Shown: positions 1 to 64,000 of the stretch, in pieces
Layout: every line of letters starts with the position of its first letter
Numbering within the stretch: the stretch's first letter is position 1
Origin: Brachyspira suanatina
GTDB taxonomy: Bacteria > Spirochaetota > Brachyspiria > Brachyspirales > Brachyspiraceae
DNA: 64,000 bases
Direction: 5' to 3'
Assembly (NCBI RefSeq): GCF_001049755.1
Contig: NZ_CVLB01000001.1
Coordinates: forward strand, 248,001 to 312,000
Notes under the pieces: generated by a model
Database searches by the model: none
What the model saw: only the letters and a program-made list of their open reading frames with translations
Told to the model about the DNA's origin: nothing
Program-made: the position numbers and the translations under genes

Positions 1-1328
1 AAACAAGTACAACTAAAGATGGAAATGAGCCTATATACTATGCAAGAGGAGATGATGTTAAAAACTATTTAGCAGGAAATGATAATATAGCAAGAGAAGG
101 TACTCCTGAAGATAGTTTGGAAGGAGATGAAACAGTTGTAGCTGATAATAATACAGAAGATAATAATACAGAAGAAGCTATGAATAATGAGGAAGAAACA
201 GCAGCAGAAGAAGAAGTTACAGCAGAAAATGAAGAATATGCTCAAAATGATACTGTAGATGAAGAAACTGAAGAAGTTTACACTGAAGATACTGTAAATG
301 CTGCTGATTTAGATGTTAAACAATTAGAACTTTTAGTTGCTGTTAAAAATAATGATACAATAGCTTTGAATACTTTAATAAAAGAGGGTGTTAATCCTAA
401 TTTTGTAGATGAAAATGGATATACTCCTTTACATTTGGCAGTTATAAATAATAATTTAGATACAGTAGAAGCTTTACTTAAATATAAAGATATCAATAAA
501 GAGGCAAAACTTCCTTATAAAGCTACTTTGGATAATTGGTATTTAGGCGGTGCTACTCCTTTAATAGTTGCTTCTTATGTAGGTAATGCTGATATAGTTT
601 ATACTTTAATAGAGGCAGGCTGTGATATGAGAGCTAGAGATGATATAGATGGTGCTATGCCTATACATGTGGCTTCAGCAAACGGCAATGATGATACTGT
701 TATATTGTTATTAGAAAAAGATAAAACATTAGTAAATGAAGCTGACAAAAATGGAAATGATACTCCATTACATTGGGCCGCTATGAAAGATAAGCCATCT
801 ACAGTTAATGTACTTTTGAAATACGGAGCTGATTCAAAAATTCAAAACTCTGATGGAAATACAGCTTTACATTATGCTGCAATGTATGCATCTTCTGATG
901 TTATAAAAAATATAGTTGCTTCAGACAAATCAAGTGTTAATATGGCTAATAATGAAAATATGTATCCTATACATTATGCTGCTTTAGAAGATAATGTTGA
1001 TGCTTTAACAGCTTTAGTTCAAAACGGAAAAGCAGATGTTAATATAAAAGATTCTAATAATGATACAGCTTTACATTATGCTGCTGCTTATGGTAATATA
1101 GATAGTGTTATGGCTTTGGTAGAAAAATGTAATGCTGATAAAACATTAAAAGATAATGACGGTTATATCGCTGCTGATTTAGCTCTTGATAATGGTTATG
1201 AGAATATAGCCAATTATTTAAAAGGTGCTGCTTATATACCTGATAATAATCAAGAAATAGGTAATGAACAAGAATTAATACTTCCTGAGTACAATAAAAA
1301 GCCAAATTTGGATAAAAAATGGTGGTAA
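1..1328 (+). CDS. Ankyrin-repeat protein, 5' end outside the window
   Basis: The frame is open from base 3 to the TAA at 1326-1328, so about 441 C-terminal residues are seen and the true start lies upstream. The left edge holds the end of one ankyrin unit (DGNEPIYYARGDDVKNYL). An acidic Glu/Asn/Thr-rich linker follows (about bases 90-300), then roughly nine ankyrin units (about 310-1230) with the usual TPLHLA / ALHYAA helix motifs. Ankyrin arrays bind other proteins; no enzymatic domain is visible, and the partner and cell location cannot be told without the N-terminus. The gene ends in a Lys/Trp-rich tail and is followed by a clear terminator, so it closes its transcription unit. A TTG at 117 is not a convincing start because the frame is open and ankyrin-like upstream of it. 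Confidence 0.85.
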   Translation, partial: TSTTKDGNEPIYYARGDDVKNYLAGNDNIAREGTPEDSLEGDETVVADNNTEDNNTEEAMNNEEETAAEEEVTAENEEYAQNDTVDEETEEVYTEDTVNAADLDVKQLELLVAVKNNDTIALNTLIKEGVNPNFVDENGYTPLHLAVINNNLDTVEALLKYKDINKEAKLPYKATLDNWYLGGATPLIVASYVGNADIVYTLIEAGCDMRARDDIDGAMPIHVASANGNDDTVILLLEKDKTLVNEADKNGNDTPLHWAAMKDKPSTVNVLLKYGADSKIQNSDGNTALHYAAMYASSDVIKNIVASDKSSVNMANNENMYPIHYAALEDNVDALTALVQNGKADVNIKDSNNDTALHYAAAYGNIDSVMALVEKCNADKTLKDNDGYIAADLALDNGYENIANYLKGAAYIPDNNQEIGNEQELILPEYNKKPNLDKKWW

Positions 1329-1354
1329 TTTAATTTTATTATAATTGTGATTTT

Positions 1355-1397
1355 AAAAGGCTTGGAATTTTATAAATTTCAAGCCTTTATTTTTTTA
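1355..1397 (+). terminator. Rho-independent terminator after the ankyrin gene
   Basis: AAAGGCTTGGAATTT and AAATTTCAAGCCTTT form a 15-bp stem with one mismatch, followed by a T-rich run. It lies 26 bases after the ankyrin stop codon. The remainder of the gap to hslV is AT-rich without another structure that I can support. Confidence 0.8.
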
Positions 1398-1557
1398 TTT
1401 ATTTCAATAAAAAATATCTTTTTTCATAAAATCATAATATATTATAATTATATATTTGTTATAAATAATATTAGAAAAATAGTACAATAAAATTTGCAAT
1501 AGAAATAAATATATAATACAATATAAGATAATATATTAATTGAGAGGAATTAAGAAT

Positions 1558-2088
1558 ATGTTTAAAGGCACTACAATATGTGCAGTATGCAGAGACGGAG
1601 TTACGGCAATAGCTGGAGATGGACAAGTTACATTAGGCGAAACTGTAATGAAACCTAATGCTGTTAAATTAAGAAAATTATACGGTGGTAAAGTGATATC
1701 CGGTTTTGCTGGATCCACTGCTGATGCTTTTACATTATTTGAAAAATTTGAAAAAAGACTTCAGGAATTTTCAGGTGATTTAACCAGAGCGGCAGTTGAG
1801 CTTGCACGCGAATGGAGAACTGATAAAATGCTTAGAAATTTACAGGCGCTTATTATAGTGGCAAGTAAAGAAAAAATGCTTTTACTTTCCGGTAATGGTG
1901 ATGTTATAGAAAGTGAGAACAATATATTAGCTATAGGTAGCGGCGGACAGTATGCTAAAGCAGCTGCAATGGCATTAAGTGAAAATACAGACCTTTCCGC
2001 TAAAGAAATAGCTAGAAAATCGCTTGAAATAGCTTCTAAAATATGTATATACACTAACAGCAATATTTCTTTGGAGGTAATAGAATAA
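1558..2088 (+). CDS. hslV: ATP-dependent protease HslVU, peptidase subunit HslV
   Basis: Proteolytic core of the cytoplasmic HslVU (ClpQY) protease, which degrades misfolded and regulatory proteins unfolded by HslU. I take the ATG at 1558 (176 residues), preceded by GAGAGG at a good distance; a TTG at 1540 in the same frame would swallow that ribosome-binding site. The N-terminus [10 protein letters not shown] contains the conserved TT pair; by family knowledge the catalytic nucleophile is the first of these threonines (Thr5), exposed after removal of four residues. Other family signatures are [34 protein letters not shown] and [13 protein letters not shown]. It lies one base upstream of hslU, so the two are co-translated. 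Length matches the family. Confidence 0.96.
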
Positions 2089-2089
2089 G

Positions 2090-3451
2090 ATGTCATTTGA
2101 TGCGAAATTAGAAAGCGAACTTACGCCTAGAAAAATAGTAGAGGCATTGGATCAATATATAATAGGACAGACAGAGGCAAAACGTTCTGTTGCTATAGCT
2201 TTGAGAAATAGATATAGAAGAAGACATTTACCTGATGAATTGAGAGATGAGGTTGCGCCTAAAAATATAATTCTTATAGGTCCTACAGGAGTTGGTAAAA
2301 CTGAGATAGCTAGAAGACTTGCTAAATTGGTAAATGCTCCTTTTATTAAGGTTGAGGCTACAAAATATACAGAAGTTGGTTATGTAGGACGTGATGTTGA
2401 GAGTATGGTAAGAGATTTGGTAAATGTTGCCATATTTGATCTTAAAACTGCTATGATGAAAGAAGTAGAAAAAGAGGCTACAGAAATAGCTTTGGATAAA
2501 TTAGCTAAATTACTTCTTCCTTCTGTTAAAAAAGAAAATGATGAAAATATGTCTGAAGAAGAAGCAGAAAAGAAGAAAAATGCTAAAGAACAAATAAAAA
2601 AACGTATACAGAATGGTGATTTTGATGAAAGTTATGTAGAAATTAAAATATCATCAGGAAATAATAGAATGTTTGGTATAATTCCAGGTATGGGTTTTGA
2701 AGAAAGTGATATGATTCAATCCATGGTAGGAAGTATTATGCCTACAAATAAGAAGCATAAACGTTTGAGAGTTAAAGAGGCTAAAAAATATTTAATTAAT
2801 GAGGCTTCAGAATCTCTTATAGATATGGATAAAATCACATCCGATGCTTTAAGTCTTACAGAGAATATGGGTATCATATTCTTAGATGAAATAGATAAAA
2901 TTGCAAGCGGCAATAAAACAGATAGTGCAGATGTAGCCCGTCATGGTGTACAAAGAGATTTACTTCCTATAGTTGAAGGTACTACAGTTAATACAAGATA
3001 TGGTCCTATAAAAACAGATCATATATTGTTTATTGCAGCAGGGGCTTTCCATATAAATAAGCCTTCCGATTTGATTCCTGAACTTCAAGGAAGATTTCCT
3101 ATAAGAGTTGAGTTAAAGGCTTTATCAAAAGATGATTTCAAGGATATACTTGTTAATCCTAAGAATGCTATAACAAAACAGTATCAGGAGCTATTAAAGA
3201 CAGAGGGGGTAACAATAGAATTTGAAGAAGAGGCTCTATCAGCAATAGCAGATATAGCATATAATATCAATACTAATGTGGAAAATATAGGTGCTAGAAG
3301 ACTTTACACTATTATGGAAAAGGTATTTGAAGAGATTTCTTTTAGTGCTGATGAACATAAAGGTGAATTTATAAAAATTAATGCCGATAATATAAAAGAG
3401 TCGATGAAGGATATCGAGGATAACAGAGATATAAGCAGATATATATTGTAG
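2090..3451 (+). CDS. hslU: ATP-dependent protease HslVU, ATPase subunit HslU
   Basis: AAA+ unfoldase that recognises, unfolds and feeds substrates to HslV. 453 residues. It shows the N-terminal LTPRKIVEALDQYIIGQ motif, Walker A GPTGVGKTE near residue 64, the GYVGRDVESMVRDL pore-loop region, a middle I-domain rich in Lys/Glu, Walker B IIFLDEIDKIA, a sensor region GRFPIRVEL and NIGARRLYTIMEK. The C-terminal DISRYIL matches the tail that docks into HslV. GGAGG lies 12 bases before the ATG, inside the end of hslV. Both genes form one short operon; no terminator is evident in the 60-base gap after it. Confidence 0.97.
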   Translation: MSFDAKLESELTPRKIVEALDQYIIGQTEAKRSVAIALRNRYRRRHLPDELRDEVAPKNIILIGPTGVGKTEIARRLAKLVNAPFIKVEATKYTEVGYVGRDVESMVRDLVNVAIFDLKTAMMKEVEKEATEIALDKLAKLLLPSVKKENDENMSEEEAEKKKNAKEQIKKRIQNGDFDESYVEIKISSGNNRMFGIIPGMGFEESDMIQSMVGSIMPTNKKHKRLRVKEAKKYLINEASESLIDMDKITSDALSLTENMGIIFLDEIDKIASGNKTDSADVARHGVQRDLLPIVEGTTVNTRYGPIKTDHILFIAAGAFHINKPSDLIPELQGRFPIRVELKALSKDDFKDILVNPKNAITKQYQELLKTEGVTIEFEEEALSAIADIAYNINTNVENIGARRLYTIMEKVFEEISFSADEHKGEFIKINADNIKESMKDIEDNRDISRYIL

Positions 3452-3529
3452 TGTTTTTTAATATAATAGTAGATTTTTTTATTATTTTTTATAATATAGT
3501 AAATATAATTAAAAAAAATGGAGTTTATG

Positions 3530-3985
3530 ATGGATAATAACAATGAACAACAAGAAAGTACTGTATTTATTAAATGGGTGCCTCTATATGAGACAAGGCA
3601 TAAACTTATAGACAGTCAGCATAAAGAGCTTGTTAATATTGTTAATGAGCTTTATTTGGCAACTGTTGATAATAATGCCAATACTAATGAAGCTTTTATT
3701 AAAGCTATTAAAAAATGTATAGACTATACTCAGTATCATTTCAAGACAGAAGAAAAAATAATGGATTTAATTAATTATTCAGATGCTGAGAATCATAAAG
3801 CTATGCATAAAAGTTTTTATCTTGAAATAGTTGATCAGATTAGAAAATATGAAGAAGGTCAGCCTTTTGTAGCCAATAAGTTTATTAAGTTCTTAAAAGA
3901 TTGGCTTTTAGAGCATATAGGCTTTCAAGATAAAAAATTTGTAAATGAAATTAAAGAAGCTTTAAAGAAAAAAGAAGGCAATTAA
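3530..3985 (+). CDS. Bacteriohemerythrin
   Basis: Small cytoplasmic non-heme di-iron protein that binds oxygen, thought to act in oxygen storage or sensing in microaerophiles and anaerobes. 151 residues from the ATG at 3530, chosen because GGAG (3520-3523) then sits 6 bases upstream; ATGs at 3518 and 3527 are in frame but poorly spaced. All seven di-iron ligands of the family can be placed: His31 in IDSQH, His and Glu in YHFKTEE, two His in NHKAMHKS, and His and Asp in LLEHIGFQD. No extra domain is attached. It stands alone between hslU and lnt; function in oxygen handling is inferred from the family. Confidence 0.9.
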   Translation: MDNNNEQQESTVFIKWVPLYETRHKLIDSQHKELVNIVNELYLATVDNNANTNEAFIKAIKKCIDYTQYHFKTEEKIMDLINYSDAENHKAMHKSFYLEIVDQIRKYEEGQPFVANKFIKFLKDWLLEHIGFQDKKFVNEIKEALKKKEGN

Positions 3986-4086
3986 TAAAAGCATTATTAA
4001 TATAGTTTATAAACATCTATGTTTATTATAATTTGTTATTATCAATTTAAAATAGAACTGTATAAAAAATAGTAGGATTGTTATAA

Positions 4087-6399
4087 GTGTATAAGAGTAA
4101 TTCGTATGTAATTGGTGTAATTATATTAAGTATTATTAGTGCTATACTTCTATTTTTGGCGTTTCCGCCACTTAATTTATTCCCGATATCTTTTGTTGCT
4201 TTAGTTCCGCTTAATATTATAATATTTAAAGCAGATAAGATAAGGTATTATATTATATCATCTTCTATATTTGTACTGATTTTTTTTGGTATTCTTTTAA
4301 TGTGGATCGTAGCTTTTATGTTAAGAGAGCTAGGATCCTTAATTTCTTTTTTGACATTATTTACTATTCTATTTTTATTGATATTTTTATTTTATTTTCC
4401 GTCAATGCTGTTAAGCGGGTTTCTTTCTAAAAAAAATCCTGAATTTAGATTTATAGCAGTACCGGTTGTATTCACATTTATGGAATATATGCGTAATGTG
4501 GGATTTCTTGGTTTTCCATGGGGGATTATTGGATATTCTCAATGGAATTTTTCTATATTCATACAATCAGCAGATATATTTGGAGTATTAGGAATAAGCT
4601 TTTTTGTTTATTTTTCTAATTCAATTATTGCTCATTATTTATTATTATATGCTGAGAAAGATAAAATTAAATATAAAAAGCCGTATATACCAGCATTAGT
4701 TTTTATATCATCATTTGTTTTAGTTATTATATACGGTGCTATTAGAATGAATGTTGAAGAATCAAGGAGGGCTTTTCAGCCAAAAACTAATATAGCTCTT
4801 ATACAGCATGCATTTGATCCAAATAATCCATGGAATAGTATATATACAGGAGAGCCATTTAGAAAAGGAGGCGGAGGCATTCAAGGTTTTGCCGAAAGAT
4901 TTCTTTTAAAATCAGATAAATTTAAAGATCAAGAGAAGCCCGATGGATCTACACAGAATGGTACTATTGCCATAAAAAGAATATGCTCTCTTGCAAGAGA
5001 TGCTTCCCTATCAAAGCCATCTTTAATAGTATATCCTGAAACTGCTGCTATAGAGGGATACAGTTTTGTTGTAAACAATTATAAAGATATTTTTGATACA
5101 GGTATACCTGATTATGCCTACCCATCAATATATAATATGTATATTTTTTATGATATGGTTAAATATACTCAGACTTATCATTTGATTGGTACTGTATCTA
5201 TAAAAGAAAATACTAATGAGAATGCCTATAATCAATATTCATACTATAATAGTATAGAATTTGTTAATGACAGAGGTAATAAGATAGATGAATATTCTAA
5301 AATAAAACTTGTACCTGGAGGAGAATCTTATCCTTTTCAGGACAATGAGTTTTTACTTAATACCTTTCCATTTAAGAATATAATTAATTTTATGTATAAA
5401 CAGTTTGATAGTGCCGGAGCTAATAGATGGGAAAGAGGAAAGAAAGTAACAGTATTTAATCATCCTAATGGTTATCGTATTTCTGGTGCTATATGTTATG
5501 AAAGTGCTTTCGGCGATTTTATGAGAAAATTTGCCTATAATGGAGCTCAGGCTTTAGCTGTTATTACAGAGGACTCTTGGTCTTATAGTGATGAATCATT
5601 ACTTCAGCATTTTTATATGTCAGTATTTAGAGCCATAGAAAATAGAAGGGATATTGTACATAATGGAAATTCAGGTGTAACAGGTCATATATCAAGTACC
5701 GGAAAAATAATTTCTACTCTTCCTTTTTGGAAACCTGATTATTTGATTGCAAATGTTGCTCTCAATGAAAGAATCACTATATATACTAGATTTGGAGAAT
5801 GGTTTGTATATCTTTGTCTTATATCCATTATTGTATTATTCTTATCAGCTACTACTAAAACATTAGTTGAATTAAAAGAAATTATAAAAAAACGTTTCTT
5901 TGCTAAAAAATTAGAAACTGCAGAAGTACCGGTAGTACCTTCATCAAAGAAAGTTGATGAATATATTAATAATGATAATAATTATGAATTGCCTAGTTTA
6001 GATGATATAGACGATTTTGTAAGTAAAAAAGAAGCTAATTCTAATATTGTTAAAGATGTTAAAGAAAATAAAGCGGATAAAAATACAATAACAGAAGAAA
6101 AAAAGGTATATCCTGATAAAAAAATAAATGATAATAGAAAAATAAATAATAATAATAAAAATAATGATAATAAAAGGCTTGATGGTAATAAAAATATAGA
6201 TTTATTTTCTGATAATGCTATAAACTATTCTAAAGAGATGTCTGATATTATAAATAATTCAGAGAGTTATAGTATATTTGAAAGAGATAAATATACATCA
6301 GAAATATCTTCTGCTTTAACAGGTATTATAGAAGAAAATGAGGAAAGCCTCAATAATAAAGATATAAAAAAAAATAATAATTTAATAAAAGAGGATTAA
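4087..6399 (+). CDS. lnt: Apolipoprotein N-acyltransferase with long Asn-rich C-terminal tail
   Basis: Inner-membrane enzyme adding the third acyl chain to the N-terminal cysteine of lipoproteins. 770 residues from a GTG start. The N-terminal ~240 residues hold several membrane helices; a nitrilase-fold domain follows with the catalytic triad Glu318 (VYPETAA), Lys405 (YSKIKLVPGGE) and Cys470 (GAICYESAFG). A last helix lies near residues 575-590. About 180 further residues follow, rich in Asn, Lys, Asp and Glu, which the ~510-residue E. coli enzyme lacks; the nitrilase domain also has a Gly-rich insertion near residues 255-300. The tail is predicted disordered and cytoplasmic. Many lipoproteins in this window would be its substrates. 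cheB starts 8 bases later, suggesting co-transcription. Confidence 0.9.
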   Translation: MYKSNSYVIGVIILSIISAILLFLAFPPLNLFPISFVALVPLNIIIFKADKIRYYIISSSIFVLIFFGILLMWIVAFMLRELGSLISFLTLFTILFLLIFLFYFPSMLLSGFLSKKNPEFRFIAVPVVFTFMEYMRNVGFLGFPWGIIGYSQWNFSIFIQSADIFGVLGISFFVYFSNSIIAHYLLLYAEKDKIKYKKPYIPALVFISSFVLVIIYGAIRMNVEESRRAFQPKTNIALIQHAFDPNNPWNSIYTGEPFRKGGGGIQGFAERFLLKSDKFKDQEKPDGSTQNGTIAIKRICSLARDASLSKPSLIVYPETAAIEGYSFVVNNYKDIFDTGIPDYAYPSIYNMYIFYDMVKYTQTYHLIGTVSIKENTNENAYNQYSYYNSIEFVNDRGNKIDEYSKIKLVPGGESYPFQDNEFLLNTFPFKNIINFMYKQFDSAGANRWERGKKVTVFNHPNGYRISGAICYESAFGDFMRKFAYNGAQALAVITEDSWSYSDESLLQHFYMSVFRAIENRRDIVHNGNSGVTGHISSTGKIISTLPFWKPDYLIANVALNERITIYTRFGEWFVYLCLISIIVLFLSATTKTLVELKEIIKKRFFAKKLETAEVPVVPSSKKVDEYINNDNNYELPSLDDIDDFVSKKEANSNIVKDVKENKADKNTITEEKKVYPDKKINDNRKINNNNKNNDNKRLDGNKNIDLFSDNAINYSKEMSDIINNSESYSIFERDKYTSEISSALTGIIEENEESLNNKDIKKNNNLIKED

Positions 6400-6407
6400 A
6401 GATTTAT

Positions 6408-7577
6408 ATGTTGGGAGCTATCAGAGTACTTATAGCTGAGGATTCTAAAACTACTAGTGCATTATTAAATAATGTATTGGCTAATCATTATAGAATAGAA
6501 GTTGTAAGTATTGTGAATAATGGTATAGATGCATATAAATCTATAGTATCAATAAAACCTGATTTTGTTGTTATGAATATAGATTTACCATTGATGGGCG
6601 GTATAGAATTGTTAAAGTTATTAAAAAAAGATAATATAGAAACTAATATTTTAATTATGAGTTCTTTGGCACAGAATAAAGATTTATCATCTAGGGCTTT
6701 AGACTTAGGTGCTTTAGATATAATATATAAGCCTAGAAATATTAATTCTGAGTTTATTAGAGATAATATACTTAATATAATATTAGAAACTACAAAAAAT
6801 AATCCTGTAAAAAATGATTTAGGTTTTGATTATAATTCAAGTATTTTAAATAATTGTAATATGAAAGAAGTTATTGAAGATGATGAAAAAACATACTTGG
6901 ATAAATTTGATGATAATGTAAAAATTATGCCTTATGATCAAAAACAAGTTGCAACAGCTTTGAGTAAATCTTTTAGAAAAGACTTTAAAGCTCCTGTTTT
7001 AGTGGCAATAGGTATATCTACAGGAGGTCCTAGAGCACTTAGAATAATGCTTCCTAGTCTGCCTAAAGATTTTCCTTTACCTATATTAATATCTCAGCAT
7101 ATACCTAAAGAATTTTCATCTTCTCTTATTTCTAGTTTGCAGGATATTTCTAAAATAAAAATTAAAGAGGCCCAGGTAGATGAGGAGATATTACCGTCTA
7201 TTGTATATATCTCTCCAGGTGATAAAAACATGGGTATATATATGGACAGCAAAGGAAAATTAAGAATTAAATTTTATCCTGATCCGGATAAAAAATTTGT
7301 TTATACACCATGTGTTGATTATTTATTTAATACTATTGATGAAGTTTTAAGAGATAAAGCTATTGCTATTGTAATGACAGGTATGGGAAATGACGGTACT
7401 AGCGGCATGACTAAATTATACAATGATAATAATTTAACTATTGCTCAGGATAAGGCAAGCTGCACAGTATACGGTATGCCTAGAAGTGTTATAGAGAATA
7501 AAGTTGTGCATTTGGTATTATCACTTTATGATATTGCCGAATTTTTGGTACAATATTTGAGAGGTAAACTTAAATGA
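6408..7577 (+). CDS. cheB: CheB-type protein-glutamate methylesterase, receiver phosphoacceptor replaced by Asn
   Basis: Chemotaxis adaptation enzyme that removes methyl groups from (and deamidates) chemoreceptors. 389 residues: receiver domain 1-125, linker, methylesterase domain about 193-389. The catalytic triad is intact: Ser204 (GISTGGP), His231 (SQHIPKEF), Asp329 (MTGMGNDGTSGM). In the receiver the acidic pair (AEDS) and the conserved Lys (IYKP) are present, but the phosphoacceptor position reads VVMNIDLP, with Asn57 where CheB proteins have Asp, so activation by CheA phosphorylation should be lost or altered. GAGGA within the end of lnt serves as ribosome-binding site. Its last four bases overlap the next gene. 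No cheR or cheA lies nearby. Confidence 0.88.
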   Translation: MLGAIRVLIAEDSKTTSALLNNVLANHYRIEVVSIVNNGIDAYKSIVSIKPDFVVMNIDLPLMGGIELLKLLKKDNIETNILIMSSLAQNKDLSSRALDLGALDIIYKPRNINSEFIRDNILNIILETTKNNPVKNDLGFDYNSSILNNCNMKEVIEDDEKTYLDKFDDNVKIMPYDQKQVATALSKSFRKDFKAPVLVAIGISTGGPRALRIMLPSLPKDFPLPILISQHIPKEFSSSLISSLQDISKIKIKEAQVDEEILPSIVYISPGDKNMGIYMDSKGKLRIKFYPDPDKKFVYTPCVDYLFNTIDEVLRDKAIAIVMTGMGNDGTSGMTKLYNDNNLTIAQDKASCTVYGMPRSVIENKVVHLVLSLYDIAEFLVQYLRGKLK

Positions 7578-8059
7578 AGAATATTGTGATTTTAACTATT
7601 ATATTGATTATTTTTGCATCTTCTTGTAAAAAAGAATATGGCGCTGAATATAGTTTATATGAATATGAGAAATATATATCTAAACTCATATCAAATAAGG
7701 ATACTTTGGAGTTTACTTCTAATTTTGTTCCGAATGTAGATGAAAATATAATTAATACTTTGAATGAGATGAGTTTGATATATGAACTTACTCCTGTTAA
7801 TATTATAGAGTCTATAAAAAATAGGGGGGCTTTATACCAAAGAATATTTTCAGATAATGATGATTCTCTTTGTAATTATTTGCCTAAGGATGGCGGATAT
7901 TATGATGTTAATGTTACATATAAAAAATATAAAGATGTTATGGTAGCTCAAATTGAATATCCTTCTTTTAATAAAATATCTGAAAATTCTATTGAATTTG
8001 TGGCTATTTATTTAAATGATAAGTGGAATTTAATTACTATTAATTTTTTGAATATTTGA
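7574..8059 (+). CDS. Small predicted lipoprotein, unknown function
   Basis: 161 residues. It begins with a lipoprotein signal peptide: two charged residues, a hydrophobic run ILTIILIIF, then the lipobox ASSC with Cys near residue 18, followed by KKE. The mature part has no family that I recognise; it contains a region with alternating Tyr/Lys (YYDVNVTYKKYKD) resembling a small beta-rich fold. Its ATG overlaps the cheB stop by four bases, so it is translationally coupled, and a second small lipoprotein follows 15 bases later with a similar size and a similar C-terminal pattern ending in a KW motif; the pair may be distant paralogues. A link to chemotaxis is not shown. Confidence 0.75.
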   Translation: MKNIVILTIILIIFASSCKKEYGAEYSLYEYEKYISKLISNKDTLEFTSNFVPNVDENIINTLNEMSLIYELTPVNIIESIKNRGALYQRIFSDNDDSLCNYLPKDGGYYDVNVTYKKYKDVMVAQIEYPSFNKISENSIEFVAIYLNDKWNLITINFLNI

Positions 8060-8074
8060 AAATAGGATTTTTTA

Positions 8075-8485
8075 ATGAAAAAAATTTTGATTACATTAAT
8101 TGCTGTACTATTTATAGCAGTATCATGTTTGGAAGATTTAGACAGTGTTAGAAAAAAATCTTTGTTTGCATTTTATGATGAGATGAAAAATGAAATATTA
8201 AATGATAATATAAATTGGATAGAAAAGAATTCTAATATAGAAAATATAGAAAACATAAAAAATATTATATTAGATAATACTGACTCTTTAAAGAAGTTAA
8301 TGTCTTCTTCAAATGAGGAATACTCAGTAACTATAAATTATACAATAGGTGATAGCAGTAATCCATCAAGAGGATATTATATAGTTAGAAATACAGAATT
8401 TTCACCTACATATTATTATATAAGACTTGCTAATAATTCCAGCAAATGGAAAATAGAGTCAATAGATAAACTTCCTTTAAAATAA
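8075..8485 (+). CDS. Small predicted lipoprotein, unknown function
   Basis: 136 residues with a lipoprotein signal peptide MKKILITLIAVLFIAVSC (lipobox AVSC, Cys18). The mature domain starts acidic (LEDLDS), has an Asn/Ile-rich helix, then a beta-rich C-terminus (SVTINYTIGDSSNP, then YYIVRNTEFSPTYYYIRL, and SSKWKIESID). No family recognised. It is the last gene of the lnt-cheB-lipoprotein run; about 80 AT-rich bases separate it from ispE. The preceding lipoprotein has the same overall plan (short Lys-containing signal, helix, then strands ending in KW), suggesting an old duplication. Confidence 0.72.
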   Translation: MKKILITLIAVLFIAVSCLEDLDSVRKKSLFAFYDEMKNEILNDNINWIEKNSNIENIENIKNIILDNTDSLKKLMSSSNEEYSVTINYTIGDSSNPSRGYYIVRNTEFSPTYYYIRLANNSSKWKIESIDKLPLK

Positions 8486-8566
8486 AATATTATTTTTTAG
8501 TTATTTGCAAAAAATATTAAATATACTAAAATAAAATAATTAAGTTTTATTTTAAGGAAAATATAT

Positions 8567-9421
8567 ATGCCTATAATAAAAGCTCCATGCAAAATAAATA
8601 TTTCTCTTGATATAACATCAAAAAGAAAAGACGGATATCATTTGATAGAATCTTTATTTCACACCGTTAATTTATATGATGTAATAAATATTGAAAAAGC
8701 TGATAAATATAATATTACAACAAGCGGTAAGTATGCATTAGAAGATGATAAAGAAGAAAATATTGTAACAAAAATATTCAATCATTTTAAAAGTAAAATG
8801 AATCTTAATAATAATTACAATATACATATAGAAAAAAACATACCTACAGGGGCAGGACTTGGAGGCGGATCATCTGATGCGGCTAATATTATTAAGTTTT
8901 TTTTATCTGAATTAAATATCGATATAAATGATGATTTAATAGAATCTTTTTCTTCATTTGGGGCAGATATTCCTTTTTTTATAAGAGGAGGATGTGCTTG
9001 GGTTTCAGGTATTGGAGAGAAGATACAAAATTATGATTTTACGCTTCCTTATAATGTTATTTTAATATACCCAAATATACATGTTTCTACAAAATTAGCT
9101 TATTCAAAATTTACTCCTGAAGATTTTAATAAATCAGATTTGTTTTATATAAAGAATATGCTTGATAATAGAGATATTAACTTTGAAAAAATAGTTTCAA
9201 AAACATATAATGTATTTGAGAATAATGTTTTTAATTTAGAAAAAAGAATAGAAGAAATAAAAAATAAAACAGAAAGTATAATTAAAAGAAAAGTAAATAT
9301 GAGCGGTTCAGGTTCTTCGCTTTTTGCTTTATATAATAATGATGATGCTATGATTGAAGATGATTTTAAAAAATTAAAAAATGAACTTAATATTGATATA
9401 TATAAAGTGAGTTTGATTTAA
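8567..9421 (+). CDS. ispE: 4-diphosphocytidyl-2-C-methyl-D-erythritol kinase
   Basis: GHMP-family kinase that phosphorylates CDP-methylerythritol in the non-mevalonate isoprenoid pathway. 284 residues, family length. Visible motifs: APCKINISLDI at the N-terminus (Lys9 of the substrate site), RKDGYHLIESLF, the Gly/Ser-rich ATP loop PTGAGLGGGSSDAA at residues 93-106, FGADIPFF with the conserved Asp, and the third motif MSGSGSSLFALY near the C-terminus. AAGGAAA precedes the ATG. It indicates that the cell makes isoprenoids by the MEP route; other pathway genes are not in the window. Confidence 0.95.
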   Translation: MPIIKAPCKINISLDITSKRKDGYHLIESLFHTVNLYDVINIEKADKYNITTSGKYALEDDKEENIVTKIFNHFKSKMNLNNNYNIHIEKNIPTGAGLGGGSSDAANIIKFFLSELNIDINDDLIESFSSFGADIPFFIRGGCAWVSGIGEKIQNYDFTLPYNVILIYPNIHVSTKLAYSKFTPEDFNKSDLFYIKNMLDNRDINFEKIVSKTYNVFENNVFNLEKRIEEIKNKTESIIKRKVNMSGSGSSLFALYNNDDAMIEDDFKKLKNELNIDIYKVSLI

Positions 9422-9502
9422 TTGTATTTAATCTTTTTTATGTTATAATTTTTTTATTAAAAAATTAAATATTCTAAAAATAAAAAGAGAACATTATAAA
9501 AA

Positions 9503-10498
9503 ATGGTAAAAAAAATATTTATTATATTATTTATTTATTCTTCTGTATTTTTTGCAGCTGATTTATCATCTTTATCATCAAAGCATTCATTATCAGTTTT
9601 AGAAACAGTAAGTACAAGATCAAAAGGTATGATGGGGGCAGATTTTTTAATAGGAAATGACTCATCTGTTGTGTTTAAGAACTCTTCATCTTTAATGGGA
9701 GTACTTAGAGATAGTGTTAATTTGAATTATACTGTTACATCCAATCCTCAAAATGATTATATATTTAATGCTTCATATGCTCATATAGGAGGATATTATG
9801 CGGTTGGTATAGGTTTTGCAGGAGAAATAAATAAAGTTTATTCTTATGATAGTTTAGGAACTAAAAAAAATGATATATATAACGGACTTTATTTAATCAA
9901 TGTAGGTGCTGCTTATGCGATTAGCGATAGTTCTTTTATAGGCGGAAATATAAAAACTGTTATTAATAATAGCGGAAAAGATAATAATTTTGGAATGTTT
10001 TTTGATTTATCATATATGCAGTCTATTTTTACTCCTAGTTTTAAACTTGGTTTAGGAATTAGGAATTTTGGATTTTATGATAATGTTTTTGCTAAAACAG
10101 ATACTGATATAATAGCTTCTGTAGCATACGCTAAAAGCGATGGAAGTTTTGCTATATCAGGACAATATACAATATCAGTACCTTCTGTAAGTCATGAATT
10201 CTCTGTTGGTCTTGAGGCTATGATTATAGATTTTAATAAATTAGGATTATTTAAGCAAAAAACAGCATGGTATGATGATTTGCCTGAAAGCATATTAGAT
10301 GCACCTGATTTTATACAAAAAAGACTAGCTCAAAAACTTCCAAGCGGTGTTTTAGCTAGATTGGGAGTGGGTACTAAAGGTGTTTCTTTAGGCTTGTCTG
10401 TTTATTTAGATTTGTTCAGACTTGATTATGCTATCAGTTTTGATAATTTTAGTAAAGATAATATTTCGCATGATGTAGGCATGAGTTTTATGTTTTAA
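9503..10498 (+). CDS. Predicted outer-membrane beta-barrel protein
   Basis: 331 residues with an N-terminal signal peptide (MVKKIFIILFIYSSVFFA, cleavage likely after the Ala-Ala region). The mature sequence is a run of short amphipathic strands rich in Gly, Ser, Tyr and Phe, with glycine-turn patterns (YAVGIGFAGEIN, FKLGLGIRNFG, VSLGLSVYLDLF) and a C-terminal Phe (GMSFMF), as expected of an outer-membrane barrel. Overall shape resembles the spirochaete UPF0164/PorV-FadL-like family, but this is an impression rather than a firm match. A helical segment (DDLPESILDAPDFIQ) interrupts the strands near residues 253-275. It precedes the 10511 gene by 12 bases, so the two may be co-transcribed. Confidence 0.65.
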   Translation: MVKKIFIILFIYSSVFFAADLSSLSSKHSLSVLETVSTRSKGMMGADFLIGNDSSVVFKNSSSLMGVLRDSVNLNYTVTSNPQNDYIFNASYAHIGGYYAVGIGFAGEINKVYSYDSLGTKKNDIYNGLYLINVGAAYAISDSSFIGGNIKTVINNSGKDNNFGMFFDLSYMQSIFTPSFKLGLGIRNFGFYDNVFAKTDTDIIASVAYAKSDGSFAISGQYTISVPSVSHEFSVGLEAMIIDFNKLGLFKQKTAWYDDLPESILDAPDFIQKRLAQKLPSGVLARLGVGTKGVSLGLSVYLDLFRLDYAISFDNFSKDNISHDVGMSFMF

Positions 10499-10510
10499 TA
10501 TAGGTTTTTT

Positions 10511-11356
10511 ATGGCTATTTGTAAACAGAAAATATCTAATACAGAAAATTGTCCGAGAGAAGAATACAAAGATGGTTTATGCATTATACATCATAACAGC
10601 AATGATAAACCTGAAGGACTTTTCAGAAGAATAATAAGAGATGATATTTATAGAGGATTCTATAATTTCTCTTATATGATAAGTTATGACGGATTTAATT
10701 TTGATGGATTAAAAATAGAAAAAAATTCTAATATGCTTTTTACCAATTCTTCATTTTACGGACCATTTCAAATGAGAAATTTCAATTTATTTGGATCTTT
10801 AGATTTTACAGACAGTAATTTTGAAAGCGGTTTTTTTATTACAATGTCTAACGTTTATAAAGAAATTATTATAAAAAACTCTAAAATAAATATGGATTTT
10901 GATATGTCTTTGTCAAATTTACAGTCCATTGATATTGATAATATAACAGCAGATTGTAATTTTTCTATTGCCAATTCTGATATAATTGATAGACTTTCAT
11001 TTAATCATATTCATTTTAAAAATAATTTTAGCATGCTCAATGCAAGTTTGCAGGGAGAATCTAGTTTTGAAAATATTATTATAGAGGGTGATGCTGATTT
11101 TAGGAATATGGTATTTTATAAATCATTAAAATTTGAAAATGTAGAAATAAAGGGTAGGACTATACCTTATGAAATTATTGATAATGAAAAAATAGAATTC
11201 GTAAATGTTTTAATAAATGGTAAAGTTATAGATGACAATCAAAAAGAAAGAAAAGAAAAAGAGAAAAAAGAATCTCAGTTAGAAAAAATAAAAGAGGCAA
11301 AGGATAAAATGTATAAAGAAACTTTGCTTAATGATAAATACTCTAAAAGAAAATAG
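10511..11356 (+). CDS. Unknown protein: Cys/His N-terminus, repetitive strand-rich middle, charged C-terminus
   Basis: 281 residues, no signal peptide. The first ~30 residues contain Cys4, Cys14, Cys23 and His26-His27, a spacing that could bind zinc. The middle (about 60-235) is a series of roughly 20-residue units rich in Asn, Phe, Ile and Ser, with recurring F/I-x-N-S patterns (SNMLFTNSSFYG, LDFTDSNFES, FKNNFSMLNASL, LKFENVEIKG). This resembles loose pentapeptide-repeat or right-handed beta-helix proteins. The C-terminal ~45 residues are a Lys/Glu-rich helix. I cannot name a function. It ends 3 bases from the end of convergent manC, with no separate terminator visible. Confidence 0.6.
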   Translation: MAICKQKISNTENCPREEYKDGLCIIHHNSNDKPEGLFRRIIRDDIYRGFYNFSYMISYDGFNFDGLKIEKNSNMLFTNSSFYGPFQMRNFNLFGSLDFTDSNFESGFFITMSNVYKEIIIKNSKINMDFDMSLSNLQSIDIDNITADCNFSIANSDIIDRLSFNHIHFKNNFSMLNASLQGESSFENIIIEGDADFRNMVFYKSLKFENVEIKGRTIPYEIIDNEKIEFVNVLINGKVIDDNQKERKEKEKKESQLEKIKEAKDKMYKETLLNDKYSKRK

Positions 11357-11359
11357 ATG

Positions 11360-12424
11360 TTAAAGTAAATTTCTTTTGTCTTTTAATTCATCTTTTTCTC
11401 TTATATCCTTCAATATTTCTTTAATTTTTGAATCTTTATTGTTTGGATAAATTAAAAGCACTCCGTTTGATTTTACTATAGTTAAATCATCAACTCCGTC
11501 TATTGCTATGAAAGTATCTTTATCATCATTTATTATGATATTGCTTTTTGCTTCTTTAGCATATACATTTCCTATTACTACGTTATTATTAGCATCTTTA
11601 TTATGTATTCTTCCAAGTGCTGAAAATGCTCCCAAATCATCCCAAAAGAATCTAGATTTTATACATTTAATATTATTTAATTTTTCCATTATACCGAAGT
11701 CGAAAGATATTTTATCTATAGTTTTGAATATTTCTTCTTTTTGAATATCATCTTTTGCTTCTAATGTTTGTACGGTTTTATTATATGTATCAGGCATTAA
11801 TTCTTTTATTGAATTAAGAATATTATCTATAGACCATATAAACATACCGCTGTTCCATAGATAATTACCATCTTCTAAAAATTTGCATGCATTTTCATAA
11901 TTAGGCTTTTCTACGAATCTATCAACATTATATACATCATCTTTGATATTGTCTTTTATTTTTATGTATCCGTATCCTGTTTCAGCTCTATTAGGTTTAA
12001 TTCCTACTACTACAACATCATTAGTATTTTCACTTACTTCAATGGCATTTTCAATGGATTTTATGAATAAATCTTCATTTTTTATTATAGGATCTGCTGG
12101 AAGCACAGCAATCATAGCATTTCCTATCTTTTCTTTTATGGAAATAGCACCTAGGGCAATAGCTGCTGCTGTATCCCTTCCCATTGGTTCATATATAATG
12201 TTTTTAAAGGAAGGCATATATTTAGCAAATACATCTTTATATCTTTTGCCTGTTATTATGAAAATATTATCTTCACTAGTAATTTTTAATGCTCTGTCTA
12301 TTGTCTGTTCTATAAGAGATTTATTTTCTATAATACTTAAAAATTGTTTTGGTTTACTTTCTCTGCTTAGAGGCCATAGTCTTTCACCTATTCCTCCAGC
12401 CATTATAAGTACTGATTTTTTCAT
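11360..12424 (-). CDS. manC: Mannose-1-phosphate guanylyltransferase
   Basis: Makes GDP-mannose from mannose-1-phosphate and GTP for surface polysaccharide or glycoprotein synthesis; cytoplasmic. 354 residues: the single-domain form, lacking the C-terminal cupin isomerase domain of the ~480-residue bifunctional enzyme. The nucleotidyltransferase signature GGIGERLWPLSRESKPKQFL is at residues 10-29, with later motifs EPMGRDTAAAIALG, VLPADPII, RFVEKPN and LWNSGMFIW. It is transcribed alone, leftward, divergent from the HTH-receiver gene. Confidence 0.92.
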   Translation of the reverse strand: MKKSVLIMAGGIGERLWPLSRESKPKQFLSIIENKSLIEQTIDRALKITSEDNIFIITGKRYKDVFAKYMPSFKNIIYEPMGRDTAAAIALGAISIKEKIGNAMIAVLPADPIIKNEDLFIKSIENAIEVSENTNDVVVVGIKPNRAETGYGYIKIKDNIKDDVYNVDRFVEKPNYENACKFLEDGNYLWNSGMFIWSIDNILNSIKELMPDTYNKTVQTLEAKDDIQKEEIFKTIDKISFDFGIMEKLNNIKCIKSRFFWDDLGAFSALGRIHNKDANNNVVIGNVYAKEAKSNIIINDDKDTFIAIDGVDDLTIVKSNGVLLIYPNNKDSKIKEILKDIREKDELKDKRNLL

Positions 12425-12624
12425 ATTAATGCCTTTGAATAAAAGTTATTTTATAGTACCTTATTATATATATAATTAAATAAAAAACAATGATATTGTA
12501 AAAAAAGTATTTACATTTCATACATTAAAATAAAAAAAATATATTTTTTGTAAAAAATGTAGTTCTTATATAGTATTAATAAATATAAATACATTAATAT
12601 TAAATATAATTTAAATATTTTTAT

Positions 12625-12653
12625 TTGACAAAAATTTCATTATGTATTATCTT
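12625..12653 (+). promoter_or_regulatory. Promoter for the HTH-receiver gene
   Basis: Consensus -35 TTGACA (12625-12630), a 17-base spacer and -10 TATCTT (12648-12653, 4 of 6 consensus matches). It is 60 bases upstream of the ATG at 12713. Confidence 0.55.
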
Positions 12654-12712
12654 TTATCGTGTAATGGGAGATTTTTTATTTTTCTTTAAATTTTTGAAAT
12701 TTGAGAGGTTAT

Positions 12713-13321
12713 ATGAATAATACTGAAGAGCTAATATACGATGACGATGATATGCTGTCGCCTATAGATGCGGCTAAAATAGTTGGAGTCTCAAGAACTA
12801 CAGTTAATTATTGGGTTAGACATTATGGATTAAAGGCTGATGTTACACCCGGCAAGAGATACAAAATTCGTTATGCTGATTTAAAAGCTTTTTTGGCTTT
12901 CAACAAAAAAGAAAAAAGAATCAAATTAAAAAGAAAACAGTCCAAATATAAGCTTGCCATAATCGAGCCTATGGAGATCACAAGAAAAAATTATCTTGAA
13001 TGGCTTAAAGATGATTATGATGTTACATGTATATCTAATTTAGCTGCACCTTTAAAAGAGTTAAAAAAGATTTCACCTGATATCATTCTAATGGATATCA
13101 ATTTATCAGATGATAAGGATTATTTTTATCTAATAGATGAAATTAAAAAAGAAATTTCTCTAAGAACATCATTAATTATTATTATTACAAAGAGATATAA
13201 TGAAGATGATGTTGTAAATGGGCTTGAGAAAGGTGCTTGCGATTATGTAAAAAAGCCTGTGGGACAAAATGAACTTAAAGCAAGAATTAAAAATGCTATT
13301 AGATTTTATGTCGATGTGTAA
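12713..13321 (+). CDS. Regulator with N-terminal excisionase/MerR-type HTH and C-terminal receiver
   Basis: 202 residues from the ATG at 12713, with GAGAGG upstream (the frame-compatible TTG at 12701 would overlap it). Residues 15-62 form a MerR/excisionase-like helix-turn-helix: LSPIDAAKIVGVSRTTVNYW followed by the wing PGKRYKIRYADLKAFL. A Lys/Arg-rich linker leads to a receiver domain (about 79-202) with phosphoacceptor Asp128 (IILMDINLS) and conserved Lys181 (YVKKP). The acidic pair is weak (IIEPME). The order DNA-binding domain first, receiver last is the reverse of most response regulators. No histidine kinase is adjacent. Likely a phosphorylation-controlled DNA-binding protein; target unknown. 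Confidence 0.8.
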   Translation: MNNTEELIYDDDDMLSPIDAAKIVGVSRTTVNYWVRHYGLKADVTPGKRYKIRYADLKAFLAFNKKEKRIKLKRKQSKYKLAIIEPMEITRKNYLEWLKDDYDVTCISNLAAPLKELKKISPDIILMDINLSDDKDYFYLIDEIKKEISLRTSLIIIITKRYNEDDVVNGLEKGACDYVKKPVGQNELKARIKNAIRFYVDV

Positions 13322-13328
13322 ATAATTA

Positions 13329-15314
13329 TTAAAGCATATTTATAGGGTCTATGTCTATTTCTATATAATTGCCTTTATTTGCTGTAAAAGTATTATTTAG
13401 TTTATTAAAGAAATTTTTTAGCAGTGAATGTGATGGAGTTTTTATAAGAATATTCCATCTATAATATTTATTTAATTTACTAATAGCGCATGCAGTTGCT
13501 CCTAATATTATTATTTTATCTGAATCATTGTATGTTTCCATTCTAAGCATATCTGCTATTTTATTAGCATCATTTTTTACTTTTTGTTCATCTATTCCTC
13601 TTATTACTAATCTTACAAGTCTTGAAAAAGGAGGATAATTTAAAGGTGCTTTTCTATTTTCTATTTCTCTATTATAAAAAGATATATAATCATGATTTTT
13701 AGCACATTCTATACTATAATTATTAGGAGAATAAGTTTGAATATATACAACACCATTTTTTTCTCCTCTTCCGCTTCTTCCTGCTACTTGAGTTATTAAA
13801 TTGAAAGTCCTTTCAGCGCTTCTGAAATCAGGTATATGAAGAGACATATCTGCTAAAAGTACTCCGACTAAAGTAACATTAGGAAAATCAAGTCCTTTAG
13901 CAATCATTTGAGTTCCAATTAATATATCTATTTCTCCATCAGAAAATCTTTTGAATATTTTTTCATAGTTTTTTGTTCCGCCTACTGTATCCTGATCCAT
14001 TCTCTCTACTACAGCATTTGGAAAAAGTATATTTAAATGCTCTTCTACTTTTTCAGTACCGCTTCCTATTCTCTCGAAATGTCCTATTTTACATTCATCG
14101 CAAAGCTCATCTAAATATTGAGTATATCCGCAGTAATGGCACATAACAACATTTTTCTTCTTATGATAAGTAAGAGATACCGAACAATTAGGGCATTCTA
14201 AAACTCTCTGACAATATGAACAAGTAACTACAGGAGCATAACCTTTACGATTAAGAAATAGTATAATTTGTTCTTTTTTTTCTAACTTTTTATTTATTTC
14301 CTCAACAAGTTTTTGAGTAATCATAGGAAAAGTATCTGCTCTTTTTTCCTTTTTCAAATCTAATATTCTTACTTCAGGCATATTAACTGAAGCTGCTCTT
14401 TTCTTTAGGCTTAGAAGCTCTATTTTGCCTATTGATGCATAATAAAAGCTTTCTATAGAAGGAGTGGCACTTCCTAAAAGCAATGTAGCATTCTCATGAG
14501 ATTTTCTATAAAAAGCAACCTGTCTGGCATGATATCTTGGAGTATCTCCTGCCTTATAACTTGTTTCATGCTCTTCATCTATAACTATTATACCCAAATT
14601 TGGAGTAGGGGAGAATATGGCACTTCTAGCACCTATAACGATTTTTATCTCATCTTTTTTTATCATCTGCCAATATCTGTATTTAGAATTAGGAGATAAT
14701 TTACTATGAAGTACTGCTATTTTTCCTTCAAATCTTTCAGCAAATCTTTTTATAGTTTGAGGTGTTAAAGATATTTCAGGAAGTATCACTATTGCCTGCT
14801 TACCCATATCAACAACTTTCTTTATAGCCTGCAAATATACTTCTGTTTTTCCGCTTCCTGTTACGCCATGAAGGAGAAAAGTTTTTGGATTATTTGATTC
14901 TATACTTTCATTAATTTTTTTTAGTACGGCTTTTTGTTCTTCATTAAGTTTTAAATATGGTTTTTGTTTTGCAGGTATTGGTTTAGCTTTTTTTTCTTTT
15001 TTGGCCGGAGTACCTACAGGAAGTGCGGCAAATAATGCCTCTCCGAAAGATGAATGATAATAATTACTCATCCATTTTGCTAATTTGAATTCTTTATCTG
15101 AACAAATAGGTTCAAGATCAATTCTAGCTTTGATAGGATATACTTTATAGTTACCGTCTATAGTTTCAACTTCTTCTACAACAATACCCTTATTATTTTT
15201 ACCCTTAATAGGAGCAACAACTCTACATCCTACCAAGCTATCATTAATCTCATCTGGTTTTCTGTATGTAAGTATTCTGTCTATAGGCAGATTGAAAACA
15301 ACTTTAACATACAT
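13329..15314 (-). CDS. priA: Primosomal replication-restart helicase PriA
   Basis: 3'-5' superfamily 2 helicase that recognises stalled forks and starts primosome reloading. 661 residues, somewhat shorter than the E. coli enzyme (~730). Walker A GVTGSGKTE at about 150-158, DEEH box (IVIDEEHETSY), GSATPS motif III, and the Cys-rich zinc domain (CSYCQRVLECPNCS, then CHYCGY and CDEC) lie in the family order, followed by LIGTQMIAKGLDFPNVTLVG and GRSGRGEKNGVV. It follows dksA with a 2-base gap and is probably expressed from the ribosomal-protein promoter upstream of rplM. It is convergent with the HTH-receiver gene (7-base gap). Confidence 0.96.
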   Translation of the reverse strand: MYVKVVFNLPIDRILTYRKPDEINDSLVGCRVVAPIKGKNNKGIVVEEVETIDGNYKVYPIKARIDLEPICSDKEFKLAKWMSNYYHSSFGEALFAALPVGTPAKKEKKAKPIPAKQKPYLKLNEEQKAVLKKINESIESNNPKTFLLHGVTGSGKTEVYLQAIKKVVDMGKQAIVILPEISLTPQTIKRFAERFEGKIAVLHSKLSPNSKYRYWQMIKKDEIKIVIGARSAIFSPTPNLGIIVIDEEHETSYKAGDTPRYHARQVAFYRKSHENATLLLGSATPSIESFYYASIGKIELLSLKKRAASVNMPEVRILDLKKEKRADTFPMITQKLVEEINKKLEKKEQIILFLNRKGYAPVVTCSYCQRVLECPNCSVSLTYHKKKNVVMCHYCGYTQYLDELCDECKIGHFERIGSGTEKVEEHLNILFPNAVVERMDQDTVGGTKNYEKIFKRFSDGEIDILIGTQMIAKGLDFPNVTLVGVLLADMSLHIPDFRSAERTFNLITQVAGRSGRGEKNGVVYIQTYSPNNYSIECAKNHDYISFYNREIENRKAPLNYPPFSRLVRLVIRGIDEQKVKNDANKIADMLRMETYNDSDKIIILGATACAISKLNKYYRWNILIKTPSHSLLKNFFNKLNNTFTANKGNYIEIDIDPINML

Positions 15315-15316
15315 TA

Positions 15317-15682
15317 TTACATTTTTTCGCGACGTTTTTTATCTTCATATTTAGACATGCAGTTTACACATCTTAAAGTATAAGGTAAAGCAGTTAATCT
15401 CTCTTCATTGATTTCTTCTTTACAGTCAATACATTTACCATAGGTACCGTCTTCTATTCTTTTAAGTGCATTATTAAGCATATCTAATTTATCTTTTTCT
15501 TTTTGTGAGAAATTCATTAGATTTTGTTTCTCATAAGCCTGAAATGCTATGTCCACCATATCACCATGAGAATCATCTTTAAGAGCCTCATAAGTTTCGT
15601 TTCCGCTTAATAATTCATCTAATGTTTTTCTTTTTTCTTCTAATAATAAATCTTTAAATTTTTTTAACTTCTTAGCAGTCAT
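15317..15682 (-). CDS. dksA: DksA/TraR-family transcription factor
   Basis: Binds the RNA polymerase secondary channel and modulates initiation, often with ppGpp. 121 residues, slightly shorter than E. coli DksA (151). An N-terminal coiled coil carries the acidic tip motif DxxDxA (DMVDIA, residues 41-46), and a C-terminal four-Cys zinc finger has Cys84, Cys87, Cys105 and Cys108 (GKCIDCKEEIN and LRCVNCMSKYE). These are the features of functional DksA rather than a zinc-free variant. Its place between rpsI and priA suggests that ribosomal-protein, stringent-control and restart genes share one transcript. Confidence 0.9.
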   Translation of the reverse strand: MTAKKLKKFKDLLLEEKRKTLDELLSGNETYEALKDDSHGDMVDIAFQAYEKQNLMNFSQKEKDKLDMLNNALKRIEDGTYGKCIDCKEEINEERLTALPYTLRCVNCMSKYEDKKRREKM

Positions 15683-15726
15683 TATACCAACCTTTAAGCA
15701 ATATAGTAACCCAATAAAAAGATATC

Positions 15727-16125
15727 TTAACGTTTTGAGAATTGGAAACGTTTTCTAGCACCAGATCTTCCGTATTTTTTACGTTCAACTACACGAGAAT
15801 CTCTAGTAAGGAATCCATTTCTTTTTAAAGTAGTTCTGAAATCCTGACTTTCACCTACTAAAGCCTTAGCGATACCATGTCTTACTGCATCAGCCTGAGC
15901 AGAAACACCGCCGCCATGAACATTAGCAAATACATCATATTTTCCAAAATTACCTGTTACTTTCAAAGCATCTTCTACTACTTTAAGAAGTGCTGCTCTA
16001 TTGCAGAAGTATTCAGCATAATTTTTTCCATTTATTAAAATTTTGCCGCTGCCTAAAGTTATACGAACTCTTGCATTAGCTGTTTTTCTTTTTCCAGTAA
16101 AAATAGTTAATTGTTTAGCTGCCAT
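15727..16125 (-). CDS. rpsI: 30S ribosomal protein S9
   Basis: Small-subunit protein whose C-terminal tail reaches the P-site tRNA. 132 residues. Family motifs: TGKRKTANARVRI at the N-terminus, GSGKILINGKNYAEYF, VHGGGVSAQADAVRHGIAKAL and the basic end RKRFQFSKR. It follows rplM by 13 bases, the usual rplM-rpsI pairing. Confidence 0.98.
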   Translation of the reverse strand: MAAKQLTIFTGKRKTANARVRITLGSGKILINGKNYAEYFCNRAALLKVVEDALKVTGNFGKYDVFANVHGGGVSAQADAVRHGIAKALVGESQDFRTTLKRNGFLTRDSRVVERKKYGRSGARKRFQFSKR

Positions 16126-16138
16126 TTTTATCTCCTAA

Positions 16139-16594
16139 TTATATATTTACTACAGTAGGTTTATTAGCTTCATGCGGATGCTCACTTCCTGCATATACTT
16201 TTAACTTCTTAAGATGAAGTCTTCCTAATGGATTATGAGAAAGCATACCTTTTACAGCTATTTTTACCATTCTTTCAGGATTTTTTTCTAATAATTCGCC
16301 GTAGCTTATAGCTTTTATACCGCCTGGATAACCTGTATGTCTATAGTGAATTTTTCCTTTCTTTTTATTTCCTGTTAATACTATGTCTTTAGCATTGATG
16401 ATGATAACATAATCACCATTGTCTAAGTTGTATGCATAGTCTACTTTATGTTTTCCTTTAAGCATATAAGCTGCTCTGCTTGCTACTCTTCCTAATGACT
16501 TACCTTTGGCATCTATTATTAGCCAATTTTGCTTTATATCTTTTTGTGATAAAACGTAAGTACTGTTTTTTGTTTTTAATGTTTTTTTATCCAT
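16139..16594 (-). CDS. rplM: 50S ribosomal protein L13
   Basis: Early-assembling large-subunit protein. I choose the ATG at 16594 (151 residues, MDKKTLKTKN) because AGGTG then lies 8 bases upstream; the in-frame ATG at 16603 is only 3 bases from it. Family motifs: WLIIDAKGKSLGRVASRAA, GDYVIIINAKDIVLTG, YRHTGYPGGIK, the VKGMLSHNPLGRLHLKKLKVYAG region and a final HPHEANKP. First gene of the leftward rplM-rpsI-dksA-priA run, with a consensus promoter 72 bases upstream. Confidence 0.97.
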   Translation of the reverse strand: MDKKTLKTKNSTYVLSQKDIKQNWLIIDAKGKSLGRVASRAAYMLKGKHKVDYAYNLDNGDYVIIINAKDIVLTGNKKKGKIHYRHTGYPGGIKAISYGELLEKNPERMVKIAVKGMLSHNPLGRLHLKKLKVYAGSEHPHEANKPTVVNI

Positions 16595-16665
16595 AACATA
16601 CACACCTTGATTTAACGTTTTAAAAAAATTTGGTAGTTTTAATCTTAAAAATGTAACGGTGCGTA

Positions 16666-16694
16666 ATTATAACATGAATATGCTGTAAAGTCAA
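16666..16694 (-). promoter_or_regulatory. Promoter of the rplM-rpsI-dksA-priA operon
   Basis: On the minus strand: -35 TTGACT (16694-16689), exactly 17 bases, -10 TATAAT (16671-16666). Predicted start near 16659 gives a leader of about 65 bases before rplM. The box sits just beyond the end of the small Ile/Lys-rich gene, so the two units are separable. Confidence 0.75.
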
Positions 16695-16701
16695 ATTTAA
16701 T

Positions 16702-16920
16702 TTATAAAATTATTTTGACAATTTGAATGCTTGTTTTTAGGCCCATAAGTTTAATTATTTTAAGAGAGTTTATTATTCCTATGATTTTTATAGCTTCTAT
16801 AATGTTTTTTGCTTTGATTATTTTAGGCATATTCTTTATACCTATTATTTTTACGATGCTTCTTAATTTTTTTATGCCTATTATTTGAGTTATTTTTGAT
16901 ATTTTTGCTATTTTACTCAT
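16702..16920 (-). CDS. Ile/Lys-rich repetitive small protein, unknown
   Basis: 72 residues, about a third Ile, with recurring blocks KIIGIK, IKIIGI, LKIIKL and IVKII. Nearly all charged residues are Lys or Arg. It reads as a set of short amphipathic cationic segments with Gly or Pro breaks, not as a transmembrane protein. ATG at 16920 with AGGT 7 bases upstream, 12 bases after the panC-like stop, so it would be made from the same message. No homologue recognised. The low complexity leaves open that the frame is not a gene, but it has a start, a ribosome-binding site and a fitting position. Confidence 0.45.
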   Translation of the reverse strand: MSKIAKISKITQIIGIKKLRSIVKIIGIKNMPKIIKAKNIIEAIKIIGIINSLKIIKLMGLKTSIQIVKIIL

Positions 16921-16932
16921 TGTTATACCTAT

Positions 16933-17769
16933 TTATTTTAAAGGCATATTATCTAATAATCTAGTAGAGCCGCAGTAGCAGGATATGAGTATTATTGAAT
17001 TTTTTGTTGCTGTTTCTACATTAGTTAGTGTTTCTTTGTCTGCTATATGAACATATTCTAGTTTAAGCATTTTATGAGATTTCAAATTATTCTTTATTAT
17101 GTCTATTAAATATGATGATTTAGTACCGCCTTTTTTAAACTCTTCTCTTGCCTCTTTAAGAAGCTTATATATAATAGTAGCTTCTTCTTTTTCTCTATCG
17201 CTTAATAAAGTATTTAAACCGCTTAAAGAGAGCATATTTTCATCTCTTACTATAGGAATAGTTTTTAGTGCTATATTATAATTCAAATCTTTTATTATTT
17301 TTTTTATTATAAATACTTCCTGATAATCATATTCAATAAAATATACATTTGTAGGCGATATTATATTAAAAAGTTTTAATATTGTTGTTATTATGCCTTT
17401 ATAATATATAGGTCTTGAAATAATATTAAATTTACTATTTTCTATATTTATATGAATAGAATAATCATCAGGTATCATCTCTTCTACAGATGGTAAAAAT
17501 AATACATCTGCCTGACATTCTTCTAAAAGTTTTTTATCTTTATCTAAATCTTGAGGATATTTTTCTATATCTTCTACTTTCATAAATTGAAGAGGATTAA
17601 GAAATATACTCACAATTACAATATCACATTCTTTTTTTGCTTTTTTTATTAAAGCCGCATGTCCTTCATGCAAAGCTCCCATAGTGGGAATTAAAGCTAT
17701 AGATTTATCCTTATTATCATTAATAAATTTATATGCACTTTTTATATTTTTTAATATAGTTAAATACAT
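16933..17769 (-). CDS. panC: Pantothenate synthetase family protein with altered active site
   Basis: Family enzyme joins pantoate and beta-alanine using ATP. 278 residues, close to family length. The N-terminal half is well kept: IPTMGALHEGHAAL with the HxGH motif at 34-37 and VSIFLNPLQF with Asn58 and Gln61. The second half diverges at residues known to be essential in the family: the GxKDxQQ motif reads IEYDYQE (Lys replaced by Tyr147), the SSRN motif reads SGLN (Ser and Arg replaced by Gly184, Leu185), and RPGHFxG reads RPIYYKG. It may be inactive or have a new substrate. Second gene of the leftward unit starting at 18234, 3 bases after its neighbour. No panB or panD nearby. Confidence 0.8.
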   Translation of the reverse strand: MYLTILKNIKSAYKFINDNKDKSIALIPTMGALHEGHAALIKKAKKECDIVIVSIFLNPLQFMKVEDIEKYPQDLDKDKKLLEECQADVLFLPSVEEMIPDDYSIHINIENSKFNIISRPIYYKGIITTILKLFNIISPTNVYFIEYDYQEVFIIKKIIKDLNYNIALKTIPIVRDENMLSLSGLNTLLSDREKEEATIIYKLLKEAREEFKKGGTKSSYLIDIIKNNLKSHKMLKLEYVHIADKETLTNVETATKNSIILISCYCGSTRLLDNMPLK

Positions 17770-17772
17770 ATA

Positions 17773-18234
17773 TTAATCCATTTTTTTATTCATTTTATCC
17801 TGATTTGTTGCAGGCTCATAAAAATATAATGCCAGTATAGTTTGAAGCGGAAACATTATAATAGCTTCAATAAACATACTAAATCTTCTTATAGTATATA
17901 TAACATCTTTTTTAAGAGCAAATACATTCACTATATAAAGTATTTTACTAGCAGCAAATGCCGCAAACAATAATATTATTAAAAAATAAGGCAATGTATT
18001 TGGTGCCGGTAATATAGTAATATATTTAGGTGTTTCATTATTATTGCAATTAACTATAAAAAGATATATACCAAACAAATATATAAAAGCAAATATTGCA
18101 TCTAATATAATTGTAATAAGTTCAGCTTTTTTATGTGAAATTTCAGGATAAAGTAAAGTTCCGCATGATCTGCATTGTTTAGCGTATTTATCATTCACTG
18201 TTTTACAAGATTTACATTTAATAGTTTTAGCCAT
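17773..18234 (-). CDS. Zinc-ribbon membrane protein, unknown function
   Basis: 153 residues. An N-terminal zinc ribbon (CKSCKTVNDKYAKQCRSC, two CxxC knuckles within the first ~25 residues) is followed by about four hydrophobic helices (ELITIILDAIFAFIYLFGIY, then LPYFLIILLFAAFAASKILY, and two near the C-terminus). The ribbon would face the cytoplasm. This architecture is common in bacteria with no fixed function. First gene of a three-gene leftward unit with the panC-like gene and the small Ile/Lys-rich gene, preceded by a strong promoter. Confidence 0.75.
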   Translation of the reverse strand: MAKTIKCKSCKTVNDKYAKQCRSCGTLLYPEISHKKAELITIILDAIFAFIYLFGIYLFIVNCNNNETPKYITILPAPNTLPYFLIILLFAAFAASKILYIVNVFALKKDVIYTIRRFSMFIEAIIMFPLQTILALYFYEPATNQDKMNKKMD

Positions 18235-18293
18235 AGTTCTAGAATAGCTCCTTCATTATTGTCAATATTATCGTAACTATTGTTTAAAAAATA

Positions 18294-18322
18294 ATCATAT
18301 TTATAAATTGTAAAATTGTCAA
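18294..18322 (-). promoter_or_regulatory. Promoter of the zinc-ribbon/panC-like unit
   Basis: Minus strand: -35 TTGACA (18322-18317), 17-base spacer, -10 TATGAT (18299-18294). The start codon at 18234 is 60 bases from the -10 box. Confidence 0.7.
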
Positions 18323-18371
18323 CTATTATAATAAATTAAAAATTATTTTGTATTATATTCAATTAAATAAT

Positions 18372-18412
18372 AATAAAGCTAATAGAAGTATAGATTTTCT
18401 ATTAGCTTTATT
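18372..18412 (-). terminator. Terminator of the efflux operon
   Basis: AATAAAGCTAATAGAA pairs with TTCTATTAGCTTTATT (16-bp perfect stem). The minus-strand tail is AT-rich with short T runs. It lies 27 bases beyond the RND gene stop. Confidence 0.75.
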
Positions 18413-18438
18413 AATTTTATTTTAAGTACAAGTTTTTA

Positions 18439-21400
18439 TTAATGTCCTGCAGTAGTTATAGTAGTAGTAATTTCTTCTGAAGGATTTTTTGTTGGAGGTA
18501 TTTTTATAAGTTTCAAGTCAAACATAATCATAAACATACAAGGTAAGAATATGAGTGTAAGCAATGAAGCAAATAAAAGTCCGTAAGCTAATGCCATAAC
18601 TATAGGAATAATGATATCTGCTCTACCGCCTATACCATAAACAGTAGGTAAAAGTCCAACAACTGTAGTAACAGTAGTTAAGAATACCGGACGAAGTCTT
18701 TGCTTAGCTCCATCAACAATAGCCTTAGCAACACCTTTTTTACCGCCTTCAACACCTTCATCTATGATTTTGTTAATCAAGTCAACAAGTATGATACCAT
18801 TGTTTACAACAACACCCGCCAAACCGATGATACCTACAACACCCATGAATGATAAAGGCATCTTGTGAATAGCAAATCCCAATAATACCCCAATTAAACC
18901 GAATGGAATAATGACCATTATCATGATAGGCTGTATGAATCTGTTTAACTGAAGCAATAATACAATGTATACAAATATGAATGCCATAGCAAAACTGAAT
19001 AATAATTGTTTTATAGCTTTCATAGTTTCTTTAGCTTCACCGCCGAATTCTAATTTTAAGCCTCTGTACTCTTTATTGAAATCTTTAAATCTTTCTCTTA
19101 CTGCTGCCATAACCTGCTGAGAAGTATTTTTTCCGTATTCTATACCAGCTGTAATAGTTATTGTTCTTTCACCATTATAGTGCTTTAATGTTGAAAGTCC
19201 ATTAGCTTTTTCTACTGAGGCAATATTTTTAAGATATATCAATCTTCCACTTGAGTTAGGTATTAGAAGATCATTTAAATATTTAGCATCATAAGTGAAC
19301 TGATCATCAAATACTACTCTAAAGTCTAATTTGTTTTCAAGTTCCTGTATATATGTAGCTTCAGTACCATAATATGCAGTTCTAACTTCATTAGCTACAT
19401 TTGCCACGCTAACTCCAAGTTCTGCAATTTTATTATAGTCAAGCATTACTCTTAATTCTTCTTTACCTATTTTATCGTCATCGTCAATATCTATAACTCC
19501 AGGAACTGTAGCTAAGTATGATTTTATTTCATCTTTAGCTTTTTTAGCAAGTTCAGTGTCATTTCCTACTATTTTTATGTCTACAGGATCTCCAGGGTCA
19601 ACAGAACCTTTAGTATTCATCATAAATACTGGAACAGTTTGTCTTATATCTGTTTTATCTATTTCCTGATTTATCAAGGCAACAAGCTCATCGGCTGTTC
19701 TTTCCCTTTCAGCAGCAGGAACTAAATAAACCATAATACCAGCTAAACTTCCTTTTTCTTCAGAAACAATCTCTTGGTCAACCTGCTTACCTACAAGAGA
19801 GTATAAAGCAATAAGTTCTTCAGGTTTTACAACAGATGAAACAGCATTTTCTATTTTAGCAATTTGTTCAGTTGTAACATCTTTTGTAGTACCTGTAGGC
19901 ATTTCTATATTAATAACTATAGTATCAGCACTTGTATCATATATAAGTACGAAGTTTTTGAAACTGTTTTGTGCTAAGAATATAGAAGCTATAAACATAA
20001 CTACAAAGAATCCTATAACTATATATCTTACATGTATTAATTTCTCTAATATTGCCCCAAAAGGTATTTTCATTTTATCGAATAAAGCATCTTTGTCGAA
20101 ATCAAGAGGATTTTTAAATTTGCTTTTCTTTTTAGGTTTATAAGATTTATATTTATCTTCTTTATCCTGTAATTGGTTAGGAAGTATTAATACCGCCTGA
20201 AGCATACTAACTACAAGAGTAAATATAACGATTCTTGGGAAAAGGTTTAATATTTTACCCATTATACCGCTGATTGTAAGCATAGGGAAGAATGCCGCAA
20301 CTGTTGTAAGTGTTGAAGCAAGCATAGGCATTACAACATCGGAAACGGCAAGTCTTGTAGCTTCAAGTCCTTTATATCCAGCCTGTTTAAAGTTGAATAT
20401 GTTTTCAGATACTACTATCGAGTTATCTACTATCATACCGAGTACAGTAATAATAGCAGCTAATGACATTGTATTGAATGTTATTCCTGCCACCTGCATA
20501 TATATAAAACATGCAAACATAGTAAGTATCATACCCAAACTTGTGAACATAGCACTTTTGAAATCTAAGAATATAATTAATGTTATAAATATGATTATAA
20601 ATCCTTGAATAAGGTTTGAAGTTACAATACTTAAAAGTGATTTAATAGTTCTTGATTTATCACCCATAACAGATACTTGAATGTTGTCAGGAACTATATC
20701 GGCATTTTCAGCTAAATACTGGTTAACCACATCAATAGTTTTAAGAATGTCGGCATTTTCATTTTTTACAACTGACAAAGAATAACCAGGTGCTCTGTTT
20801 ACTCTCATGTATACAGTTTTATCTTCAAAACCTGATTTAACAGTTGCTATATCATTAACACTTACTCTCTGTCCATTGAATGTAGAACGAATTATAACAT
20901 TACTTGCTTCCATAGGATCTTGGAATTCACCGTAAGTTACAACAGTTTGTTCCTTTCCACCTGTTTCTATATCACCGCCTGTAGCTCTTATGTTTCTTAT
21001 GCTAAGTGCATTAACAACATCGCTTAAAGCTATATAGTTTTGCTGCATTTTTATAGGATCAACATACACTTTAATTTCAGGGTCTGTTCTTCCATCAACT
21101 CTTATTTCAGATACGCCTTCAAGTCTTACAAGTTCATTTTCAAGTCTTTGGCTGAAATCAAATAATTCTCTTTCATCACCTTCCATACCTTCTTTGAAGT
21201 GTACAGCTAAAGTATATATATCCATTTTATTAGGGTTTAAGTCATAAGTTGTAACTTCTTCAACATCTTCTGATAAATCCGGAACATTCTGCATTTGTCT
21301 GAATATTTCATCTTTAACAGGTTGTCTATTTGGTATAGTTTCATCTAATTTTACTATAATAATTGCGGCATTTTCAATGATTGTTGTATTATATTCATCT

Positions 21401-21633
21401 ATACCGGATATCCCCTGTAATTCTTCTTCTATAGGTATAACAGCATTCTGTTCTACGTCAAGCGGAGTAGCACCGGGATATACTACAGATATTAACATCA
21501 TATCCAAATCTGTAGATGGAATTGATTCTTTTCTTAAATTAAAATAGTAGTATCCTCCTACAAATAATATAGCCATTACTATTATATTTACAAGCATCGT
21601 TTTTTTGGCGAAAAATACTATAATTCTTTCCAT
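18439..21633 (-). CDS. RND-family efflux transporter, inner-membrane pump
   Basis: Proton-driven export pump of the AcrB/MdtB superfamily. 1064 residues, full length: N-terminal helix, two large periplasmic loops (about 35-330 and 560-860) and two sets of helices. Helix 4 carries GMIVDNSIVVSENI, with one of the two Asp used for proton relay and Asn at the second, a common variant. GIIGLAGVVVNNGIILVD marks helix 10. It ends with a Thr-rich tail (EEITTTITTAGH). It is third in the tetR-tolC-RND run; there is no periplasmic adaptor gene in the operon. A strong stem-loop lies in the 151-base gap before it. Likely substrates are drugs, detergents or bile-like compounds (inference). Confidence 0.92.
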   Translation of the reverse strand: MERIIVFFAKKTMLVNIIVMAILFVGGYYYFNLRKESIPSTDLDMMLISVVYPGATPLDVEQNAVIPIEEELQGISGIDEYNTTIIENAAIIIVKLDETIPNRQPVKDEIFRQMQNVPDLSEDVEEVTTYDLNPNKMDIYTLAVHFKEGMEGDERELFDFSQRLENELVRLEGVSEIRVDGRTDPEIKVYVDPIKMQQNYIALSDVVNALSIRNIRATGGDIETGGKEQTVVTYGEFQDPMEASNVIIRSTFNGQRVSVNDIATVKSGFEDKTVYMRVNRAPGYSLSVVKNENADILKTIDVVNQYLAENADIVPDNIQVSVMGDKSRTIKSLLSIVTSNLIQGFIIIFITLIIFLDFKSAMFTSLGMILTMFACFIYMQVAGITFNTMSLAAIITVLGMIVDNSIVVSENIFNFKQAGYKGLEATRLAVSDVVMPMLASTLTTVAAFFPMLTISGIMGKILNLFPRIVIFTLVVSMLQAVLILPNQLQDKEDKYKSYKPKKKSKFKNPLDFDKDALFDKMKIPFGAILEKLIHVRYIVIGFFVVMFIASIFLAQNSFKNFVLIYDTSADTIVINIEMPTGTTKDVTTEQIAKIENAVSSVVKPEELIALYSLVGKQVDQEIVSEEKGSLAGIMVYLVPAAERERTADELVALINQEIDKTDIRQTVPVFMMNTKGSVDPGDPVDIKIVGNDTELAKKAKDEIKSYLATVPGVIDIDDDDKIGKEELRVMLDYNKIAELGVSVANVANEVRTAYYGTEATYIQELENKLDFRVVFDDQFTYDAKYLNDLLIPNSSGRLIYLKNIASVEKANGLSTLKHYNGERTITITAGIEYGKNTSQQVMAAVRERFKDFNKEYRGLKLEFGGEAKETMKAIKQLLFSFAMAFIFVYIVLLLQLNRFIQPIMIMVIIPFGLIGVLLGFAIHKMPLSFMGVVGIIGLAGVVVNNGIILVDLINKIIDEGVEGGKKGVAKAIVDGAKQRLRPVFLTTVTTVVGLLPTVYGIGGRADIIIPIVMALAYGLLFASLLTLIFLPCMFMIMFDLKLIKIPPTKNPSEEITTTITTAGH

Positions 21634-21709
21634 ATATCGCTAAATCTCCTCTATATTGATTGTCTAAATTAATGTATCTAATTAAATTAAATTAAGATTT
21701 TGTTATTAA

Positions 21710-21738
21710 GGAGGCTAATTTTTTATTAATTAACCTCC
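21710..21738 (-). other. Stem-loop between tolC-like and RND genes
   Basis: GGAGGCTAATT and AATTAACCTCC can pair over 11 bp with one mismatch as DNA (a G-T wobble in RNA) and a 7-base loop. No T-run follows on the transcribed strand, so it is not a typical terminator. It may be a processing or attenuation structure setting the ratio of outer-membrane channel to pump. Confidence 0.45.
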
Positions 21739-21784
21739 TAAATAAATATTTTTATCCCTCTAAATCCTTATTGAAAGTTGCTAT

Positions 21785-23239
21785 TTATTCGTAATCCATT
21801 GCAAGCAAAGCTCTATAATCAAATATAGTTGTTATAAATTCGTACTGAAGATTTAAAAGCTCTGTTTGAGTGGCTACAAGTTCCAACCTTGATGTAAGAA
21901 GATCATCAACTTCTAAACGTCCTTGATCAAGTTTTTGAAGCTGTGTAGCTATTCTTGAATTGATTGCTCTTATCTGCATTTGTTTGCTTGCTATTAAATT
22001 TTTATAAGCATTAAATTTTGAAATATATGTCTGCAATTGTGTATTAAAATCTTTCTCTAATTGATCATATTGTGCTATTATTCCATATAAGGAGTTTTCA
22101 GCCATTTGATATTGTGCTTTATTGGCTCTGTTTCCTATAGGGTATGAGAATTGTACTCCGGCAAAGAAATCAACATTTGTCATACTATTAAAAGATTGAA
22201 AATATCCATCACTGTTAGGGCTAAGTCCATTAAGACTTACACTACCCACAAAGTCTAAATTAGGGAGAGTACCGTTTTTCATAGCTTCAAGAGTATATTC
22301 TGCTCTTATTTTTGATTGATATGCTATTTGACCATTTACACTATCAGCAAAAGGAACAGCTTCCATCTGCATATTGCTTCCTAAATCTAAATAAGCATCC
22401 CATGTGGTATGATCAGGCTTTATATTGGTTACAGGCATAAAGAAACTTACAGTTGCCAAAAGACTATCTAAATTAATCTGATTCTGTGCATAGTAATCAC
22501 TATATACCATAGTTTGAGTTCTGGCATTCTGATAAGAGTCATTATCTATAAGTCCATTATTATATCTGTCTCTCATCTGATTTTCAAATCTTTTTGCAGT
22601 TATATACATGTTTCTATAGTATGCAAGAAGTTTTTCATACATTATCCATTGATAGTAAATTTTCTGATATGAAACAATAACGCTTGCATCATCTAACTTT
22701 CTTTGAAGCTTGGCTATAGCAAGAGCATATTCTGCATCTTTTATAGGATACCTGTCTAAAGTACCAAAAAAATTTCTTAAAAGAGGTTGAGTTACTTCTA
22801 ATGTTAATGAAGGCTGATAATTATTAAAATCTACAGACTGACCTCCAGGCATATTTAATTTTCCGCCCAAAAAAGATGTGTGAGTTAAATTAACAGACCA
22901 TTTAGTTCCTGTATAAGGTATTAAAGAGCCCAGTCCTATTCCTGCTTGTATTCCTGTAGCATTGACACTTGGGCTGGCTGTAGTGCTTGTATATCCGCTT
23001 GATAAACTTCCGTATTTACCTACAGCTCCAAGCTGTGCAGATAAATTTACATCTCCGGAACTTTCAGCACTAAGCAAATTCATTTCAGCATTAGTTTCTG
23101 TTACAGCATTAATCTTTAGTTCTGGTATTTGATCTCTTATAGTTTCCATATAAGAGGCATAAGTCAAAACATTTGTTTGACCATATAAAATATTTATAAA
23201 TATGATAGAACATAAAATTATTTTAACACTTATTTTCAT
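21785..23239 (-). CDS. TolC-family outer-membrane efflux protein
   Basis: Outer-membrane channel partner of the RND pump. 484 residues with a signal peptide (MKISVKIILCSIIFINILYG). Two repeats of long alpha-helical hairpins with Gln/Asn-rich coiled segments (YALAIAKLQRKLDDASVIVS and AQYDQLEKDFNTQLQTYISK) alternate with strand regions (SLTLEVTQPLLRNFFG; FAGVQFSYPIGNRANKAQY), the usual TolC duplication. It lies 61 bases after tetR. The LTLEVTQPLLR motif is typical of the family. Confidence 0.88.
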   Translation of the reverse strand: MKISVKIILCSIIFINILYGQTNVLTYASYMETIRDQIPELKINAVTETNAEMNLLSAESSGDVNLSAQLGAVGKYGSLSSGYTSTTASPSVNATGIQAGIGLGSLIPYTGTKWSVNLTHTSFLGGKLNMPGGQSVDFNNYQPSLTLEVTQPLLRNFFGTLDRYPIKDAEYALAIAKLQRKLDDASVIVSYQKIYYQWIMYEKLLAYYRNMYITAKRFENQMRDRYNNGLIDNDSYQNARTQTMVYSDYYAQNQINLDSLLATVSFFMPVTNIKPDHTTWDAYLDLGSNMQMEAVPFADSVNGQIAYQSKIRAEYTLEAMKNGTLPNLDFVGSVSLNGLSPNSDGYFQSFNSMTNVDFFAGVQFSYPIGNRANKAQYQMAENSLYGIIAQYDQLEKDFNTQLQTYISKFNAYKNLIASKQMQIRAINSRIATQLQKLDQGRLEVDDLLTSRLELVATQTELLNLQYEFITTIFDYRALLAMDYE

Positions 23240-23300
23240 TTACTCTCCTTATCACATCAAATCATACAATATTAATTCTTAATTTATTTGATAAAAAACA

Positions 23301-24029
23301 TTATTTTTTGAAACTATATTTGTGTATATTTTTACTTCCAAGCAAAAGCAGCAATGTTTTATACAATGTGTCAATTAAATTATCCAAATTCACATCTAAT
23401 GTTCTTTCTGCTTCTTCATGCACTATATCTTTTTCATCTCCTTTATAATAGTAAAGCTTTCTGTCTAGGTTATAATATTTATTTAATATTAATTCATTTC
23501 CTATTCCTGAGGCTGCCACTATCATCTGCATATAAATGTCTTGAGGATCTATTACCGGATTGAAATATTTTTCATCAATTTTCTTATCTATGAATATTAA
23601 CAGTTCTGAAAACCAATAATTTAGTACAAGGTCTTTATTTATATTATCTTTTAATTTCTGCATTCTTTCTTTGCTGTTAAAAAACATAGCCTGCAACTCA
23701 AACATTATTTTTCCAAATTCCTTGGCTGTTATAAAGAAAAATTTTCTAAAAGCATTAAATAATTCAAATATAGCTTTTTCAGGTTCATCATAAAAATTTT
23801 CTATAATATCTCTTGGATTTACTTCTGTTTTATTGCTGTTAATCAATGCTATTACAATTTCATCTATATTTGAATAATATTTGTAAACACCTCCTTGGCT
23901 TAAACCTGACTCTTTTACGATATCTTTCATCTTTACACTATATGCAGGCTTTTTAAAAAAAACCCTAATAGCTGCATCTAGTATTATCTTCCTTTTGTTC
24001 TCAAAATATTCTTGATTAACTTTAGGCAT
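23301..24029 (-). CDS. TetR-family repressor of the efflux operon
   Basis: 242 residues from the ATG at 24029 (MPKVNQEYFENKR); the longer frame to 24182 would add a hydrophobic stretch untypical of TetR and cover the promoter and operator. The helix-turn-helix is at about 25-50 (VKMKDIVKESGLSQGGVYKY), followed by YYSNIDEIVIALIN. The C-terminal ligand-binding helices diverge as usual. As first gene of tetR-tolC-RND it is probably autoregulated through the palindrome at 24078-24101. The best Shine-Dalgarno (AGAGGTG) is about 16 bases from the ATG, so the exact start is less certain. Confidence 0.85.
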   Translation of the reverse strand: MPKVNQEYFENKRKIILDAAIRVFFKKPAYSVKMKDIVKESGLSQGGVYKYYSNIDEIVIALINSNKTEVNPRDIIENFYDEPEKAIFELFNAFRKFFFITAKEFGKIMFELQAMFFNSKERMQKLKDNINKDLVLNYWFSELLIFIDKKIDEKYFNPVIDPQDIYMQMIVAASGIGNELILNKYYNLDRKLYYYKGDEKDIVHEEAERTLDVNLDNLIDTLYKTLLLLLGSKNIHKYSFKK

Positions 24030-24077
24030 TGTATTATTTTGGTGTTCACCTCTTATTTGAAAAATTAATATGAAAAT

Positions 24078-24101
24078 AAAAACGACATATATGTCATTTT
24101 T
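24078..24101. promoter_or_regulatory. Candidate TetR operator
   Basis: Perfect 12-bp palindrome GACATATATGTC (24084-24095) extended by flanking A5/T5 arms to 24 bp with one mismatching pair. It sits about 14 bases downstream of the -10 box of the tetR promoter, where a bound repressor would block initiation. I saw no second copy in the 61-base tetR-tolC gap. Confidence 0.6.
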
Positions 24102-24114
24102 ATTTGTAAAATCT

Positions 24115-24143
24115 ATATTATTACAATTAGTTTTTATTGTCAA
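24115..24143 (-). promoter_or_regulatory. Promoter of the tetR-tolC-RND operon
   Basis: Minus strand: -35 TTGACA (24143-24138), 17-base spacer, -10 TAATAT (24120-24115). The predicted start near 24108 puts the palindrome at about +7 to +30. Confidence 0.6.
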
Positions 24144-24328
24144 TATATTTTGTATAGAAAAATTTACAGTTTTTATATGCAAATTATAAAACTATATAAA
24201 AATATTATGAAATATACTACATTTGATACATAAAATATTTGTAATTAACTATTGTAAATATTTATATTTAGTTTAATATTAACGTATAGAATAACTTCAA
24301 TAAAATTTTGAAATGGAGTTTGATTATT

Positions 24329-24664
24329 ATGGAAGTAAATATTAAAGAGTTAGATAACAACACTGTAATATTGAAATTAGATGGAGATATTGATGTTTAT
24401 ACCTCATCTGATTTAAAAGATTCTATTTTTTCCCAAATAGAACTTGGTGCAAAAAAAATAATAGTAGATATGGAAGATGTTTATTACATAGACAGTAGCG
24501 GAATAGGGGTATTTATTTCAGCACTTGGTACATTTAAGAAGGTAAATGGTAAAATATGTTTTGTTAAAGTTACAGATCCAGTTAAAAAGGTGTTTGAACT
24601 TACTAAAATTAATAGTTTTTTCCCTGTATTTACAACTGAAACTGAGGCTTTAGCTAATTTTTAA
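24329..24664 (+). CDS. STAS-domain anti-sigma-factor antagonist
   Basis: 111 residues from the ATG at 24329 with GGAG 10 bases upstream; the TTG at 24308 in the same frame would overlap it. Single STAS domain like SpoIIAA: LDGDIDVYTSSDLKD, KKIIVDMEDVYYIDSSGIGV, and VFELTKINSFFPVF. By alignment to SpoIIAA the phosphorylated serine is Ser56 (first Ser of DSSG). Such proteins release a sigma factor or act in phospho-switch relays when dephosphorylated by a PP2C phosphatase. No kinase or sigma gene is adjacent. It has its own short unit upstream of atpB. Confidence 0.88.
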   Translation: MEVNIKELDNNTVILKLDGDIDVYTSSDLKDSIFSQIELGAKKIIVDMEDVYYIDSSGIGVFISALGTFKKVNGKICFVKVTDPVKKVFELTKINSFFPVFTTETEALANF

Positions 24665-24708
24665 TTTATTTGAATGTTAATATAAATTAAATTTAGTTAA
24701 AATACAAA

Positions 24709-24734
24709 AAATAAGCTCTAAGAGTTGATTTTTT
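24709..24734 (+). terminator. Probable terminator after the STAS gene
   Basis: AAATAAGCTC TAA GAGTTGATTT forms a stem with a 3-base loop, one mismatch and one wobble, followed by six T. It separates the STAS gene from atpB. Confidence 0.5.
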
Positions 24735-24821
24735 ATTTAATAGTTATAAAATTATTACAATTTATAATAAATATTTTTATTATTTTAATGAAATTCGTAT
24801 ACAAGGTAGTAATTGTTTATT

Positions 24822-25733
24822 ATGGTTAAAGAATTATTTTTGCTTAGGAAAGTTTTCATATTAACTTTAGTATTAAGCTGTGTATTTTCTGCTAATATTC
24901 TTTACGGTGCTGAAACTATTAATGATTATATAATGGAAGAAATAACTGATAATACAGAGCATCCATTCTATACAATCCCTATAAAATTTGGAAAATACAT
25001 TGATTTTGATTTTAAGATAACAAAGCATATAATATTAGTGACTTTAGCAGGTGTTTTATCTGTATGCAGTATGAAATACTTGGCTCATAAACTTAAACGT
25101 CCTTTAAATAGACCTACATATTTACAAAGTATATTGGAAGGTTTAATAGACTATATGAATAAAGATGTTATCGGTGCCACTTTAGGAGAAGAGGGTAAAA
25201 AATATGTGCCTTTTTGTCTTACGGTATTTTTATTTGTATTATTTTCAAACATATTAGGACTTATACCTGCATCTATCAAATTTCCTACAGAAGATGGAAA
25301 TCATTCTTATATAGCAGGCGGACTTGGTGCCAATATAGGATTTACTGCTGCTATAGCAGTGGTTGTATTTATAGTTTATGTTATTGCTGGAATAAGAAAA
25401 AAGGGCATAATAAAATACTGGACTGGTTTGGTTCCTAAAGGTCTTCCTATACCATTAATACCTATAATATGGGTATTAGAGTTTATTACATTATTCAACA
25501 GAGCTTTTGCTCTTGCGATTCGTTTGTTTGCAAACATAACAGGCGGACATATAATGATGATAGTCATACCATATTTGATAGTTATGTCTGGTACATTATT
25601 GGTTTCCCCATTTGCGGTATTATTCTTAGGATTTATATATGTACTTGAAATGTTTGTAGCGGTTTTACAGGCTTATATATTCTCATTATTATCAGCAGTT
25701 TATATTGGAATTGCTATTAGTGATGAGCATTAA
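24822..25733 (+). CDS. atpB: ATP synthase F0 subunit a
   Basis: Membrane subunit forming the proton half-channels. 303 residues from the ATG at 24822 (an in-frame TTG at 24813 is less likely). The N-terminus looks like a signal-anchor segment (RKVFILTLVLSCVFSANILYG), followed by a periplasmic stretch and 5-6 helices. The essential Arg is in FALAIRLFANITGGHIMM, and Gln/Glu-bearing helices (VLEMFVAVLQAYIFSLLSAV) match the family. First gene of the atpBEFHHA-GT-G cluster; atpE follows after 36 bases. No atpI precedes it. Confidence 0.95.
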   Translation: MVKELFLLRKVFILTLVLSCVFSANILYGAETINDYIMEEITDNTEHPFYTIPIKFGKYIDFDFKITKHIILVTLAGVLSVCSMKYLAHKLKRPLNRPTYLQSILEGLIDYMNKDVIGATLGEEGKKYVPFCLTVFLFVLFSNILGLIPASIKFPTEDGNHSYIAGGLGANIGFTAAIAVVVFIVYVIAGIRKKGIIKYWTGLVPKGLPIPLIPIIWVLEFITLFNRAFALAIRLFANITGGHIMMIVIPYLIVMSGTLLVSPFAVLFLGFIYVLEMFVAVLQAYIFSLLSAVYIGIAISDEH

Positions 25734-25766
25734 TTATAAATAAAATTATCATAAAAAGGAGAATAA

Positions 25767-25991
<225 letters not shown>

Positions 25992-26021
25992 TACAAAATA
26001 AAATGATTTGGAGGTATATGT

Positions 26022-26525
26022 ATGGCACTTTTAAAAATAGATCCTGGTATTATAATTTGGACTTGGATCACATTTTTACTAGTTCTTGCTATATTAGGTG
26101 CTTCTACTTGGAAAATAATTTTGAAGGGTTTGAATGCTCGCGCTGATAAGATACAAGAAGATTTAGAAGAAGCTGAAAAAACTAGAGAAAATGCTAAAAA
26201 ATCTTTAGCAGCATATAGAGAGCAAATTGATAATGCTAAAGCTGAAGCCAGTGCTATCATAGAAAATGCTAGAGTTGAGGCTAATAGGATTAGAGATAAA
26301 ATTATTAATAATGCTAGAGAGGAAGCAGAACTTAATAAAAACAAAATTATGTCTGAAATAGACAGATCTAAAGAAGAGGCTATGAATAGTGTAAAAAAAC
26401 AGGCACTTGATATTGCTGTTGTTATGGCGGAAACTATTCTTAAAAGAAATGTTAATAAAGAAGATAATCAGGCTTTGATTAATGAATTTATTAATAATGC
26501 TAACAAAGAAAACAATCAGAAATGA
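26022..26525 (+). CDS. atpF: ATP synthase F0 subunit b
   Basis: Peripheral-stalk subunit. 167 residues: one N-terminal membrane helix (IIIWTWITFLLVLAILGAST), then a long charged helix (DKIQEDLEEAEKTRENAKKS through VKKQALDIAVVMAETILKRN) that dimerises and binds delta. GGAGG lies upstream of the ATG. Only one b gene is present, so the stalk is the homodimeric type unless another b lies elsewhere. Confidence 0.94.
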   Translation: MALLKIDPGIIIWTWITFLLVLAILGASTWKIILKGLNARADKIQEDLEEAEKTRENAKKSLAAYREQIDNAKAEASAIIENARVEANRIRDKIINNAREEAELNKNKIMSEIDRSKEEAMNSVKKQALDIAVVMAETILKRNVNKEDNQALINEFINNANKENNQK

Positions 26526-26559
26526 TATTTAAGAGTTTTTTAGGAAGTAAATTAATCTT

Positions 26560-27108
26560 ATGAAAGAAAATGATAAATTACAGATACTGAAACCTACAGC
26601 TAGTGCTATATTTGATATAGCCAGAGAGCTTGGAATGATAAAAGAAATATATAATGAACTTTTAGAATGTTCAAAATTATTTCAGGATATTGATATAAAA
26701 AAATATTTTTTTGATAAATCAATTTCAAAGAAAGATAAAAAAGAATTAATAGATAAAAGATTAAAACCAATACTTTCTAAAGAAACTTATGCTTTTGTAT
26801 CTATATTAACAGAACATGACAGTATAGATGTACTGCCTGATATTGCAGCTTTGTATAAAGAGATAGCAGATGATTATAGTAATATAGTTAGAGTTCGCAT
26901 TATTACAGCAAGCACTATTGATGATAAGACAGTAGAAGATATAATTCAAACTGTTAGATGTTTTTCTAATAATGAGATATCTTATGAGACTGTAGTTGAT
27001 GAAAATATTATAGGCGGAATAATAGTATATATTGGCTCTGTTGTTTATGATTATAGTATAAAAAAACAAATAGATTTATTGCAAAGTAAATTTACCTATG
27101 GTAATTAA
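26560..27108 (+). CDS. atpH: ATP synthase F1 subunit delta, first of two
   Basis: Links the peripheral stalk to the alpha3beta3 head. 182 residues, family length. The N-terminal helical domain begins [17 protein letters not shown], and the C-terminal domain has the conserved [20 protein letters not shown] followed by [13 protein letters not shown]. It lies 34 bases after atpF. A second delta-like gene follows immediately, which is unusual; this copy has the standard length and position and the usual N-terminal domain, so it is the better candidate for the structural subunit. Confidence 0.88.
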
Positions 27109-27134
27109 TTAATAAACATTATAGGAGTTATAAT

Positions 27135-27776
27135 ATGGATTCTATTGCTGAAAATATTTTAAGTGATCTCAAGAAGGAAGTACTTAAAGAGGTTACAAAA
27201 GAAAAGGCAAGTAGATTTAGCCGTATTGTAAAAAATGAATCTAGTGCCAAGAACTATGCTAAGGCTATGTTTGATATTGCTTCAGATATGGGTAAAATTG
27301 AAGTAATTAAAAGTGATTTAAATGTTGTATATTCATCTTTGCTTGTTGATAATGATATATATGATTTTTTTAAATCTAGTTTCATAGACGGACATTTGAG
27401 AATGCGTATATTAAAAAAAATATATGCAGATAAGATTTTAGAAGAAACATTTAATCTTATCGCTATCTTGATAGAAAGAGATATGATTAATATTTTATTT
27501 GCAGTAATAGTAGAATATGAAAACTTATGCAATGAATATTATAATATAATTATAGTTAAAATTACAACTGCATCAAATATGACAGATACAGAGGATATGA
27601 ATAAACTTAAAAATCATATTACAAATATGATATCAGATAAAGACATACATTTTACATTTAATATAGATGAAAATATAATAGGCGGTGTTGTAATAGAGAT
27701 AGAAGATGTTGTATATGATTATAGTGTAAGAAGACTGCTTGCAGAATTGAAATCTTCTATTTCTGAGAATAATTGA
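27135..27776 (+). CDS. Second ATP synthase delta-subunit paralogue
   Basis: 213 residues. An N-terminal extension of about 35 charged residues (MDSIAENILSDLKKEVLKEV and on) precedes a full delta/OSCP domain: AKNYAKAMFDIASDMGKIEV, a helical core, then IDENIIGGVVIEIEDVVYDY and SVRRLLAELKSSI. The C-terminal motif matches the preceding gene nearly word for word (DENIIGG, VVYDYS), while the rest is diverged, so the duplication is old. It lies 26 bases after the first copy and 27 before atpA. It might form hetero-stalks, bind a different partner, or replace the first copy. Both frames are intact. Confidence 0.85.
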   Translation: MDSIAENILSDLKKEVLKEVTKEKASRFSRIVKNESSAKNYAKAMFDIASDMGKIEVIKSDLNVVYSSLLVDNDIYDFFKSSFIDGHLRMRILKKIYADKILEETFNLIAILIERDMINILFAVIVEYENLCNEYYNIIIVKITTASNMTDTEDMNKLKNHITNMISDKDIHFTFNIDENIIGGVVIEIEDVVYDYSVRRLLAELKSSISENN

Positions 27777-27803
27777 TACATTTTTATATTTGAGGAATTG
27801 CTT

Positions 27804-29303
27804 ATGAATATAAAAGCTAGTGAAATTGCAGCGGTTCTTAAAGAAGAGATTAAGAATTATAAAGCTGATTTTACTCCGAATGAAGTAGGGGTTGTTGTAG
27901 AGGTTGGAGATGGTATAGCCAGAATCATCGGACTTCCGCATGTTATGGCTAATGAGATGATACTTTTTGAAAGCGGTGCTGTTGGTCTTGCTTTTAACTT
28001 GGAAGAAGAAACTATAGGTGCTATAGTTTTAGGTGATTATTACGGAATTAAAGAGGGAAGTAAAGTAAGCAGGCTTAAAAGAATATTAGAAGTACCTGTG
28101 GGAGAGGCATTACTTGGAAGAGTTGTTAATCCTTTGGGTGTACCTATAGATGGACATGGTGAAATAACTACTAATAAAAGGAGAGTTATAGAATTCCCTG
28201 CTCCTGGTATTGCTGACAGACAGGCAGTAAAGCAGCCTCTTCAGACAGGTATTAAAGCTATTGACTCTATGACTCCTATAGGAAGAGGTCAAAGACAGCT
28301 TATTATCGGAGACAGAGGTACAGGTAAAACTTCTATTGCTCTTGATGCTATAATCAATCAAAAAGGTACAGGGGTTGTATGTGTTTATGTAGCAATAGGC
28401 CAGAAAGCTTCTACAGTTGCCGGAGTTGTTGATACATTAAGACAGCATGGAGCATTAGAATATACTATAGTAGTTGCTGCAACTGCTGCTGATTCTGCTC
28501 CACTTCAATACATAGCTCCTTATGCCGGATGTGCTATGGCAGAATATTTTATGTATGAACAGAAAAAAGATACATTAATTATATATGATGACTTAACTAA
28601 GCAGGCTAATGCTTATAGACAAATATCATTGCTTTTAAGAAGGCCTCCTGGAAGGGAAGCTTTTCCTGGTGACGTTTTCTATTTGCATTCAAGACTTCTT
28701 GAAAGAGCTGCAAAACTTAGTGATGAATTAGGAGGCGGTTCTTTAACTGCACTTCCTATAATAGAAACTCAGGATAATGAGGTGTCTGCTTATATTCCTA
28801 CTAACGTTATTTCTATTACAGACGGACAGATATATTTGCTTACTAGTTTATTTATGAGCGGTGTTCGTCCGGCAATTGATGTAGGTATATCAGTTTCACG
28901 TGTAGGTGGTAATGCTCAGACTAAGGCTATGAAAAAGGTTGCCGGTACTTTAAGACTTGACCTTGCATCTTATAGATCTTTAGAGGCATTCTCTCAGCTT
29001 GGTATCGGACTTGATAAAGCTACTTTGGCACAATTAGACAGAGGTGCTAAAATGGTTGAATTATTAAAACAAAAACAATACAGTCCTATACCTTTTGAAG
29101 AACAGGTTATTGTTATATTTGCTGCTACTAAAGGATTTTTAGATAATATTGAAGTTGATAGGGTTCATGAATTTGAATGGAGATTACTTCAATATATGAG
29201 AGCAGATAAGCAGAATATACTTGATGATATTAGAGAGAAAAAAGATATAGAGGATATGGACGGACTTTATAAGATTATAGAAGAGTTCAAGGCTAAATTC
29301 TAA
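27804..29303 (+). CDS. atpA: ATP synthase F1 subunit alpha
   Basis: Non-catalytic nucleotide-binding subunit. 499 residues from the ATG at 27804 with GAGG 9 bases upstream. P-loop [11 protein letters not shown] (the family usually has GDRQTGKT), arginine finger in [18 protein letters not shown], and C-terminal [20 protein letters not shown] are present. The N-terminal beta-barrel region [18 protein letters not shown] is standard. It is followed 5 bases later by a glycosyltransferase gene rather than atpG. Confidence 0.97.
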
Positions 29304-29308
29304 AATAT

Positions 29309-30145
29309 ATGAGTAAAATTTGTTTTTTAATTGCTGCACATAAAAATCAAAATCAGTGTATGAGATTAATTAATCATCTTAAAAAAGATTTTGATATTTA
29401 TGTGCATATAGATAAGAAATGTAAATTACATATTGAAAGTTTTGATAATGTAAAAATTTACAAAGATATTAAAGTTTATCATGGCGGCGTGAGTCAAGTT
29501 GTTGCCACCTTATTTTTAATGAGAGAATCTTATAAAAATAATTATGATAGATATGTTTTTATAAGCGGTCAGGATGTTCCTTTAAAAACTAATAAAGAAA
29601 TTATTAAGTTTTTTTATGACAATAAAGACAAAGAATTTACTTCATTTGAAAATATAAAAGATAATGGTATATATGAGGAGATGTCATTTAGATTAAATTC
29701 TTATAATTTTGGTAAAATATATAGAAAATTATTAAATAAAAAAATTAGAGAATCTATATCTAATATACCATTTATAAAAAGAACTACACCTGATAATATA
29801 TATTATGGCTCATCTTGGTGGAATTTAACTAGCAACGCAATTGAATATATATTAGATTATGTGAAAAAAAATCCTGAATATTTAAAAAGATTTAATTATA
29901 CCTGGGGAAGTGATGAATTCTTTTTTCAATCTATATTATTAAATAGTGAATTTAAAGATAATTGTGTAAATGACTGTTTGAGATATATTATATGGTGTGG
30001 TGGAACACCTATAAATTTAAAAATGAAAGATTATGAAGAATTAAAAAATAATATTAAAGACAATTTATTCGCACGCAAATTTGATGAAAACATTGATAAT
30101 GATATAATAGATAAGTTATATGAAGATTTAGAAAATTCTAATTGA
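29309..30145 (+). CDS. Core-2/I-branching-type glycosyltransferase (GT14-like) inside the atp cluster
   Basis: 278 residues, no signal peptide. Matches the bacterial beta-1,6-N-acetylglucosaminyltransferase-like family: N-terminal KICFLIAAHKNQNQCMRLI, VYHGGVSQVVATLFLM, the YVFISGQDVPLKT motif, YYGSSWWNLTSNAIEYI and TWGSDEFFFQSILLNS. It probably transfers a sugar from a nucleotide donor in the cytoplasm; acceptor unknown. It begins 5 bases after atpA without a strong Shine-Dalgarno and ends 14 bases before atpG, so it is likely carried on the atp message. Such a gene between alpha and gamma is unusual; it could be a passenger insertion or modify a cell-envelope glycan. Confidence 0.85.
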   Translation: MSKICFLIAAHKNQNQCMRLINHLKKDFDIYVHIDKKCKLHIESFDNVKIYKDIKVYHGGVSQVVATLFLMRESYKNNYDRYVFISGQDVPLKTNKEIIKFFYDNKDKEFTSFENIKDNGIYEEMSFRLNSYNFGKIYRKLLNKKIRESISNIPFIKRTTPDNIYYGSSWWNLTSNAIEYILDYVKKNPEYLKRFNYTWGSDEFFFQSILLNSEFKDNCVNDCLRYIIWCGGTPINLKMKDYEELKNNIKDNLFARKFDENIDNDIIDKLYEDLENSN

Positions 30146-30159
30146 TTTGGAGTTTTATT

Positions 30160-31038
30160 ATGGCAGAGAAACTTAATGTATTGAAAGCTAGAATTAAAGC
30201 TGTATCAAGTACACATAAAATAACCAAAACTATGGATATGATAGCCCGTTCAAGAACAGCTAAAATTCTAACAGTAGAACAAGGTATGCGTCCTTTCACT
30301 CAGAAATTGAACAGAATAGTTGAGGATCTTTCACATTCTGATATGGATCATGTGCATCCTTTGCTTGCTCCAAAAAAGAAAATAAAAAACATAATACTTT
30401 TTGTTGTAACTTCTTCAAGAGGATTATGCGGTTCTTATAATACAAAGATTTTTGATGAGGCTATGGAGAGAATCAGACATCATCATAGACATGGAAGAGA
30501 GGTTCAGCTTCATGTACTAGGAAAGAAAGGTGAAGTTTATTTTGAAAAGCAGGGCATACCGATAGCACGTAAATATCCTCGTATAGATGAAGAATCTACT
30601 TTTGATGATTGTGCTACTGTAGTTCAGCGTTTCATGCATGAATATGCAGTTGATAATGCTTCTAGGGTAGAGGTTATATATACAAGATATTATACAAGGG
30701 TGGTACATATACCTAAAATAAAAAGTTTAATTCCTATGATTCCTGATGAAGAGGATATTGAGGGACATAAAATAAAGAAAAAATTAGAGTATGTTATTGA
30801 GCCTAATGTAGATGACGTACTTAAGGAAATTGTTCCCATGGCTATTAAAACATATTTCTATTTTATGCTTACAAGTTCTTTTTTATCAGAAAATGCTGAA
30901 AGAGCTATTGCTATGAGAAATGCTACTGACAATGCTGAAAGATTATTAACAGATCTTAAAAATAAAGCTAACAGAGCCAGACAGGAACATATTACTAATG
31001 AGCTTCTTGATATTATAGGCGGTTCTGAAGCTATATAA
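30160..31038 (+). CDS. atpG: ATP synthase F1 subunit gamma
   Basis: Central rotor shaft. 292 residues from the ATG at 30160 with TTGGAG upstream; the in-frame TTG at 30142 overlaps the glycosyltransferase stop. N-terminal LKARIKAVSSTHKITKTMDM, the conserved SSRGLCGSYNTKIF motif and the C-terminal helix ERAIAMRNATDNAERLLTDL are typical. It is the last gene of the cluster: a terminator follows within 25 bases, and atpD and atpC are absent. Confidence 0.95.
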   Translation: MAEKLNVLKARIKAVSSTHKITKTMDMIARSRTAKILTVEQGMRPFTQKLNRIVEDLSHSDMDHVHPLLAPKKKIKNIILFVVTSSRGLCGSYNTKIFDEAMERIRHHHRHGREVQLHVLGKKGEVYFEKQGIPIARKYPRIDEESTFDDCATVVQRFMHEYAVDNASRVEVIYTRYYTRVVHIPKIKSLIPMIPDEEDIEGHKIKKKLEYVIEPNVDDVLKEIVPMAIKTYFYFMLTSSFLSENAERAIAMRNATDNAERLLTDLKNKANRARQEHITNELLDIIGGSEAI

Positions 31039-31060
31039 TTTATTTTGTATATAAAAAATT

Positions 31061-31099
31061 AAATACCATTCATTATTTATTTTATGGATGGTATTTTTT
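31061..31099 (+). terminator. Terminator closing the atp cluster
   Basis: AAATACCATTCAT and ATGGATGGTATTT form a 13-bp stem (one wobble pair) with a 10-base loop and a T6 tail. It directly follows atpG, showing that the unit ends without beta and epsilon genes. Confidence 0.8.
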
Positions 31100-31232
31100 A
31101 TTTTAAATTTTTTAATTTTTGTACAATAATGAGTAATCAGCCGCACACTTTACAGTGCTTCCTTCGTTCGCGTATAAGGGACTATCCATAATATTATATG
31201 ATATACTATGCGATTACCACTACGGATAGTAG

Positions 31233-31261
31233 TTGACAAAGTTAAAAATTTTTAGTATATA
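31233..31261 (+). promoter_or_regulatory. Promoter-like site in the noncoding left flank
   Basis: TTGACA (31233-31238), 17-base spacer, TATATA (31256-31261). No open frame of note follows for more than 600 bases, so it would drive a noncoding transcript through the GC-hairpin repeat or be a relic. Confidence 0.4.
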
Positions 31262-31640
31262 CTGAAATGATTTCATTTTGCCGACTACTACACATTATAT
31301 AATTATTATCAACTTTTTTGTCGCACACGCTCTGCGGACTTCGTCAAAGTTGCTTATATCCTTGACAAGCTCGGATACGCTTCGCGAAAGTGCAGATATA
31401 AAATTAGTACTAAATCATACTAAAATTGTTTTGTATGTAAGATAGATTATTAATTTAAGCTAAAATATAGCCCTTTTGCTTCTCGCCGAAGGCGTACTGC
31501 GTATGGGGCACCAAAAGAACTGGGGTGCTGCGTAAGCACGCAGAGCGGTGGGCAAAGCCCTGCAGATATTTAAAATTTAAAAAAATAATTTTTGACAAAG
31601 TATATTTGTTTAGGTATATTTTAAAGATGAATAAACTATA
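31255..31640. repeat. Left flanking repeat with GC-rich hairpins
   Basis: Noncoding. Diverged direct copy of 34700-35005: both carry, in order, CTTTTTTGTCGC, an ATATAG/CGCCGxAGGCGTACT block, a TGGGG/TTGGGG block, and ATAATTTTTGACAAA with TTGTTTAGGTATAT. Within a very AT-rich sequence it holds GC-rich stem-loops: CGCC-GAA-GGCG (31485-31494), CTGCGT-AAGC-ACGCAG and GGGC-AAA-GCCC near 31530-31563. No frame or known RNA family recognised. A promoter-like TTGACA-17-TATATT (31592-31620) closes it. Confidence 0.6.
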
Positions 31641-31650
31641 AAATAGATAT

Positions 31651-31680
31651 AGCCTTGAAGCGAGATTTTTTAATTATTTA
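31651..31680. repeat. Right half-copy of the 55-bp palindromic repeat
   Basis: AGCCTTGAAGCGAGATTTTT and following TAATTATTT match the right arm of copies A-D; the left arm is missing. Confidence 0.55.
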
Positions 31681-31756
31681 ATGAAGCAGTTTTTATTAGC
31701 AACAATATAAAAATTGTGAGCTTTTAAATAAATATATTTAATAAGATGAATATATT

Positions 31757-31810
31757 AAAAAATCGAGCGTCTAGCAATATCATTGTTAGAGCCTTAAAGC
31801 AAGATTTTTT
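31757..31810. repeat. Palindromic intergenic repeat, copy A
   Basis: Outer arms AAAAAATC / GATTTTTT, inner stem CTAGCAAT / ATTGTTAG, fixed text GAGCGT and GCCTTAAAGCAA between. It lies at the end of a ~125-bp segment (about 31689-31815) repeated almost unchanged at about 33689-33815, that is upstream of the first and third ankyrin lipoprotein genes. Confidence 0.75.
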
Positions 31811-31866
31811 AATTATTAATAAATCAATTTTTATTAAGAATACTATAAAATAATTTATTTTTATAG

Positions 31867-31872
31867 TATAAT
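31867..31872 (+). promoter_or_regulatory. -10 box of ankyrin lipoprotein gene 1
   Basis: TATAAT in the block TATAGTATAATACTC that is repeated before all three ankyrin lipoprotein genes (32716-32721 and 33843-33848). The -35 region is T-rich and poorly defined. Confidence 0.55.
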
Positions 31873-31904
31873 ACTCAAAATTATTAATTACTATGTGGTG
31901 GTAT

Positions 31905-32648
31905 ATGAAAAAATTGTTATTGATTTCTTTTGTTTTAATGATTACTTTTATTGTTTCCTGTGGTAAAAAAGAAGAGGCTAATGTAAGTATAAGTAATAAT
32001 GCAGTTTATGTGAGTTCTCCAGAAAATGTGTATAATAAAACCTATACTAATGTTGTAAAGATTCAGGGTAAATTTGTTAATATGAACTCTGCTTTTTCTT
32101 ATGCTGACAGAGAAGAAGGAGAATACAGCGAAGACTATGATATATTTGAGGCTATAGAAAATCATAGTTTAAAGAGAGTAATGGAATTAATAGAAGAAGG
32201 TGAAGATATTAATCAAAATGATAGAGACTTCATCTTATATAGTGAGTTTATGGAGGATAATTACCTTATAGAAGGTAGTACTCCTTTGATATTTGCAATA
32301 TTTTATAGAGATTTGGGTATAATGAAATATTTACTTGATAATGGTGCTGATCCTTATATTAAAGATGATAAAGGATTGAATTCTTTTTTATGGGCTTGCT
32401 GTGTTGGAAATGTTGACGTAATAAAAATGCTTGTAGAGTTTGATTCTGATTTAGTTGATTCTAAAGATAGATTTGATGCAAATGGACTTCATTTAGCCTC
32501 TATGTTTGGTAATGTAGAAGTATTTGAATATTTAGTAAATGATTTAGGTATTGATATAAATAGTACAGATAGAGATGGTTACAGCGTTTTATATTATGCT
32601 GAAAAAGATGAGGCAATAGAAAAACTAAAAGAGCTTGGTGCTAAATAA
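31905..32648 (+). CDS. Ankyrin-repeat lipoprotein, tandem copy 1
   Basis: 247 residues from the ATG at 31905, preceded by GTGGTGG; the ATG at 31893 lies inside that ribosome-binding site. Lipoprotein signal MKKLLLISFVLMITFIVSC with lipobox IVSC, then GKKEE. A spacer with a conserved YNKTYTNVVKIQGKF segment is followed by about four ankyrin units (DIFEAIENHSLKRVMELIEE; STPLIFAIFYRDLGIMKYLL; SFLWACCVGNVDVIKMLVE; GLHLASMFGNVEVFEYLVND) and a capping unit. Attached by lipid to a membrane, it would present a protein-binding surface in the periplasm or outside the cell. Closely similar to the next two genes. Confidence 0.88.
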   Translation: MKKLLLISFVLMITFIVSCGKKEEANVSISNNAVYVSSPENVYNKTYTNVVKIQGKFVNMNSAFSYADREEGEYSEDYDIFEAIENHSLKRVMELIEEGEDINQNDRDFILYSEFMEDNYLIEGSTPLIFAIFYRDLGIMKYLLDNGADPYIKDDKGLNSFLWACCVGNVDVIKMLVEFDSDLVDSKDRFDANGLHLASMFGNVEVFEYLVNDLGIDINSTDRDGYSVLYYAEKDEAIEKLKELGAK

Positions 32649-32715
32649 TATAAATTGTGTAATACATTAATATCTTTTAAATATGAATAAACTATAAAAT
32701 TATTTGTTTTTATAG

Positions 32716-32721
32716 TATAAT
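32716..32721 (+). promoter_or_regulatory. -10 box of ankyrin lipoprotein gene 2
   Basis: TATAAT in the duplicated block TATAGTATAATACTC, 26 bases before the ATG at 32742, same distance and surroundings as in copy 1. Confidence 0.55.
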
Positions 32722-32741
32722 ACTCGAAATTATTAATTACT

Positions 32742-33494
32742 ATGTGGTGGTATATAAAAAAATTGTTATTAATTTCTTTTATTTTAATGATTACTTTTAT
32801 TGTTTCCTGCTGTAAAAAAGAAGATAATAGTATAAATAATAATTCTATGTATGTAAGTGATTCAAATAATATATATCATAAAACCTACACTAATGTTGTA
32901 AAGATTCAAGGTAAATTTGTTAATATAAATCCTGCTTTTTATTACGGCAATAGAAAAGAAGGAGAATATAGCGAGGAGTATGATATATTTGAGGCTATAA
33001 AAAATCATAGTTTAAAAAGAGTAATGGAATTAATAGAAGATGGTGAAGATATTAATCAAAATGATAGAGACTTCATCATACATAGTGAGTTTATGGATGC
33101 TAATTACTTTATAGAAGGTAGTACTCCTTTAATATTTGCGGTATTTTATAGGGATTTGGGTGTAATGAAATATTTACTTGATAATGGTGCTGATCCTTAT
33201 ATTAAAGATGATAGCAGTAAGAATTCTTTTTTATGGGCTTGCGGTGTTGGAAATGTTGATGTAATAAAAATGCTTGTACAGGCAGATCATGATTTAGTTG
33301 ATACTCAAGATAAATTTGATTTAAATGGACTTCATATGGCTGCTTGGAATGATAATGTAGAAGTATTTGAATATTTAGTTAATGATTTGGGTATGGATAT
33401 AAACAGCACTGATGAGCACGGAAACGGAGTTTTATATTATGCCACTGAATATGCAACATTAGAGAAGTTAATAGAGCTAGGAGCTGAAGAGTAA
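32742..33494 (+). CDS. Ankyrin-repeat lipoprotein, tandem copy 2, start codon altered
   Basis: 250 residues if begun at the ATG at 32742 (MWWYIKKLLL). The codon matching the start of copy 1 is ATA here (32754-32756), so the well-placed GTGGTGG no longer precedes an ATG. Translation would have to use the upstream ATG (no Shine-Dalgarno), the ATA, or a TTG at 32763. The rest is intact: lipobox IVSC followed by CKKED, and the same four ankyrin units (VMELIEDGEDINQNDRDFII; STPLIFAVFYRDLGVMKYLL; FLWACGVGNVDVIKMLVQ; GLHMAAWNDNVEVFEYLVND). Mature protein is very like copy 1. Expression may be low. Confidence 0.78.
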   Translation: MWWYIKKLLLISFILMITFIVSCCKKEDNSINNNSMYVSDSNNIYHKTYTNVVKIQGKFVNINPAFYYGNRKEGEYSEEYDIFEAIKNHSLKRVMELIEDGEDINQNDRDFIIHSEFMDANYFIEGSTPLIFAVFYRDLGVMKYLLDNGADPYIKDDSSKNSFLWACGVGNVDVIKMLVQADHDLVDTQDKFDLNGLHMAAWNDNVEVFEYLVNDLGMDINSTDEHGNGVLYYATEYATLEKLIELGAEE

Positions 33495-33616
33495 TTTTAT
33501 AAAAATGATGCATTTAGCAGATAGAGTTATTTTCTAGACTTAATTAGCGAACAATTTTTATTAAAAATAAGATAAAAATTGTGAGTATTTCATAAATATA
33601 TTGAAGATAAATATAT

Positions 33617-33671
33617 AAAAAAATCGAGCGTCTAGCAATATTATTGCTAGACCCTTAAAGCAAGATTTTTT
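33617..33671. repeat. Palindromic intergenic repeat, copy B
   Basis: Outer arms of A's and T's around TC/GA, inner perfect stem CTAGCAAT / ATTGCTAG, with GAGCGT and CCCTTAAAGCAA as in copy A. It lies 122 bases after the copy-2 stop and may also terminate that transcript. Confidence 0.75.
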
Positions 33672-33755
33672 AATTATTAATAAATCAATTTTTATTAGCA
33701 ACAATATAAAAATTGTGAGTGTTTAAATAAATATATTTAATAAGATGAATATATT

Positions 33756-33810
33756 AAAAAATCGAGCGTCTAGCAAATTCATTTGCTAGAGCCTTAAAGC
33801 GAGATTTTTT
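33756..33810. repeat. Palindromic intergenic repeat, copy C
   Basis: Same plan as copy B with inner stem CTAGCAAA / TTTGCTAG: both arms have changed together relative to copies A and B, so pairing is kept. Part of the ~125-bp segment shared with the region before copy 1. Confidence 0.75.
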
Positions 33811-33842
33811 AATTATTTATAGAAAATAATTTGTTTTTATTG

Positions 33843-33848
33843 TATAAT
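33843..33848 (+). promoter_or_regulatory. -10 box of ankyrin lipoprotein gene 3
   Basis: TATAAT in TATTGTATAATACTT, 42 bases before the ATG at 33885; the surrounding ATTATTAATTACTAT block is shared with copies 1 and 2. Confidence 0.55.
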
Positions 33849-33884
33849 ACTTCACAAATTATTAATTACTATACGGTGGTGTTT

Positions 33885-34649
33885 ATGAAAAGTATAAAAA
33901 TCTCAAAAAGCATATTATTGGTTTCTTTATTATCAATTATTTTAATTGTGTCATGCGGTAAAAAAGAAGAGACTAGTGTAAGTATAAGTAATAATTCTGT
34001 GTATGTAAGTGATCCAAATAATATATATCATAAAACTTATACTAATGTTGTAAAGGTTCAGGGTAAATATGTTAGTATGAACGCTGCTTTTTCTTACGGC
34101 AATAGAAAAGAAGGAGAATACAGCGAGGAGTATGATATATTTGAGGCTATACAAAATCATAGCTTAAAGAGAGTACAGGAATTAATAGAAGAAGAAGGCG
34201 AAGATATAGATCAAACTTATTTCGGAGATAGTTTATATAGTGAATTTATGGATGATAGTTATGCAATAGACGGGGGCACTCCTTTAATATTTGCTGTATT
34301 TTATAGAGATTTGGGTATAATGAAATATTTGCTTGATAAAGGTGCTGATCCTTATATTAAAGATGATGACAGTTGGAATGCATTTTTATGGGCTTGCGGC
34401 ACAGGCAATGTTGATGTAATAAAAATGCTTGTACAGTCAGATTCTGATTTAGTTAATTCTAAAAATATGTATGATGCAAACGGACTTCATATGGCGGCTT
34501 TGAATGATAATGTAGAGGTGTTTGAGTATTTAGTTAATGATTTGGGTATTGATATAAACAGTACAGATGAGGATGGAGACGGAGTTTTATATTATGCCAA
34601 TGAAGATGCAGCATTAGAGAAGTTAAGAGAGCTAGGAGCTGAAGAGTAA
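33885..34649 (+). CDS. Ankyrin-repeat lipoprotein, tandem copy 3
   Basis: 254 residues from the ATG at 33885, preceded by GGTGGTG. The signal peptide differs from copies 1 and 2 (MKSIKISKSILLVSLLSIIL, lipobox IVSC), but the mature part is the same protein: GKKEE, YHKTYTNVVKVQGKYV, then four ankyrin units (RVQELIEEEGEDIDQTYFGD; TPLIFAVFYRDLGIMKYLLD; AFLWACGTGNVDVIKMLVQ; GLHMAALNDNVEVFEYLVND). The first loop is most divergent (a one-residue insertion and QTYFGDSLYSEF replacing QNDRDFILYSEF), suggesting selection for different binding. Confidence 0.88.
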   Translation: MKSIKISKSILLVSLLSIILIVSCGKKEETSVSISNNSVYVSDPNNIYHKTYTNVVKVQGKYVSMNAAFSYGNRKEGEYSEEYDIFEAIQNHSLKRVQELIEEEGEDIDQTYFGDSLYSEFMDDSYAIDGGTPLIFAVFYRDLGIMKYLLDKGADPYIKDDDSWNAFLWACGTGNVDVIKMLVQSDSDLVNSKNMYDANGLHMAALNDNVEVFEYLVNDLGIDINSTDEDGDGVLYYANEDAALEKLRELGAEE

Positions 34650-34699
34650 TTTTATAAAAATAGTGGTGTTTCATAAATAGTTAATATATTGTTTAGATT

Positions 34700-35000
34700 A
34701 AAATACTGAAAATTTTTAAGTTTGTCAACTGATGTACTTTATATAGAATTATCTACTTTTTTGTCGCCACGCTTTGAGAAAACGTAATTGCTAGAACTTT
34801 ATATTAAATATATACTTATTAAATATAGGATATAACCTAAATTTAGACTAAAAATATAGTTCTTCGCCGTAGGCGTACTTCGTATGGTTCTTTTATATCA
34901 ATAAAAGAACTTGGGGTGTGGGGGCTAGTCCCCACAAATAATAAAAATATAAAAATAAAAAAATAATTTTTGACAAAATATAGTTGTTTAGGTATATATT
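34700..35000. repeat. Right flanking repeat with hairpins
   Basis: Diverged direct copy of the left flank (31255-31640). Contains CTTTTTTGTCGC, CGCC-GTA-GGCG (34867-34876), a long stem GTTCTTTTAT/ATAAAAGAAC (about 34890-34913), GTGGGG/CCCCAC (about 34918-34935) and the promoter-like TTGACA (34970-34975)-17-TATATA (34993-34998). Noncoding; no frame of note on either strand. Confidence 0.6.
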
Positions 35001-35060
35001 AAAAATCTAGTGTCTAGCAATGGATAAACTCAATTGCTAGAGCTTTAAAGCGATATTTTT
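35001..35060. repeat. Palindromic intergenic repeat, copy D
   Basis: AAAAATC / GATATTTTT outer arms and an inner stem CTAGCAAT / ATTGCTAG separated by a longer loop (GGATAAACTCA region). It begins 3 bases after the -10 box at 34993-34998, so a transcript from that promoter would start inside the hairpin. Confidence 0.65.
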
Positions 35061-35137
35061 AATTATTTGATAAAACGATTTTTATTAGCAATATATATAG
35101 TATTTATCATCTTAATTGTTAATAAAAAATTATAAAT

Positions 35138-35465
35138 AACGCACGGTGAATTAGCTTTTATCTATAAATTCATTATATTTTTTATTTTGTATATTTTATA
35201 AATAAAATTCTTCGTGCGTTGTGTAAGCAATAAATTTAAATAACTCTAGGGTGGGCATTAGAAATAACAGTGTAGAGCTAAAAATAAAAATAATATAAAA
35301 ATTGCAGATTAAAGTTATAATTCTAGAGGGTGGGGAGTGAAAATAGGTTTTAAAACTTAATTACATACCCCGCCCTTTATTCTTTATTACTTTATTAAAA
35401 AATTTAACTTTAATTATATTTATAGCCTACTTAGAAATTTCAGCACCCGCCCAAGCTTTTATTAG
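35138..35465. repeat. Dispersed nested inverted-repeat element, locus 1 (rearranged halves)
   Basis: Core AACGCACGGTGA (35138-35149) with CGTGCGTT (35213-35220), then right-arm boxes AGGGTGGG (35248-35255) and AGGGTGGGG (35327-35335), then left-arm boxes CCCCGCCCT (35368-35376) and CACCCGCCCAAG (35444-35455). Box-to-box distances are 79 and 76 bases, as at the other two loci. The order core-right-right-left-left suggests two half elements side by side. No coding frame. It ends 26 bases from the radical SAM gene stop. Confidence 0.7.
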
Positions 35466-35490
35466 ATTTTGAATTTTATTTAATTAGAAT

Positions 35491-36399
35491 TTAGAATAGA
35501 GTAGGAGCTTCTTCAATGACTTTATTATTATATCTGTTGTAAATGCTGTCTTCAGTATTGAGTTCTTCTTTGGTTTTGTATGTGATATTATATTTTTCTT
35601 CTAAGGCTTTTATTTTTTTATATAGCTTTTCTCTGTACTCATCTTTAAGAATTCCGTCAGAACCATAAATGTATAGATACTTTTTATAATGCTCTGGAAA
35701 TACTTGCCTTACGAAATTGAGATATATTTTTCTGCATTCGCCTCTAAGTTTTAATGCATCAGTGGCACAGTAGTCTATGCCGTACTCTTTTACTTTTTTA
35801 AAAATATCTTCTATACTGTCTTCTGTTATAAAAGGCATTACAGGCATAGCATGAACCGCTACTATTGCTTTTGTCTTTTTAAACTCTCTAAGCATATCAA
35901 ATCTTTTAATAGGGCTTATTACATTAGGTTCTATCAAAGATGATAACTTTTCATCTAATGTCGTTATAGTTGATGCTATTCTTACAGGTACTATGCTTGA
36001 AAGCTCATCTATCAAATCAAAATCTCTTAATATTAAATCGCTTTTTGTAGATATGCACATCGGAGTTTTATATCTTATAAGAAGTTTTAAAACATCTCTC
36101 ATAAGCTTATAATCTTTTTCAGCTTCCTGATAATTGTCAGTAACGCTTCCAAGATTGATAATATCTCTATTCCAATTCCTTGAAGAAAGTTCTTTTTCTA
36201 ATACTTCAGCAATATTTTTCTTTACAAATATTTCTCCGAAAAAATCTTTTGAGTTAATATATTTATGAGAATAAACAGCAAAACAGTAATAACATTTATG
36301 CAAACATCCTCTGTAAATATTTAAATCATAGCAGAATCCGTATTCATTATCTATTTTATTTAAAGCCGATTTGCAGTTTATTTCTCTATATTTAAGCAT
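35491..36399 (-). CDS. Radical SAM protein of the SplB/Rv2578c type
   Basis: 302 residues. Iron-sulfur cluster motif CLHKCYYC (CxxxCxxC) within NIYRGCLHKCYYCFAVYSHK near residue 30, followed by NLGSVTDNYQEAEKDYKLMR and CISTKSDLILRDFDLIDELS, the pattern of radical SAM proteins related to spore photoproduct lyase but short. Later segments SSLIEPNVISPIKRFDMLRE and VHAMPVMPFITEDSIEDIFK fit the barrel. The reaction is unknown for this group. A single gene with its own promoter. Confidence 0.82.
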   Translation of the reverse strand: MLKYREINCKSALNKIDNEYGFCYDLNIYRGCLHKCYYCFAVYSHKYINSKDFFGEIFVKKNIAEVLEKELSSRNWNRDIINLGSVTDNYQEAEKDYKLMRDVLKLLIRYKTPMCISTKSDLILRDFDLIDELSSIVPVRIASTITTLDEKLSSLIEPNVISPIKRFDMLREFKKTKAIVAVHAMPVMPFITEDSIEDIFKKVKEYGIDYCATDALKLRGECRKIYLNFVRQVFPEHYKKYLYIYGSDGILKDEYREKLYKKIKALEEKYNITYKTKEELNTEDSIYNRYNNKVIEEAPTLF

Positions 36400-36450
36400 T
36401 TATTTTATCTCTTTTTATTTTTTACTCTGTATTAAAATATTGTATTTATA

Positions 36451-36478
36451 ATAATACTGTATATTAATATTTTGTCAA
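36451..36478 (-). promoter_or_regulatory. Promoter of the radical SAM gene
   Basis: Minus strand: TTGACA (36478-36473), 16-base spacer, TATTAT (36456-36451). 52 bases upstream of the start codon. Confidence 0.6.
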
Positions 36479-36609
36479 CTTGTTATTTATTTAATTTATA
36501 AAAATAAATATATGTTTATATTGAAATATAAATTTTTTGACAAATTCTGACATTTCAATGATTTATAATAAATGGTAGAATATAATTTAATGTAAATGAA
36601 GAGGTGTTT

Positions 36610-37788
36610 ATGATAGAGCTTAAAGGAAAATACAATAAAGACTGCAAAATTTTCACTGATAATATTGATGAGGAATCCTATTCTGTATTGTATAAAATAT
36701 TAAATGAAAAAGCCAGTGAAGATGTAAAGATAAGAATAATGCCGGATACTCATTTGGGCAAAGGAATAGTTGTAGGTTTTACAATGCCATTAACTGACAG
36801 AGTAAATCCTTTTCATATAGGTGTTGATATAGGATGCGGAATGCTTACTTCAAAATTAAGCGATGAAATAAAAGATATACCATTAGAAAAAATTGATAAA
36901 ACTATAAAGCAAAATATACCTATGGGGCAAAGCACTCATAAAAAAAGTTTTAATACGCTTTTTAATTTCAAAGAACTTAATGAACTTATAAGAAATTTTA
37001 TAATTAATTATAATAAAAAGTTTAATACTAAATTTGAAGTTTTTGAAATAGATAATGAATATATAGAAAAATTATGTCAAAGAGTAGAAATTGATTTAGA
37101 GAAATTCCATAACTCTATAGGAACGCTTGGAGGAGGAAATCATTTTATAGAAATAGGTAAATCCTCAAATAATGATTATTATATTACTATACATTCAGGC
37201 TCTAGGAATTTTGGTAATCAAGTTTGCAGATATCATGCCAAAATAGCTAAAAATAGTGAAGACTGTTATTTGCAGGATAAAGAAATGTTTGATTATTTAA
37301 TTGATATGGTAATAGCACAATACTATGCAAAAATAAACAGAGAAACTATTTTAAAAATTATAAAAGATGTATTAAGTATAGAAATAGAAGATTCTTTTTC
37401 ATCGGTTCATAATTTTATTGATTTTGAAGATTTTATTATAAGAAAAGGTGCCATAAGAAGTTATGAAAATGAAAAAATGATAATACCTTTTAACATGCGT
37501 GATGGTATATTAATATGCGAAGGCAAGAGCAATGAAGATTGGAATTGTTCGGCACCTCATGGAGCTGGAAGGGTTTTATCAAGGGCACAGGCAAAGAATC
37601 AATTAGATATGAATGAGTTTATAGATTCTATGAAAGGAATTTATTCAAGCAGTGTATGCAAAAATACTTTAGATGAATCACCTATGGCTTATAAAAATCC
37701 AAACAAAATAGAAAAATTAATAGAACCTACTGTAAAAGTTATAGATAGATTAAAACCTATATTAAATATAAAATCTACTTCAAAATAA
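36610..37788 (+). CDS. rtcB: RNA-splicing ligase RtcB
   Basis: GTP- and Mn-dependent ligase joining RNA 2',3'-cyclic phosphate (or 3'-phosphate) ends to 5'-OH ends; role in RNA repair. 392 residues from the ATG at 36610 (GAGG 5 bases upstream; the GTG at 36604 overlaps it). Metal-site motifs GVDIGCGM, GTLGGGNHFIEI and HSGSRNFG, plus CSAPHGAGRVLSRAQAKNQ with the guanylylated His region, are all present. E. coli RtcB is 408 residues. No rtcA, archease or rtcR neighbour. Confidence 0.95.
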   Translation: MIELKGKYNKDCKIFTDNIDEESYSVLYKILNEKASEDVKIRIMPDTHLGKGIVVGFTMPLTDRVNPFHIGVDIGCGMLTSKLSDEIKDIPLEKIDKTIKQNIPMGQSTHKKSFNTLFNFKELNELIRNFIINYNKKFNTKFEVFEIDNEYIEKLCQRVEIDLEKFHNSIGTLGGGNHFIEIGKSSNNDYYITIHSGSRNFGNQVCRYHAKIAKNSEDCYLQDKEMFDYLIDMVIAQYYAKINRETILKIIKDVLSIEIEDSFSSVHNFIDFEDFIIRKGAIRSYENEKMIIPFNMRDGILICEGKSNEDWNCSAPHGAGRVLSRAQAKNQLDMNEFIDSMKGIYSSSVCKNTLDESPMAYKNPNKIEKLIEPTVKVIDRLKPILNIKSTSK

Positions 37789-38066
37789 AAGTATTTTATG
37801 ATTTTTATTATAAAATTATAGTGTTTGTAATGTAATTTTACTTTTGAAATCTATTTTATAGATGTATTTTTAATTAATTATTATTGAAACTGATTACAAA
37901 ATGAAAATTAATATCAAAAACTATATACAATTATTAAAAAATTTATTATACTTATATATATTGATTGATGTTTATATGTGATATTAGTATACATAATATT
38001 AATTATAATCTAGTATCTTTATAATATAATATCAAAAAATACATTTTATACTATGGAGTTCTTTAT

Positions 38067-40232
38067 ATGAAGGATAAAATTTTCGGCGTACTGCAAAGGG
38101 TGGGAAGATCATTCATGCTTCCTATAGCTGTGCTCCCTGTAGCAGGTTTATTTTTGGGTATAGGTAGTTCGTTAACTAATACTACAATGCTTGAAACCTA
38201 TAATTTAATAGGTATTTTAGGTCCTGGAACTATAGCTTATGATATATTATCAGTATTAAGTGAAGCAGGAAATATAATATTTGGAAACTTACCGATTATA
38301 TTTGCTATGAGTGTAGCTATTGGTATGGCAAAGAAAGAGAAAGAAGTTGCTGCTTTATCAGGAGCTATAGCATTTTTCGTAATGCATGCTTCTATTGGTA
38401 AGATGATAACAGTTATGGGCGGAGCTGAGAAATTATTAGCTGGTTCTACTACAAATGTTGTTGGTATATTATCACTTCAAATGGGTGTATTCGGAGGTAT
38501 TATAGTAGGTCTTGGTGTAGCTGCTTTGCATAATAAATATTATACAATAGAGCTTCCTCAAGTATTATCATTCTTCGGCGGTACAAGATTTGTTCCTATA
38601 ATATCTTCAATAGTATTTTTAGTGGTAGGTATATTAATGTACTATGTATGGCCTCCTGTACAGGTTGTAATGAATAAATTGGGTGATTTAATAGCTGGTT
38701 CAGGTTATATTGGTACTTTATTCTATGGTATAATAGAAAGAGCATTAATACCTTTCGGACTTCACCATGTATTCTATACACCTTTATGGCAGACTTCTTT
38801 GGGCGGAACTATGATGATAGACGGTAATTTAGTAGAAGGTGCTCAAAATATATTCTTTGCTCAATTAGGTTCTCCTACAACAACAACATTTAGTGTTGAA
38901 GCTACTAGATTTATGACAGGTAAATTCCCATTTATGATATTTGGATTGCCTGGTGCTGCTTTGGCTATGTATAGAACTTCTAGACCAGAGAAGAAACAAG
39001 TTGTTGGTGCTTTGCTTTTCTCAGCAGCATTAACAGCAATGCTTACAGGTATAACTGAGCCTATAGAGTTTACATTTATATTTGTAGCTCCTATATTTTA
39101 TGCTATTCACTGTGTACTTGCAGGTATATCTTTCATGCTTATGCATATACTTCATGTTACAGTAGGTATGACATTCTCAGGCGGTTTTATAGACTTATTA
39201 TTATTCGGAATAATACAAGGTAATGCTAAAACTAATTGGATATGGATTGTAATTGTAGGTGCTGCTTATTTCTTTATCTATTATTTCTTATTCTCTACTT
39301 TAATTAAGAAATTTGATTGGAAAACACCAGGAAGAGAACCAGACAGTGAAGAGCCAAAATTGTACAGAAGAGCAGATGTTGCTGCTGCTAAGGCTGCTGC
39401 AAGCGGAGAAGCTGTTGATACAAATCCTTTATTCCAATATGAAGAAGCTCCTTTAATTACTGCAGGACTTGGAGGAAAGAAAAATATAAGCGATGTTGAT
39501 TGCTGTGCTACAAGACTTCGTATAACAGTATTTGATCCTTCTAAAGTTGTTGATGCTACATTGAAAGCAAGCGGTGCAGCTGGTATAATAAAAAAAGGTA
39601 ATGGTATACAGGTAATATACGGACCTAAAGTTACTGTAATCAAATCAAGACTTGAGGATTATTTACATGATCCTATAAGCGATCAGGAAGCTCAGTTACC
39701 AGCAGATGCTCCTAAGGCAGAGGAAAAGAAAGAGGAGAAAAAAGAAGAGAAGAAAGCAGAAACAAAATCTTCATCTGCAGTATATAAAGTTTATGCTCCT
39801 ATAAAAGGAAATATAATAAAATTAGAAAGCGTGAAAGATGAAGCATTCTCAAGCGGTGCTATGGGTAAAGGTATAGCTATTGAACCTATAGAAGGAAAAG
39901 TATATGCTCCTTATGATGGTATCATAGAAACTGCTTTCCCTACAAAACATGCTATAGGACTTACTTCTGATGACGGTGTTGAATTACTTATACATGTTGG
40001 CATGGATACTGTAAAATTAGGCGGTGCTCATTTCATTTCACATATAGAAGAAGGACAGAAAGTTAAGAAAGGAGATTTATTATTAGAATTTGATATTGAA
40101 AAAATAAGAGGAGAGGGATATCCTACATTGACTCCTGTAATAGTAACAAATTCTGATGATTATACAGATATTATCGCTGTTAATTTATCTTCTGTTAATA
40201 TTGGTGATGATTTGATTGAAATAAAAAAATAA
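38067..40232 (+). CDS. PTS glucose/N-acetylglucosamine-family transporter, EIICBA fusion
   Basis: Imports and phosphorylates a hexose using phosphoryl groups from HPr. 721 residues in the order IIC (about 1-415, membrane; FGLHHVFYTPLW and TGITEPIEFTFIFV motifs), IIB (about 455-535; phosphocysteine Cys480 in DVDCCATRLR), an Ala/Glu/Lys linker (545-570), and IIA (about 575-721; phosphohistidine His643 in ELLIHVGMDTV, partner His628 in PTKHAIGL). The sequence fits PtsG/NagE/MalX; the exact sugar cannot be told. A single gene with TGGAG before the start. The 278-base upstream gap is AT-rich without a convincing operator. Confidence 0.92.
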   Translation: MKDKIFGVLQRVGRSFMLPIAVLPVAGLFLGIGSSLTNTTMLETYNLIGILGPGTIAYDILSVLSEAGNIIFGNLPIIFAMSVAIGMAKKEKEVAALSGAIAFFVMHASIGKMITVMGGAEKLLAGSTTNVVGILSLQMGVFGGIIVGLGVAALHNKYYTIELPQVLSFFGGTRFVPIISSIVFLVVGILMYYVWPPVQVVMNKLGDLIAGSGYIGTLFYGIIERALIPFGLHHVFYTPLWQTSLGGTMMIDGNLVEGAQNIFFAQLGSPTTTTFSVEATRFMTGKFPFMIFGLPGAALAMYRTSRPEKKQVVGALLFSAALTAMLTGITEPIEFTFIFVAPIFYAIHCVLAGISFMLMHILHVTVGMTFSGGFIDLLLFGIIQGNAKTNWIWIVIVGAAYFFIYYFLFSTLIKKFDWKTPGREPDSEEPKLYRRADVAAAKAAASGEAVDTNPLFQYEEAPLITAGLGGKKNISDVDCCATRLRITVFDPSKVVDATLKASGAAGIIKKGNGIQVIYGPKVTVIKSRLEDYLHDPISDQEAQLPADAPKAEEKKEEKKEEKKAETKSSSAVYKVYAPIKGNIIKLESVKDEAFSSGAMGKGIAIEPIEGKVYAPYDGIIETAFPTKHAIGLTSDDGVELLIHVGMDTVKLGGAHFISHIEEGQKVKKGDLLLEFDIEKIRGEGYPTLTPVIVTNSDDYTDIIAVNLSSVNIGDDLIEIKK

Positions 40233-40254
40233 TTGAATAAAATGTAAAATATTT

Positions 40255-40287
40255 GGGGGCTTATTAATTTAAGCCTCCTTTTTTTAT
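40255..40287 (+). terminator. Terminator of the PTS gene
   Basis: GGGGGCTTA pairs with TAAGCCTCC (one G-T pair) over a 6-base loop, followed by seven T. Confidence 0.8.
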
Positions 40288-40329
40288 GAAAAAATCAAAT
40301 ATTATTGTTTAATAGTAAAAAAAAATTAC

Positions 40330-40358
40330 TTGACAATAAAAAAATAAAAAATTATACT
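40330..40358 (+). promoter_or_regulatory. Promoter of the chemoreceptor gene
   Basis: TTGACA (40330-40335), 17-base spacer, TATACT (40353-40358), 34 bases before the ATG at 40393. Confidence 0.7.
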
Positions 40359-40392
40359 TTGCCAAAGTCTTATTTATTTGGAGATATTATTT

Positions 40393-42204
40393 ATGGAAAA
40401 CAAAAAAAAGAAATATATTTTAATGCTTAAATTTTTAGTTCCATTTGCAGTATTTATAATAGTGGTTGTTATAGGTTTGATGTTATATTTTATTCCTAGA
40501 TATAAGAAAGAATTCTTATTAGAAATAGAATCTAATATGTACAAAAAAGAATCTTCCATTTCTTCTTGGCTTAGTTATTTTTATTCAGAGATTGATGTTT
40601 TATCTTCCTATTGTAAATATGAAACAGATTATACTCAAATGCTTGATTCTTTCAAAGAATTAAAAAATATGAAAGATGAGATTGGTAATATACATTTTAG
40701 CGGCACTGTGGGATATAAATACGGCGGATTATTAATTATAGTATACGGTGATAATATAGAAGGATTTGATCAAACTACGAGAGAATGGTATATAGAAGCT
40801 GTAAAAAATCCTTCCATTCCTTATTTGAGTGCTCCATATCAAGATGCTGAAACAGGGGAAACAGTTATAACTATATCTAAAGCTGTTTTTCAAAATAATG
40901 AGCTTAAAGGGGTAGTGGGATTGGATATTTCTTTTGCTAAAATAGCTAAGTCATTAATGGCTGATAAAGATAACAAATATTTTATAGCATTAACTGACGG
41001 CAGATTTATAACTCATACAGATGTAAATTTATTATTTAATCAGCAGAGAAATATTTATACTGAATTGAATGCTCCTAAGCTTGATGGTAAAGATTATGAT
41101 GTAAACCTAAATAAAAAACAAAAACAGTGGACTGCAGCTTATAATATACCAAATACTCCTTGGGTTCTTGTAGGAAATGGAAGCTCATTAAATCTAACTA
41201 AAAAAATAATTACATTATCTATTATTATGATAATAGTTGCTATTGGTTTTTTAGCGATTCAGTTTATGCTTGTTCTATTAAATGTTAATCCTTTGGCTAG
41301 CACATTAGATAGGGCTATAGAGGTGATTAAGAATATGACCAATAAACATTTTAATGCTGTTTTCGATGAGAGGTTATTAAATAAATCAGATCAAACTGGT
41401 GTTTTAGTTAATTCTATTAAGGATATGCAGAAATCTCTTGGTGATTCTATTCATTTCTTTCAGGAATCACTTAACTTTATCAATAATGAAATAGATACTG
41501 TATCAGATGGAACAGCTAATTTATCGGATAGAAGTAATACTCAGGCTAGCTCACTTGAAGAGTTATCAAGCCTTATAGAATCATTATCTACATCTCTTGA
41601 TGAAACTAATGTACATTCAGAAGATGCTAGAAATATGAGTGCTAAAGTTGCAGATGCTACTAAGGTGGGGGTAGAATCTTCTTCTGAAATTACTAGTAGT
41701 ATGAATGAGATACTAGAATCAAGTAAGAAAATATCAGATATGACTAAACTTATACAATCTATTGCTTTTCAGACAAATATATTAGCTTTGAATGCGGCAG
41801 TAGAGGCAGCACGTGCTGGCGAACAGGGTAAAGGTTTTGCTGTTGTAGCTAGTGAGATACGTTCTCTTGCTCAGAATGTAGATGAAACTGCTAAAAATAT
41901 CACTAATACAATAAATGATGCTTTGGATAAAGTTGAGATAGGAAATAAGGCTGTAGAAAATTCTTCTAAAATACTTTCTGAGATTGAAGCTTTGGCTCAG
42001 GATATGCTTAATAAATTAACTTCCATATCAGAGCGTGCTGTAGTAGAGGCCGACAGTATTAATCAGATAAATATTTCCGTAAGGCAGCTCAATTCTATAA
42101 CTGGTGAAAATAGTATGTTAGCTGAATCTAATGCAAGCTCTACAAAAGAAGTAAGAAAAAAAATAGAGAATATGGTTGAGCGTATTGGCAGTTTTAAATT
42201 TTAA
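40393..42204 (+). CDS. Methyl-accepting chemotaxis protein
   Basis: Transmembrane chemoreceptor. 603 residues from the ATG at 40393 with TTGGAG upstream (the in-frame TTG at 40378 overlaps it). N-terminal helix ([20 protein letters not shown]), a periplasmic dCache-like sensor (about 35-270; [20 protein letters not shown] is the signature of small-ligand Cache domains), second helix ([20 protein letters not shown]), then a cytoplasmic coiled coil with the conserved hairpin tip [20 protein letters not shown]. No C-terminal pentapeptide tether is evident. A single-gene unit. Confidence 0.93.
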
Positions 42205-42222
42205 TTAAAAATTTTGTTTATT

Positions 42223-42260
42223 AAAAAGAAATGGCTTTTAATTATAGTCATTTCTTTTTT
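42223..42260 (+). terminator. Terminator of the chemoreceptor gene
   Basis: AAAAAGAAATGGC and GTCATTTCTTTTT form an imperfect stem with an AT-rich loop, followed by T's. It abuts the 3' end of the convergent acetyltransferase gene. Confidence 0.65.
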
Positions 42261-42802
42261 TATATATTTTCTATACAGAATATATAATGAGGCATATCCA
42301 TATTATAATAATGTTTTACCGTACTATCTATTATTTTCATTCCGTTTCTTATAGCTACTTTTTGAGATGCGATATTATTATCTCTTATTATTGAGTATAC
42401 TCTATCAGCATTTAAAACATTAAAAGCATAATTTTTACAGGCTATTGCAGCTTCTGTAGCAAATCCTTTATGCCAGTAGTTTTTATTAAATAAATATCCT
42501 ATTTCTATGAGTTCATAAGAATCATTTATTTTTTTATCTACCTTTTGCATAGTAAGTCCACATTGTCCTATAAACTCATTATTTTCTTTTAGTATACATG
42601 CCCATAATCCAAATCCGTAAGTTTTGTATCTGTTTATTTGATTATTGAACCATTGATGCACTTCCTCATTAGAAAAAGCATGTTCATAAGCATACATAGT
42701 TTCTTTGTCTTGAAGTATAGAAGATAATCCTTTATAGTCATTTTCATTATTTTCTTCAAATTCTCTTAAAATAAGTCTTTCAGTTTCTAGTATTTTTTTC
42801 AT
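42260..42802 (-). CDS. GNAT-family N-acetyltransferase, RimJ/RimL type
   Basis: 180 residues. N-terminal ETERLILREFEENNENDYKG, the substrate region GLWACILKENNEFIGQCGL, and the acetyl-CoA segment EIGYLFNKNYWHKGFATEAA followed by VLNADRVYSIIRDNNIASQK and VAIRNGMK are typical of the RimJ/RimL subgroup, which acetylates protein N-termini, small amines or antibiotics. The substrate cannot be inferred. Upstream lies a 687-base noncoding region. Confidence 0.85.
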   Translation of the reverse strand: MKKILETERLILREFEENNENDYKGLSSILQDKETMYAYEHAFSNEEVHQWFNNQINRYKTYGFGLWACILKENNEFIGQCGLTMQKVDKKINDSYELIEIGYLFNKNYWHKGFATEAAIACKNYAFNVLNADRVYSIIRDNNIASQKVAIRNGMKIIDSTVKHYYNMDMPHYIFCIENI

Positions 42803-42864
42803 AATTATAAAACAAAAGTATTTTAGAAAAATGATATTAAATATTTGTTTTTTTGATTTATTTT

Positions 42865-43185
42865 TCAGTCCCGCCCTCTAGGCTTTTTAAATTTACATGT
42901 TATTTTTGTATTATATTTCTTTTTATTTTAATCTGTGATTATAGCACCCACCCAAAATTTTATTAGTATTTATAATCTCCTAACCGCACGCAGAGCGGCA
43001 CTATAAATATAAGCTGATTAATAATTGCACTTAATTAATATATATAATATGCATTAAACGTGCGTTAAAAAGATAGAAAATTTAATTAAAACTTGGGTGG
43101 GTGCTATATATTCTGATTTCGTTTATAAGAAATTATTAGTTAAAATTGCATATAAATTTAATAAGGAAAAAGGGTGGGCATATGT
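42865..43185. repeat. Dispersed nested inverted-repeat element, locus 2 (complete)
   Basis: Left boxes CCCGCCCT (42870-42877) and ATAGCACCCACCCAA (42941-42955); core AACCGCACG (42982-42990) and AACGTGCGTT (43057-43066); right boxes TTGGGTGGGTGCTAT (43093-43107) and AGGGTGGG (43171-43178). The inner boxes are a perfect 15-bp inverted repeat. Box spacings are about 74 and 78 bases. Noncoding on both strands. The rest of the 42803-43489 gap holds the candidate small RNA. Confidence 0.75.
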
Positions 43186-43225
43186 AATTAGTAATAAAAA
43201 ATATAGTTTTTTGTATTTTTCAGTA

Positions 43226-43253
43226 TTGACAAAGTTTTAAAATATGTTAGAAT
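43226..43253 (+). promoter_or_regulatory. Promoter of the candidate small RNA
   Basis: TTGACA (43226-43231), 16-base spacer, TAGAAT (43248-43253). Next coding start on this strand is 237 bases on, with a terminator between. Confidence 0.55.
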
Positions 43254-43259
43254 ATACTA

Positions 43260-43384
43260 ACAAATGTTAGAGAGCATTGATAAAGTCAACAACTTTGTAT
43301 CCCTAAATTGATACAATATATTTTATAACCTTCATTTAATTAAACTGTACGCCCCCTATGATGAGTAGGGGGCAATATTTTTTT
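43260..43384 (+). ncRNA. Candidate small RNA or attenuated leader, about 125 nt
   Basis: Bounded by a promoter (43226-43253) and a strong intrinsic terminator: GCCCCCTA (43351-43358), 7-base loop, TAGGGGGC (43366-43373), then AATATTTTTTT. No start codon with a Shine-Dalgarno lies within. The body includes GTCAACAACTTTGTATCC and a repeated ACTAACAAATGTTAG motif near its start that can form a small hairpin. It may be a free small RNA or a leader that attenuates the DUF486 gene 105 bases downstream. I match it to no known RNA family. Confidence 0.5.
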
Positions 43385-43489
43385 ATTAAATATAGAAAAT
43401 AAATATAGCAAATTCTTTTTTATAACATATAATATTTTATCAATAAAAAAAATTTTATAGATAAACAAATGGAGGATTAAAATATTATT

Positions 43490-43858
43490 ATGAAAGCTAT
43501 AACAACTATAGTATTGCTTATATTGTCAAATACATTTATGACAATAGCTTGGTATGGACATTTGAAATTCAGCGAGATGAAAGGTTTTGCTAAGTTATCA
43601 CTTCCTATAATTATATTAATAAGCTGGGGAATTGCTTTATTTGAATATTGTTTTCAGGTTCCAGCAAATAGAATAGGATTCCAAGGAAATGGAGGACCTT
43701 TTTCATTAATGCAGCTTAAAGTTATGCAGGAAGTTATTACATTAACTATATTCACTATTTTTACAGTGGTATTTTTCAAAACAGAAACTTTAAGAATAAA
43801 TCATTTTATAGGTTTTTTATGTTTGATATTGGCAGTATTTTTTATTTTTAAGAAATAG
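43490..43858 (+). CDS. DUF486 family membrane protein
   Basis: 122 residues with four membrane helices (TIVLLILSNTFMTIAWYGHL; LSLPIIILISWGIALFEYCF; VITLTIFTIFTVVFFK; HFIGFLCLILAVFFIFKK). The central motif EYCFQVPANRIGFQGNGGPF is the hallmark of the DUF486 family, a small relative of drug/metabolite transporters; transport role unproven. A strong GGAGGA precedes the ATG. It stands alone, convergent with the SurA-like gene. Confidence 0.88.
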   Translation: MKAITTIVLLILSNTFMTIAWYGHLKFSEMKGFAKLSLPIIILISWGIALFEYCFQVPANRIGFQGNGGPFSLMQLKVMQEVITLTIFTIFTVVFFKTETLRINHFIGFLCLILAVFFIFKK

Positions 43859-43882
43859 TAATTATATAAAAAAGATATAATA

Positions 43883-43913
43883 AAAGGCAATTATATTTAG
43901 TATAATTGCCTTT
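43883..43913. terminator. Bidirectional terminator, DUF486 / SurA-like gene
   Basis: AAAGGCAATTATA and TATAATTGCCTTT form a 13-bp perfect stem over a 5-base loop, with T-rich sequence on the plus side and A-rich on the other, between two convergent genes. Confidence 0.8.
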
Positions 43914-43934
43914 ATTTTATTGATGATTTTTTAA

Positions 43935-45413
43935 TTATCTTAGATTATGTTTTTTTACTCTAGCATCTGCTATATGCTGATTTTCCCATTCTATTTGAAT
44001 TAGATTCCTTCTCTGCATAGATAATTCTCTTTTCACAGCATTTTTAGTAGCAGCATCTAAAGTAGTTAAAGTAGCCATATTTGGTTTTTCTTCAGAAACT
44101 AATCTTATAACAGCCACACCATTATCCAATTTTATAACATCGCTTATTTGATTAGTCTGCATAGAGAATACATGCATATAGAAAGCTTCAGTAGAAGAAT
44201 CAGGTATAATAGCACCTTCAGCAGTGTTTAGTCTTCCTTGATTATAAGAGAAAGGCTGAGCTGGTTTATAATATTTTATAAGTCCGTTTCCGTTTAATCT
44301 TGCTAAATTATTAACATTAGCAACAGCAGCTTTCAATATTTCAGCCTGTTTTGTTTTTTCAGCTTCTAAAAGAGTATTTATATTAGCATTTAAATATTCT
44401 CTTCTTATAACCTCTCTATTAACATCAGTATATTTTTCAGGTATTCTAATATCGTTAACTAATACAATATAGTAATATCCATTTGCATATATAGGCTGTA
44501 AAAGATTGCTTCCCTTAGTAGTGTTATTGTTATTAGCAAAAATTTTATTAGCAAAATCTTCATTAGGCATTTGCATTCTTGTAAGATATCCTAATTTATA
44601 GTTATTAGTATCAAAGCTTTTTTCCATAGCTGTTTTTTCAAATAAAGTTATATCATCTTTTAAAGTTTTATATAAATTATCAGCTACTCCTCCGCTTTGA
44701 GTTATTATCCAAGAAATATCAGCCTGAGCAAAATTAGTTTTATTATCTGTAAAATACTTTTCTAAATCAGCATCAGCTACTTGATTAGACTGTACTATTT
44801 CAGAAGCATTTATATAAACCATTTCAATATCTTTTTTTGTAAGATTTCTTTTGTATTCTTTTTGCATTTCTAAATCATTTAGTTTAACAGAAGTAAATAA
44901 TTCAGCAGAAGCAGTTTGTGCTAATATATCTTCTTCTAAATCTTTTTGTATTTTTACTTTATCAGACTGAGAAGAATTTTTTATGAATGATTCATAAGCC
45001 ATTTGATTATAAACACCATTAGTATCTATGAACTGACTTTTCATAGCTTCAACTATAAAATTATCGCTTACATTTATATTTTTTCTAGCTACATCATTTA
45101 AAAGAATAGTAGCAACAGCTCTTCTGAATGCCAAATCCTCTATATAAGTATACATTTCATTATTTATTTGTATTCCTAATTGCTGATAATAACCTTCTAA
45201 TTGTCTGAAAGCTCTGCCATAAGGACTAGTGCTTGTATAATATATAGGTTTTCCATTAACAGAACCTATTGTAGGAGTTTTTTGGCTTCCTCTTGTATCA
45301 ACTACCAAGAAATAAATTATCAAAAGTATTGAAACTGCTGATACTCCAAGCCATTGTAAAGTTTTTATTACTGGGCTTTTCTTTTTAGGTACAAAGTTTT
45401 TATTAGATGACAT
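43935..45413 (-). CDS. Membrane-anchored SurA/PpiD-like peptidyl-prolyl isomerase chaperone
   Basis: 492 residues. A short cytoplasmic Lys-rich stretch is followed by one membrane helix (LGVSAVSILLIIYFLVV), then a periplasmic region. The N-terminal part resembles SurA_N (IGSVNGKPIYYTSTSPYGRA, then long helices), and the C-terminal half contains a parvulin-like segment (LGYLTRMQMPNEDFANKIF; LLQPIYANGYYYIVLVNDIR) and a second divergent one (DSSTEAFYMHVFSMQTNQIS; LDNGVAVIRLVSEEKP). The architecture matches PpiD: a folding helper for exported proteins. The isomerase active site is too diverged to judge activity. Single gene. Confidence 0.78.
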   Translation of the reverse strand: MSSNKNFVPKKKSPVIKTLQWLGVSAVSILLIIYFLVVDTRGSQKTPTIGSVNGKPIYYTSTSPYGRAFRQLEGYYQQLGIQINNEMYTYIEDLAFRRAVATILLNDVARKNINVSDNFIVEAMKSQFIDTNGVYNQMAYESFIKNSSQSDKVKIQKDLEEDILAQTASAELFTSVKLNDLEMQKEYKRNLTKKDIEMVYINASEIVQSNQVADADLEKYFTDNKTNFAQADISWIITQSGGVADNLYKTLKDDITLFEKTAMEKSFDTNNYKLGYLTRMQMPNEDFANKIFANNNNTTKGSNLLQPIYANGYYYIVLVNDIRIPEKYTDVNREVIRREYLNANINTLLEAEKTKQAEILKAAVANVNNLARLNGNGLIKYYKPAQPFSYNQGRLNTAEGAIIPDSSTEAFYMHVFSMQTNQISDVIKLDNGVAVIRLVSEEKPNMATLTTLDAATKNAVKRELSMQRRNLIQIEWENQHIADARVKKHNLR

Positions 45414-45541
45414 TATATATATCCTTAATTCTTTATTAAAAAATGATTATAATTTAACAATTATATAAGAAGAGTTTAAAAAATTCAAGTTTTTATAAAA
45501 TTAAATTTATAATTGTTAGTATTTATGAACTTATGTAAAAA

Positions 45542-45580
45542 AAGCTGATAACCTTATAATTTAAATAAAGTTATCAGCTT
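45542..45580 (-). terminator. Terminator of guaB
   Basis: AAGCTGATAAC and GTTATCAGCTT, a perfect 11-bp stem over an AT-rich loop, with TTTTTTT following on the minus strand. It lies 16 bases after the guaB stop. Confidence 0.8.
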
Positions 45581-45595
45581 CTAATTTCTTTTTTA

Positions 45596-46735
<1,140 letters not shown>

Positions 46736-46779
46736 TTAATTAGATATAGATTTGAATAATATAGATATTTTGATAAAAG

Positions 46780-46808
46780 ATTCTATAGTAAAAATGCTAT
46801 AATTGCAA
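46780..46808 (-). promoter_or_regulatory. Promoter of guaB
   Basis: Minus strand: TTGCAA (46808-46803), 17-base spacer, TAGAAT (46785-46780), 63 bases upstream of the start codon. Confidence 0.45.
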
Positions 46809-46929
46809 TGATTTTTTATTTTTTTAATGAATATTTTATTTAAAAATATTCAAATGTATTAAATGTTTATTATAATTGTAATTATATTGTAAAATTTTAA
46901 GTATTTTTGTATTTTTTAAGTAAAATATA

Positions 46930-46958
46930 TTTACAAAAATATAATAATATATTATACT
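46930..46958 (+). promoter_or_regulatory. Promoter of the HD-GYP-like gene
   Basis: TTTACA (46930-46935), 17-base spacer, TATACT (46953-46958), 43 bases before the ATG at 47001. Confidence 0.55.
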
Positions 46959-47000
46959 ATAATTGTAAAGAAAGTTTACTAAGTATGCAGGAGGTAAATT

Positions 47001-48095
47001 ATGACTATGACAATAAAAGATAATAACTTATTTGATATATATAAAATGTATTTTAAACATGGCGATTTTAATGATTTTTCAAATGTAAAAAGAAATCATA
47101 TACTATCTTCTTTGATCAGAGAAATAAAAATCATAAGTGCTAAAAAAGATTCTATAAGTGAAAAAGAAATAGAGATTATATATGATATCTTGGTAAAACT
47201 TTCTGTTATAGCAAGAATTGATTTGATTATGGCTATGAAAGGTATAAAGAGTAAAGATACATCGTTTATAGGAGGTATAAAACGCTCTAAGGATGTTATA
47301 GATTATGCTTTAAAGATAATGGTGAAGTTGCTATATAAACTAGATGATGATCAGATAACTTCTCATTATGCTAATAAGTTTATTGATAATGACAGTATAT
47401 CTCATACTAGCAGAGTATTTATTATAACTGTAAGATTTATGAAGTATTATAATAACAGCATAAATAATAATATTGTATCTGATATAAGAAAGAAATTTAA
47501 AAAGAGATATTCTAATTATTATAAAAATGTATTAAGAAAATTTAACATTAATAAAAAAATAACAAGATTAGAGCATGTGTATAAAAATGGTTTAAGAGAT
47601 ATTTTATTTAATGAATTAGTTAATATCGCTATAGCAGCATTTTGGCATGATATATCAAATTTATTTAATAACTATAATAAAGATTATAATACATCAAAAT
47701 GCTATTCATATTTAAAGCATTTTGTAAAATATAATTATGATATATCATTAACAGTAGGGCTTCATAATGAATATTACGGACATGGAAATGGAGTATTTTT
47801 GAATTATTATAATACTATAGTTAATTCAAATACACTTTTCGCACCTAATTACATTATTAGTTTTGATTATAATGATACTTTGAAATTAAACAGCGTATCA
47901 TATTTTCCATCAAAAGTTTTAGAGATAATAGATTTATTTGATAGAATAACTTATTCTAATAATAGTTCACTTAATAATGATGATGCTTTAGTATTTATTA
48001 GTGATAATTATTTGGATAGAGAAGTAAAAATTGATCCTATCATTTTTGATATATTTTCTTCTTTTGTATCTAATAACATGAAATTAATAGCTTGA
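47001..48095 (+). CDS. Degenerate HD-GYP-domain protein
   Basis: 364 residues with a perfect AGGAGGT ribosome-binding site. The landmarks of HD-GYP cyclic-di-GMP phosphodiesterases occur in order but degraded: HTSRV (135-139) for the first His, WHDISN (215-220) where HDIGK is expected, LHNEYYGHGNG (254-264) for HHExxDGxGYP, and VLEIIDLFDRITYS for the last helix. The GK and YP pairs are lost, so catalysis is doubtful, though His/Asp metal ligands may remain. The first ~120 residues are helical and unassigned. Possibly a c-di-GMP-binding or scaffold protein. Single gene. Confidence 0.68.
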   Translation: MTMTIKDNNLFDIYKMYFKHGDFNDFSNVKRNHILSSLIREIKIISAKKDSISEKEIEIIYDILVKLSVIARIDLIMAMKGIKSKDTSFIGGIKRSKDVIDYALKIMVKLLYKLDDDQITSHYANKFIDNDSISHTSRVFIITVRFMKYYNNSINNNIVSDIRKKFKKRYSNYYKNVLRKFNINKKITRLEHVYKNGLRDILFNELVNIAIAAFWHDISNLFNNYNKDYNTSKCYSYLKHFVKYNYDISLTVGLHNEYYGHGNGVFLNYYNTIVNSNTLFAPNYIISFDYNDTLKLNSVSYFPSKVLEIIDLFDRITYSNNSSLNNDDALVFISDNYLDREVKIDPIIFDIFSSFVSNNMKLIA

Positions 48096-48127
48096 TAATA
48101 ATTTAATTGTTTAAAATTATTTAAAAA

Positions 48128-48163
48128 AGAAAAGAGAGGGAAAATAATTTCCCCCTCTTTTTT
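48128..48163. terminator. Bidirectional terminator, HD-GYP-like gene / rubrerythrin
   Basis: AAAAGAGAGGGAAA pairs with TTTCCCCCTCTTTT (one wobble) over a 4-base loop, with T's on the plus side and A's before it, between two convergent genes. Confidence 0.8.
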
Positions 48164-48189
48164 ATTTTTAAGAAATGTAAATTCTAAAA

Positions 48190-48726
48190 TTAGAAGTTTT
48201 CAACTCTAACTTCGAAGAATTTTTTAGCATGTTTACAAACTGGGCAAAGTTCAGGAGCTTCTTCGCTTTCAACGATGAAACCGCAGTTTCTGCATTTCCA
48301 TTGAACTTTAGTAGCTTTTTTGAAAACGCTTCCGCTTTTTACAGCTTCTCTTAATTTAGCATATCTTTCTCTGTGTTCTTTTTCAACATCACCGATTAAT
48401 TTCATAGAACGAGCTATTTCATCGAAACCTTCTTCAGTAGCTTCTTTAGCCATTCTTGGGTACATATTTTCATATTCTTCGTTTTCACCTTCCCAAGCAG
48501 CTTGTAAGTTTTGAAGAGTATCACCTATACCGTTAAGATATTTGAAATGTACTTTAGCATGTTCTCTTTCATTTTCAGCTGTTTCAAGGAAAATAGCAGC
48601 GATTTGCTCATAACCTTCATTTCTTGCTACGCTAGCAAAATAAGTATATTTGTTTCTAGCCATAGATTCGCCAGCAAAAGCTTCATTTAAGTTTTTTTCT
48701 GTTTTTGTACCTTTTAAATCCTTCAT
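48190..48726 (-). CDS. rbr: Rubrerythrin
   Basis: Di-iron peroxidase that reduces hydrogen peroxide, typical of anaerobes. 178 residues. Ferritin-like four-helix domain with the iron ligands in NLNEAFAGESMARNKYTYFA, ETAENEREHAKVHFKYL, EEGFDEIARSMKLIGDVEKE and EHRERY, then a rubredoxin-like domain with two CxxC pairs (CRNCG and CPVCK). It lies 44 bases after sodB and shares its message, so superoxide is turned to peroxide and peroxide to water by one operon. Confidence 0.96.
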   Translation of the reverse strand: MKDLKGTKTEKNLNEAFAGESMARNKYTYFASVARNEGYEQIAAIFLETAENEREHAKVHFKYLNGIGDTLQNLQAAWEGENEEYENMYPRMAKEATEEGFDEIARSMKLIGDVEKEHRERYAKLREAVKSGSVFKKATKVQWKCRNCGFIVESEEAPELCPVCKHAKKFFEVRVENF

Positions 48727-48770
48727 TTTAATTCTCCTAAAAAAATATATAAATAATTAGTTAAACTATA

Positions 48771-49367
48771 TTATTTAGCAAGTTTGATTCTTTCAGCAAC
48801 ATAGTCCCAATTTACTAAATGATCAACAAAAGTAGTTAAGAAATCAGGTCTTCTGTTTTGATAATCTAAATAGTAAGCATGTTCCCAAACGTCGCAAGTT
48901 AAAACACCATGTACTTTGTCAGCAATAGGGTTCATAGCATTAGCATATTTTCTAACTTCTAATTTACCATTATTAACAACAAGCCAAACCCATCCAGAAC
49001 CGAATTGAGTTTTACCACCAGTAGTGAAAGCTTCTTTGAAAGCATCAAAAGAACCGAAATCTGCTTCTATTTTTGATTTTACTTCAGCAGGTATAGCAAC
49101 ATCTTTTTTAAGCATTTTAAAGAATTCTTCATGGTTATAAACTTGACCAGCATTGTTAAATACAGCTTGTTTATCAGCATTGTTATGAGATAAAGTGATT
49201 AATTCTTCAATGCTTTTTCCTTGTAAAGCTGAATCTTTAGCTACTAAATCATTAAGTGTAGTTACATAAGTATTTAAGTGTTTTCCATGATGGAAATCCA
49301 ATGTGTTAGAAGACATATATGGTGCTAAATCTTCTTTTCCATAAGGTAATTTCATTAGATCAAACAT
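48771..49367 (-). CDS. sodB: Superoxide dismutase, Fe type
   Basis: 198 residues, cytoplasmic. Metal ligands: His26 (LDFHHGKH), His in QVYNHEEFF, Asp and His in DVWEHAYYLDY. The Gln of NNAGQVYNH occupies the position that marks iron enzymes (manganese enzymes have Gly there and Gln later), so Fe is the better call. AGGAG lies upstream of the ATG. First gene of the sod-rbr operon, with a consensus promoter overlapped by an AT palindrome. Confidence 0.94.
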   Translation of the reverse strand: MFDLMKLPYGKEDLAPYMSSNTLDFHHGKHLNTYVTTLNDLVAKDSALQGKSIEELITLSHNNADKQAVFNNAGQVYNHEEFFKMLKKDVAIPAEVKSKIEADFGSFDAFKEAFTTGGKTQFGSGWVWLVVNNGKLEVRKYANAMNPIADKVHGVLTCDVWEHAYYLDYQNRRPDFLTTFVDHLVNWDYVAERIKLAK

Positions 49368-49395
49368 ACATTTTACTCCTTCATTTTATTTTATT

Positions 49396-49415
49396 TTATT
49401 ATTAATAAATAATAA
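49396..49415. promoter_or_regulatory. AT-rich palindrome over the sod promoter
   Basis: TTATTATTAATAAATAATAA agrees with its reverse complement at 18 of 20 positions and covers the -10 box. It resembles Fur/PerR-type boxes, the usual regulators of such operons, but in so AT-rich a genome chance is a real alternative. Confidence 0.35.
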
Positions 49416-49436
49416 CCTATTTTAAATTAATGTCAA
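49409..49436 (-). promoter_or_regulatory. Promoter of the sod-rbr operon
   Basis: Minus strand: TTGACA (49436-49431), 16-base spacer, TATTAT (49414-49409), 42 bases upstream of the start codon. Confidence 0.65.
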
Positions 49437-49489
49437 GCATTTATTAAATAATAAAAAACTTTTATTAGTAAAAATTACTATTAATAAAT

Positions 49490-49518
49490 AAAGGCACACC
49501 AAAAAATGGTATGCCTTT
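49490..49518 (-). terminator. Terminator of the holB unit
   Basis: AAAGGCACACC and GGTATGCCTTT form an 11-bp stem (one wobble or mismatch) over a 7-base loop; T-rich on the minus strand. 26 bases after the stop at 49544. Confidence 0.75.
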
Positions 49519-49543
49519 AATAATTTTTCATTTTTATTTTTAA

Positions 49544-50584
49544 TTAGTTAGCAGCATCAGTAGTTTCTGTAGTAGTAGTTTCTGTAGTAGTTCCTGGATC
49601 AGCTGCTTCATTTTCATAATCTCTGAAAACTGGCATTTTTTCTCTGCTTAATATTTCATCTTCTGTTTGACCATAAGTAAATCCTAATTCATCATAGTAT
49701 TTAGCATAAGTAGTTCTAAATCTTTCAGAAGTAGTATATAAAACTTTATGGTATTTAGTTATTAACAATTTATATTTAGCAGTTTTAATATTTTCATCAG
49801 CTGTTTTTAAAGTAGTCAAATCCCAAAGATTATTGAACATTTCATTTAAGAAATAAACTTTGCTTACATCGCTGTTTTGATTGATAGTAGCTAAGTTATA
49901 GTTAACACCTGCTAAATAAGTGTTTAACATAATCAATTTCTGACTATCATTAGCTCCTGTTAATTCATTATTTAATGCGTTCATTAAATGGAATCTGCTT
50001 TTTGCATAGTATCCAGCAGTACCTTTAAATAGATTCAAAACACCAGCATAAAGATTTAATTCATAATCTGCTTGTTTTAATTCATTAGTTTTTCCAAGTA
50101 TTTCATAAATAGGTTTTATTTCATCATAAAGTCTAAAAGATTTATCTAATTCATGAAGAGCTATATCTATATTATTATCGTTAGCCAATGGGTTAGCTAC
50201 TAGATCATAGTAATAAACCGCATTGTAGAACATTTCATTAGTGTCAGTGAAATTAACATTAGTATAACGCTCTAATATTTTGTTAGCTTTGTAAAGTACT
50301 CTGAATAAATAATCTTCTCTCATTTTTGTAAGATTAGTTTGAAGAAGATTGTATTCTTTGTCAAGAGCAACATCATCAGTATTTCTTAAATCAGTGAAAG
50401 AAGGACCAAAAGATGTTATTTCATTTACAGTATTAGTTCCTGTAGCTTCTTGATTTTCAGTTGTAGTTGCAGCAGTAGTTTCTGTTGTTTCAGTAGCAGT
50501 AGTATCTGCTGTAGTTTCGTCCTGAGCGTATACTGGGCTTAACGCTAGAATCATTACGCTTAATACAAGAAATAGTTTTTTCAT
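49544..50584 (-). CDS. Exported Thr/Glu-rich helical protein, unknown function
   Basis: 346 residues. Signal peptide MKKLFLVLSVMILALSPVYA with a cleavage site after YA. A Thr/Glu/Ala-rich segment (about 21-55) follows, then an all-helical core (about 60-320) resembling tetratricopeptide-type packing (LNLYAGVLNLFKGTAGYYAK; RFHLMNALNNELTGANDSQK; LNTYLAGVNYNLATINQNS), and a second Thr/Glu-rich tail (TTTETTDAAN end). The two Thr-rich ends flank the core symmetrically. Likely periplasmic. It follows holB by 9 bases and shares its terminator, although the functions look unrelated. Confidence 0.7.
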   Translation of the reverse strand: MKKLFLVLSVMILALSPVYAQDETTADTTATETTETTAATTTENQEATGTNTVNEITSFGPSFTDLRNTDDVALDKEYNLLQTNLTKMREDYLFRVLYKANKILERYTNVNFTDTNEMFYNAVYYYDLVANPLANDNNIDIALHELDKSFRLYDEIKPIYEILGKTNELKQADYELNLYAGVLNLFKGTAGYYAKSRFHLMNALNNELTGANDSQKLIMLNTYLAGVNYNLATINQNSDVSKVYFLNEMFNNLWDLTTLKTADENIKTAKYKLLITKYHKVLYTTSERFRTTYAKYYDELGFTYGQTEDEILSREKMPVFRDYENEAADPGTTTETTTTETTDAAN

Positions 50585-50593
50585 GTATAACTC

Positions 50594-51988
50594 CTATATG
50601 TTTTTATTATAATTGTGTAACCAAGTATAAATGTTGCCTAAAGTTTTATAAAGCAGCATTTTAGGTTGAGTATTTGTATTAATTAGGGTATTGATTGTAG
50701 AATCTAATTCATCAATAGTCCATACAATACTTTCATCTGAAATAGAACTAGGCAATATATAATCTCTATTTTCTATTTCAAGATATTTATCTTCTAAAGA
50801 CTTTTTTAAAATATTAATCATTTCTCTAAAAGCATCAATTATCTCATAATCTCCGTCACTTAATAATGTGGCAAGTGAGGCTATTTGAGACGGATTGTTA
50901 TTTAAAGCAGCGTCCATAAAAGATAATAATACTTTGTATATATTATCGCTTGTATTTGATTTTTTGTCAAGTACATATTTTACTGCTTTAGCTACACTTC
51001 CATAAGAATTTTCTAATGCAAGGGCTGTTTTTTCTTCATTTAGCCTCAATCTCTTCATTAATATGGATCTTAAAGTATTTTCTGATAAAGGTGAAAATTT
51101 TAATTCCATCATGCGCGATCTTAGAGGTTTCATACCATCTTGCACCAATTTATTAGTATCTGAAGTTATTAGAATAAATATATTATTGTCAGAGGGTTCT
51201 TCTAAAGTTCTCAAAAAGATATTAGGAGCCCTTTTATCCATTAATTCTATACCTTCTATGATAATAATTCTCTTATTTGATATTCTCGGCTTTCTATACG
51301 TTAATTCTATAATATTTCTTACCGTATCGAGGGGAATTACCGTATGTATTATATTATAATAAATTTTTTTTAATGCGCTGAAGAAATCACCTTCTATTGA
51401 AATTTTCTTCTTTCCGCCTTTATTTTTAGCTATATTCAAGGCTTCTTTTGATTTATTTCTGAATATTGAATCTATAAACTCAACATTATCTGCATTTAAC
51501 TCATTTAAAGTATAATTAACAGCCAAATAATAAGGTTCTATAAGAGCGTATCTTGAAGTTTCTTTTTTACTTCCAAGCATATATTCTTTGGGTTCGCTTG
51601 TAGGGTAATTATCATAACTATCAAAAAGCATAGATTCTACTTTGTAAAGTATAGAACGGCATGCAGAATAAAAATTATTAAACAAATGAGGCATTTTATA
51701 CTCTAAATATTGATTAAAATAGAGTTCAGCATTTCTAAATCTTTCATCTGTGCCTGCTACTATAACATCAGGGTGTTTGTACTGATCTATCATTTTGCAG
51801 GATTTACATTCATCGCAGTAAGTTCCGTTTCCTCTCTCACAGCATATAGCTTTAGCATAGTTTAAAGCACTTTCAAATTTTCCAATACCTTCATCTCCGT
51901 AAAAAAGATAGGCATGATGAAGTCTGCCGCTTTTATATATTCCTGCCATTATTTTCAGCGGGGTTGTCTGTCCTAATACCTTAGCCAA
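50594..51988 (-). CDS. holB: DNA polymerase III delta' subunit, enlarged
   Basis: Clamp-loader subunit. 464 residues against ~330 in E. coli. N-terminal LGQTTPLKIMAGIYKSGRLH and HAYLFYGDEGIGKFESALNY (P-loop with Phe after the Lys, as expected of a non-hydrolysing subunit), then a zinc module with five Cys (CC, later CDECKSC). About 120 residues of insertion (roughly 80-210) separate this from the downstream part, IIIIEGIELMDKRAPNIFLR and TLEEPSDNNIFILITSD, and the sensor SRMMELKFSPL, which carries the SRC-like motif altered to SRM. C-terminal helical collar follows. First gene of a two-gene unit, divergent from the giant coiled-coil gene. Confidence 0.85.
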   Translation of the reverse strand: MAKVLGQTTPLKIMAGIYKSGRLHHAYLFYGDEGIGKFESALNYAKAICCERGNGTYCDECKSCKMIDQYKHPDVIVAGTDERFRNAELYFNQYLEYKMPHLFNNFYSACRSILYKVESMLFDSYDNYPTSEPKEYMLGSKKETSRYALIEPYYLAVNYTLNELNADNVEFIDSIFRNKSKEALNIAKNKGGKKKISIEGDFFSALKKIYYNIIHTVIPLDTVRNIIELTYRKPRISNKRIIIIEGIELMDKRAPNIFLRTLEEPSDNNIFILITSDTNKLVQDGMKPLRSRMMELKFSPLSENTLRSILMKRLRLNEEKTALALENSYGSVAKAVKYVLDKKSNTSDNIYKVLLSFMDAALNNNPSQIASLATLLSDGDYEIIDAFREMINILKKSLEDKYLEIENRDYILPSSISDESIVWTIDELDSTINTLINTNTQPKMLLYKTLGNIYTWLHNYNKNI

Positions 51989-52166
51989 TATTAAACCTCT
52001 ATTAGTATGATAATATTTTTTTATGGGTACATGTATAAATCATAAATAAAATTATATCAACAATAATTTTTAGCTTTTAAATTATAAGTATAATGATGAC
52101 GATATTTTACTGTTGAGTTTTAATTTTTATATTAGAGCATAACAATATAATAACGAGGAATATTTA

Positions 52167-55100
52167 ATGGCTGCAAATGATGATATAACAAAAAAAGATT
52201 TAAGTGAAAATAATGATAATAAAATTGTAAATATTTCTGAAAGACTAGATAAGTTAGAAAAAGATGTTGAAAATATTTTATCTGATGAGAAAATAACAGA
52301 TGAGGAAAAAGAAAATCTTATCAAGGAAATTTTACAAAATGAAGAGTTTTTAAAATCTGCAGCGGAAACCATAAATAAAGATAATTCAAAATATGATGAA
52401 CTTATAAATGAATTAAAAGAACAATTATCTAATAGTTTTGATGATAAGATAGATGAAAAAATCGATGAGAAGATAGAAAAAAATAATGCTAATTACAACA
52501 GCATAATGTTAGAACAGAATCTTAAAAATTTTAAAGATATTTCCAATTTGAGAAAGAATCAGAAAGATTTAGAGAATTCTATAACTGAAAATAATACAAA
52601 ATATGATGATATTGTAAATAATATTAATAATATCAATGATAAATTAGACACTCATTCAGAAGAATATAAAAAAGATATAAAAATTTTAAATTCAAAATTA
52701 GAAGAATACAAAGAAGAACATTCTAAATTCTTAGAAGAAGAGATAGAACATTTTAATAACTTAAAAGAAGAATTATCTAATAACATCGAAGAAAAAATTG
52801 ATGAAAAGATAGAAAAAAACAATGTTAATTATAACAGCATAATGTTAGAACAGAATCTTAAAAATTTCAAAGATATATCTAGTTTGAGAAAGAGTCAAAA
52901 AGATTTGGAAGAAAATATAAAAGAAAATGTTTCTAATATAGTTACTGCTTCTATCAATGAAAATAATTTAAAATATGATGAAGCTATAAATAATATCAAT
53001 AATAAATTAGATACTCATTCAGAAGAATACAAAAAAGAAATAGAAACTATAAATAATATATTAGAAGAATATAAAGAGGAGCATTCTAAATTCTTAGAAG
53101 AGGAAAAATTAGATAATCTCAAAGAGGAATTATCTAATAGTTTTGATGATAAGATAGACGAAAAAATAGAAAAGAATAATGCTAATTATAACAGCATAAT
53201 GTTGGAACAGAATCTTAAAAATTTCAAAGATATATCTAATTTGAGAAAGAGTCAAAAAGACTTGGAAGAAAATATAAAAGAAAATGTTTCTAGTATAGTA
53301 AGCTCTTCTATCAATGAAAATAATTTGAAATATGATGAAGCTATAAATAATATCAATAATAAATTAAATACTTATTCAGAAGAATACAAAAAAGAAATAG
53401 ATGACTTAAATGCTAGATTAGAAGAATCAAAAGAAGATAATGTCAAATTTTTTGAAGAAGAAAAAAGCAATTTAAAGAAAAATTATGAAGATATACTAAT
53501 TGATATAAAAGACATTAATGAACAAATGGAAAGATATAAGTCTATATATGATGAAAAACTTTCTACAGCAGAAAATCAATTTAGTACATTGATGTTGGAT
53601 CAGAATTTGAAAAATTATAATGAGATTGATGCTTTGAAGAAAGATCATTCAGATTTAAAAGATGTTGTAGAAAGAATAGATAATACAGTAAGTATAAATA
53701 GTTTAAAATATGATGATTTAATAAATGATATTAATAATAAATTATCAGATAATTCATTGAAATACAGAAGAGAGCTAGAAAGTTTAAAAAATAAATTTGA
53801 AGAATCTAGAGAAGAACAAACTAAATTCTTAGAAGAAGAGAAAGAAAGCTTTAATAATTTCAAAGAAGAATTATCTAATAACTTTGATAATAAGATAGAT
53901 GAAAAAATCGATGAGAAGATAGAAAAGAATAATGCTAATTATAACAGCATAATGCTAGAACAAAATCTCAAGAATTTTAAAGAGATATCAGATTTAAGAA
54001 AGAATTATAAAGATTTAGAAAATAGCATAAAAGAAAATATTTCTAATACAGTTTATGCTTCAGTAAATGAAAATAATTCAAAATATGATGAATTAATAAA
54101 AAATATAGATGATAAATTATCTTCTTATTCAGAGGAAAACAAAAAAGAAATAGAAGGTTTGAATACTAGATTAGAAGAGGCAAAAGAAGAACAAACTAAA
54201 TTTTTAGAAGAAGAGAAAGAAAATTTAAATAATCTTAAAGAAGAATTCTCTAATATTGTAGATGAGAAAATAGAGAGAAGTAGTGCTAGTTATGGCAGTT
54301 TAATGGTAGAGCAGAATTTGAAGAATTTCCAAGAGATTTCAGACATTAAAAAGAGTTGTGAGGATTTGGGAAATTCTATAAATGAAAATAATGCTAAGTA
54401 TGATGAATTAATAAAAAATATAGATAATAAATTATCCTCTTATTCAGAAGAAAATAAAAAAGAATTGGATAATTTAAATACTAAATTAGAAGAAGAAAGA
54501 GAAAGTTTAAATAATTTAAAAGAAGAATTATCTAATAACATAGACGAAAAAATTGATGAGAAGATAGAAAAAAATAATGCTAATTATAACAGCATAATGC
54601 TAGAGCAGAATCTCAAAAATTTCAAAGAGTTATCAGATTTAAGAAAGAATTACAAAGATTTAGAAAACAATATAAAAGAAAATATATCTAATACGGTTTA
54701 TGCTTCAGTAAATGAGAATAATTCAAAATATGATGAATTAATAAATCAATTAGAAAACAAAACAGAAGAAAATAAAAAAGAAATAGATAGCTTAAATAAC
54801 AAATTAGAAGAAGCAAAAGAAGAGCAAACTAGATTCTTAGAAGAAGAGAAAGAAAGTTTAAATAATTTAAAAGAAGAGCTATCTAATAGTTTTGATGAAA
54901 AGATAGATGAAAAAATGGAAAAAAACAATGCTAATTATAACAGCATAATGCTAGAGCAGAATCTTAAGAATTTCAAAGAGTTATCAGATTTAAGAAAAGG
55001 TCATAAAGATTTAGAAGATTCTATCTTATCAAATGATACAAAATACGATGAATTGATAAATCAATTAGAAAACAAAACAGAAGAAAATAAAAAAGAAATA

Positions 55101-56837
55101 GATAGCTTAAATAACAAATTAGAAGAAGCAAAAGAAGAGCAAACTAGATTCTTAGAAGAAGAAAAAGAAAATTTAAATAATCTTAAAGAAGAATTCTCTA
55201 ATATTGTAGATGAGAAAATAGAGAGAAGTAATGCTAGTTATGGCAGTTTAATGGTAGAGCAGAACTTGAAGAATTTCCAAGAGATTTCAGATATTAAAAA
55301 GAGCTGTGAGGATTTAGGAAATTCTATAAATGAAAATAATGCTAAGTATGATGAATTAATAAAAAATATAGATAATAAGTTGTCTGCTTATTCAGAAGAA
55401 AATAAAAAAAATATAGAAGGTTTAAATACTAGATTAGAAGAAGAGAAAGAAACTTTAAATAGTCTTAAAGAGGAATTATCTAATAATGTTGATGAAAAGA
55501 TAGATGAGAAAATAGAAAAGAACAATGCTAATTATAATAGCATAATGCTAGAGCAGAATCTCAAAAATTTCAAAGAGTTGTCAGATTTAAGAAAAGGACA
55601 TAAAGATTTAGAAGATTCTATCTTATCAAATAATACAAAATATGAAGAAGTTCTAAATAATATCAATAGTATCAATGATAAATTGGATTCTACTTCAGAA
55701 GAAAACAAAAAAGAAATAGACAGCTTAAATACTAGATTAGAAGAACTAAGAGAAGAACAAACTAAATTCTTAGAAGAAGAGAAAGAAAGCTTTAATAATT
55801 TCAAAGAAGAACTATCTAATAACTTTGATAATAAGATAGATGAAAAAATCGATGAGAAGATAGAAAAGAACAATGCTAATTATAATAGCATAATGTTAGA
55901 ACAGAATCTCAAAAACTTTAAAGAGTTGTCAGATTTAAGAAAAGGACATAAAGATTTAGAAGATTCAATCAATGAAAATATTTTGAAATATGATGAATTA
56001 ATAAATCAATTAGAAAGTAAAATATCGAACTTTAATAATAATAAAGAAGAAGAATCATTCTTGGATGATGATAATAATTATATTGATGAAAAAATCGATG
56101 AGAAGATAGAAAAAAATAATGCTAATTATAACAGCATAATGTTAGAACAGAATCTTAAAAACTTTAAAGAACTATCAGGTTTGAAAAAAGCCCAAAAAGA
56201 TTTGGAGGATTCTATTTTGGCAAATAATTCAAAATATGATGAATTAATAAGTCAATTAGAAAGCAAAATAACAAACTTTAATAATAACAAAGAAGAATTA
56301 TTCTTGGACAATGATAATAATTATAATATTGATGAAAAAATCGATGAGAAGATAGAAAAAAATAATGCTAATTATAATAGCATAATGTTAGAACAAAATC
56401 TTAAAAACTTTAAAGAGCTATCAGATTTAAGAAAGCATTATAAAGATTTAGAAGAAGAAATTAATGAACTCGCTAATAGAGATAATAATTATAACTTTGA
56501 AGAGTTTGCTGATATCATTAATAAGAGATTGAATAATCAGGAAGTAAAAAATGATGAGTTTATAAAAGCAGTAAATGATATTCTAAATAGAAATAATATA
56601 AAGTATGAACAATTACTTGACTCAGTAAATAGAAAATCTGAAGTTAATAATATCAGAAATAATACTGAATATGTTAGGTATGTGAAAAATCATGATGAGA
56701 GATACAAAGATATTAATGATAATAATGTAGCTAAAGATATTAAAAGATTAGATAAAAAAATAAGCGATGTTACTATATTATCGATTTCTATTTTTGCAAT
56801 TATAGTTGTGATATTTTTAGCTTATCAATTACTATGA
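52167..56837 (+). CDS. Giant tail-anchored coiled-coil repeat protein
   Basis: 1556 residues, almost entirely Glu/Lys/Asn/Leu heptads with no signal peptide. A C-terminal hydrophobic helix (TILSISIFAIIVVIFLAYQL) ends at the last residue, so the protein is tail-anchored with its coiled coil in the cytoplasm. The body is 13 variable-length repeats (about 70-140 residues), each centred on a block like NANYNSIMLEQNLKNFK, usually preceded by KIDEKIEKN and followed by a KDLE segment and KYDELI. Two sub-types occur (YNSIMLEQ and YGSLMVEQ). GAGGAA precedes the ATG. A cytoskeletal or envelope-tethering role is plausible but unproven; no neighbour helps. Confidence 0.85.
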   Translation: MAANDDITKKDLSENNDNKIVNISERLDKLEKDVENILSDEKITDEEKENLIKEILQNEEFLKSAAETINKDNSKYDELINELKEQLSNSFDDKIDEKIDEKIEKNNANYNSIMLEQNLKNFKDISNLRKNQKDLENSITENNTKYDDIVNNINNINDKLDTHSEEYKKDIKILNSKLEEYKEEHSKFLEEEIEHFNNLKEELSNNIEEKIDEKIEKNNVNYNSIMLEQNLKNFKDISSLRKSQKDLEENIKENVSNIVTASINENNLKYDEAINNINNKLDTHSEEYKKEIETINNILEEYKEEHSKFLEEEKLDNLKEELSNSFDDKIDEKIEKNNANYNSIMLEQNLKNFKDISNLRKSQKDLEENIKENVSSIVSSSINENNLKYDEAINNINNKLNTYSEEYKKEIDDLNARLEESKEDNVKFFEEEKSNLKKNYEDILIDIKDINEQMERYKSIYDEKLSTAENQFSTLMLDQNLKNYNEIDALKKDHSDLKDVVERIDNTVSINSLKYDDLINDINNKLSDNSLKYRRELESLKNKFEESREEQTKFLEEEKESFNNFKEELSNNFDNKIDEKIDEKIEKNNANYNSIMLEQNLKNFKEISDLRKNYKDLENSIKENISNTVYASVNENNSKYDELIKNIDDKLSSYSEENKKEIEGLNTRLEEAKEEQTKFLEEEKENLNNLKEEFSNIVDEKIERSSASYGSLMVEQNLKNFQEISDIKKSCEDLGNSINENNAKYDELIKNIDNKLSSYSEENKKELDNLNTKLEEERESLNNLKEELSNNIDEKIDEKIEKNNANYNSIMLEQNLKNFKELSDLRKNYKDLENNIKENISNTVYASVNENNSKYDELINQLENKTEENKKEIDSLNNKLEEAKEEQTRFLEEEKESLNNLKEELSNSFDEKIDEKMEKNNANYNSIMLEQNLKNFKELSDLRKGHKDLEDSILSNDTKYDELINQLENKTEENKKEIDSLNNKLEEAKEEQTRFLEEEKENLNNLKEEFSNIVDEKIERSNASYGSLMVEQNLKNFQEISDIKKSCEDLGNSINENNAKYDELIKNIDNKLSAYSEENKKNIEGLNTRLEEEKETLNSLKEELSNNVDEKIDEKIEKNNANYNSIMLEQNLKNFKELSDLRKGHKDLEDSILSNNTKYEEVLNNINSINDKLDSTSEENKKEIDSLNTRLEELREEQTKFLEEEKESFNNFKEELSNNFDNKIDEKIDEKIEKNNANYNSIMLEQNLKNFKELSDLRKGHKDLEDSINENILKYDELINQLESKISNFNNNKEEESFLDDDNNYIDEKIDEKIEKNNANYNSIMLEQNLKNFKELSGLKKAQKDLEDSILANNSKYDELISQLESKITNFNNNKEELFLDNDNNYNIDEKIDEKIEKNNANYNSIMLEQNLKNFKELSDLRKHYKDLEEEINELANRDNNYNFEEFADIINKRLNNQEVKNDEFIKAVNDILNRNNIKYEQLLDSVNRKSEVNNIRNNTEYVRYVKNHDERYKDINDNNVAKDIKRLDKKISDVTILSISIFAIIVVIFLAYQLL
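52470..56450 (+). repeat. Internal DNA repeats of the coiled-coil gene
   Basis: Thirteen copies of the block encoding YNSIMLEQNLKNF-like sequence, starting near 52489, 52825, 53176, 53577, 53936, 54283, 54577, 54928, 55228, 55528, 55879, 56122 and 56365. Several are near-identical at DNA level, for example the segments around 54730-54960 and 55060-55200 share long exact stretches. This favours slippage and recombination and predicts length variation between strains. Confidence 0.8.
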
Positions 56838-56861
56838 TTTTTTATGAAGATGTATTAATAT

Positions 56862-57542
56862 ATGGATATGTTTTTAGATAATAAAGCAGATAAATTTGTT
56901 TATGAGAGAGAATATTTATCATTGGGTTATAAATATATATGCGGCATTGATGAAGTAGGTAGAGGCTGTTTATTCGGACCTGTTACAGTTGCTGCTGTTA
57001 TAATGCCTTTAGAACTTTATAATGAAACAGAATTAATAAAAGAAAATATAGTTGAAGGTGTAGATGATTCAAAAAAAATATATGTCAAAAAAAGAGAAGA
57101 ACTTTATGATAAAATCATAGATAAAGCTTTATGTTATAGTATTTACTCAGTTGATTCAAAAACTATAGATGAGATAAATATTTATAATACAGTAAAACTT
57201 GCTATGGTTAATGCAGTTAATAATTTGAATATTAAGCCTGATATATTATTAATAGATGCTGTAAAATTGGATACGGATATAAAGCAATGTTCCATCACTA
57301 AGGGCGATGCCAAGTCATATAGTATAGGCTGTGCAAGTATAGTTGCAAAAGTATATAGAGATAGAATGATGAATGAGCTTCCGGATTCTTATCAGAAATA
57401 TAAGGTTTCAAAAAATAAGGGATACGGAACTAAAGAGCATATGAAATATATAGAAATGTACGGACCAAGCGATATGCATAGATATTCTTTTGAGTCTATA
57501 AAATCAAATTATAAAAAAACAGAAGATGATTTATTATTATAA
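56862..57542 (+). CDS. rnhB: Ribonuclease HII
   Basis: Cleaves RNA of RNA-DNA hybrids and single ribonucleotides in DNA. 226 residues. Active-site motif GIDEVGRG with Asp30 and Glu31, ILLIDAVKL with the third Asp, and SIGCASIVAKVYRDRMMNEL with the fourth acidic residue's region; DSYQKYKVSKNKGYGTKEHM is typical of the family. It follows the coiled-coil gene by 24 bases and may be on the same message. Confidence 0.95.
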   Translation: MDMFLDNKADKFVYEREYLSLGYKYICGIDEVGRGCLFGPVTVAAVIMPLELYNETELIKENIVEGVDDSKKIYVKKREELYDKIIDKALCYSIYSVDSKTIDEINIYNTVKLAMVNAVNNLNIKPDILLIDAVKLDTDIKQCSITKGDAKSYSIGCASIVAKVYRDRMMNELPDSYQKYKVSKNKGYGTKEHMKYIEMYGPSDMHRYSFESIKSNYKKTEDDLLL

Positions 57543-57581
57543 AATGCTTGTTTTTGATAAATTTTATGATAATATATTTAT

Positions 57582-58376
57582 ATGATTAAGAGTGATATAA
57601 AATTAATAGCTACCGATTTGGACGGTACATTTTTTAACAGCAATACTTCTATAAGCGATTATAATAAAGATGTTTTTCAATTTCTAATGAAAAATGGTGT
57701 AGAAATAATACTTGCTACAGGAAGATCTTTAAGCGGTATGAAACTTTATAAAGATATTCTTGGTAATGATAATTATTCTATAATATTTAATGGTGCGGCT
57801 ATAATAGATAATGAGGGAAATTTTATATATGACAAAGTTATAGACTCTGATACATCAAAATCTATTATAAGTATATATAATAAGTATAATGTTTATTTGC
57901 ATGTTTATAGACAGAATATGCATATAGCCTCAGAACCAGATTTTTATTTAAAAAGATATATTGAAAAAGAAAAAGTTAATAATATATCTATTGGATTGGA
58001 AAACATTGAGAATTTTGAATTTAATAAAATGGTATTTATAGGCGATAGAGAAGAACTTGAAAGACTTCAGAATGATATAAGAAGTAATTTTAATGTTCAT
58101 ACTTGTTTTTCTCATACTAATTTTTTGGAAGTATTAGGACCTGGTATTAATAAAGGAAGTGCTTTAGAATGGATATGCACTCAAAAAGGCATAAATAGAA
58201 ACGAAGTAATAGCTTTTGGTGATAATTATAATGATATTGAGATGATAGAGTATGCCGGTGTCGGAGTTGCTATGGAAAATGCAGAAGAAGCATTAAAGAA
58301 AAAAGCTGATTATATATGTTTAACTAATGATGAGGACGGAGTAGGTAAATTTTTAAAAAAATATATGAAATTTTGA
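57582..58376 (+). CDS. Cof-type HAD-family phosphatase
   Basis: 264 residues. HAD motif I ATDLDGTFFNS with nucleophile Asp12 and acid Asp14, motif II ILATGRSLSG, a Lys-containing motif III region (NKGSALEWICTQKG), and motif IV AFGDNYNDIEMIEYAGVGVA. The type IIB cap between motifs II and III marks the Cof/YbiV group, which dephosphorylates sugar phosphates and cofactors with broad specificity. Follows rnhB by 39 bases. Confidence 0.9.
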   Translation: MIKSDIKLIATDLDGTFFNSNTSISDYNKDVFQFLMKNGVEIILATGRSLSGMKLYKDILGNDNYSIIFNGAAIIDNEGNFIYDKVIDSDTSKSIISIYNKYNVYLHVYRQNMHIASEPDFYLKRYIEKEKVNNISIGLENIENFEFNKMVFIGDREELERLQNDIRSNFNVHTCFSHTNFLEVLGPGINKGSALEWICTQKGINRNEVIAFGDNYNDIEMIEYAGVGVAMENAEEALKKKADYICLTNDEDGVGKFLKKYMKF

Positions 58377-58406
58377 TTCTATTAAATATATTTTGTTAGT
58401 ATACTA

Positions 58407-58435
58407 TTGACATTTTTTTTATTTAATGTTATATT
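58407..58435 (+). promoter_or_regulatory. Promoter of tRNA-Gly
   Basis: TTGACA (58407-58412), 17-base spacer, TATATT (58430-58435), giving a start about 8 bases before the tRNA. Confidence 0.75.
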
Positions 58436-58450
58436 GCTCTCAATGTCTAT

Positions 58451-58523
58451 GCGGGAATAACTCAGTTGGTAGAGTTTCTGCTTGCCATGCAGACTGTCGC
58501 GGGTTCGAGTCCCGTTTCCCGCT
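58451..58523 (+). tRNA. tRNA-Gly(GCC)
   Basis: 73 nt cloverleaf. Acceptor GCGGGAA pairs with TTCCCGC (58516-58522), discriminator T. Anticodon stem TCTGC/GCAGA encloses the loop TTGCCAT, anticodon GCC. T-loop GTTCGAG lies between CGGG/CCCG stems. CCA is not encoded. A terminator follows at once, so it is a single-gene unit. Confidence 0.97.
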
Positions 58524-58531
58524 CATTAATA

Positions 58532-58574
58532 AACCCCAATAGATAACTTCTTTTCTATTGGGGTTATTTTTTTT
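58532..58574 (+). terminator. Terminator after tRNA-Gly
   Basis: AACCCCAATAGA and TCTATTGGGGTT, 12-bp perfect stem over a 10-base loop, then a T-rich run. Confidence 0.85.
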
Positions 58575-58601
58575 ATTTTTAATTTTAAAGGTATTGCTAA
58601 A

Positions 58602-59912
58602 ATGGATATTAAAGATTTAAATTTTGAAACTTCAACAGATGAAAAAGATTTAGTTACATTGAAAATCACTATTTCTAAAGATGCTTATGATAAAGAATTA
58701 GAAAAGCAAATAGAATATTATAAGCCTAGAGTTAATGTTAAAGGTTTTAGAGTAGGTCATGCTCCTAATAATATTATACTTTCAAGATATAGAGAAGCTT
58801 TAGAAGGTGCTACTAATGAAGTTTTGATAGAAGAGGCTTGGAATACTTATCATGATGAAAAAAATGTTAAGGCTTTAGGTACTCCTAAACTTCTTAATTT
58901 AGATAAAAAAGATGACGGACTTCATCTTGATTATGAATATTATCCTATACCTGAATTTGATTTGCCTGATTTAGCTTCTATAAATGTTGAAAAAAATAAA
59001 TATACAGTTGATGATAATACTGTAGAGGAAGCTTATAAATTATCTCTTCAAAGATTTTCTCATTTTGAAGAAAGCGATTTGAAATCTGAACTTGGCGATA
59101 GAGTTTATGTAAAAATAGAATTCGATGATGATGAAAATAAAAAATATGACAAAGAACTTACAGTAGTTGCAAGCGATGATGAAAATGAAAGCATATTTGC
59201 TAAAAATGCTGTAGGCGTAAAAAAAGATGATAAAAAACTTCTTAAAACTTTTGTTGACGGAAGAGAAGCTACTTTAATAATGAATATAGTAAAAGTAGAA
59301 AAACCAGATATGAAAGATGATTCTAAAGAAGAAGACAGACAAAAAGTAAAAGAATCATTGAAAGAACATTTAGTAAAAAGAGCAGAAGACAGAGCTAACA
59401 GCGAACTTATTAATGATACATTATTTAATAAATTAATAGAGTTAGTTAATATTACTCTTCCTAAGGGTTATTTTGAAGAGCAGTTAGAAATATCTTTAAA
59501 TGAATTTGAAAGATCTATGTCAAGCAGAGGAATGAGTAAAACAGATTTCTTAATTTCAGTTGCTAAAACAGATGATGATATCAAAAAAGAATATGAAGAA
59601 AATGTAAGAAAACAAATAACTTTTGATATGATCATGGCTAAACTTTCAGAAACTTATAAAGATTCTATAACAGTAAATGAAGATAAAGCAAAAGAATATG
59701 CTAATAGAATGTATCAATATCAAAGTTATATGGGACTTGCTAAACTTCCTAAAGAAGAACAGCAGAATATAATTAATTATATAATGCGTGATGCTCATAC
59801 TAGAGCAACTTCTGAAGCTATAATGGATTATGTTAAAGAGCATGTAAATGTTTCAGAAAAAGATGCAGGCGAATTTAAACCTGAAGAAAGCGATGTTTGG
59901 GGCGGATATTAA
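58602..59912 (+). CDS. tig: Trigger factor chaperone
   Basis: Ribosome-bound folding helper. 436 residues, family length. N-terminal ribosome-binding domain with VNVKGFRVGHAPNNIIL (the family signature GFRxGKxP, with His for Lys), a middle FKBP-like domain that is diverged (LGDRVYVKIEFDDDENKKYD to TLIMNIVKVEKPD), and a long helical C-terminal arm domain (LPKGYFEEQLEISLNEFERS). The usual peptidyl-prolyl isomerase aromatic residues are not obvious. Just upstream of clpP and clpX, the common tig-clpP-clpX order. Confidence 0.93.
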   Translation: MDIKDLNFETSTDEKDLVTLKITISKDAYDKELEKQIEYYKPRVNVKGFRVGHAPNNIILSRYREALEGATNEVLIEEAWNTYHDEKNVKALGTPKLLNLDKKDDGLHLDYEYYPIPEFDLPDLASINVEKNKYTVDDNTVEEAYKLSLQRFSHFEESDLKSELGDRVYVKIEFDDDENKKYDKELTVVASDDENESIFAKNAVGVKKDDKKLLKTFVDGREATLIMNIVKVEKPDMKDDSKEEDRQKVKESLKEHLVKRAEDRANSELINDTLFNKLIELVNITLPKGYFEEQLEISLNEFERSMSSRGMSKTDFLISVAKTDDDIKKEYEENVRKQITFDMIMAKLSETYKDSITVNEDKAKEYANRMYQYQSYMGLAKLPKEEQQNIINYIMRDAHTRATSEAIMDYVKEHVNVSEKDAGEFKPEESDVWGGY

Positions 59913-59955
59913 TAATTAATTGTAATAATAGGTAATTAGAGAGGTAATATATAGA

Positions 59956-60552
59956 ATGGAGAAGAATTATATGACTATACCTTATGTAATAGAACAAACA
60001 AGCAGAGGAGAACGTTCCTACGATATATATTCCAGACTTTTAAAAGATAGAATTATATTTTTGGGCGGTGAGATTAATGATGATGTTGCTAATGTAGTTA
60101 TAGCACAGCTTTTATTTTTGGAATCAGCTGATCCTGAAAAAGATATTTCTTTATATATAAACAGTCCTGGAGGAGTTGTTACTGCTGCTTTAGGTATGTA
60201 TGATACTATGCAGTATGTTAAGCCTGATGTTGCTACTTTATGCGTTGGACAGGCTGCTTCAGCAGGTGCTTTACTTCTTGCAGGAGGGGCTAAAGGCAAA
60301 AGATTTGCTACTGCTAATTCAAGAATAATGATTCACCAACCTTCAGGCGGTTCCAGAGGTATGGTTACTGATATGGAAATACAGTTGAAAGAAACTATTC
60401 GTTTGAAAAGTATACTTAATAATATCATGGCTAATCATACAGGTCAGGATATCAAAAAACTTGAGGCTGATATGGACAGAGATTATTTTATGAGTGCTGA
60501 TGAAGCTAAAGAATACGGCATCATAGATAAGGTTTTTTCAAGCAGAGAATAA
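59956..60552 (+). CDS. clpP: ATP-dependent Clp protease proteolytic subunit
   Basis: Serine peptidase forming tetradecameric chambers with ClpX. 198 residues. Catalytic Ser in [16 protein letters not shown], His in ARIMIHQP-type [12 protein letters not shown], and Asp in [21 protein letters not shown]-terminal [20 protein letters not shown] is standard; start at ATG 59956 or 59971, GAGAGGT favouring the former. Probably processed at the N-terminus. Follows tig by 43 bases. Confidence 0.96.
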
Positions 60553-60573
60553 TTTTTTCAAATTGAAAATATA

Positions 60574-60620
60574 TAAAGCTAATAATCTTTTTATTAAGTT
60601 TATTAGCTTTTAATTTTTTT
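60574..60620 (+). terminator. Terminator after clpP
   Basis: AAAGCTAATAA and TTTATTAGCTTT pair over 11 bp with an AT loop, followed by TAATTTTTTT. It makes clpX a separate or partly separate unit. Confidence 0.65.
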
Positions 60621-60726
60621 ATTGTAATTTTTTATTGCAATAGTTTTATTATAATATAGAATATGCTAATGAAATTTAAATTATTGTTATTTTTATAAAA
60701 AATAATACAATTTATATTGGAGAAAT

Positions 60727-61959
60727 ATGTCTAAAAAGAATAATGATAAGAAAGAAGTTTGCTCTCTTTGCGGAAGAGAATTAAAAGAATTGAATCGATA
60801 TATTGAAGGCAATGAAGGATATTTATGTTCAGATTGTTCTGCTATAGCGAATGATTATTTCAATATGAATATGCAGAAGAAAAAATCTAAAGAAAAAGAT
60901 TATGATATAAAAATAGTTCCACCTAAACAGATTAAAGCATTACTTGATGAATATGTTGTAGGGCAGGATTATGCTAAAAAAGTATTGTCTGTAGCTGTTT
61001 ACAATCATTATAAGAGAATAACACAGAATGCTGAAGATAAAAATGATGTTGAAATAGAGAAGTCTAATGTGCTTTTAATAGGGCCTACAGGAAGCGGTAA
61101 AACATTATTAGCAAGAACTTTAGCTAAGGCTTTGAATGTGCCTTTTGCTATTGCTGATGCTACTACTGTAACAGAGGCTGGTTATGTTGGTGATGATGTT
61201 GAGAATATACTTTTAAGACTTATACAGAATGCTGATGGAGATATAAAATTAGCTGAAAAAGGAATAATATATATCGATGAGATAGATAAAATTTCTCGTA
61301 AAAGTGAATCACGTTCTATAACAAGAGATGTATCAGGTGAAGGAGTTCAGCAGGCATTATTAAAAATAGTTGAAGGCACTGTTGCTACAGTTCCTCCTCA
61401 TGGCGGAAGAAAGCATCCTCATCAAGATAATCTTCATATAGACACTTCTAATATACTTTTTATATGTGGAGGTGCTTTCATTGATATAGAAAAGTCTATT
61501 GCTGAGAGAACTTCTAAAAAAGGACTTGGTTTTGCTGCTGAAGTTAATTCTATGGATAATCTCAATTATGATGAGATAATGAAAAATATTGCTACTGAGG
61601 ATTTAGTTAAATACGGTCTTATACCGGAGCTTATAGGAAGGCTTCCTGTTATAGCTACTTTAGAAGAGCTTAAAGAAGAGGAGCTTTTAAAAATATTAAA
61701 AGAGCCTAAGAATGCTTTAACTAAACAGTATCAGAAATTATTTTCTTATGACAATATAGAATTAAAAATAGATGATGAGGCATTAAAATCTATAGTTAAA
61801 AAGACTATGGAAGAGCATACAGGTGCTAGAGGTTTAAGAGCACTATTTGAGAGAGTTATGCTTGATACTATGTATGATATGCCTGATGAAAGCAAAGAAA
61901 AGCAAGTATTTGAGCTTGATAAAAAATATGTTAATGAAAAATTAGGTATTGATGAGTAA
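60727..61959 (+). CDS. clpX: ATP-dependent Clp protease ATPase subunit ClpX
   Basis: AAA+ unfoldase that feeds ClpP. 410 residues. N-terminal zinc-binding domain (CSLCGRE and CSDC), Walker [18 protein letters not shown], pore motif [12 protein letters not shown], Walker [13 protein letters not shown], sensor [15 protein letters not shown], and the ClpP-contacting IGF-type loop region around [10 protein letters not shown], where the sequence is LGF rather than IGF. C-terminal [12 protein letters not shown] closes the small domain. All parts needed for function are present. Confidence 0.97.
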
Positions 61960-62041
61960 TGATTATCAATATTGAAATTTTATCTTTAATAAAATATAAT
62001 TCACAAACTAAAAATTAATAAATTTTATATAGGGGTTTTTA

Positions 62042-62605
62042 ATGTTACCAGTAAATGATTTAAGAAAAGGCGATGCTATAATTTTAGACGGAGAAACTTA
62101 TTTAGTAGTAGATGCACATTTTCACAGAGCACAGCAAAGAAAGGCAAATGTTAAGACAAAATTAAAAAATATGCTTAAAGGAAATATGATAGAAAAAACT
62201 TTTTCTTCTACAGAAAGTGTTGAAGAAGCTGATTTATCATATAAAAAAGCTCAGTACCTTTATGAAGAAGGTGACAGTTATGTATTTATGATATTAGACA
62301 ATTATGAACAAGTTCATGTAAGTGCTGATATATTAGGAGAGAGCAAATATTATCTATTAGACAGCTGTGAAGTTGATTTACAATATATTAATGATGAAGT
62401 TACAGCAGTACGTTTCCCTATTCATGTAATATTAGAGGTTACTTATACAGAACCTGGATTTAAAGGCGATACTACTGGTACTACTTTAAAGCCTGCAAAA
62501 CTTGAAACAGGTATAGAGGTTAATGTACCTTTATTTATAAATATAGGCGATAAAATTAAAGTTGATACTAGAGATGACAGCTATGTTGAACGCGTAAATA
62601 AATAA
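62042..62605 (+). CDS. efp: Elongation factor P with atypical tip loop
   Basis: Rescues ribosomes stalled at consecutive prolines. 187 residues with all three domains; the C-terminus TYTEPGFKGDTTGTTLKP and KVDTRDDSYVERV is canonical. Domain I is odd: where other EF-Ps have PGKG or SGRN at the tip, this one reads FHRAQQRKANVKTKLKN. In ungapped alignment the position of the modified Lys34 (E. coli) is Gln32, flanked by Gln31, Arg33 and Lys34. Either a neighbouring Arg/Lys is modified, or the factor works unmodified. No epm, earP or ymfI gene is near. The stop overlaps the next start. Confidence 0.93.
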   Translation: MLPVNDLRKGDAIILDGETYLVVDAHFHRAQQRKANVKTKLKNMLKGNMIEKTFSSTESVEEADLSYKKAQYLYEEGDSYVFMILDNYEQVHVSADILGESKYYLLDSCEVDLQYINDEVTAVRFPIHVILEVTYTEPGFKGDTTGTTLKPAKLETGIEVNVPLFINIGDKIKVDTRDDSYVERVNK

Positions 62606-63168
62606 TGCTTTACATACTATACATCATTTCAGCTTTATTATTATTAATAACTATATTTTTTATAAAAGTTAATTATTTGATATATATTGCAATAGCTTTT
62701 TTTATACTTCATATAATATTTACTAAATCTATTTTTATGACTATAAAAAAGCTATTGTATTTAATACCTTATTTCTTAGCTATATTCATAATTCAGGCTT
62801 TAAATTCCAGGGGTGAGTATTATAATTTATTTGGATTCTATATTGATAAAGTAGGAGCAGATTTCACTATCATATATTTTATTAGAATAGCTTCTGTACT
62901 CTATTTATTATCAATTTTCTTTATTATCATAAAAAAGTTAAAAGTTCCTAATGGTTATATTTTTGATGAGATGATAAGAATTAGTATTTTTATGAAAATA
63001 GTTAGAAAATCATTTTTCGCAGAGTTCGCTAAAATAAGAGATAAAAATAAAACTTTTAAAGAAAAACTTAATTTAATAAAGAATTTACTTGAGAATGTTT
63101 ATAATGATTCTTTTAGGCTTTATCCTTATGATATGCTTATTTCTCACTATAGAAATTTAAAAAAATAG
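62605..63168 (+). CDS. Membrane protein of unknown function coupled to efp
   Basis: 187 residues. Four or so N-terminal hydrophobic helices (ILYIISALLLLITIFFI; YLIYIAIAFFILHIIF; LLYLIPYFLAIFIIQAL; FIRIASVLYLLSIFFIIIKK), then a basic cytoplasmic C-terminal ~65 residues (KNKTFKEKLNLIKNLLENVY). It faintly recalls the transmembrane subunits of energy-coupling-factor transporters (EcfT), but no coupling motif is clear. The ATG shares a base with the efp stop (TAATG), so it is translationally coupled. No terminator precedes the repeat region that follows. Confidence 0.65.
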   Translation: MLYILYIISALLLLITIFFIKVNYLIYIAIAFFILHIIFTKSIFMTIKKLLYLIPYFLAIFIIQALNSRGEYYNLFGFYIDKVGADFTIIYFIRIASVLYLLSIFFIIIKKLKVPNGYIFDEMIRISIFMKIVRKSFFAEFAKIRDKNKTFKEKLNLIKNLLENVYNDSFRLYPYDMLISHYRNLKK

Positions 63169-63177
63169 ATTTATTTT

Positions 63178-63500
63178 CATTCCCCGCCCTTTATATTTAC
63201 TGCTCTATTTTTAATATTAGTTTTTCTATTTTTTATTGTTTAATTCAGATATTACAGTATCCCACCCAAGCGGAGTGTAGATTTTTTGTCTATTCAACGC
63301 ACGGTGAGTTAAGCTAAAACTTTAAATCAAGTTATAAATACAATTTTTATTATATTATAAATTTTGCTAACCATGCGGTGAGAAATATAATAAATCTAAT
63401 CAAAGCTAGGGTGGGGTATGCTCTTTCTTATTTGGACTTGTATATGATTATAGATTGTAATTTAAAGTTGATATCAAATTTAATGGGTGGGGTATGTAAT
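63178..63500. repeat. Dispersed nested inverted-repeat element, locus 3
   Basis: Left boxes CCCCGCCCT (63182-63190) and CCCACCCAAG (63261-63270); core AACGCACGGTGA (63296-63307) and AACCATGCGGTGA (63369-63381); right boxes AGGGTGGGG (63408-63416) and TGGGTGGGG (63484-63492). Spacings of 79 and 76 bases agree with loci 1 and 2. Noncoding; fills the gap between the efp unit and the peptide-binding protein gene. Confidence 0.75.
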
Positions 63501-63510
63501 TGATTTTAAC

Positions 63511-63544
63511 AAAAAAGGAAACCAGTTTAACTGATTTCCTTTTT
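63511..63544. terminator. Terminator of the peptide-binding protein gene
   Basis: AAAAAGGAAACCAGTT and AACTGATTTCCTTTTT pair over about 16 bp with one mismatch and a very short loop, with T6 on the minus strand. Confidence 0.8.
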
Positions 63545-63566
63545 GATATTTTAATTAATTTAAAAA

Positions 63567-64000
63567 TTATTTTTCTAAATATGCATAATCAAATCTATAT
63601 TTAGCTAAAGGATCAAGTTTATAATCTTTAAGTTGTTTTGAAACCATTAAAGCATTTGCTCTGTAATGTATAGGTATTATAGGCATATCATACATAAGTA
63701 TTTTTTCAGCATCATGAAGAACTTTCATTCTTTCTTGAGGATTAACTATTTGCTTTGAACCTTCTACAAGTTTATCATATTCAGGATTATTGTATCCAGG
63801 ATTACTAGGGGCATAACTTAAATATAATTCAAGCATAGTCATAGGATCATTGTAATCACCAGTCCAACCGCTAAGCACCATTTGATAGCTTAAATCTCTG
63901 AAGCTCTGAAGTATAACAGCCCATTCTCTAGGTACTATAACAGCATCAACACCAATGTTTTTCCACATTTGCTGTATAGCTTCAACCATAACAACGTTTC
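63567..64000 (-). CDS. Peptide ABC transporter substrate-binding protein (OppA-like), N-terminus outside the window
   Basis: Only the C-terminal ~143 residues are present; the frame stays open to the right edge, so the ATG at 63989 is internal. MWKNIGVDAVIVPREWAVIL, SGWTGDYNDPMTMLELYL, NNPEYDKLVEGSKQIVNPQE and ILMYDMPIIPIHYRANALM are signatures of family 5 extracellular solute-binding proteins for oligopeptides. The remainder, with the expected lipoprotein signal, lies upstream. Ends 22 bases from a strong terminator. Confidence 0.92.
   Translation of the reverse strand, partial: NVVMVEAIQQMWKNIGVDAVIVPREWAVILQSFRDLSYQMVLSGWTGDYNDPMTMLELYLSYAPSNPGYNNPEYDKLVEGSKQIVNPQERMKVLHDAEKILMYDMPIIPIHYRANALMVSKQLKDYKLDPLAKYRFDYAYLEK

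Follow-up and report, generated by a model that had tools for sequence, protein, structure and literature searches.

Delta clamps the ATP synthase stator to the catalytic head, and known structures have, as a rule, one delta per enzyme. Two delta genes nevertheless lie side by side in the F1Fo operon of a Brachyspira genome, and the locus raises the question of where the second copy came from and what the two products do.

A tandem pair of delta genes in the ATP synthase locus

The stretch of DNA analyzed here (the window, 64,000 nucleotides) is part of a 3.26-Mb Brachyspira genome (G000), the genus being assigned from close matches to named records, which reach 97% identity in d2. Its F1Fo cluster lies on the plus strand in the order a-c-b-d1-d2-alpha-glycosyltransferase-gamma, where d1 and d2 denote the two delta genes. 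The genes atpB (subunit a, 24822 to 25733; PF00119, 176.7 bits for 24837 to 25730), atpE (subunit c, 25770 to 25991; PF00137), and atpF (subunit b, 26022 to 26525; PF00430) are followed by atpH1 (d1, 26560 to 27108), which encodes 182 amino acids without an N-terminal extension, and atpH2 (d2, 27135 to 27776), which encodes 213 amino acids with one. Next come atpA (subunit alpha, 27804 to 29303; TIGR00962, 791.7 bits), a gene within the operon for a Core-2/I-branching-type glycosyltransferase (29309 to 30145; PF02485, 80.5 bits), and atpG (subunit gamma, 30163 to 31038; TIGR01146, 234.6 bits). The a-c-b-d1-d2-alpha order recurs in named Brachyspira loci, with both deltas adjoining b and alpha in the F-type operon. 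Since atpF is the sole b gene found in the genome and there is one true atpD (beta), the next match scoring 182 bits against a cutoff of 463 bits, delta is the duplicated subunit.

The initial annotation of this locus had described two intact, full OSCP/delta genes that are strongly diverged, and both parts of that description are borne out. The two open reading frames start with ATG, contain zero internal stops, and have AGGA/AGGAG-like ribosome sites upstream. They match the OSCP/delta family over their full length, scoring 118.1 (d1) and 121.8 (d2) bits against Pfam OSCP (PF00213; cutoff, 22.3 bits) and 93.1 and 104.4 bits, respectively, against TIGR01145 (cutoff, 57.5 bits). The annotation had allowed that profile scoring might put the second copy outside the family; these scores put it inside. 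The proteins are 33% identical to each other (E, 2e-24), and a search of the G000 genome found no third OSCP gene. AlphaFold2 models of both have the OSCP fold, a helical N-domain and an alpha/beta C-domain (mean pLDDT, 86.9 for d1 and 79.5 for d2), and their leading PDB matches are ATP synthase delta/OSCP chains, such as 9o19_W (TM by query length, 0.79 for d1 and 0.71 for d2).

A nearly identical DENIIGG...VVYDYS motif had been singled out as common to the two copies. It is present in both, although it sits in the general OSCP C-domain signature, GG...D.S, whose second G, D, and S occur in 24/24 d1, 23/23 d2, and 32/32 single deltas; YDYS is family-wide and also appears in some unrelated deltas. 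Since the motif is hardly more alike between d1 and d2 of the same genome (64% identity) than across clades (61%), it was inherited rather than spread by recent gene conversion. Conversion is likewise rejected for the proteins as a whole, for which same-genome and cross-clade identities are equal (29.9% both).

Several other features of these loci were noted. The genes atpD (C1:1033941) and atpC (epsilon, C1:2236616) of G000 are remote from the main cluster and from each other. The glycosyltransferase gene between atpA and atpG is family-wide, sister genus g2 included, and in single Brachyspira it is missing (L074 and L108), doubled (L073 and L101), or split (L070/L106). In g2, a further gene is inserted between atpH and atpA (L063:6738-7388 and L064:7150-7824); its product starts with a YSAGKDS motif and by eye resembles PP-loop ATPases. 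Directly upstream of atpB is a small gene (24308 to 24664) whose product looks like a STAS-domain anti-sigma-factor antagonist by eye and which is kept there in most loci read. Downstream of atpG are three similar tandem lipoprotein-like genes (31893 to 34649) with ankyrin-like repeats, again judged by eye, and copies lie at the same place in other genomes. A gene adjoining the epsilon gene (L081:1996-3243) encodes a long tandem-repeat protein with units like LPEDLDNDKVSADIDNLD.

Distribution and ancestry of the pair

Both copies are present in 24 of 26 Brachyspira genomes, although contig ends divide d1 in one of them (G024). In the 23 genomes with complete assemblies of the two genes, each gene is intact, so the prospect that one copy would prove to be a pseudogene in related strains did not materialize; with dN/dS values of ~0.16 to 0.18 for the two genes, we reject the pseudogene explanation. 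Of the remaining two genomes, G020 has d1 only, and G022 (86% complete) has no delta and also no proper b match. Across Spirochaetota, 131 of 390 genomes had a delta match, and all 106 of these outside Brachyspira had exactly one. Sister genera g2 and g3 each have a single delta, which is of the d2 type and carries the extension; the single-copy status of g2, g3, and G020 rests on metagenome-assembled genomes. In another large group (271 genomes, 190 with a match), the 136 genomes with a match at E ≤ 1e-27 had one each at that level, as counted by eye among the matches listed. Within the groups searched, the tandem pair is thus a mark of Brachyspira.

The G020 locus is a contiguous b-d1-alpha, d2 is nowhere in the assembly, and every other subunit (a, c, b, alpha, gamma, beta, and epsilon) has its gene there. 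Given that g2 and g3 have the d2 type only and that G020 has d1 only beside a complete F1Fo gene set, each delta type is apparently able to serve alone.

A tree of spirochete deltas, as the initial annotation had proposed to build, was made from 79 rows (24 d1 and 23 d2) after G024, one identical row, and two rows shorter than 165 amino acids were dropped. It separated d1 and d2 into one clade each (support, 100/100 and 100/96, respectively), nested with the single deltas of g2 and g3. The tree shows that the duplication is older than the Brachyspira radiation: atpH was duplicated in tandem long ago, on the genus stem or somewhat earlier. Its placement relative to the split from g2 is balanced: a d1-plus-d2 clade has support of 49/10, whereas grouping d2 with g2 gives a p-AU of 0.52, and grouping d2 with g2 and g3 gives 0.44. 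A distant horizontal origin of d1 is not favored, as d1 falls inside the Brachyspiraceae (99/93 with g3, 92/87 with g2 and d2), albeit on a long branch that drew a program warning.

The stem leading to d1 is long, at 1.64 changes per column against 0.63 for d2, and d2 is 38% and 31% identical to the single deltas of g2 and g3, respectively. These comparisons show d2 to be the copy that, by its sequence, keeps the ancestral form and d1 to be the derived one, with an altered surface that presumably faces alpha. The initial annotation had located the novelty in the second copy, and here it has to be reversed. The charged N-terminal extension that it reported on that copy does exist; it is not an invention of that copy, since the single deltas of both sister genera have one.

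By b, c, and alpha, G020 is the earliest branch of the genus (support, 84), while its d1 alone groups with those of G001 and G003 on a long branch (89/81). The simplest reading is that d2 was lost in G020. No special acceleration of d1 after this loss was detected in G020 beyond that of b (tip over rest of tree, 0.31 for d1, 0.51 for b, and 0.28 for alpha).

Both copies are under purifying selection. Median pairwise dN/dS among 16 genomes, excluding pairs with dS outside 0.05 to 1.2, was 0.16 for d1 (119 of 120 pairs used) and 0.176 for d2 (110), compared to 0.039 for c (114), 0.057 for b (120), and 0.054 for alpha (120); constraint per copy is weaker but far from absent. Tree lengths across 22 Brachyspira genomes were 2.45 (d1), 2.17 (d2), 0.76 (b), and 0.49 (alpha), versus 4.89 (delta), 3.04 (b), and 1.66 (alpha) across 19 chosen single-delta genomes. 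Relative to b, d1 and d2 thus evolve at about twice the rate of a single delta; the g2 pair, with its single delta, gives nearly the same value for delta (0.72) as for b (0.75). Redundancy alone could also produce this ~2-fold difference.

Residues and an N-terminal extension that distinguish the copies

Two N-domain columns set d1 apart. At the position of E. coli delta Tyr11 in helix 1, 32/32 single deltas and 23/23 d2 have Tyr (d2 Tyr41, codon at 27255 to 27257), whereas 24/24 d1 have Thr or Ala (d1 Thr13, 26596 to 26598). At the position of Asn75 in helix 5, 27/32 single deltas and 23/23 d2 have Asn (d2 Asn107, 27453 to 27455), whereas 24/24 d1 have Ala, Ser, Thr, or Val (d1 Ala78, 26791 to 26793). 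The numbering was counted on the aligned E. coli delta sequence, and the Tyr/Asn pair is highly conserved in the single deltas compared, outside any formal definition of the OSCP/delta family. Published E. coli work reportedly maps F1 binding by delta to a surface on helices 1 and 5, with Tyr11 and Asn75 included. Other parts of the N-domain, and the C-domain as well, hold more d1-only departures; a few departures are d2 only, and many are shared by both copies. In G020, where d1 lacks both residues, the alpha N terminus is of the same kind as in other Brachyspira, which suggests that their loss need not weaken docking.

The extension of d2 spans approximately residues 1 to 37 (27135 to 27245), and its residues 1 to 20 resemble the N-terminal helix of alpha, in register from the Met. 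The first ~20 residues of d2-type proteins have the spacing of the alpha N terminus, with hydrophobic residues at positions 8, 12, and 16 and a Lys-like residue at 13. This pattern, which was composed after inspecting the sequences that it counts, occurs in 21/26 d2-type N termini, 0/32 single deltas outside the family, 0/24 d1, and 0/320 other N termini. With a profile built from 23 alpha N termini outside the family (effective training size, ~3), 7 of 10 d2-type N termini beat all 320 background N termini in register, the background being drawn from genomes of one family with homologues included. The other three (G015, G016, and G070) fell below that bar with a shifted register; with offsets allowed, their scores were reached by 8, 4, and 0 of the 320, respectively.

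Other tests gave less uniform results. Compared with shuffled extensions, pairwise local scores were weak in most Brachyspira (G000, 41/500; G012, 49/500; G003, 40/500; G019, 30/500; G001 and G015, 16/500) and stronger in G063 (0/500), G138 (5/500, with G063 alpha as the partner), and G070 (19/500), and in several Brachyspira the best pairwise match to alpha was out of register. Profiles from only three alpha N termini were mixed, one giving 0/320 for G138 and 5 to 57 of 320 for the other nine N termini; in another three-sequence profile test, the N-terminal background still held real alpha N termini. Cruder tests of alpha-likeness were weaker, above all in the crown Brachyspira clade. On the whole, there is good evidence that the d2-type N terminus resembles that of alpha. 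The resemblance may reflect homology, with the 5' end of atpA having been copied, or convergence. The extension is present in g2 and g3, where d1 is absent, so it did not evolve to serve d1.

How two deltas might serve one enzyme

The F1 crown has one delta seat in established structures. Given this one seat, together with one alpha gene and one b gene, d1 and d2 most likely compete for it. The reading that we prefer, at close to an even chance, is that they are two distinct, alternative stator subunits of one F1Fo enzyme, and we infer that both are incorporated into the same F1Fo, where they dock differently. Competition would produce two enzyme populations: in the d2 population, the stator head would be docked canonically via the Tyr, the Asn, and the alpha-like N-terminal helix, whereas the d1 population would hold the N-terminal helices of alpha differently. 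Both deltas probably come from one operon transcript, as the 26-base spacing between d1 and d2 suggests, and translation and assembly, not separate promoters, would then determine their ratio. The idea of alternative stalks or a neofunctionalized subunit, raised in the initial annotation, fits both the genus-wide retention of the pair and the contrast at the presumed alpha-binding face, which is altered in d1 and kept in d2.

The same annotation had also suggested an asymmetric stalk, and here G020, with d1 only, argues against an obligatory two-delta arrangement as well as against a d1 that works only outside the enzyme. Both deltas might still occupy one complex as an asymmetric cap, with d2 on the alpha crown and its N-terminal helix in the helix 1/5 groove of d1 (or with d1 on the second b C terminus). 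We regard this as unlikely: although the d2-type extension resembles the part of alpha that binds delta, the groove residues are changed in 24/24 d1, and the adjacent genes are kept together in 24 of 26 genomes, the extension predates d1 and occurs with one delta in g2 and g3, G020 has d1 without d2, the canonical crown offers one seat, and the AlphaFold2 model of d2 renders the extension as a low-confidence extended helix that is not docked. Less likely still is the specific form in which d2 on the crown offers its alpha-type helix to a remodeled d1 groove and G020 has reverted to a single delta. If true, this two-delta cap would give a rotary ATPase a stator head built asymmetrically from two different deltas.

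As probable as the asymmetric cap is a neofunctionalized d1, in which d2 is the working delta of most Brachyspira and d1 acts outside F1Fo or as an assembly or regulatory factor. Such a shift would suit the long d1 stem and the disappearance from d1 of a Tyr and an Asn still present in d2 and in almost every single delta. It is harder to reconcile with G020, where d1 is the sole delta beside a complete F1Fo gene set and shows no burst beyond that of b, and with the C-domain signature and OSCP fold that d1 retains. Slightly further down in probability is neutral redundancy or dosage, by which the copies are equivalent and are being slowly lost or matter only in amount. Weaker constraint on both copies than on a single delta and the loss of d2 in one lineage would be expected under redundancy, but both genes are kept in 24/26 genomes over a deep divergence (d1 sequences are down to 47% identical among themselves), and the differences at conserved sites are fixed lineage-wide (24/24 versus 23/23). 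It is very improbable that the second delta belongs to the cell's other rotary ATPase or to an additional F-type enzyme. G000 does encode a V/A-type ATPase (open reading frames of 587 and at least 415 amino acids resembling its A and B subunits), but it has a single true atpD, both deltas are inside the F-type operon, and V/A-type enzymes are not known to have a delta/OSCP subunit.

A genus whose two clamps have diverged, with one of them losing residues conserved in related deltas, offers a natural experiment on the requirements of the clamp. The Brachyspira pair also makes it testable whether the stator head of a rotary ATPase can be exchanged or doubled. The alpha-like helix on the ancestral-type delta likewise offers a testable idea, that of self-docking or delta-delta docking via the alpha-binding groove. 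Structural work on the F1Fo of these gut spirochetes must account for both deltas.

By profile, fold, and operon position, d1 and d2 are full-length members of the bacterial F-type delta family (AtpH). They differ from its other members in being two diverged tandem copies, in the absence from d1 of the Tyr found in 32/32 and the Asn found in 27/32 single deltas, and in the alpha-like extension of d2. The sister-genus deltas (G063, G070, and G138) share the d2-like sequence and the N-terminal extension, and g2 also has the same operon neighbors, including the glycosyltransferase, but each has one copy only. The duplicated b of photosynthetic and other bacteria, b and b', is a parallel in that a stator subunit was duplicated and diverged within one operon. 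It differs in that b occurs twice per complex according to a review (PMC6131620), which makes a heterodimer natural, whereas delta occurs once. The same review describes delta as joining alpha and b, and a second delta is not mentioned in passages from PMC6131620, PMC4511686, PMC4955376, PMC5415613, and PMC5664097, which came from a search of literature outside subscription journals. The pair is a genuine, genus-wide variant of the F-type ATP synthase, previously described nowhere in the literature found by that search. The mycobacterial b-delta fusion (PRK13428; PDB 7njk and others) is likewise a case in which one lineage has rebuilt the stator at its delta end, although it joins delta to b and involves no second delta. 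In Brachyspira, b is a separate gene, the d2 extension is short, and d2 scores 17.7 bits against PRK13428, below its cutoff of 328 bits.

What the first reader, a model, noticed from the sequence alone, without database searches (positions are those of the whole stretch)
42865..43185. Dispersed intergenic element with constant box spacing but free intervening sequence
Three loci (35138-35465, 42865-43185, 63178-63500) carry C-rich boxes on the left and G-rich boxes on the right of a CGCACGGTGA or CGTGCG core. Consecutive boxes on each side are 74-79 bases apart at all loci, although the AT-rich text between them is not conserved. At locus 2 the inner boxes form a perfect 15-bp inverted repeat about 137 bases apart. 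Locus 1 is two halves joined back to back. Conservation of boxes and spacing alone suggests a protein-binding array (about seven helical turns), a large RNA fold, or ends of a non-autonomous mobile unit.
Basis: seen in the sequence. Interest (0 to 1): 0.72.

Follow-up and report, generated by a model that had tools for sequence, protein, structure and literature searches.

The report
Origin-centred, conserved spaced-box arrays in Brachyspira
About a hundred gaps between genes in this intestinal spirochaete carry the same pattern of short GC-rich boxes at fixed distances; selection keeps the boxes intact, and the arrays cluster around the inferred replication origin and vanish at the far side of the chromosome, as if an unknown protein reads them to organise the chromosome.

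Summary
The window lies in a Brachyspira genome. About 119 intergenic arrays (at least 150 half-units) share one layout: C1-78-C2-37-k-75-k'-35-G1-78-G2-42-C1..., with C=CCCRCCC, G=GGGYGGG and k/k'=CGCACG/CGTGCG. It is an alternating inverted repeat of ~345 bp period. Of 124 same-strand GGGNGGG pairs closer than 300 bp, 120 are 74-82 bp apart. The family is confined to Brachyspira (1 of 104 spirochaete genera; 23 of 26 genomes). In vertically inherited arrays, 1.9% of box G/C positions differ against 31% of linker G/C positions, so boxes are under strong purifying selection where they stand. The two halves of an array pair worse than re-partnered halves, which argues against a selected RNA or cruciform hairpin. 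Arrays centre on the GC-skew replication origin in B. intermedia (mean 24 kb away) and in a second, rearranged genome, and are absent around the terminus, beyond what intergenic length explains. No Y1/RAYT transposase exists in the genus. Best explanation: sequence-specific protein-binding arrays marking the origin-proximal chromosome, working like Noc/SlmA sites. The protein is unknown. Genes are gained or lost beside arrays through direct array duplications.

The parts
42857..43190 (.). Locus 2: complete array of type C C k k' G G
   Evidence: Model hits G000:C1:290857-290996(-) and 291052-291190(+), E 8.5e-23 and 2.7e-22
42870..42876 (-). box C1 (CCCGCCC)
42947..42953 (-). box C2 (CCCACCC), inside 16-bp arm 42940-42955
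42985..42990 (-). box k (CGCACG)
43059..43064 (+). box k' (CGTGCG) in a near-palindrome TTAAACGTGCGTTAA
   Evidence: consensus
43095..43101 (+). box G1 (GGGTGGG), inside 16-bp arm 43093-43108
43172..43178 (+). box G2 (GGGTGGG)
35138..35482 (.). Locus 1: array of type k k' G G C C
   Evidence: boxes; model hits G000:C1:283206-283345(+), 283357-283480(-)
35140..35145 (-). box k (CGCACG)
35213..35218 (+). box k' (CGTGCG)
35249..35255 (+). box G1
35328..35334 (+). box G2
35369..35375 (-). box C1 (CCCGCCC)
35446..35452 (-). box C2 (CCCGCCC)
63170..63501 (.). Locus 3: complete array of type C C k k' G G
   Evidence: left half G000:C1:311170-311311(-); right half nhmmer E 2e-11
63183..63189 (-). box C1
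63261..63267 (-). box C2
63298..63303 (-). box k (CGCACG)
63372..63377 (+). box k', mutated (CATGCG); GTGCG in the nine orthologues with an unbroken array
63409..63415 (+). box G1
63485..63491 (+). box G2

Best explanation
The arrays are double-stranded DNA recognition sites for one or more sequence-specific proteins of Brachyspira that are not yet identified. The protein reads GGGYGGG (through the guanines, tolerating T or C in the middle) and CGTGCG at fixed distances and builds a phased nucleoprotein complex over ~330 bp of AT-rich, probably wrapped or bent DNA. About 100 such complexes mark the origin-proximal part of the chromosome and leave the terminus free. By analogy with Noc and SlmA sites this would couple nucleoid position to division or segregation, or organise an origin domain. 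Shown here: the layout, fixed spacing, purifying selection on boxes at fixed sites, lack of selection for pairing, and origin-centred, terminus-free distribution. Inferred: that a protein does the reading, and the cellular role.
For: Box G/C positions differ 1.9% (G boxes, n=797) and 1.3% (k, n=303) between orthologous arrays, against 30.8% for linker G/C positions (n=1443) and 20.6% for flank G/C (p~1e-75); the middle Y flips T/C freely (29%) but is A or G in only 9 of 310 GGGNGGG. Spacing 77.5+/-1.1, 74.8+/-1.1, 35.4+/-0.7 bp. Array density per intergenic kb falls 0.66 -> 0.27 -> 0.29 -> 0.00 with distance from the skew origin in B. intermedia; mean array position is 24 kb from the start of the chromosome file, R=0.63, Rayleigh p~6e-18; that file starts at the skew origin (PMC3163572; same length). 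In G010, with its file starting at dnaA, the mean is 1.655 Mb, R=0.71, and skew changes sign at 1.52-1.66 Mb. A second dispersed repeat is not origin-centred (R=0.22, p=0.43). Arrays are intergenic, 97/117 next to at least one gene 3' end, only 20 divergent, so not promoter operators. All 16 arrays with both flanks syntenic are kept between G000 and G009.
Against: No binding protein is known or proposed from data. The origin is inferred from GC skew, not mapped, and dnaA lies elsewhere. In G011 (B. pilosicoli) the bias is weak (R=0.33, p=0.025). Three Brachyspira genomes have no arrays, so the function is dispensable or replaced there. Origin-proximal DNA is also less gene-dense, and accessory-gene content was not controlled for.
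Confidence: 0.5

Rival explanations
1. BIME-like DNA elements that bind a topoisomerase or nucleoid protein and absorb supercoils at gene 3' ends, with no origin-marking role; the origin gradient follows supercoiling or expression.
For: Alternating inverted units, intergenic, enriched between convergent genes (49 of 117) and 3' of genes, like REP/BIME (PMC3733652).
Against: Complete absence near the terminus, where convergent gene pairs are expected too; boxes 75-78 bp apart are unlike 20-40 bp REP palindromes; no RAYT.
Confidence: 0.17
2. A non-autonomous mobile element family (MITE-like): each half is an end with three recombinase-binding boxes; conservation reflects selection for mobility.
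For: Sites with and without the array between the same flanking genes: locus 3 absent in G002, G008, G010, G019, G021; locus 2 absent in G022, G018. Two distinct half classes, tending to one of each per array (PC1 anticorrelation r=-0.58), like left and right ends.
Against: Resident copies are constrained at boxes after fixation; no array was gained or lost among 16 syntenic sites between G000 and G009; local duplicates only in direct orientation (10/57 direct, 0/56 inverted above 75% identity); no autonomous partner recognised.
Confidence: 0.15
3. Recombination sites or portable homology for gene cassette gain and loss.
For: G009 carries a ~1.3-kb gene segment flanked by 250-bp direct duplicates of C C k k' where G007 has one array; G007 carries a HicB/HicA module flanked by a direct copy of k' G G (84%) where G009 has one array; direct array duplicates flank genes at several G000 loci.
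Against: Explained equally by ordinary homologous recombination between repeats; most arrays do not move; no integrase tested; does not explain the origin gradient.
Confidence: 0.1
4. A structured RNA (or extruded cruciform) in which C boxes pair with G boxes and k with k'.
For: Loci 2 and 3 fold with z=-5.4 and -4.9; partner middle bases are T/C in 71% of box pairs against 48.5% in shuffles, compatible with G.U pairs.
Against: Linker pairing within arrays is 0.634 against 0.656 for re-partnered halves, 300/300 shuffles higher; no strand A-skew tied to polarity; polarity unrelated to the direction of flanking genes; no Rfam match. The T/C opposition follows from the two half classes.
Confidence: 0.08

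Closest known systems
Noc binding sites (Bacillus) and SlmA binding sites (E. coli)
   Same: Dozens of dispersed sequence-specific sites, under-represented in the terminus region (PMC4726725); SlmA sites more abundant near the origin (PMC4117426 abstract).
   Different: Noc sites are single 14-bp palindromes and SlmA sites single palindromes; here six boxes over ~330 bp with fixed spacing. No homologous protein was tested.
REP/BIME elements (E. coli, Pseudomonas)
   Same: Intergenic, alternating inverted units, 3' of genes and between convergent genes, high copy number.
   Different: Half-units of ~143 bp or more against 20-40 bp; no Y1/RAYT transposase in any of 26 genomes; no selection for palindromic pairing; origin-centred.
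MITEs / miniature inverted-repeat elements
   Same: Short, non-coding, inverted ends, sites with and without the element.
   Different: Boxes stay under strong selection at fixed sites; spacer sequence diverges to ~58% identity; no recognised transposase; direct-only local duplication.
parS / KOPS-type chromosome architecture motifs (from memory)
   Same: Short motifs with chromosome-wide skewed distribution; the k' box TTNNCGTGCGNNAA is a near-palindrome of parS-like length.
   Different: Different sequence and multi-box array; copy number far above usual parS numbers.

Membership tests
REP/BIME with RAYT | Y1 (HUH) tyrosine transposase of the RAYT kind in the genome | tested here: not met
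   PF01797: 0 of 26 Brachyspira genomes; 5 of 14 control genomes ring
REP/BIME with RAYT | 20-40 bp palindromic units (PMC3733652) | tested here: not met
   Half-unit model 143 positions, three boxes, array period ~345 bp
REP/BIME with RAYT | Extragenic, mostly convergent or unidirectional gene context | tested here: met
   49 convergent, 48 co-directional, 20 divergent; 5/119 overlap an ORF
MITE | Presence/absence of the element at otherwise orthologous sites | tested here: met
   Loci 2 and 3
MITE | Target-site duplication | tested here: inconclusive
   Sites without the array are too diverged to define the junction
MITE | Neutral decay of resident copies | tested here: not met
   Boxes constrained at orthologous sites
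Noc/SlmA-type binding sites | Depleted around the terminus, denser near the origin | tested here: met
   Two genomes; weaker in G011
Noc/SlmA-type binding sites | Bound by a ParB- or TetR-family division regulator | not testable with these tools
   Needs binding experiments
Structured non-coding RNA | Compensatory pairing between the halves | tested here: not met
   Less pairing than re-partnered halves
Structured non-coding RNA | Match to a described RNA family | tested here: not met
Integron attC cassette array | IntI integrase and attC R/L boxes | not tested
   Considered because genes lie between arrays

The most novel reading that the evidence does not exclude
A spirochaete-specific chromosome-organising system: an unknown Brachyspira protein assembles on ~100 phased multi-box arrays that define an origin-centred macrodomain, replacing the sites known from other bacteria.
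Probability: 0.35. Interest if true: 0.87.

Novelty: new variant of a known kind. Interest (0 to 1): 0.74.

Why it matters
It is an abundant, selected, genus-wide element for which my literature searches found no description. If the origin-domain reading holds, Brachyspira, whose GC-skew origin is not linked to dnaA, gains a concrete handle on how its chromosome is organised and segregated: the DNA sites are in hand and the protein can be fished out with them. The arrays are also places where genes are gained and lost in a genus that includes livestock pathogens.

Tried and rejected
RNA hairpin/cruciform: pairing test negative, strand-skew test negative, intra-k' hairpin arms do not covary. 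Polarity set by flanking transcription: no correlation among co-directional flanks; by replication strand: both signs occur within single skew regions (not formally tested). Decayed protein gene: single-base indels between copies and almost no ORF overlap. RAYT mobilisation: no PF01797. Plasmid origin: no plasmid record covers 80% of the query. Intergenic length as cause of the origin bias: density per intergenic kb still falls to zero. G-quadruplexes (GGGYGGG twice per half) were considered; they do not explain the fixed 77-bp spacing or the k boxes.

Full report
OBSERVATION. The three loci exist as described. Searching the window's own genome (3.26 Mb, 34 contigs) with the two-G-box pattern gave 42 exact T/T places and 113 with Y in the middle. 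A sequence-only profile of the half-unit built from 42 copies found at least 150 half-units, the scoring cap. I fetched 60 stretches holding them (573 kb) and found 198 half-units in 119 arrays with nhmmer. Every box order is a piece of one alternating inverted repeat of ~345 bp period: C1 C2 k k' G1 G2 C1 C2 k k'. The commonest forms are C C k k' G G (37 arrays) and G G C C with k k' outside (31); 45 are single halves. Counting every GGGNGGG in those stretches, 120 of 124 same-strand pairs closer than 300 bp are 74-82 bp apart, and 94 of 99 k-k' pairs are 72-79 bp apart. The stretches were chosen for holding the element, so counts per genome are not unbiased.

ORGANISM AND RANGE. One genome of the genus (G009) has a chromosome of exactly the published length of B. 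intermedia PWS/A (3,304,788 bp; PMC3163572), so the genus is Brachyspira. 23 of 26 genomes of the genus carry the element; G001, G003 and G020 do not. In 198 Spirochaetota genomes of 104 genera only this genus has it, with stricter filters.

SELECTION. I aligned 40 orthologous array pairs among G000, G007 and G009. Where the source base is G or C, the orthologue differs at 1.9% of G-box, 1.3% of k, 30.8% of linker and 20.6% of flank positions. Counting also the 29 box positions already mutated in the source, about 5% of box positions differ. The middle base of GGGYGGG flips between T and C at 29% but is A or G in only 9 of 310. This is purifying selection on resident copies; a dead mobile element would not show it.

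NOT A SELECTED HAIRPIN. Single copies fold well as RNA, as any inverted repeat does. If pairing were selected, the two halves of one array should match each other better than halves from different arrays. They match worse. PCA of the linkers shows why: half-units fall in two classes, and the halves of one array tend to opposite classes (r=-0.58, n=59). This also accounts for the T/C opposition of partner boxes. No RNA sense strand is visible.

POSITION. The 16 arrays with both flanks syntenic between G000 and G009 are all kept. In B. intermedia, whose sequence file starts at the GC-skew origin, which is not linked to dnaA (PMC3163572), the arrays from the 150 best half-units average 24 kb from that point and are nearly absent from 1.4 to 2.2 Mb. 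My own samples put the plus-to-minus skew change, the terminus, at 1.70-1.85 Mb. In G011 (B. pilosicoli by length, from memory) the bias is weak. Density per intergenic kb in G009 falls from 0.66 to 0, and another dispersed repeat is not origin-centred (only 18 places).

DYNAMICS. Locus 3 is filled in ten genomes and lacks the array between the same two genes in five others; locus 2 is filled in six and lacks it in two. Arrays therefore entered at different times. Near-identical half-units 0.7-5 kb apart are always in direct orientation (10/57 against 0/56 inverted), and genes usually lie between them. Two G007/G009 differences show a gene segment flanked by a direct copy of part of the array, one of them a HicB/HicA pair. 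Recombination at arrays explains this better than transposition.

MECHANISM. Fixed spacing, box-only constraint, indifference to pairing, avoidance of divergent promoters and an origin-centred distribution together point to protein-bound DNA with a chromosome-scale role. Two inverted junctions lie at about whole helical turns (k-k' centres 73.8 bp, about 7.0 turns; G2-C1 42.3 bp, about 4.0), which is suggestive only. The nearest working analogy is Noc and SlmA sites (PMC4726725). I do not file it as a member of that or any family. The protein, binding itself and any phenotype are untested.

CAVEATS. GC-skew origins are inferred. The Rayleigh statistic treats arrays as independent. Gene content near the origin could still contribute. 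Profile E-values are rough by the tool's own statement.

Noticed in passing
window 43215-43400 (+): A ~150-nt block right of locus 2, upstream of the DMT_6 gene at 43490, is nearly invariant in 8 genomes and ends in a GC hairpin that varies in sequence, followed by a T run: looks like an undescribed small RNA or leader; no Rfam hit at gathering threshold.
   Followed up: partly
window 34910-34950: Second dispersed repeat (GGGGCTAGTCCCCACAAATAATA): 13 places in this genome, 18 in G009, 2 in G010; not origin-centred in G009.
   Followed up: partly
L374 1267-2625 (G011:C1:2494267-2495625): In G011 the C C k k' part is repeated in tandem six times at a ~233-bp period, all in one direction.
   Followed up: partly
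L363 10692-11170 (G007): A HicB/HicA toxin-antitoxin pair sits between an array and a direct copy of its k' G G half.
   Followed up: yes
L234 / L255 (G025, locus 2 orthologue): The core of the locus 2 array is replaced by another sequence that includes the second dispersed repeat.
   Followed up: no
G009 (B. intermedia) chromosome: dnaA at 1.33 Mb lies far from the GC-skew origin, agreeing with PMC3163572.
   Followed up: yes
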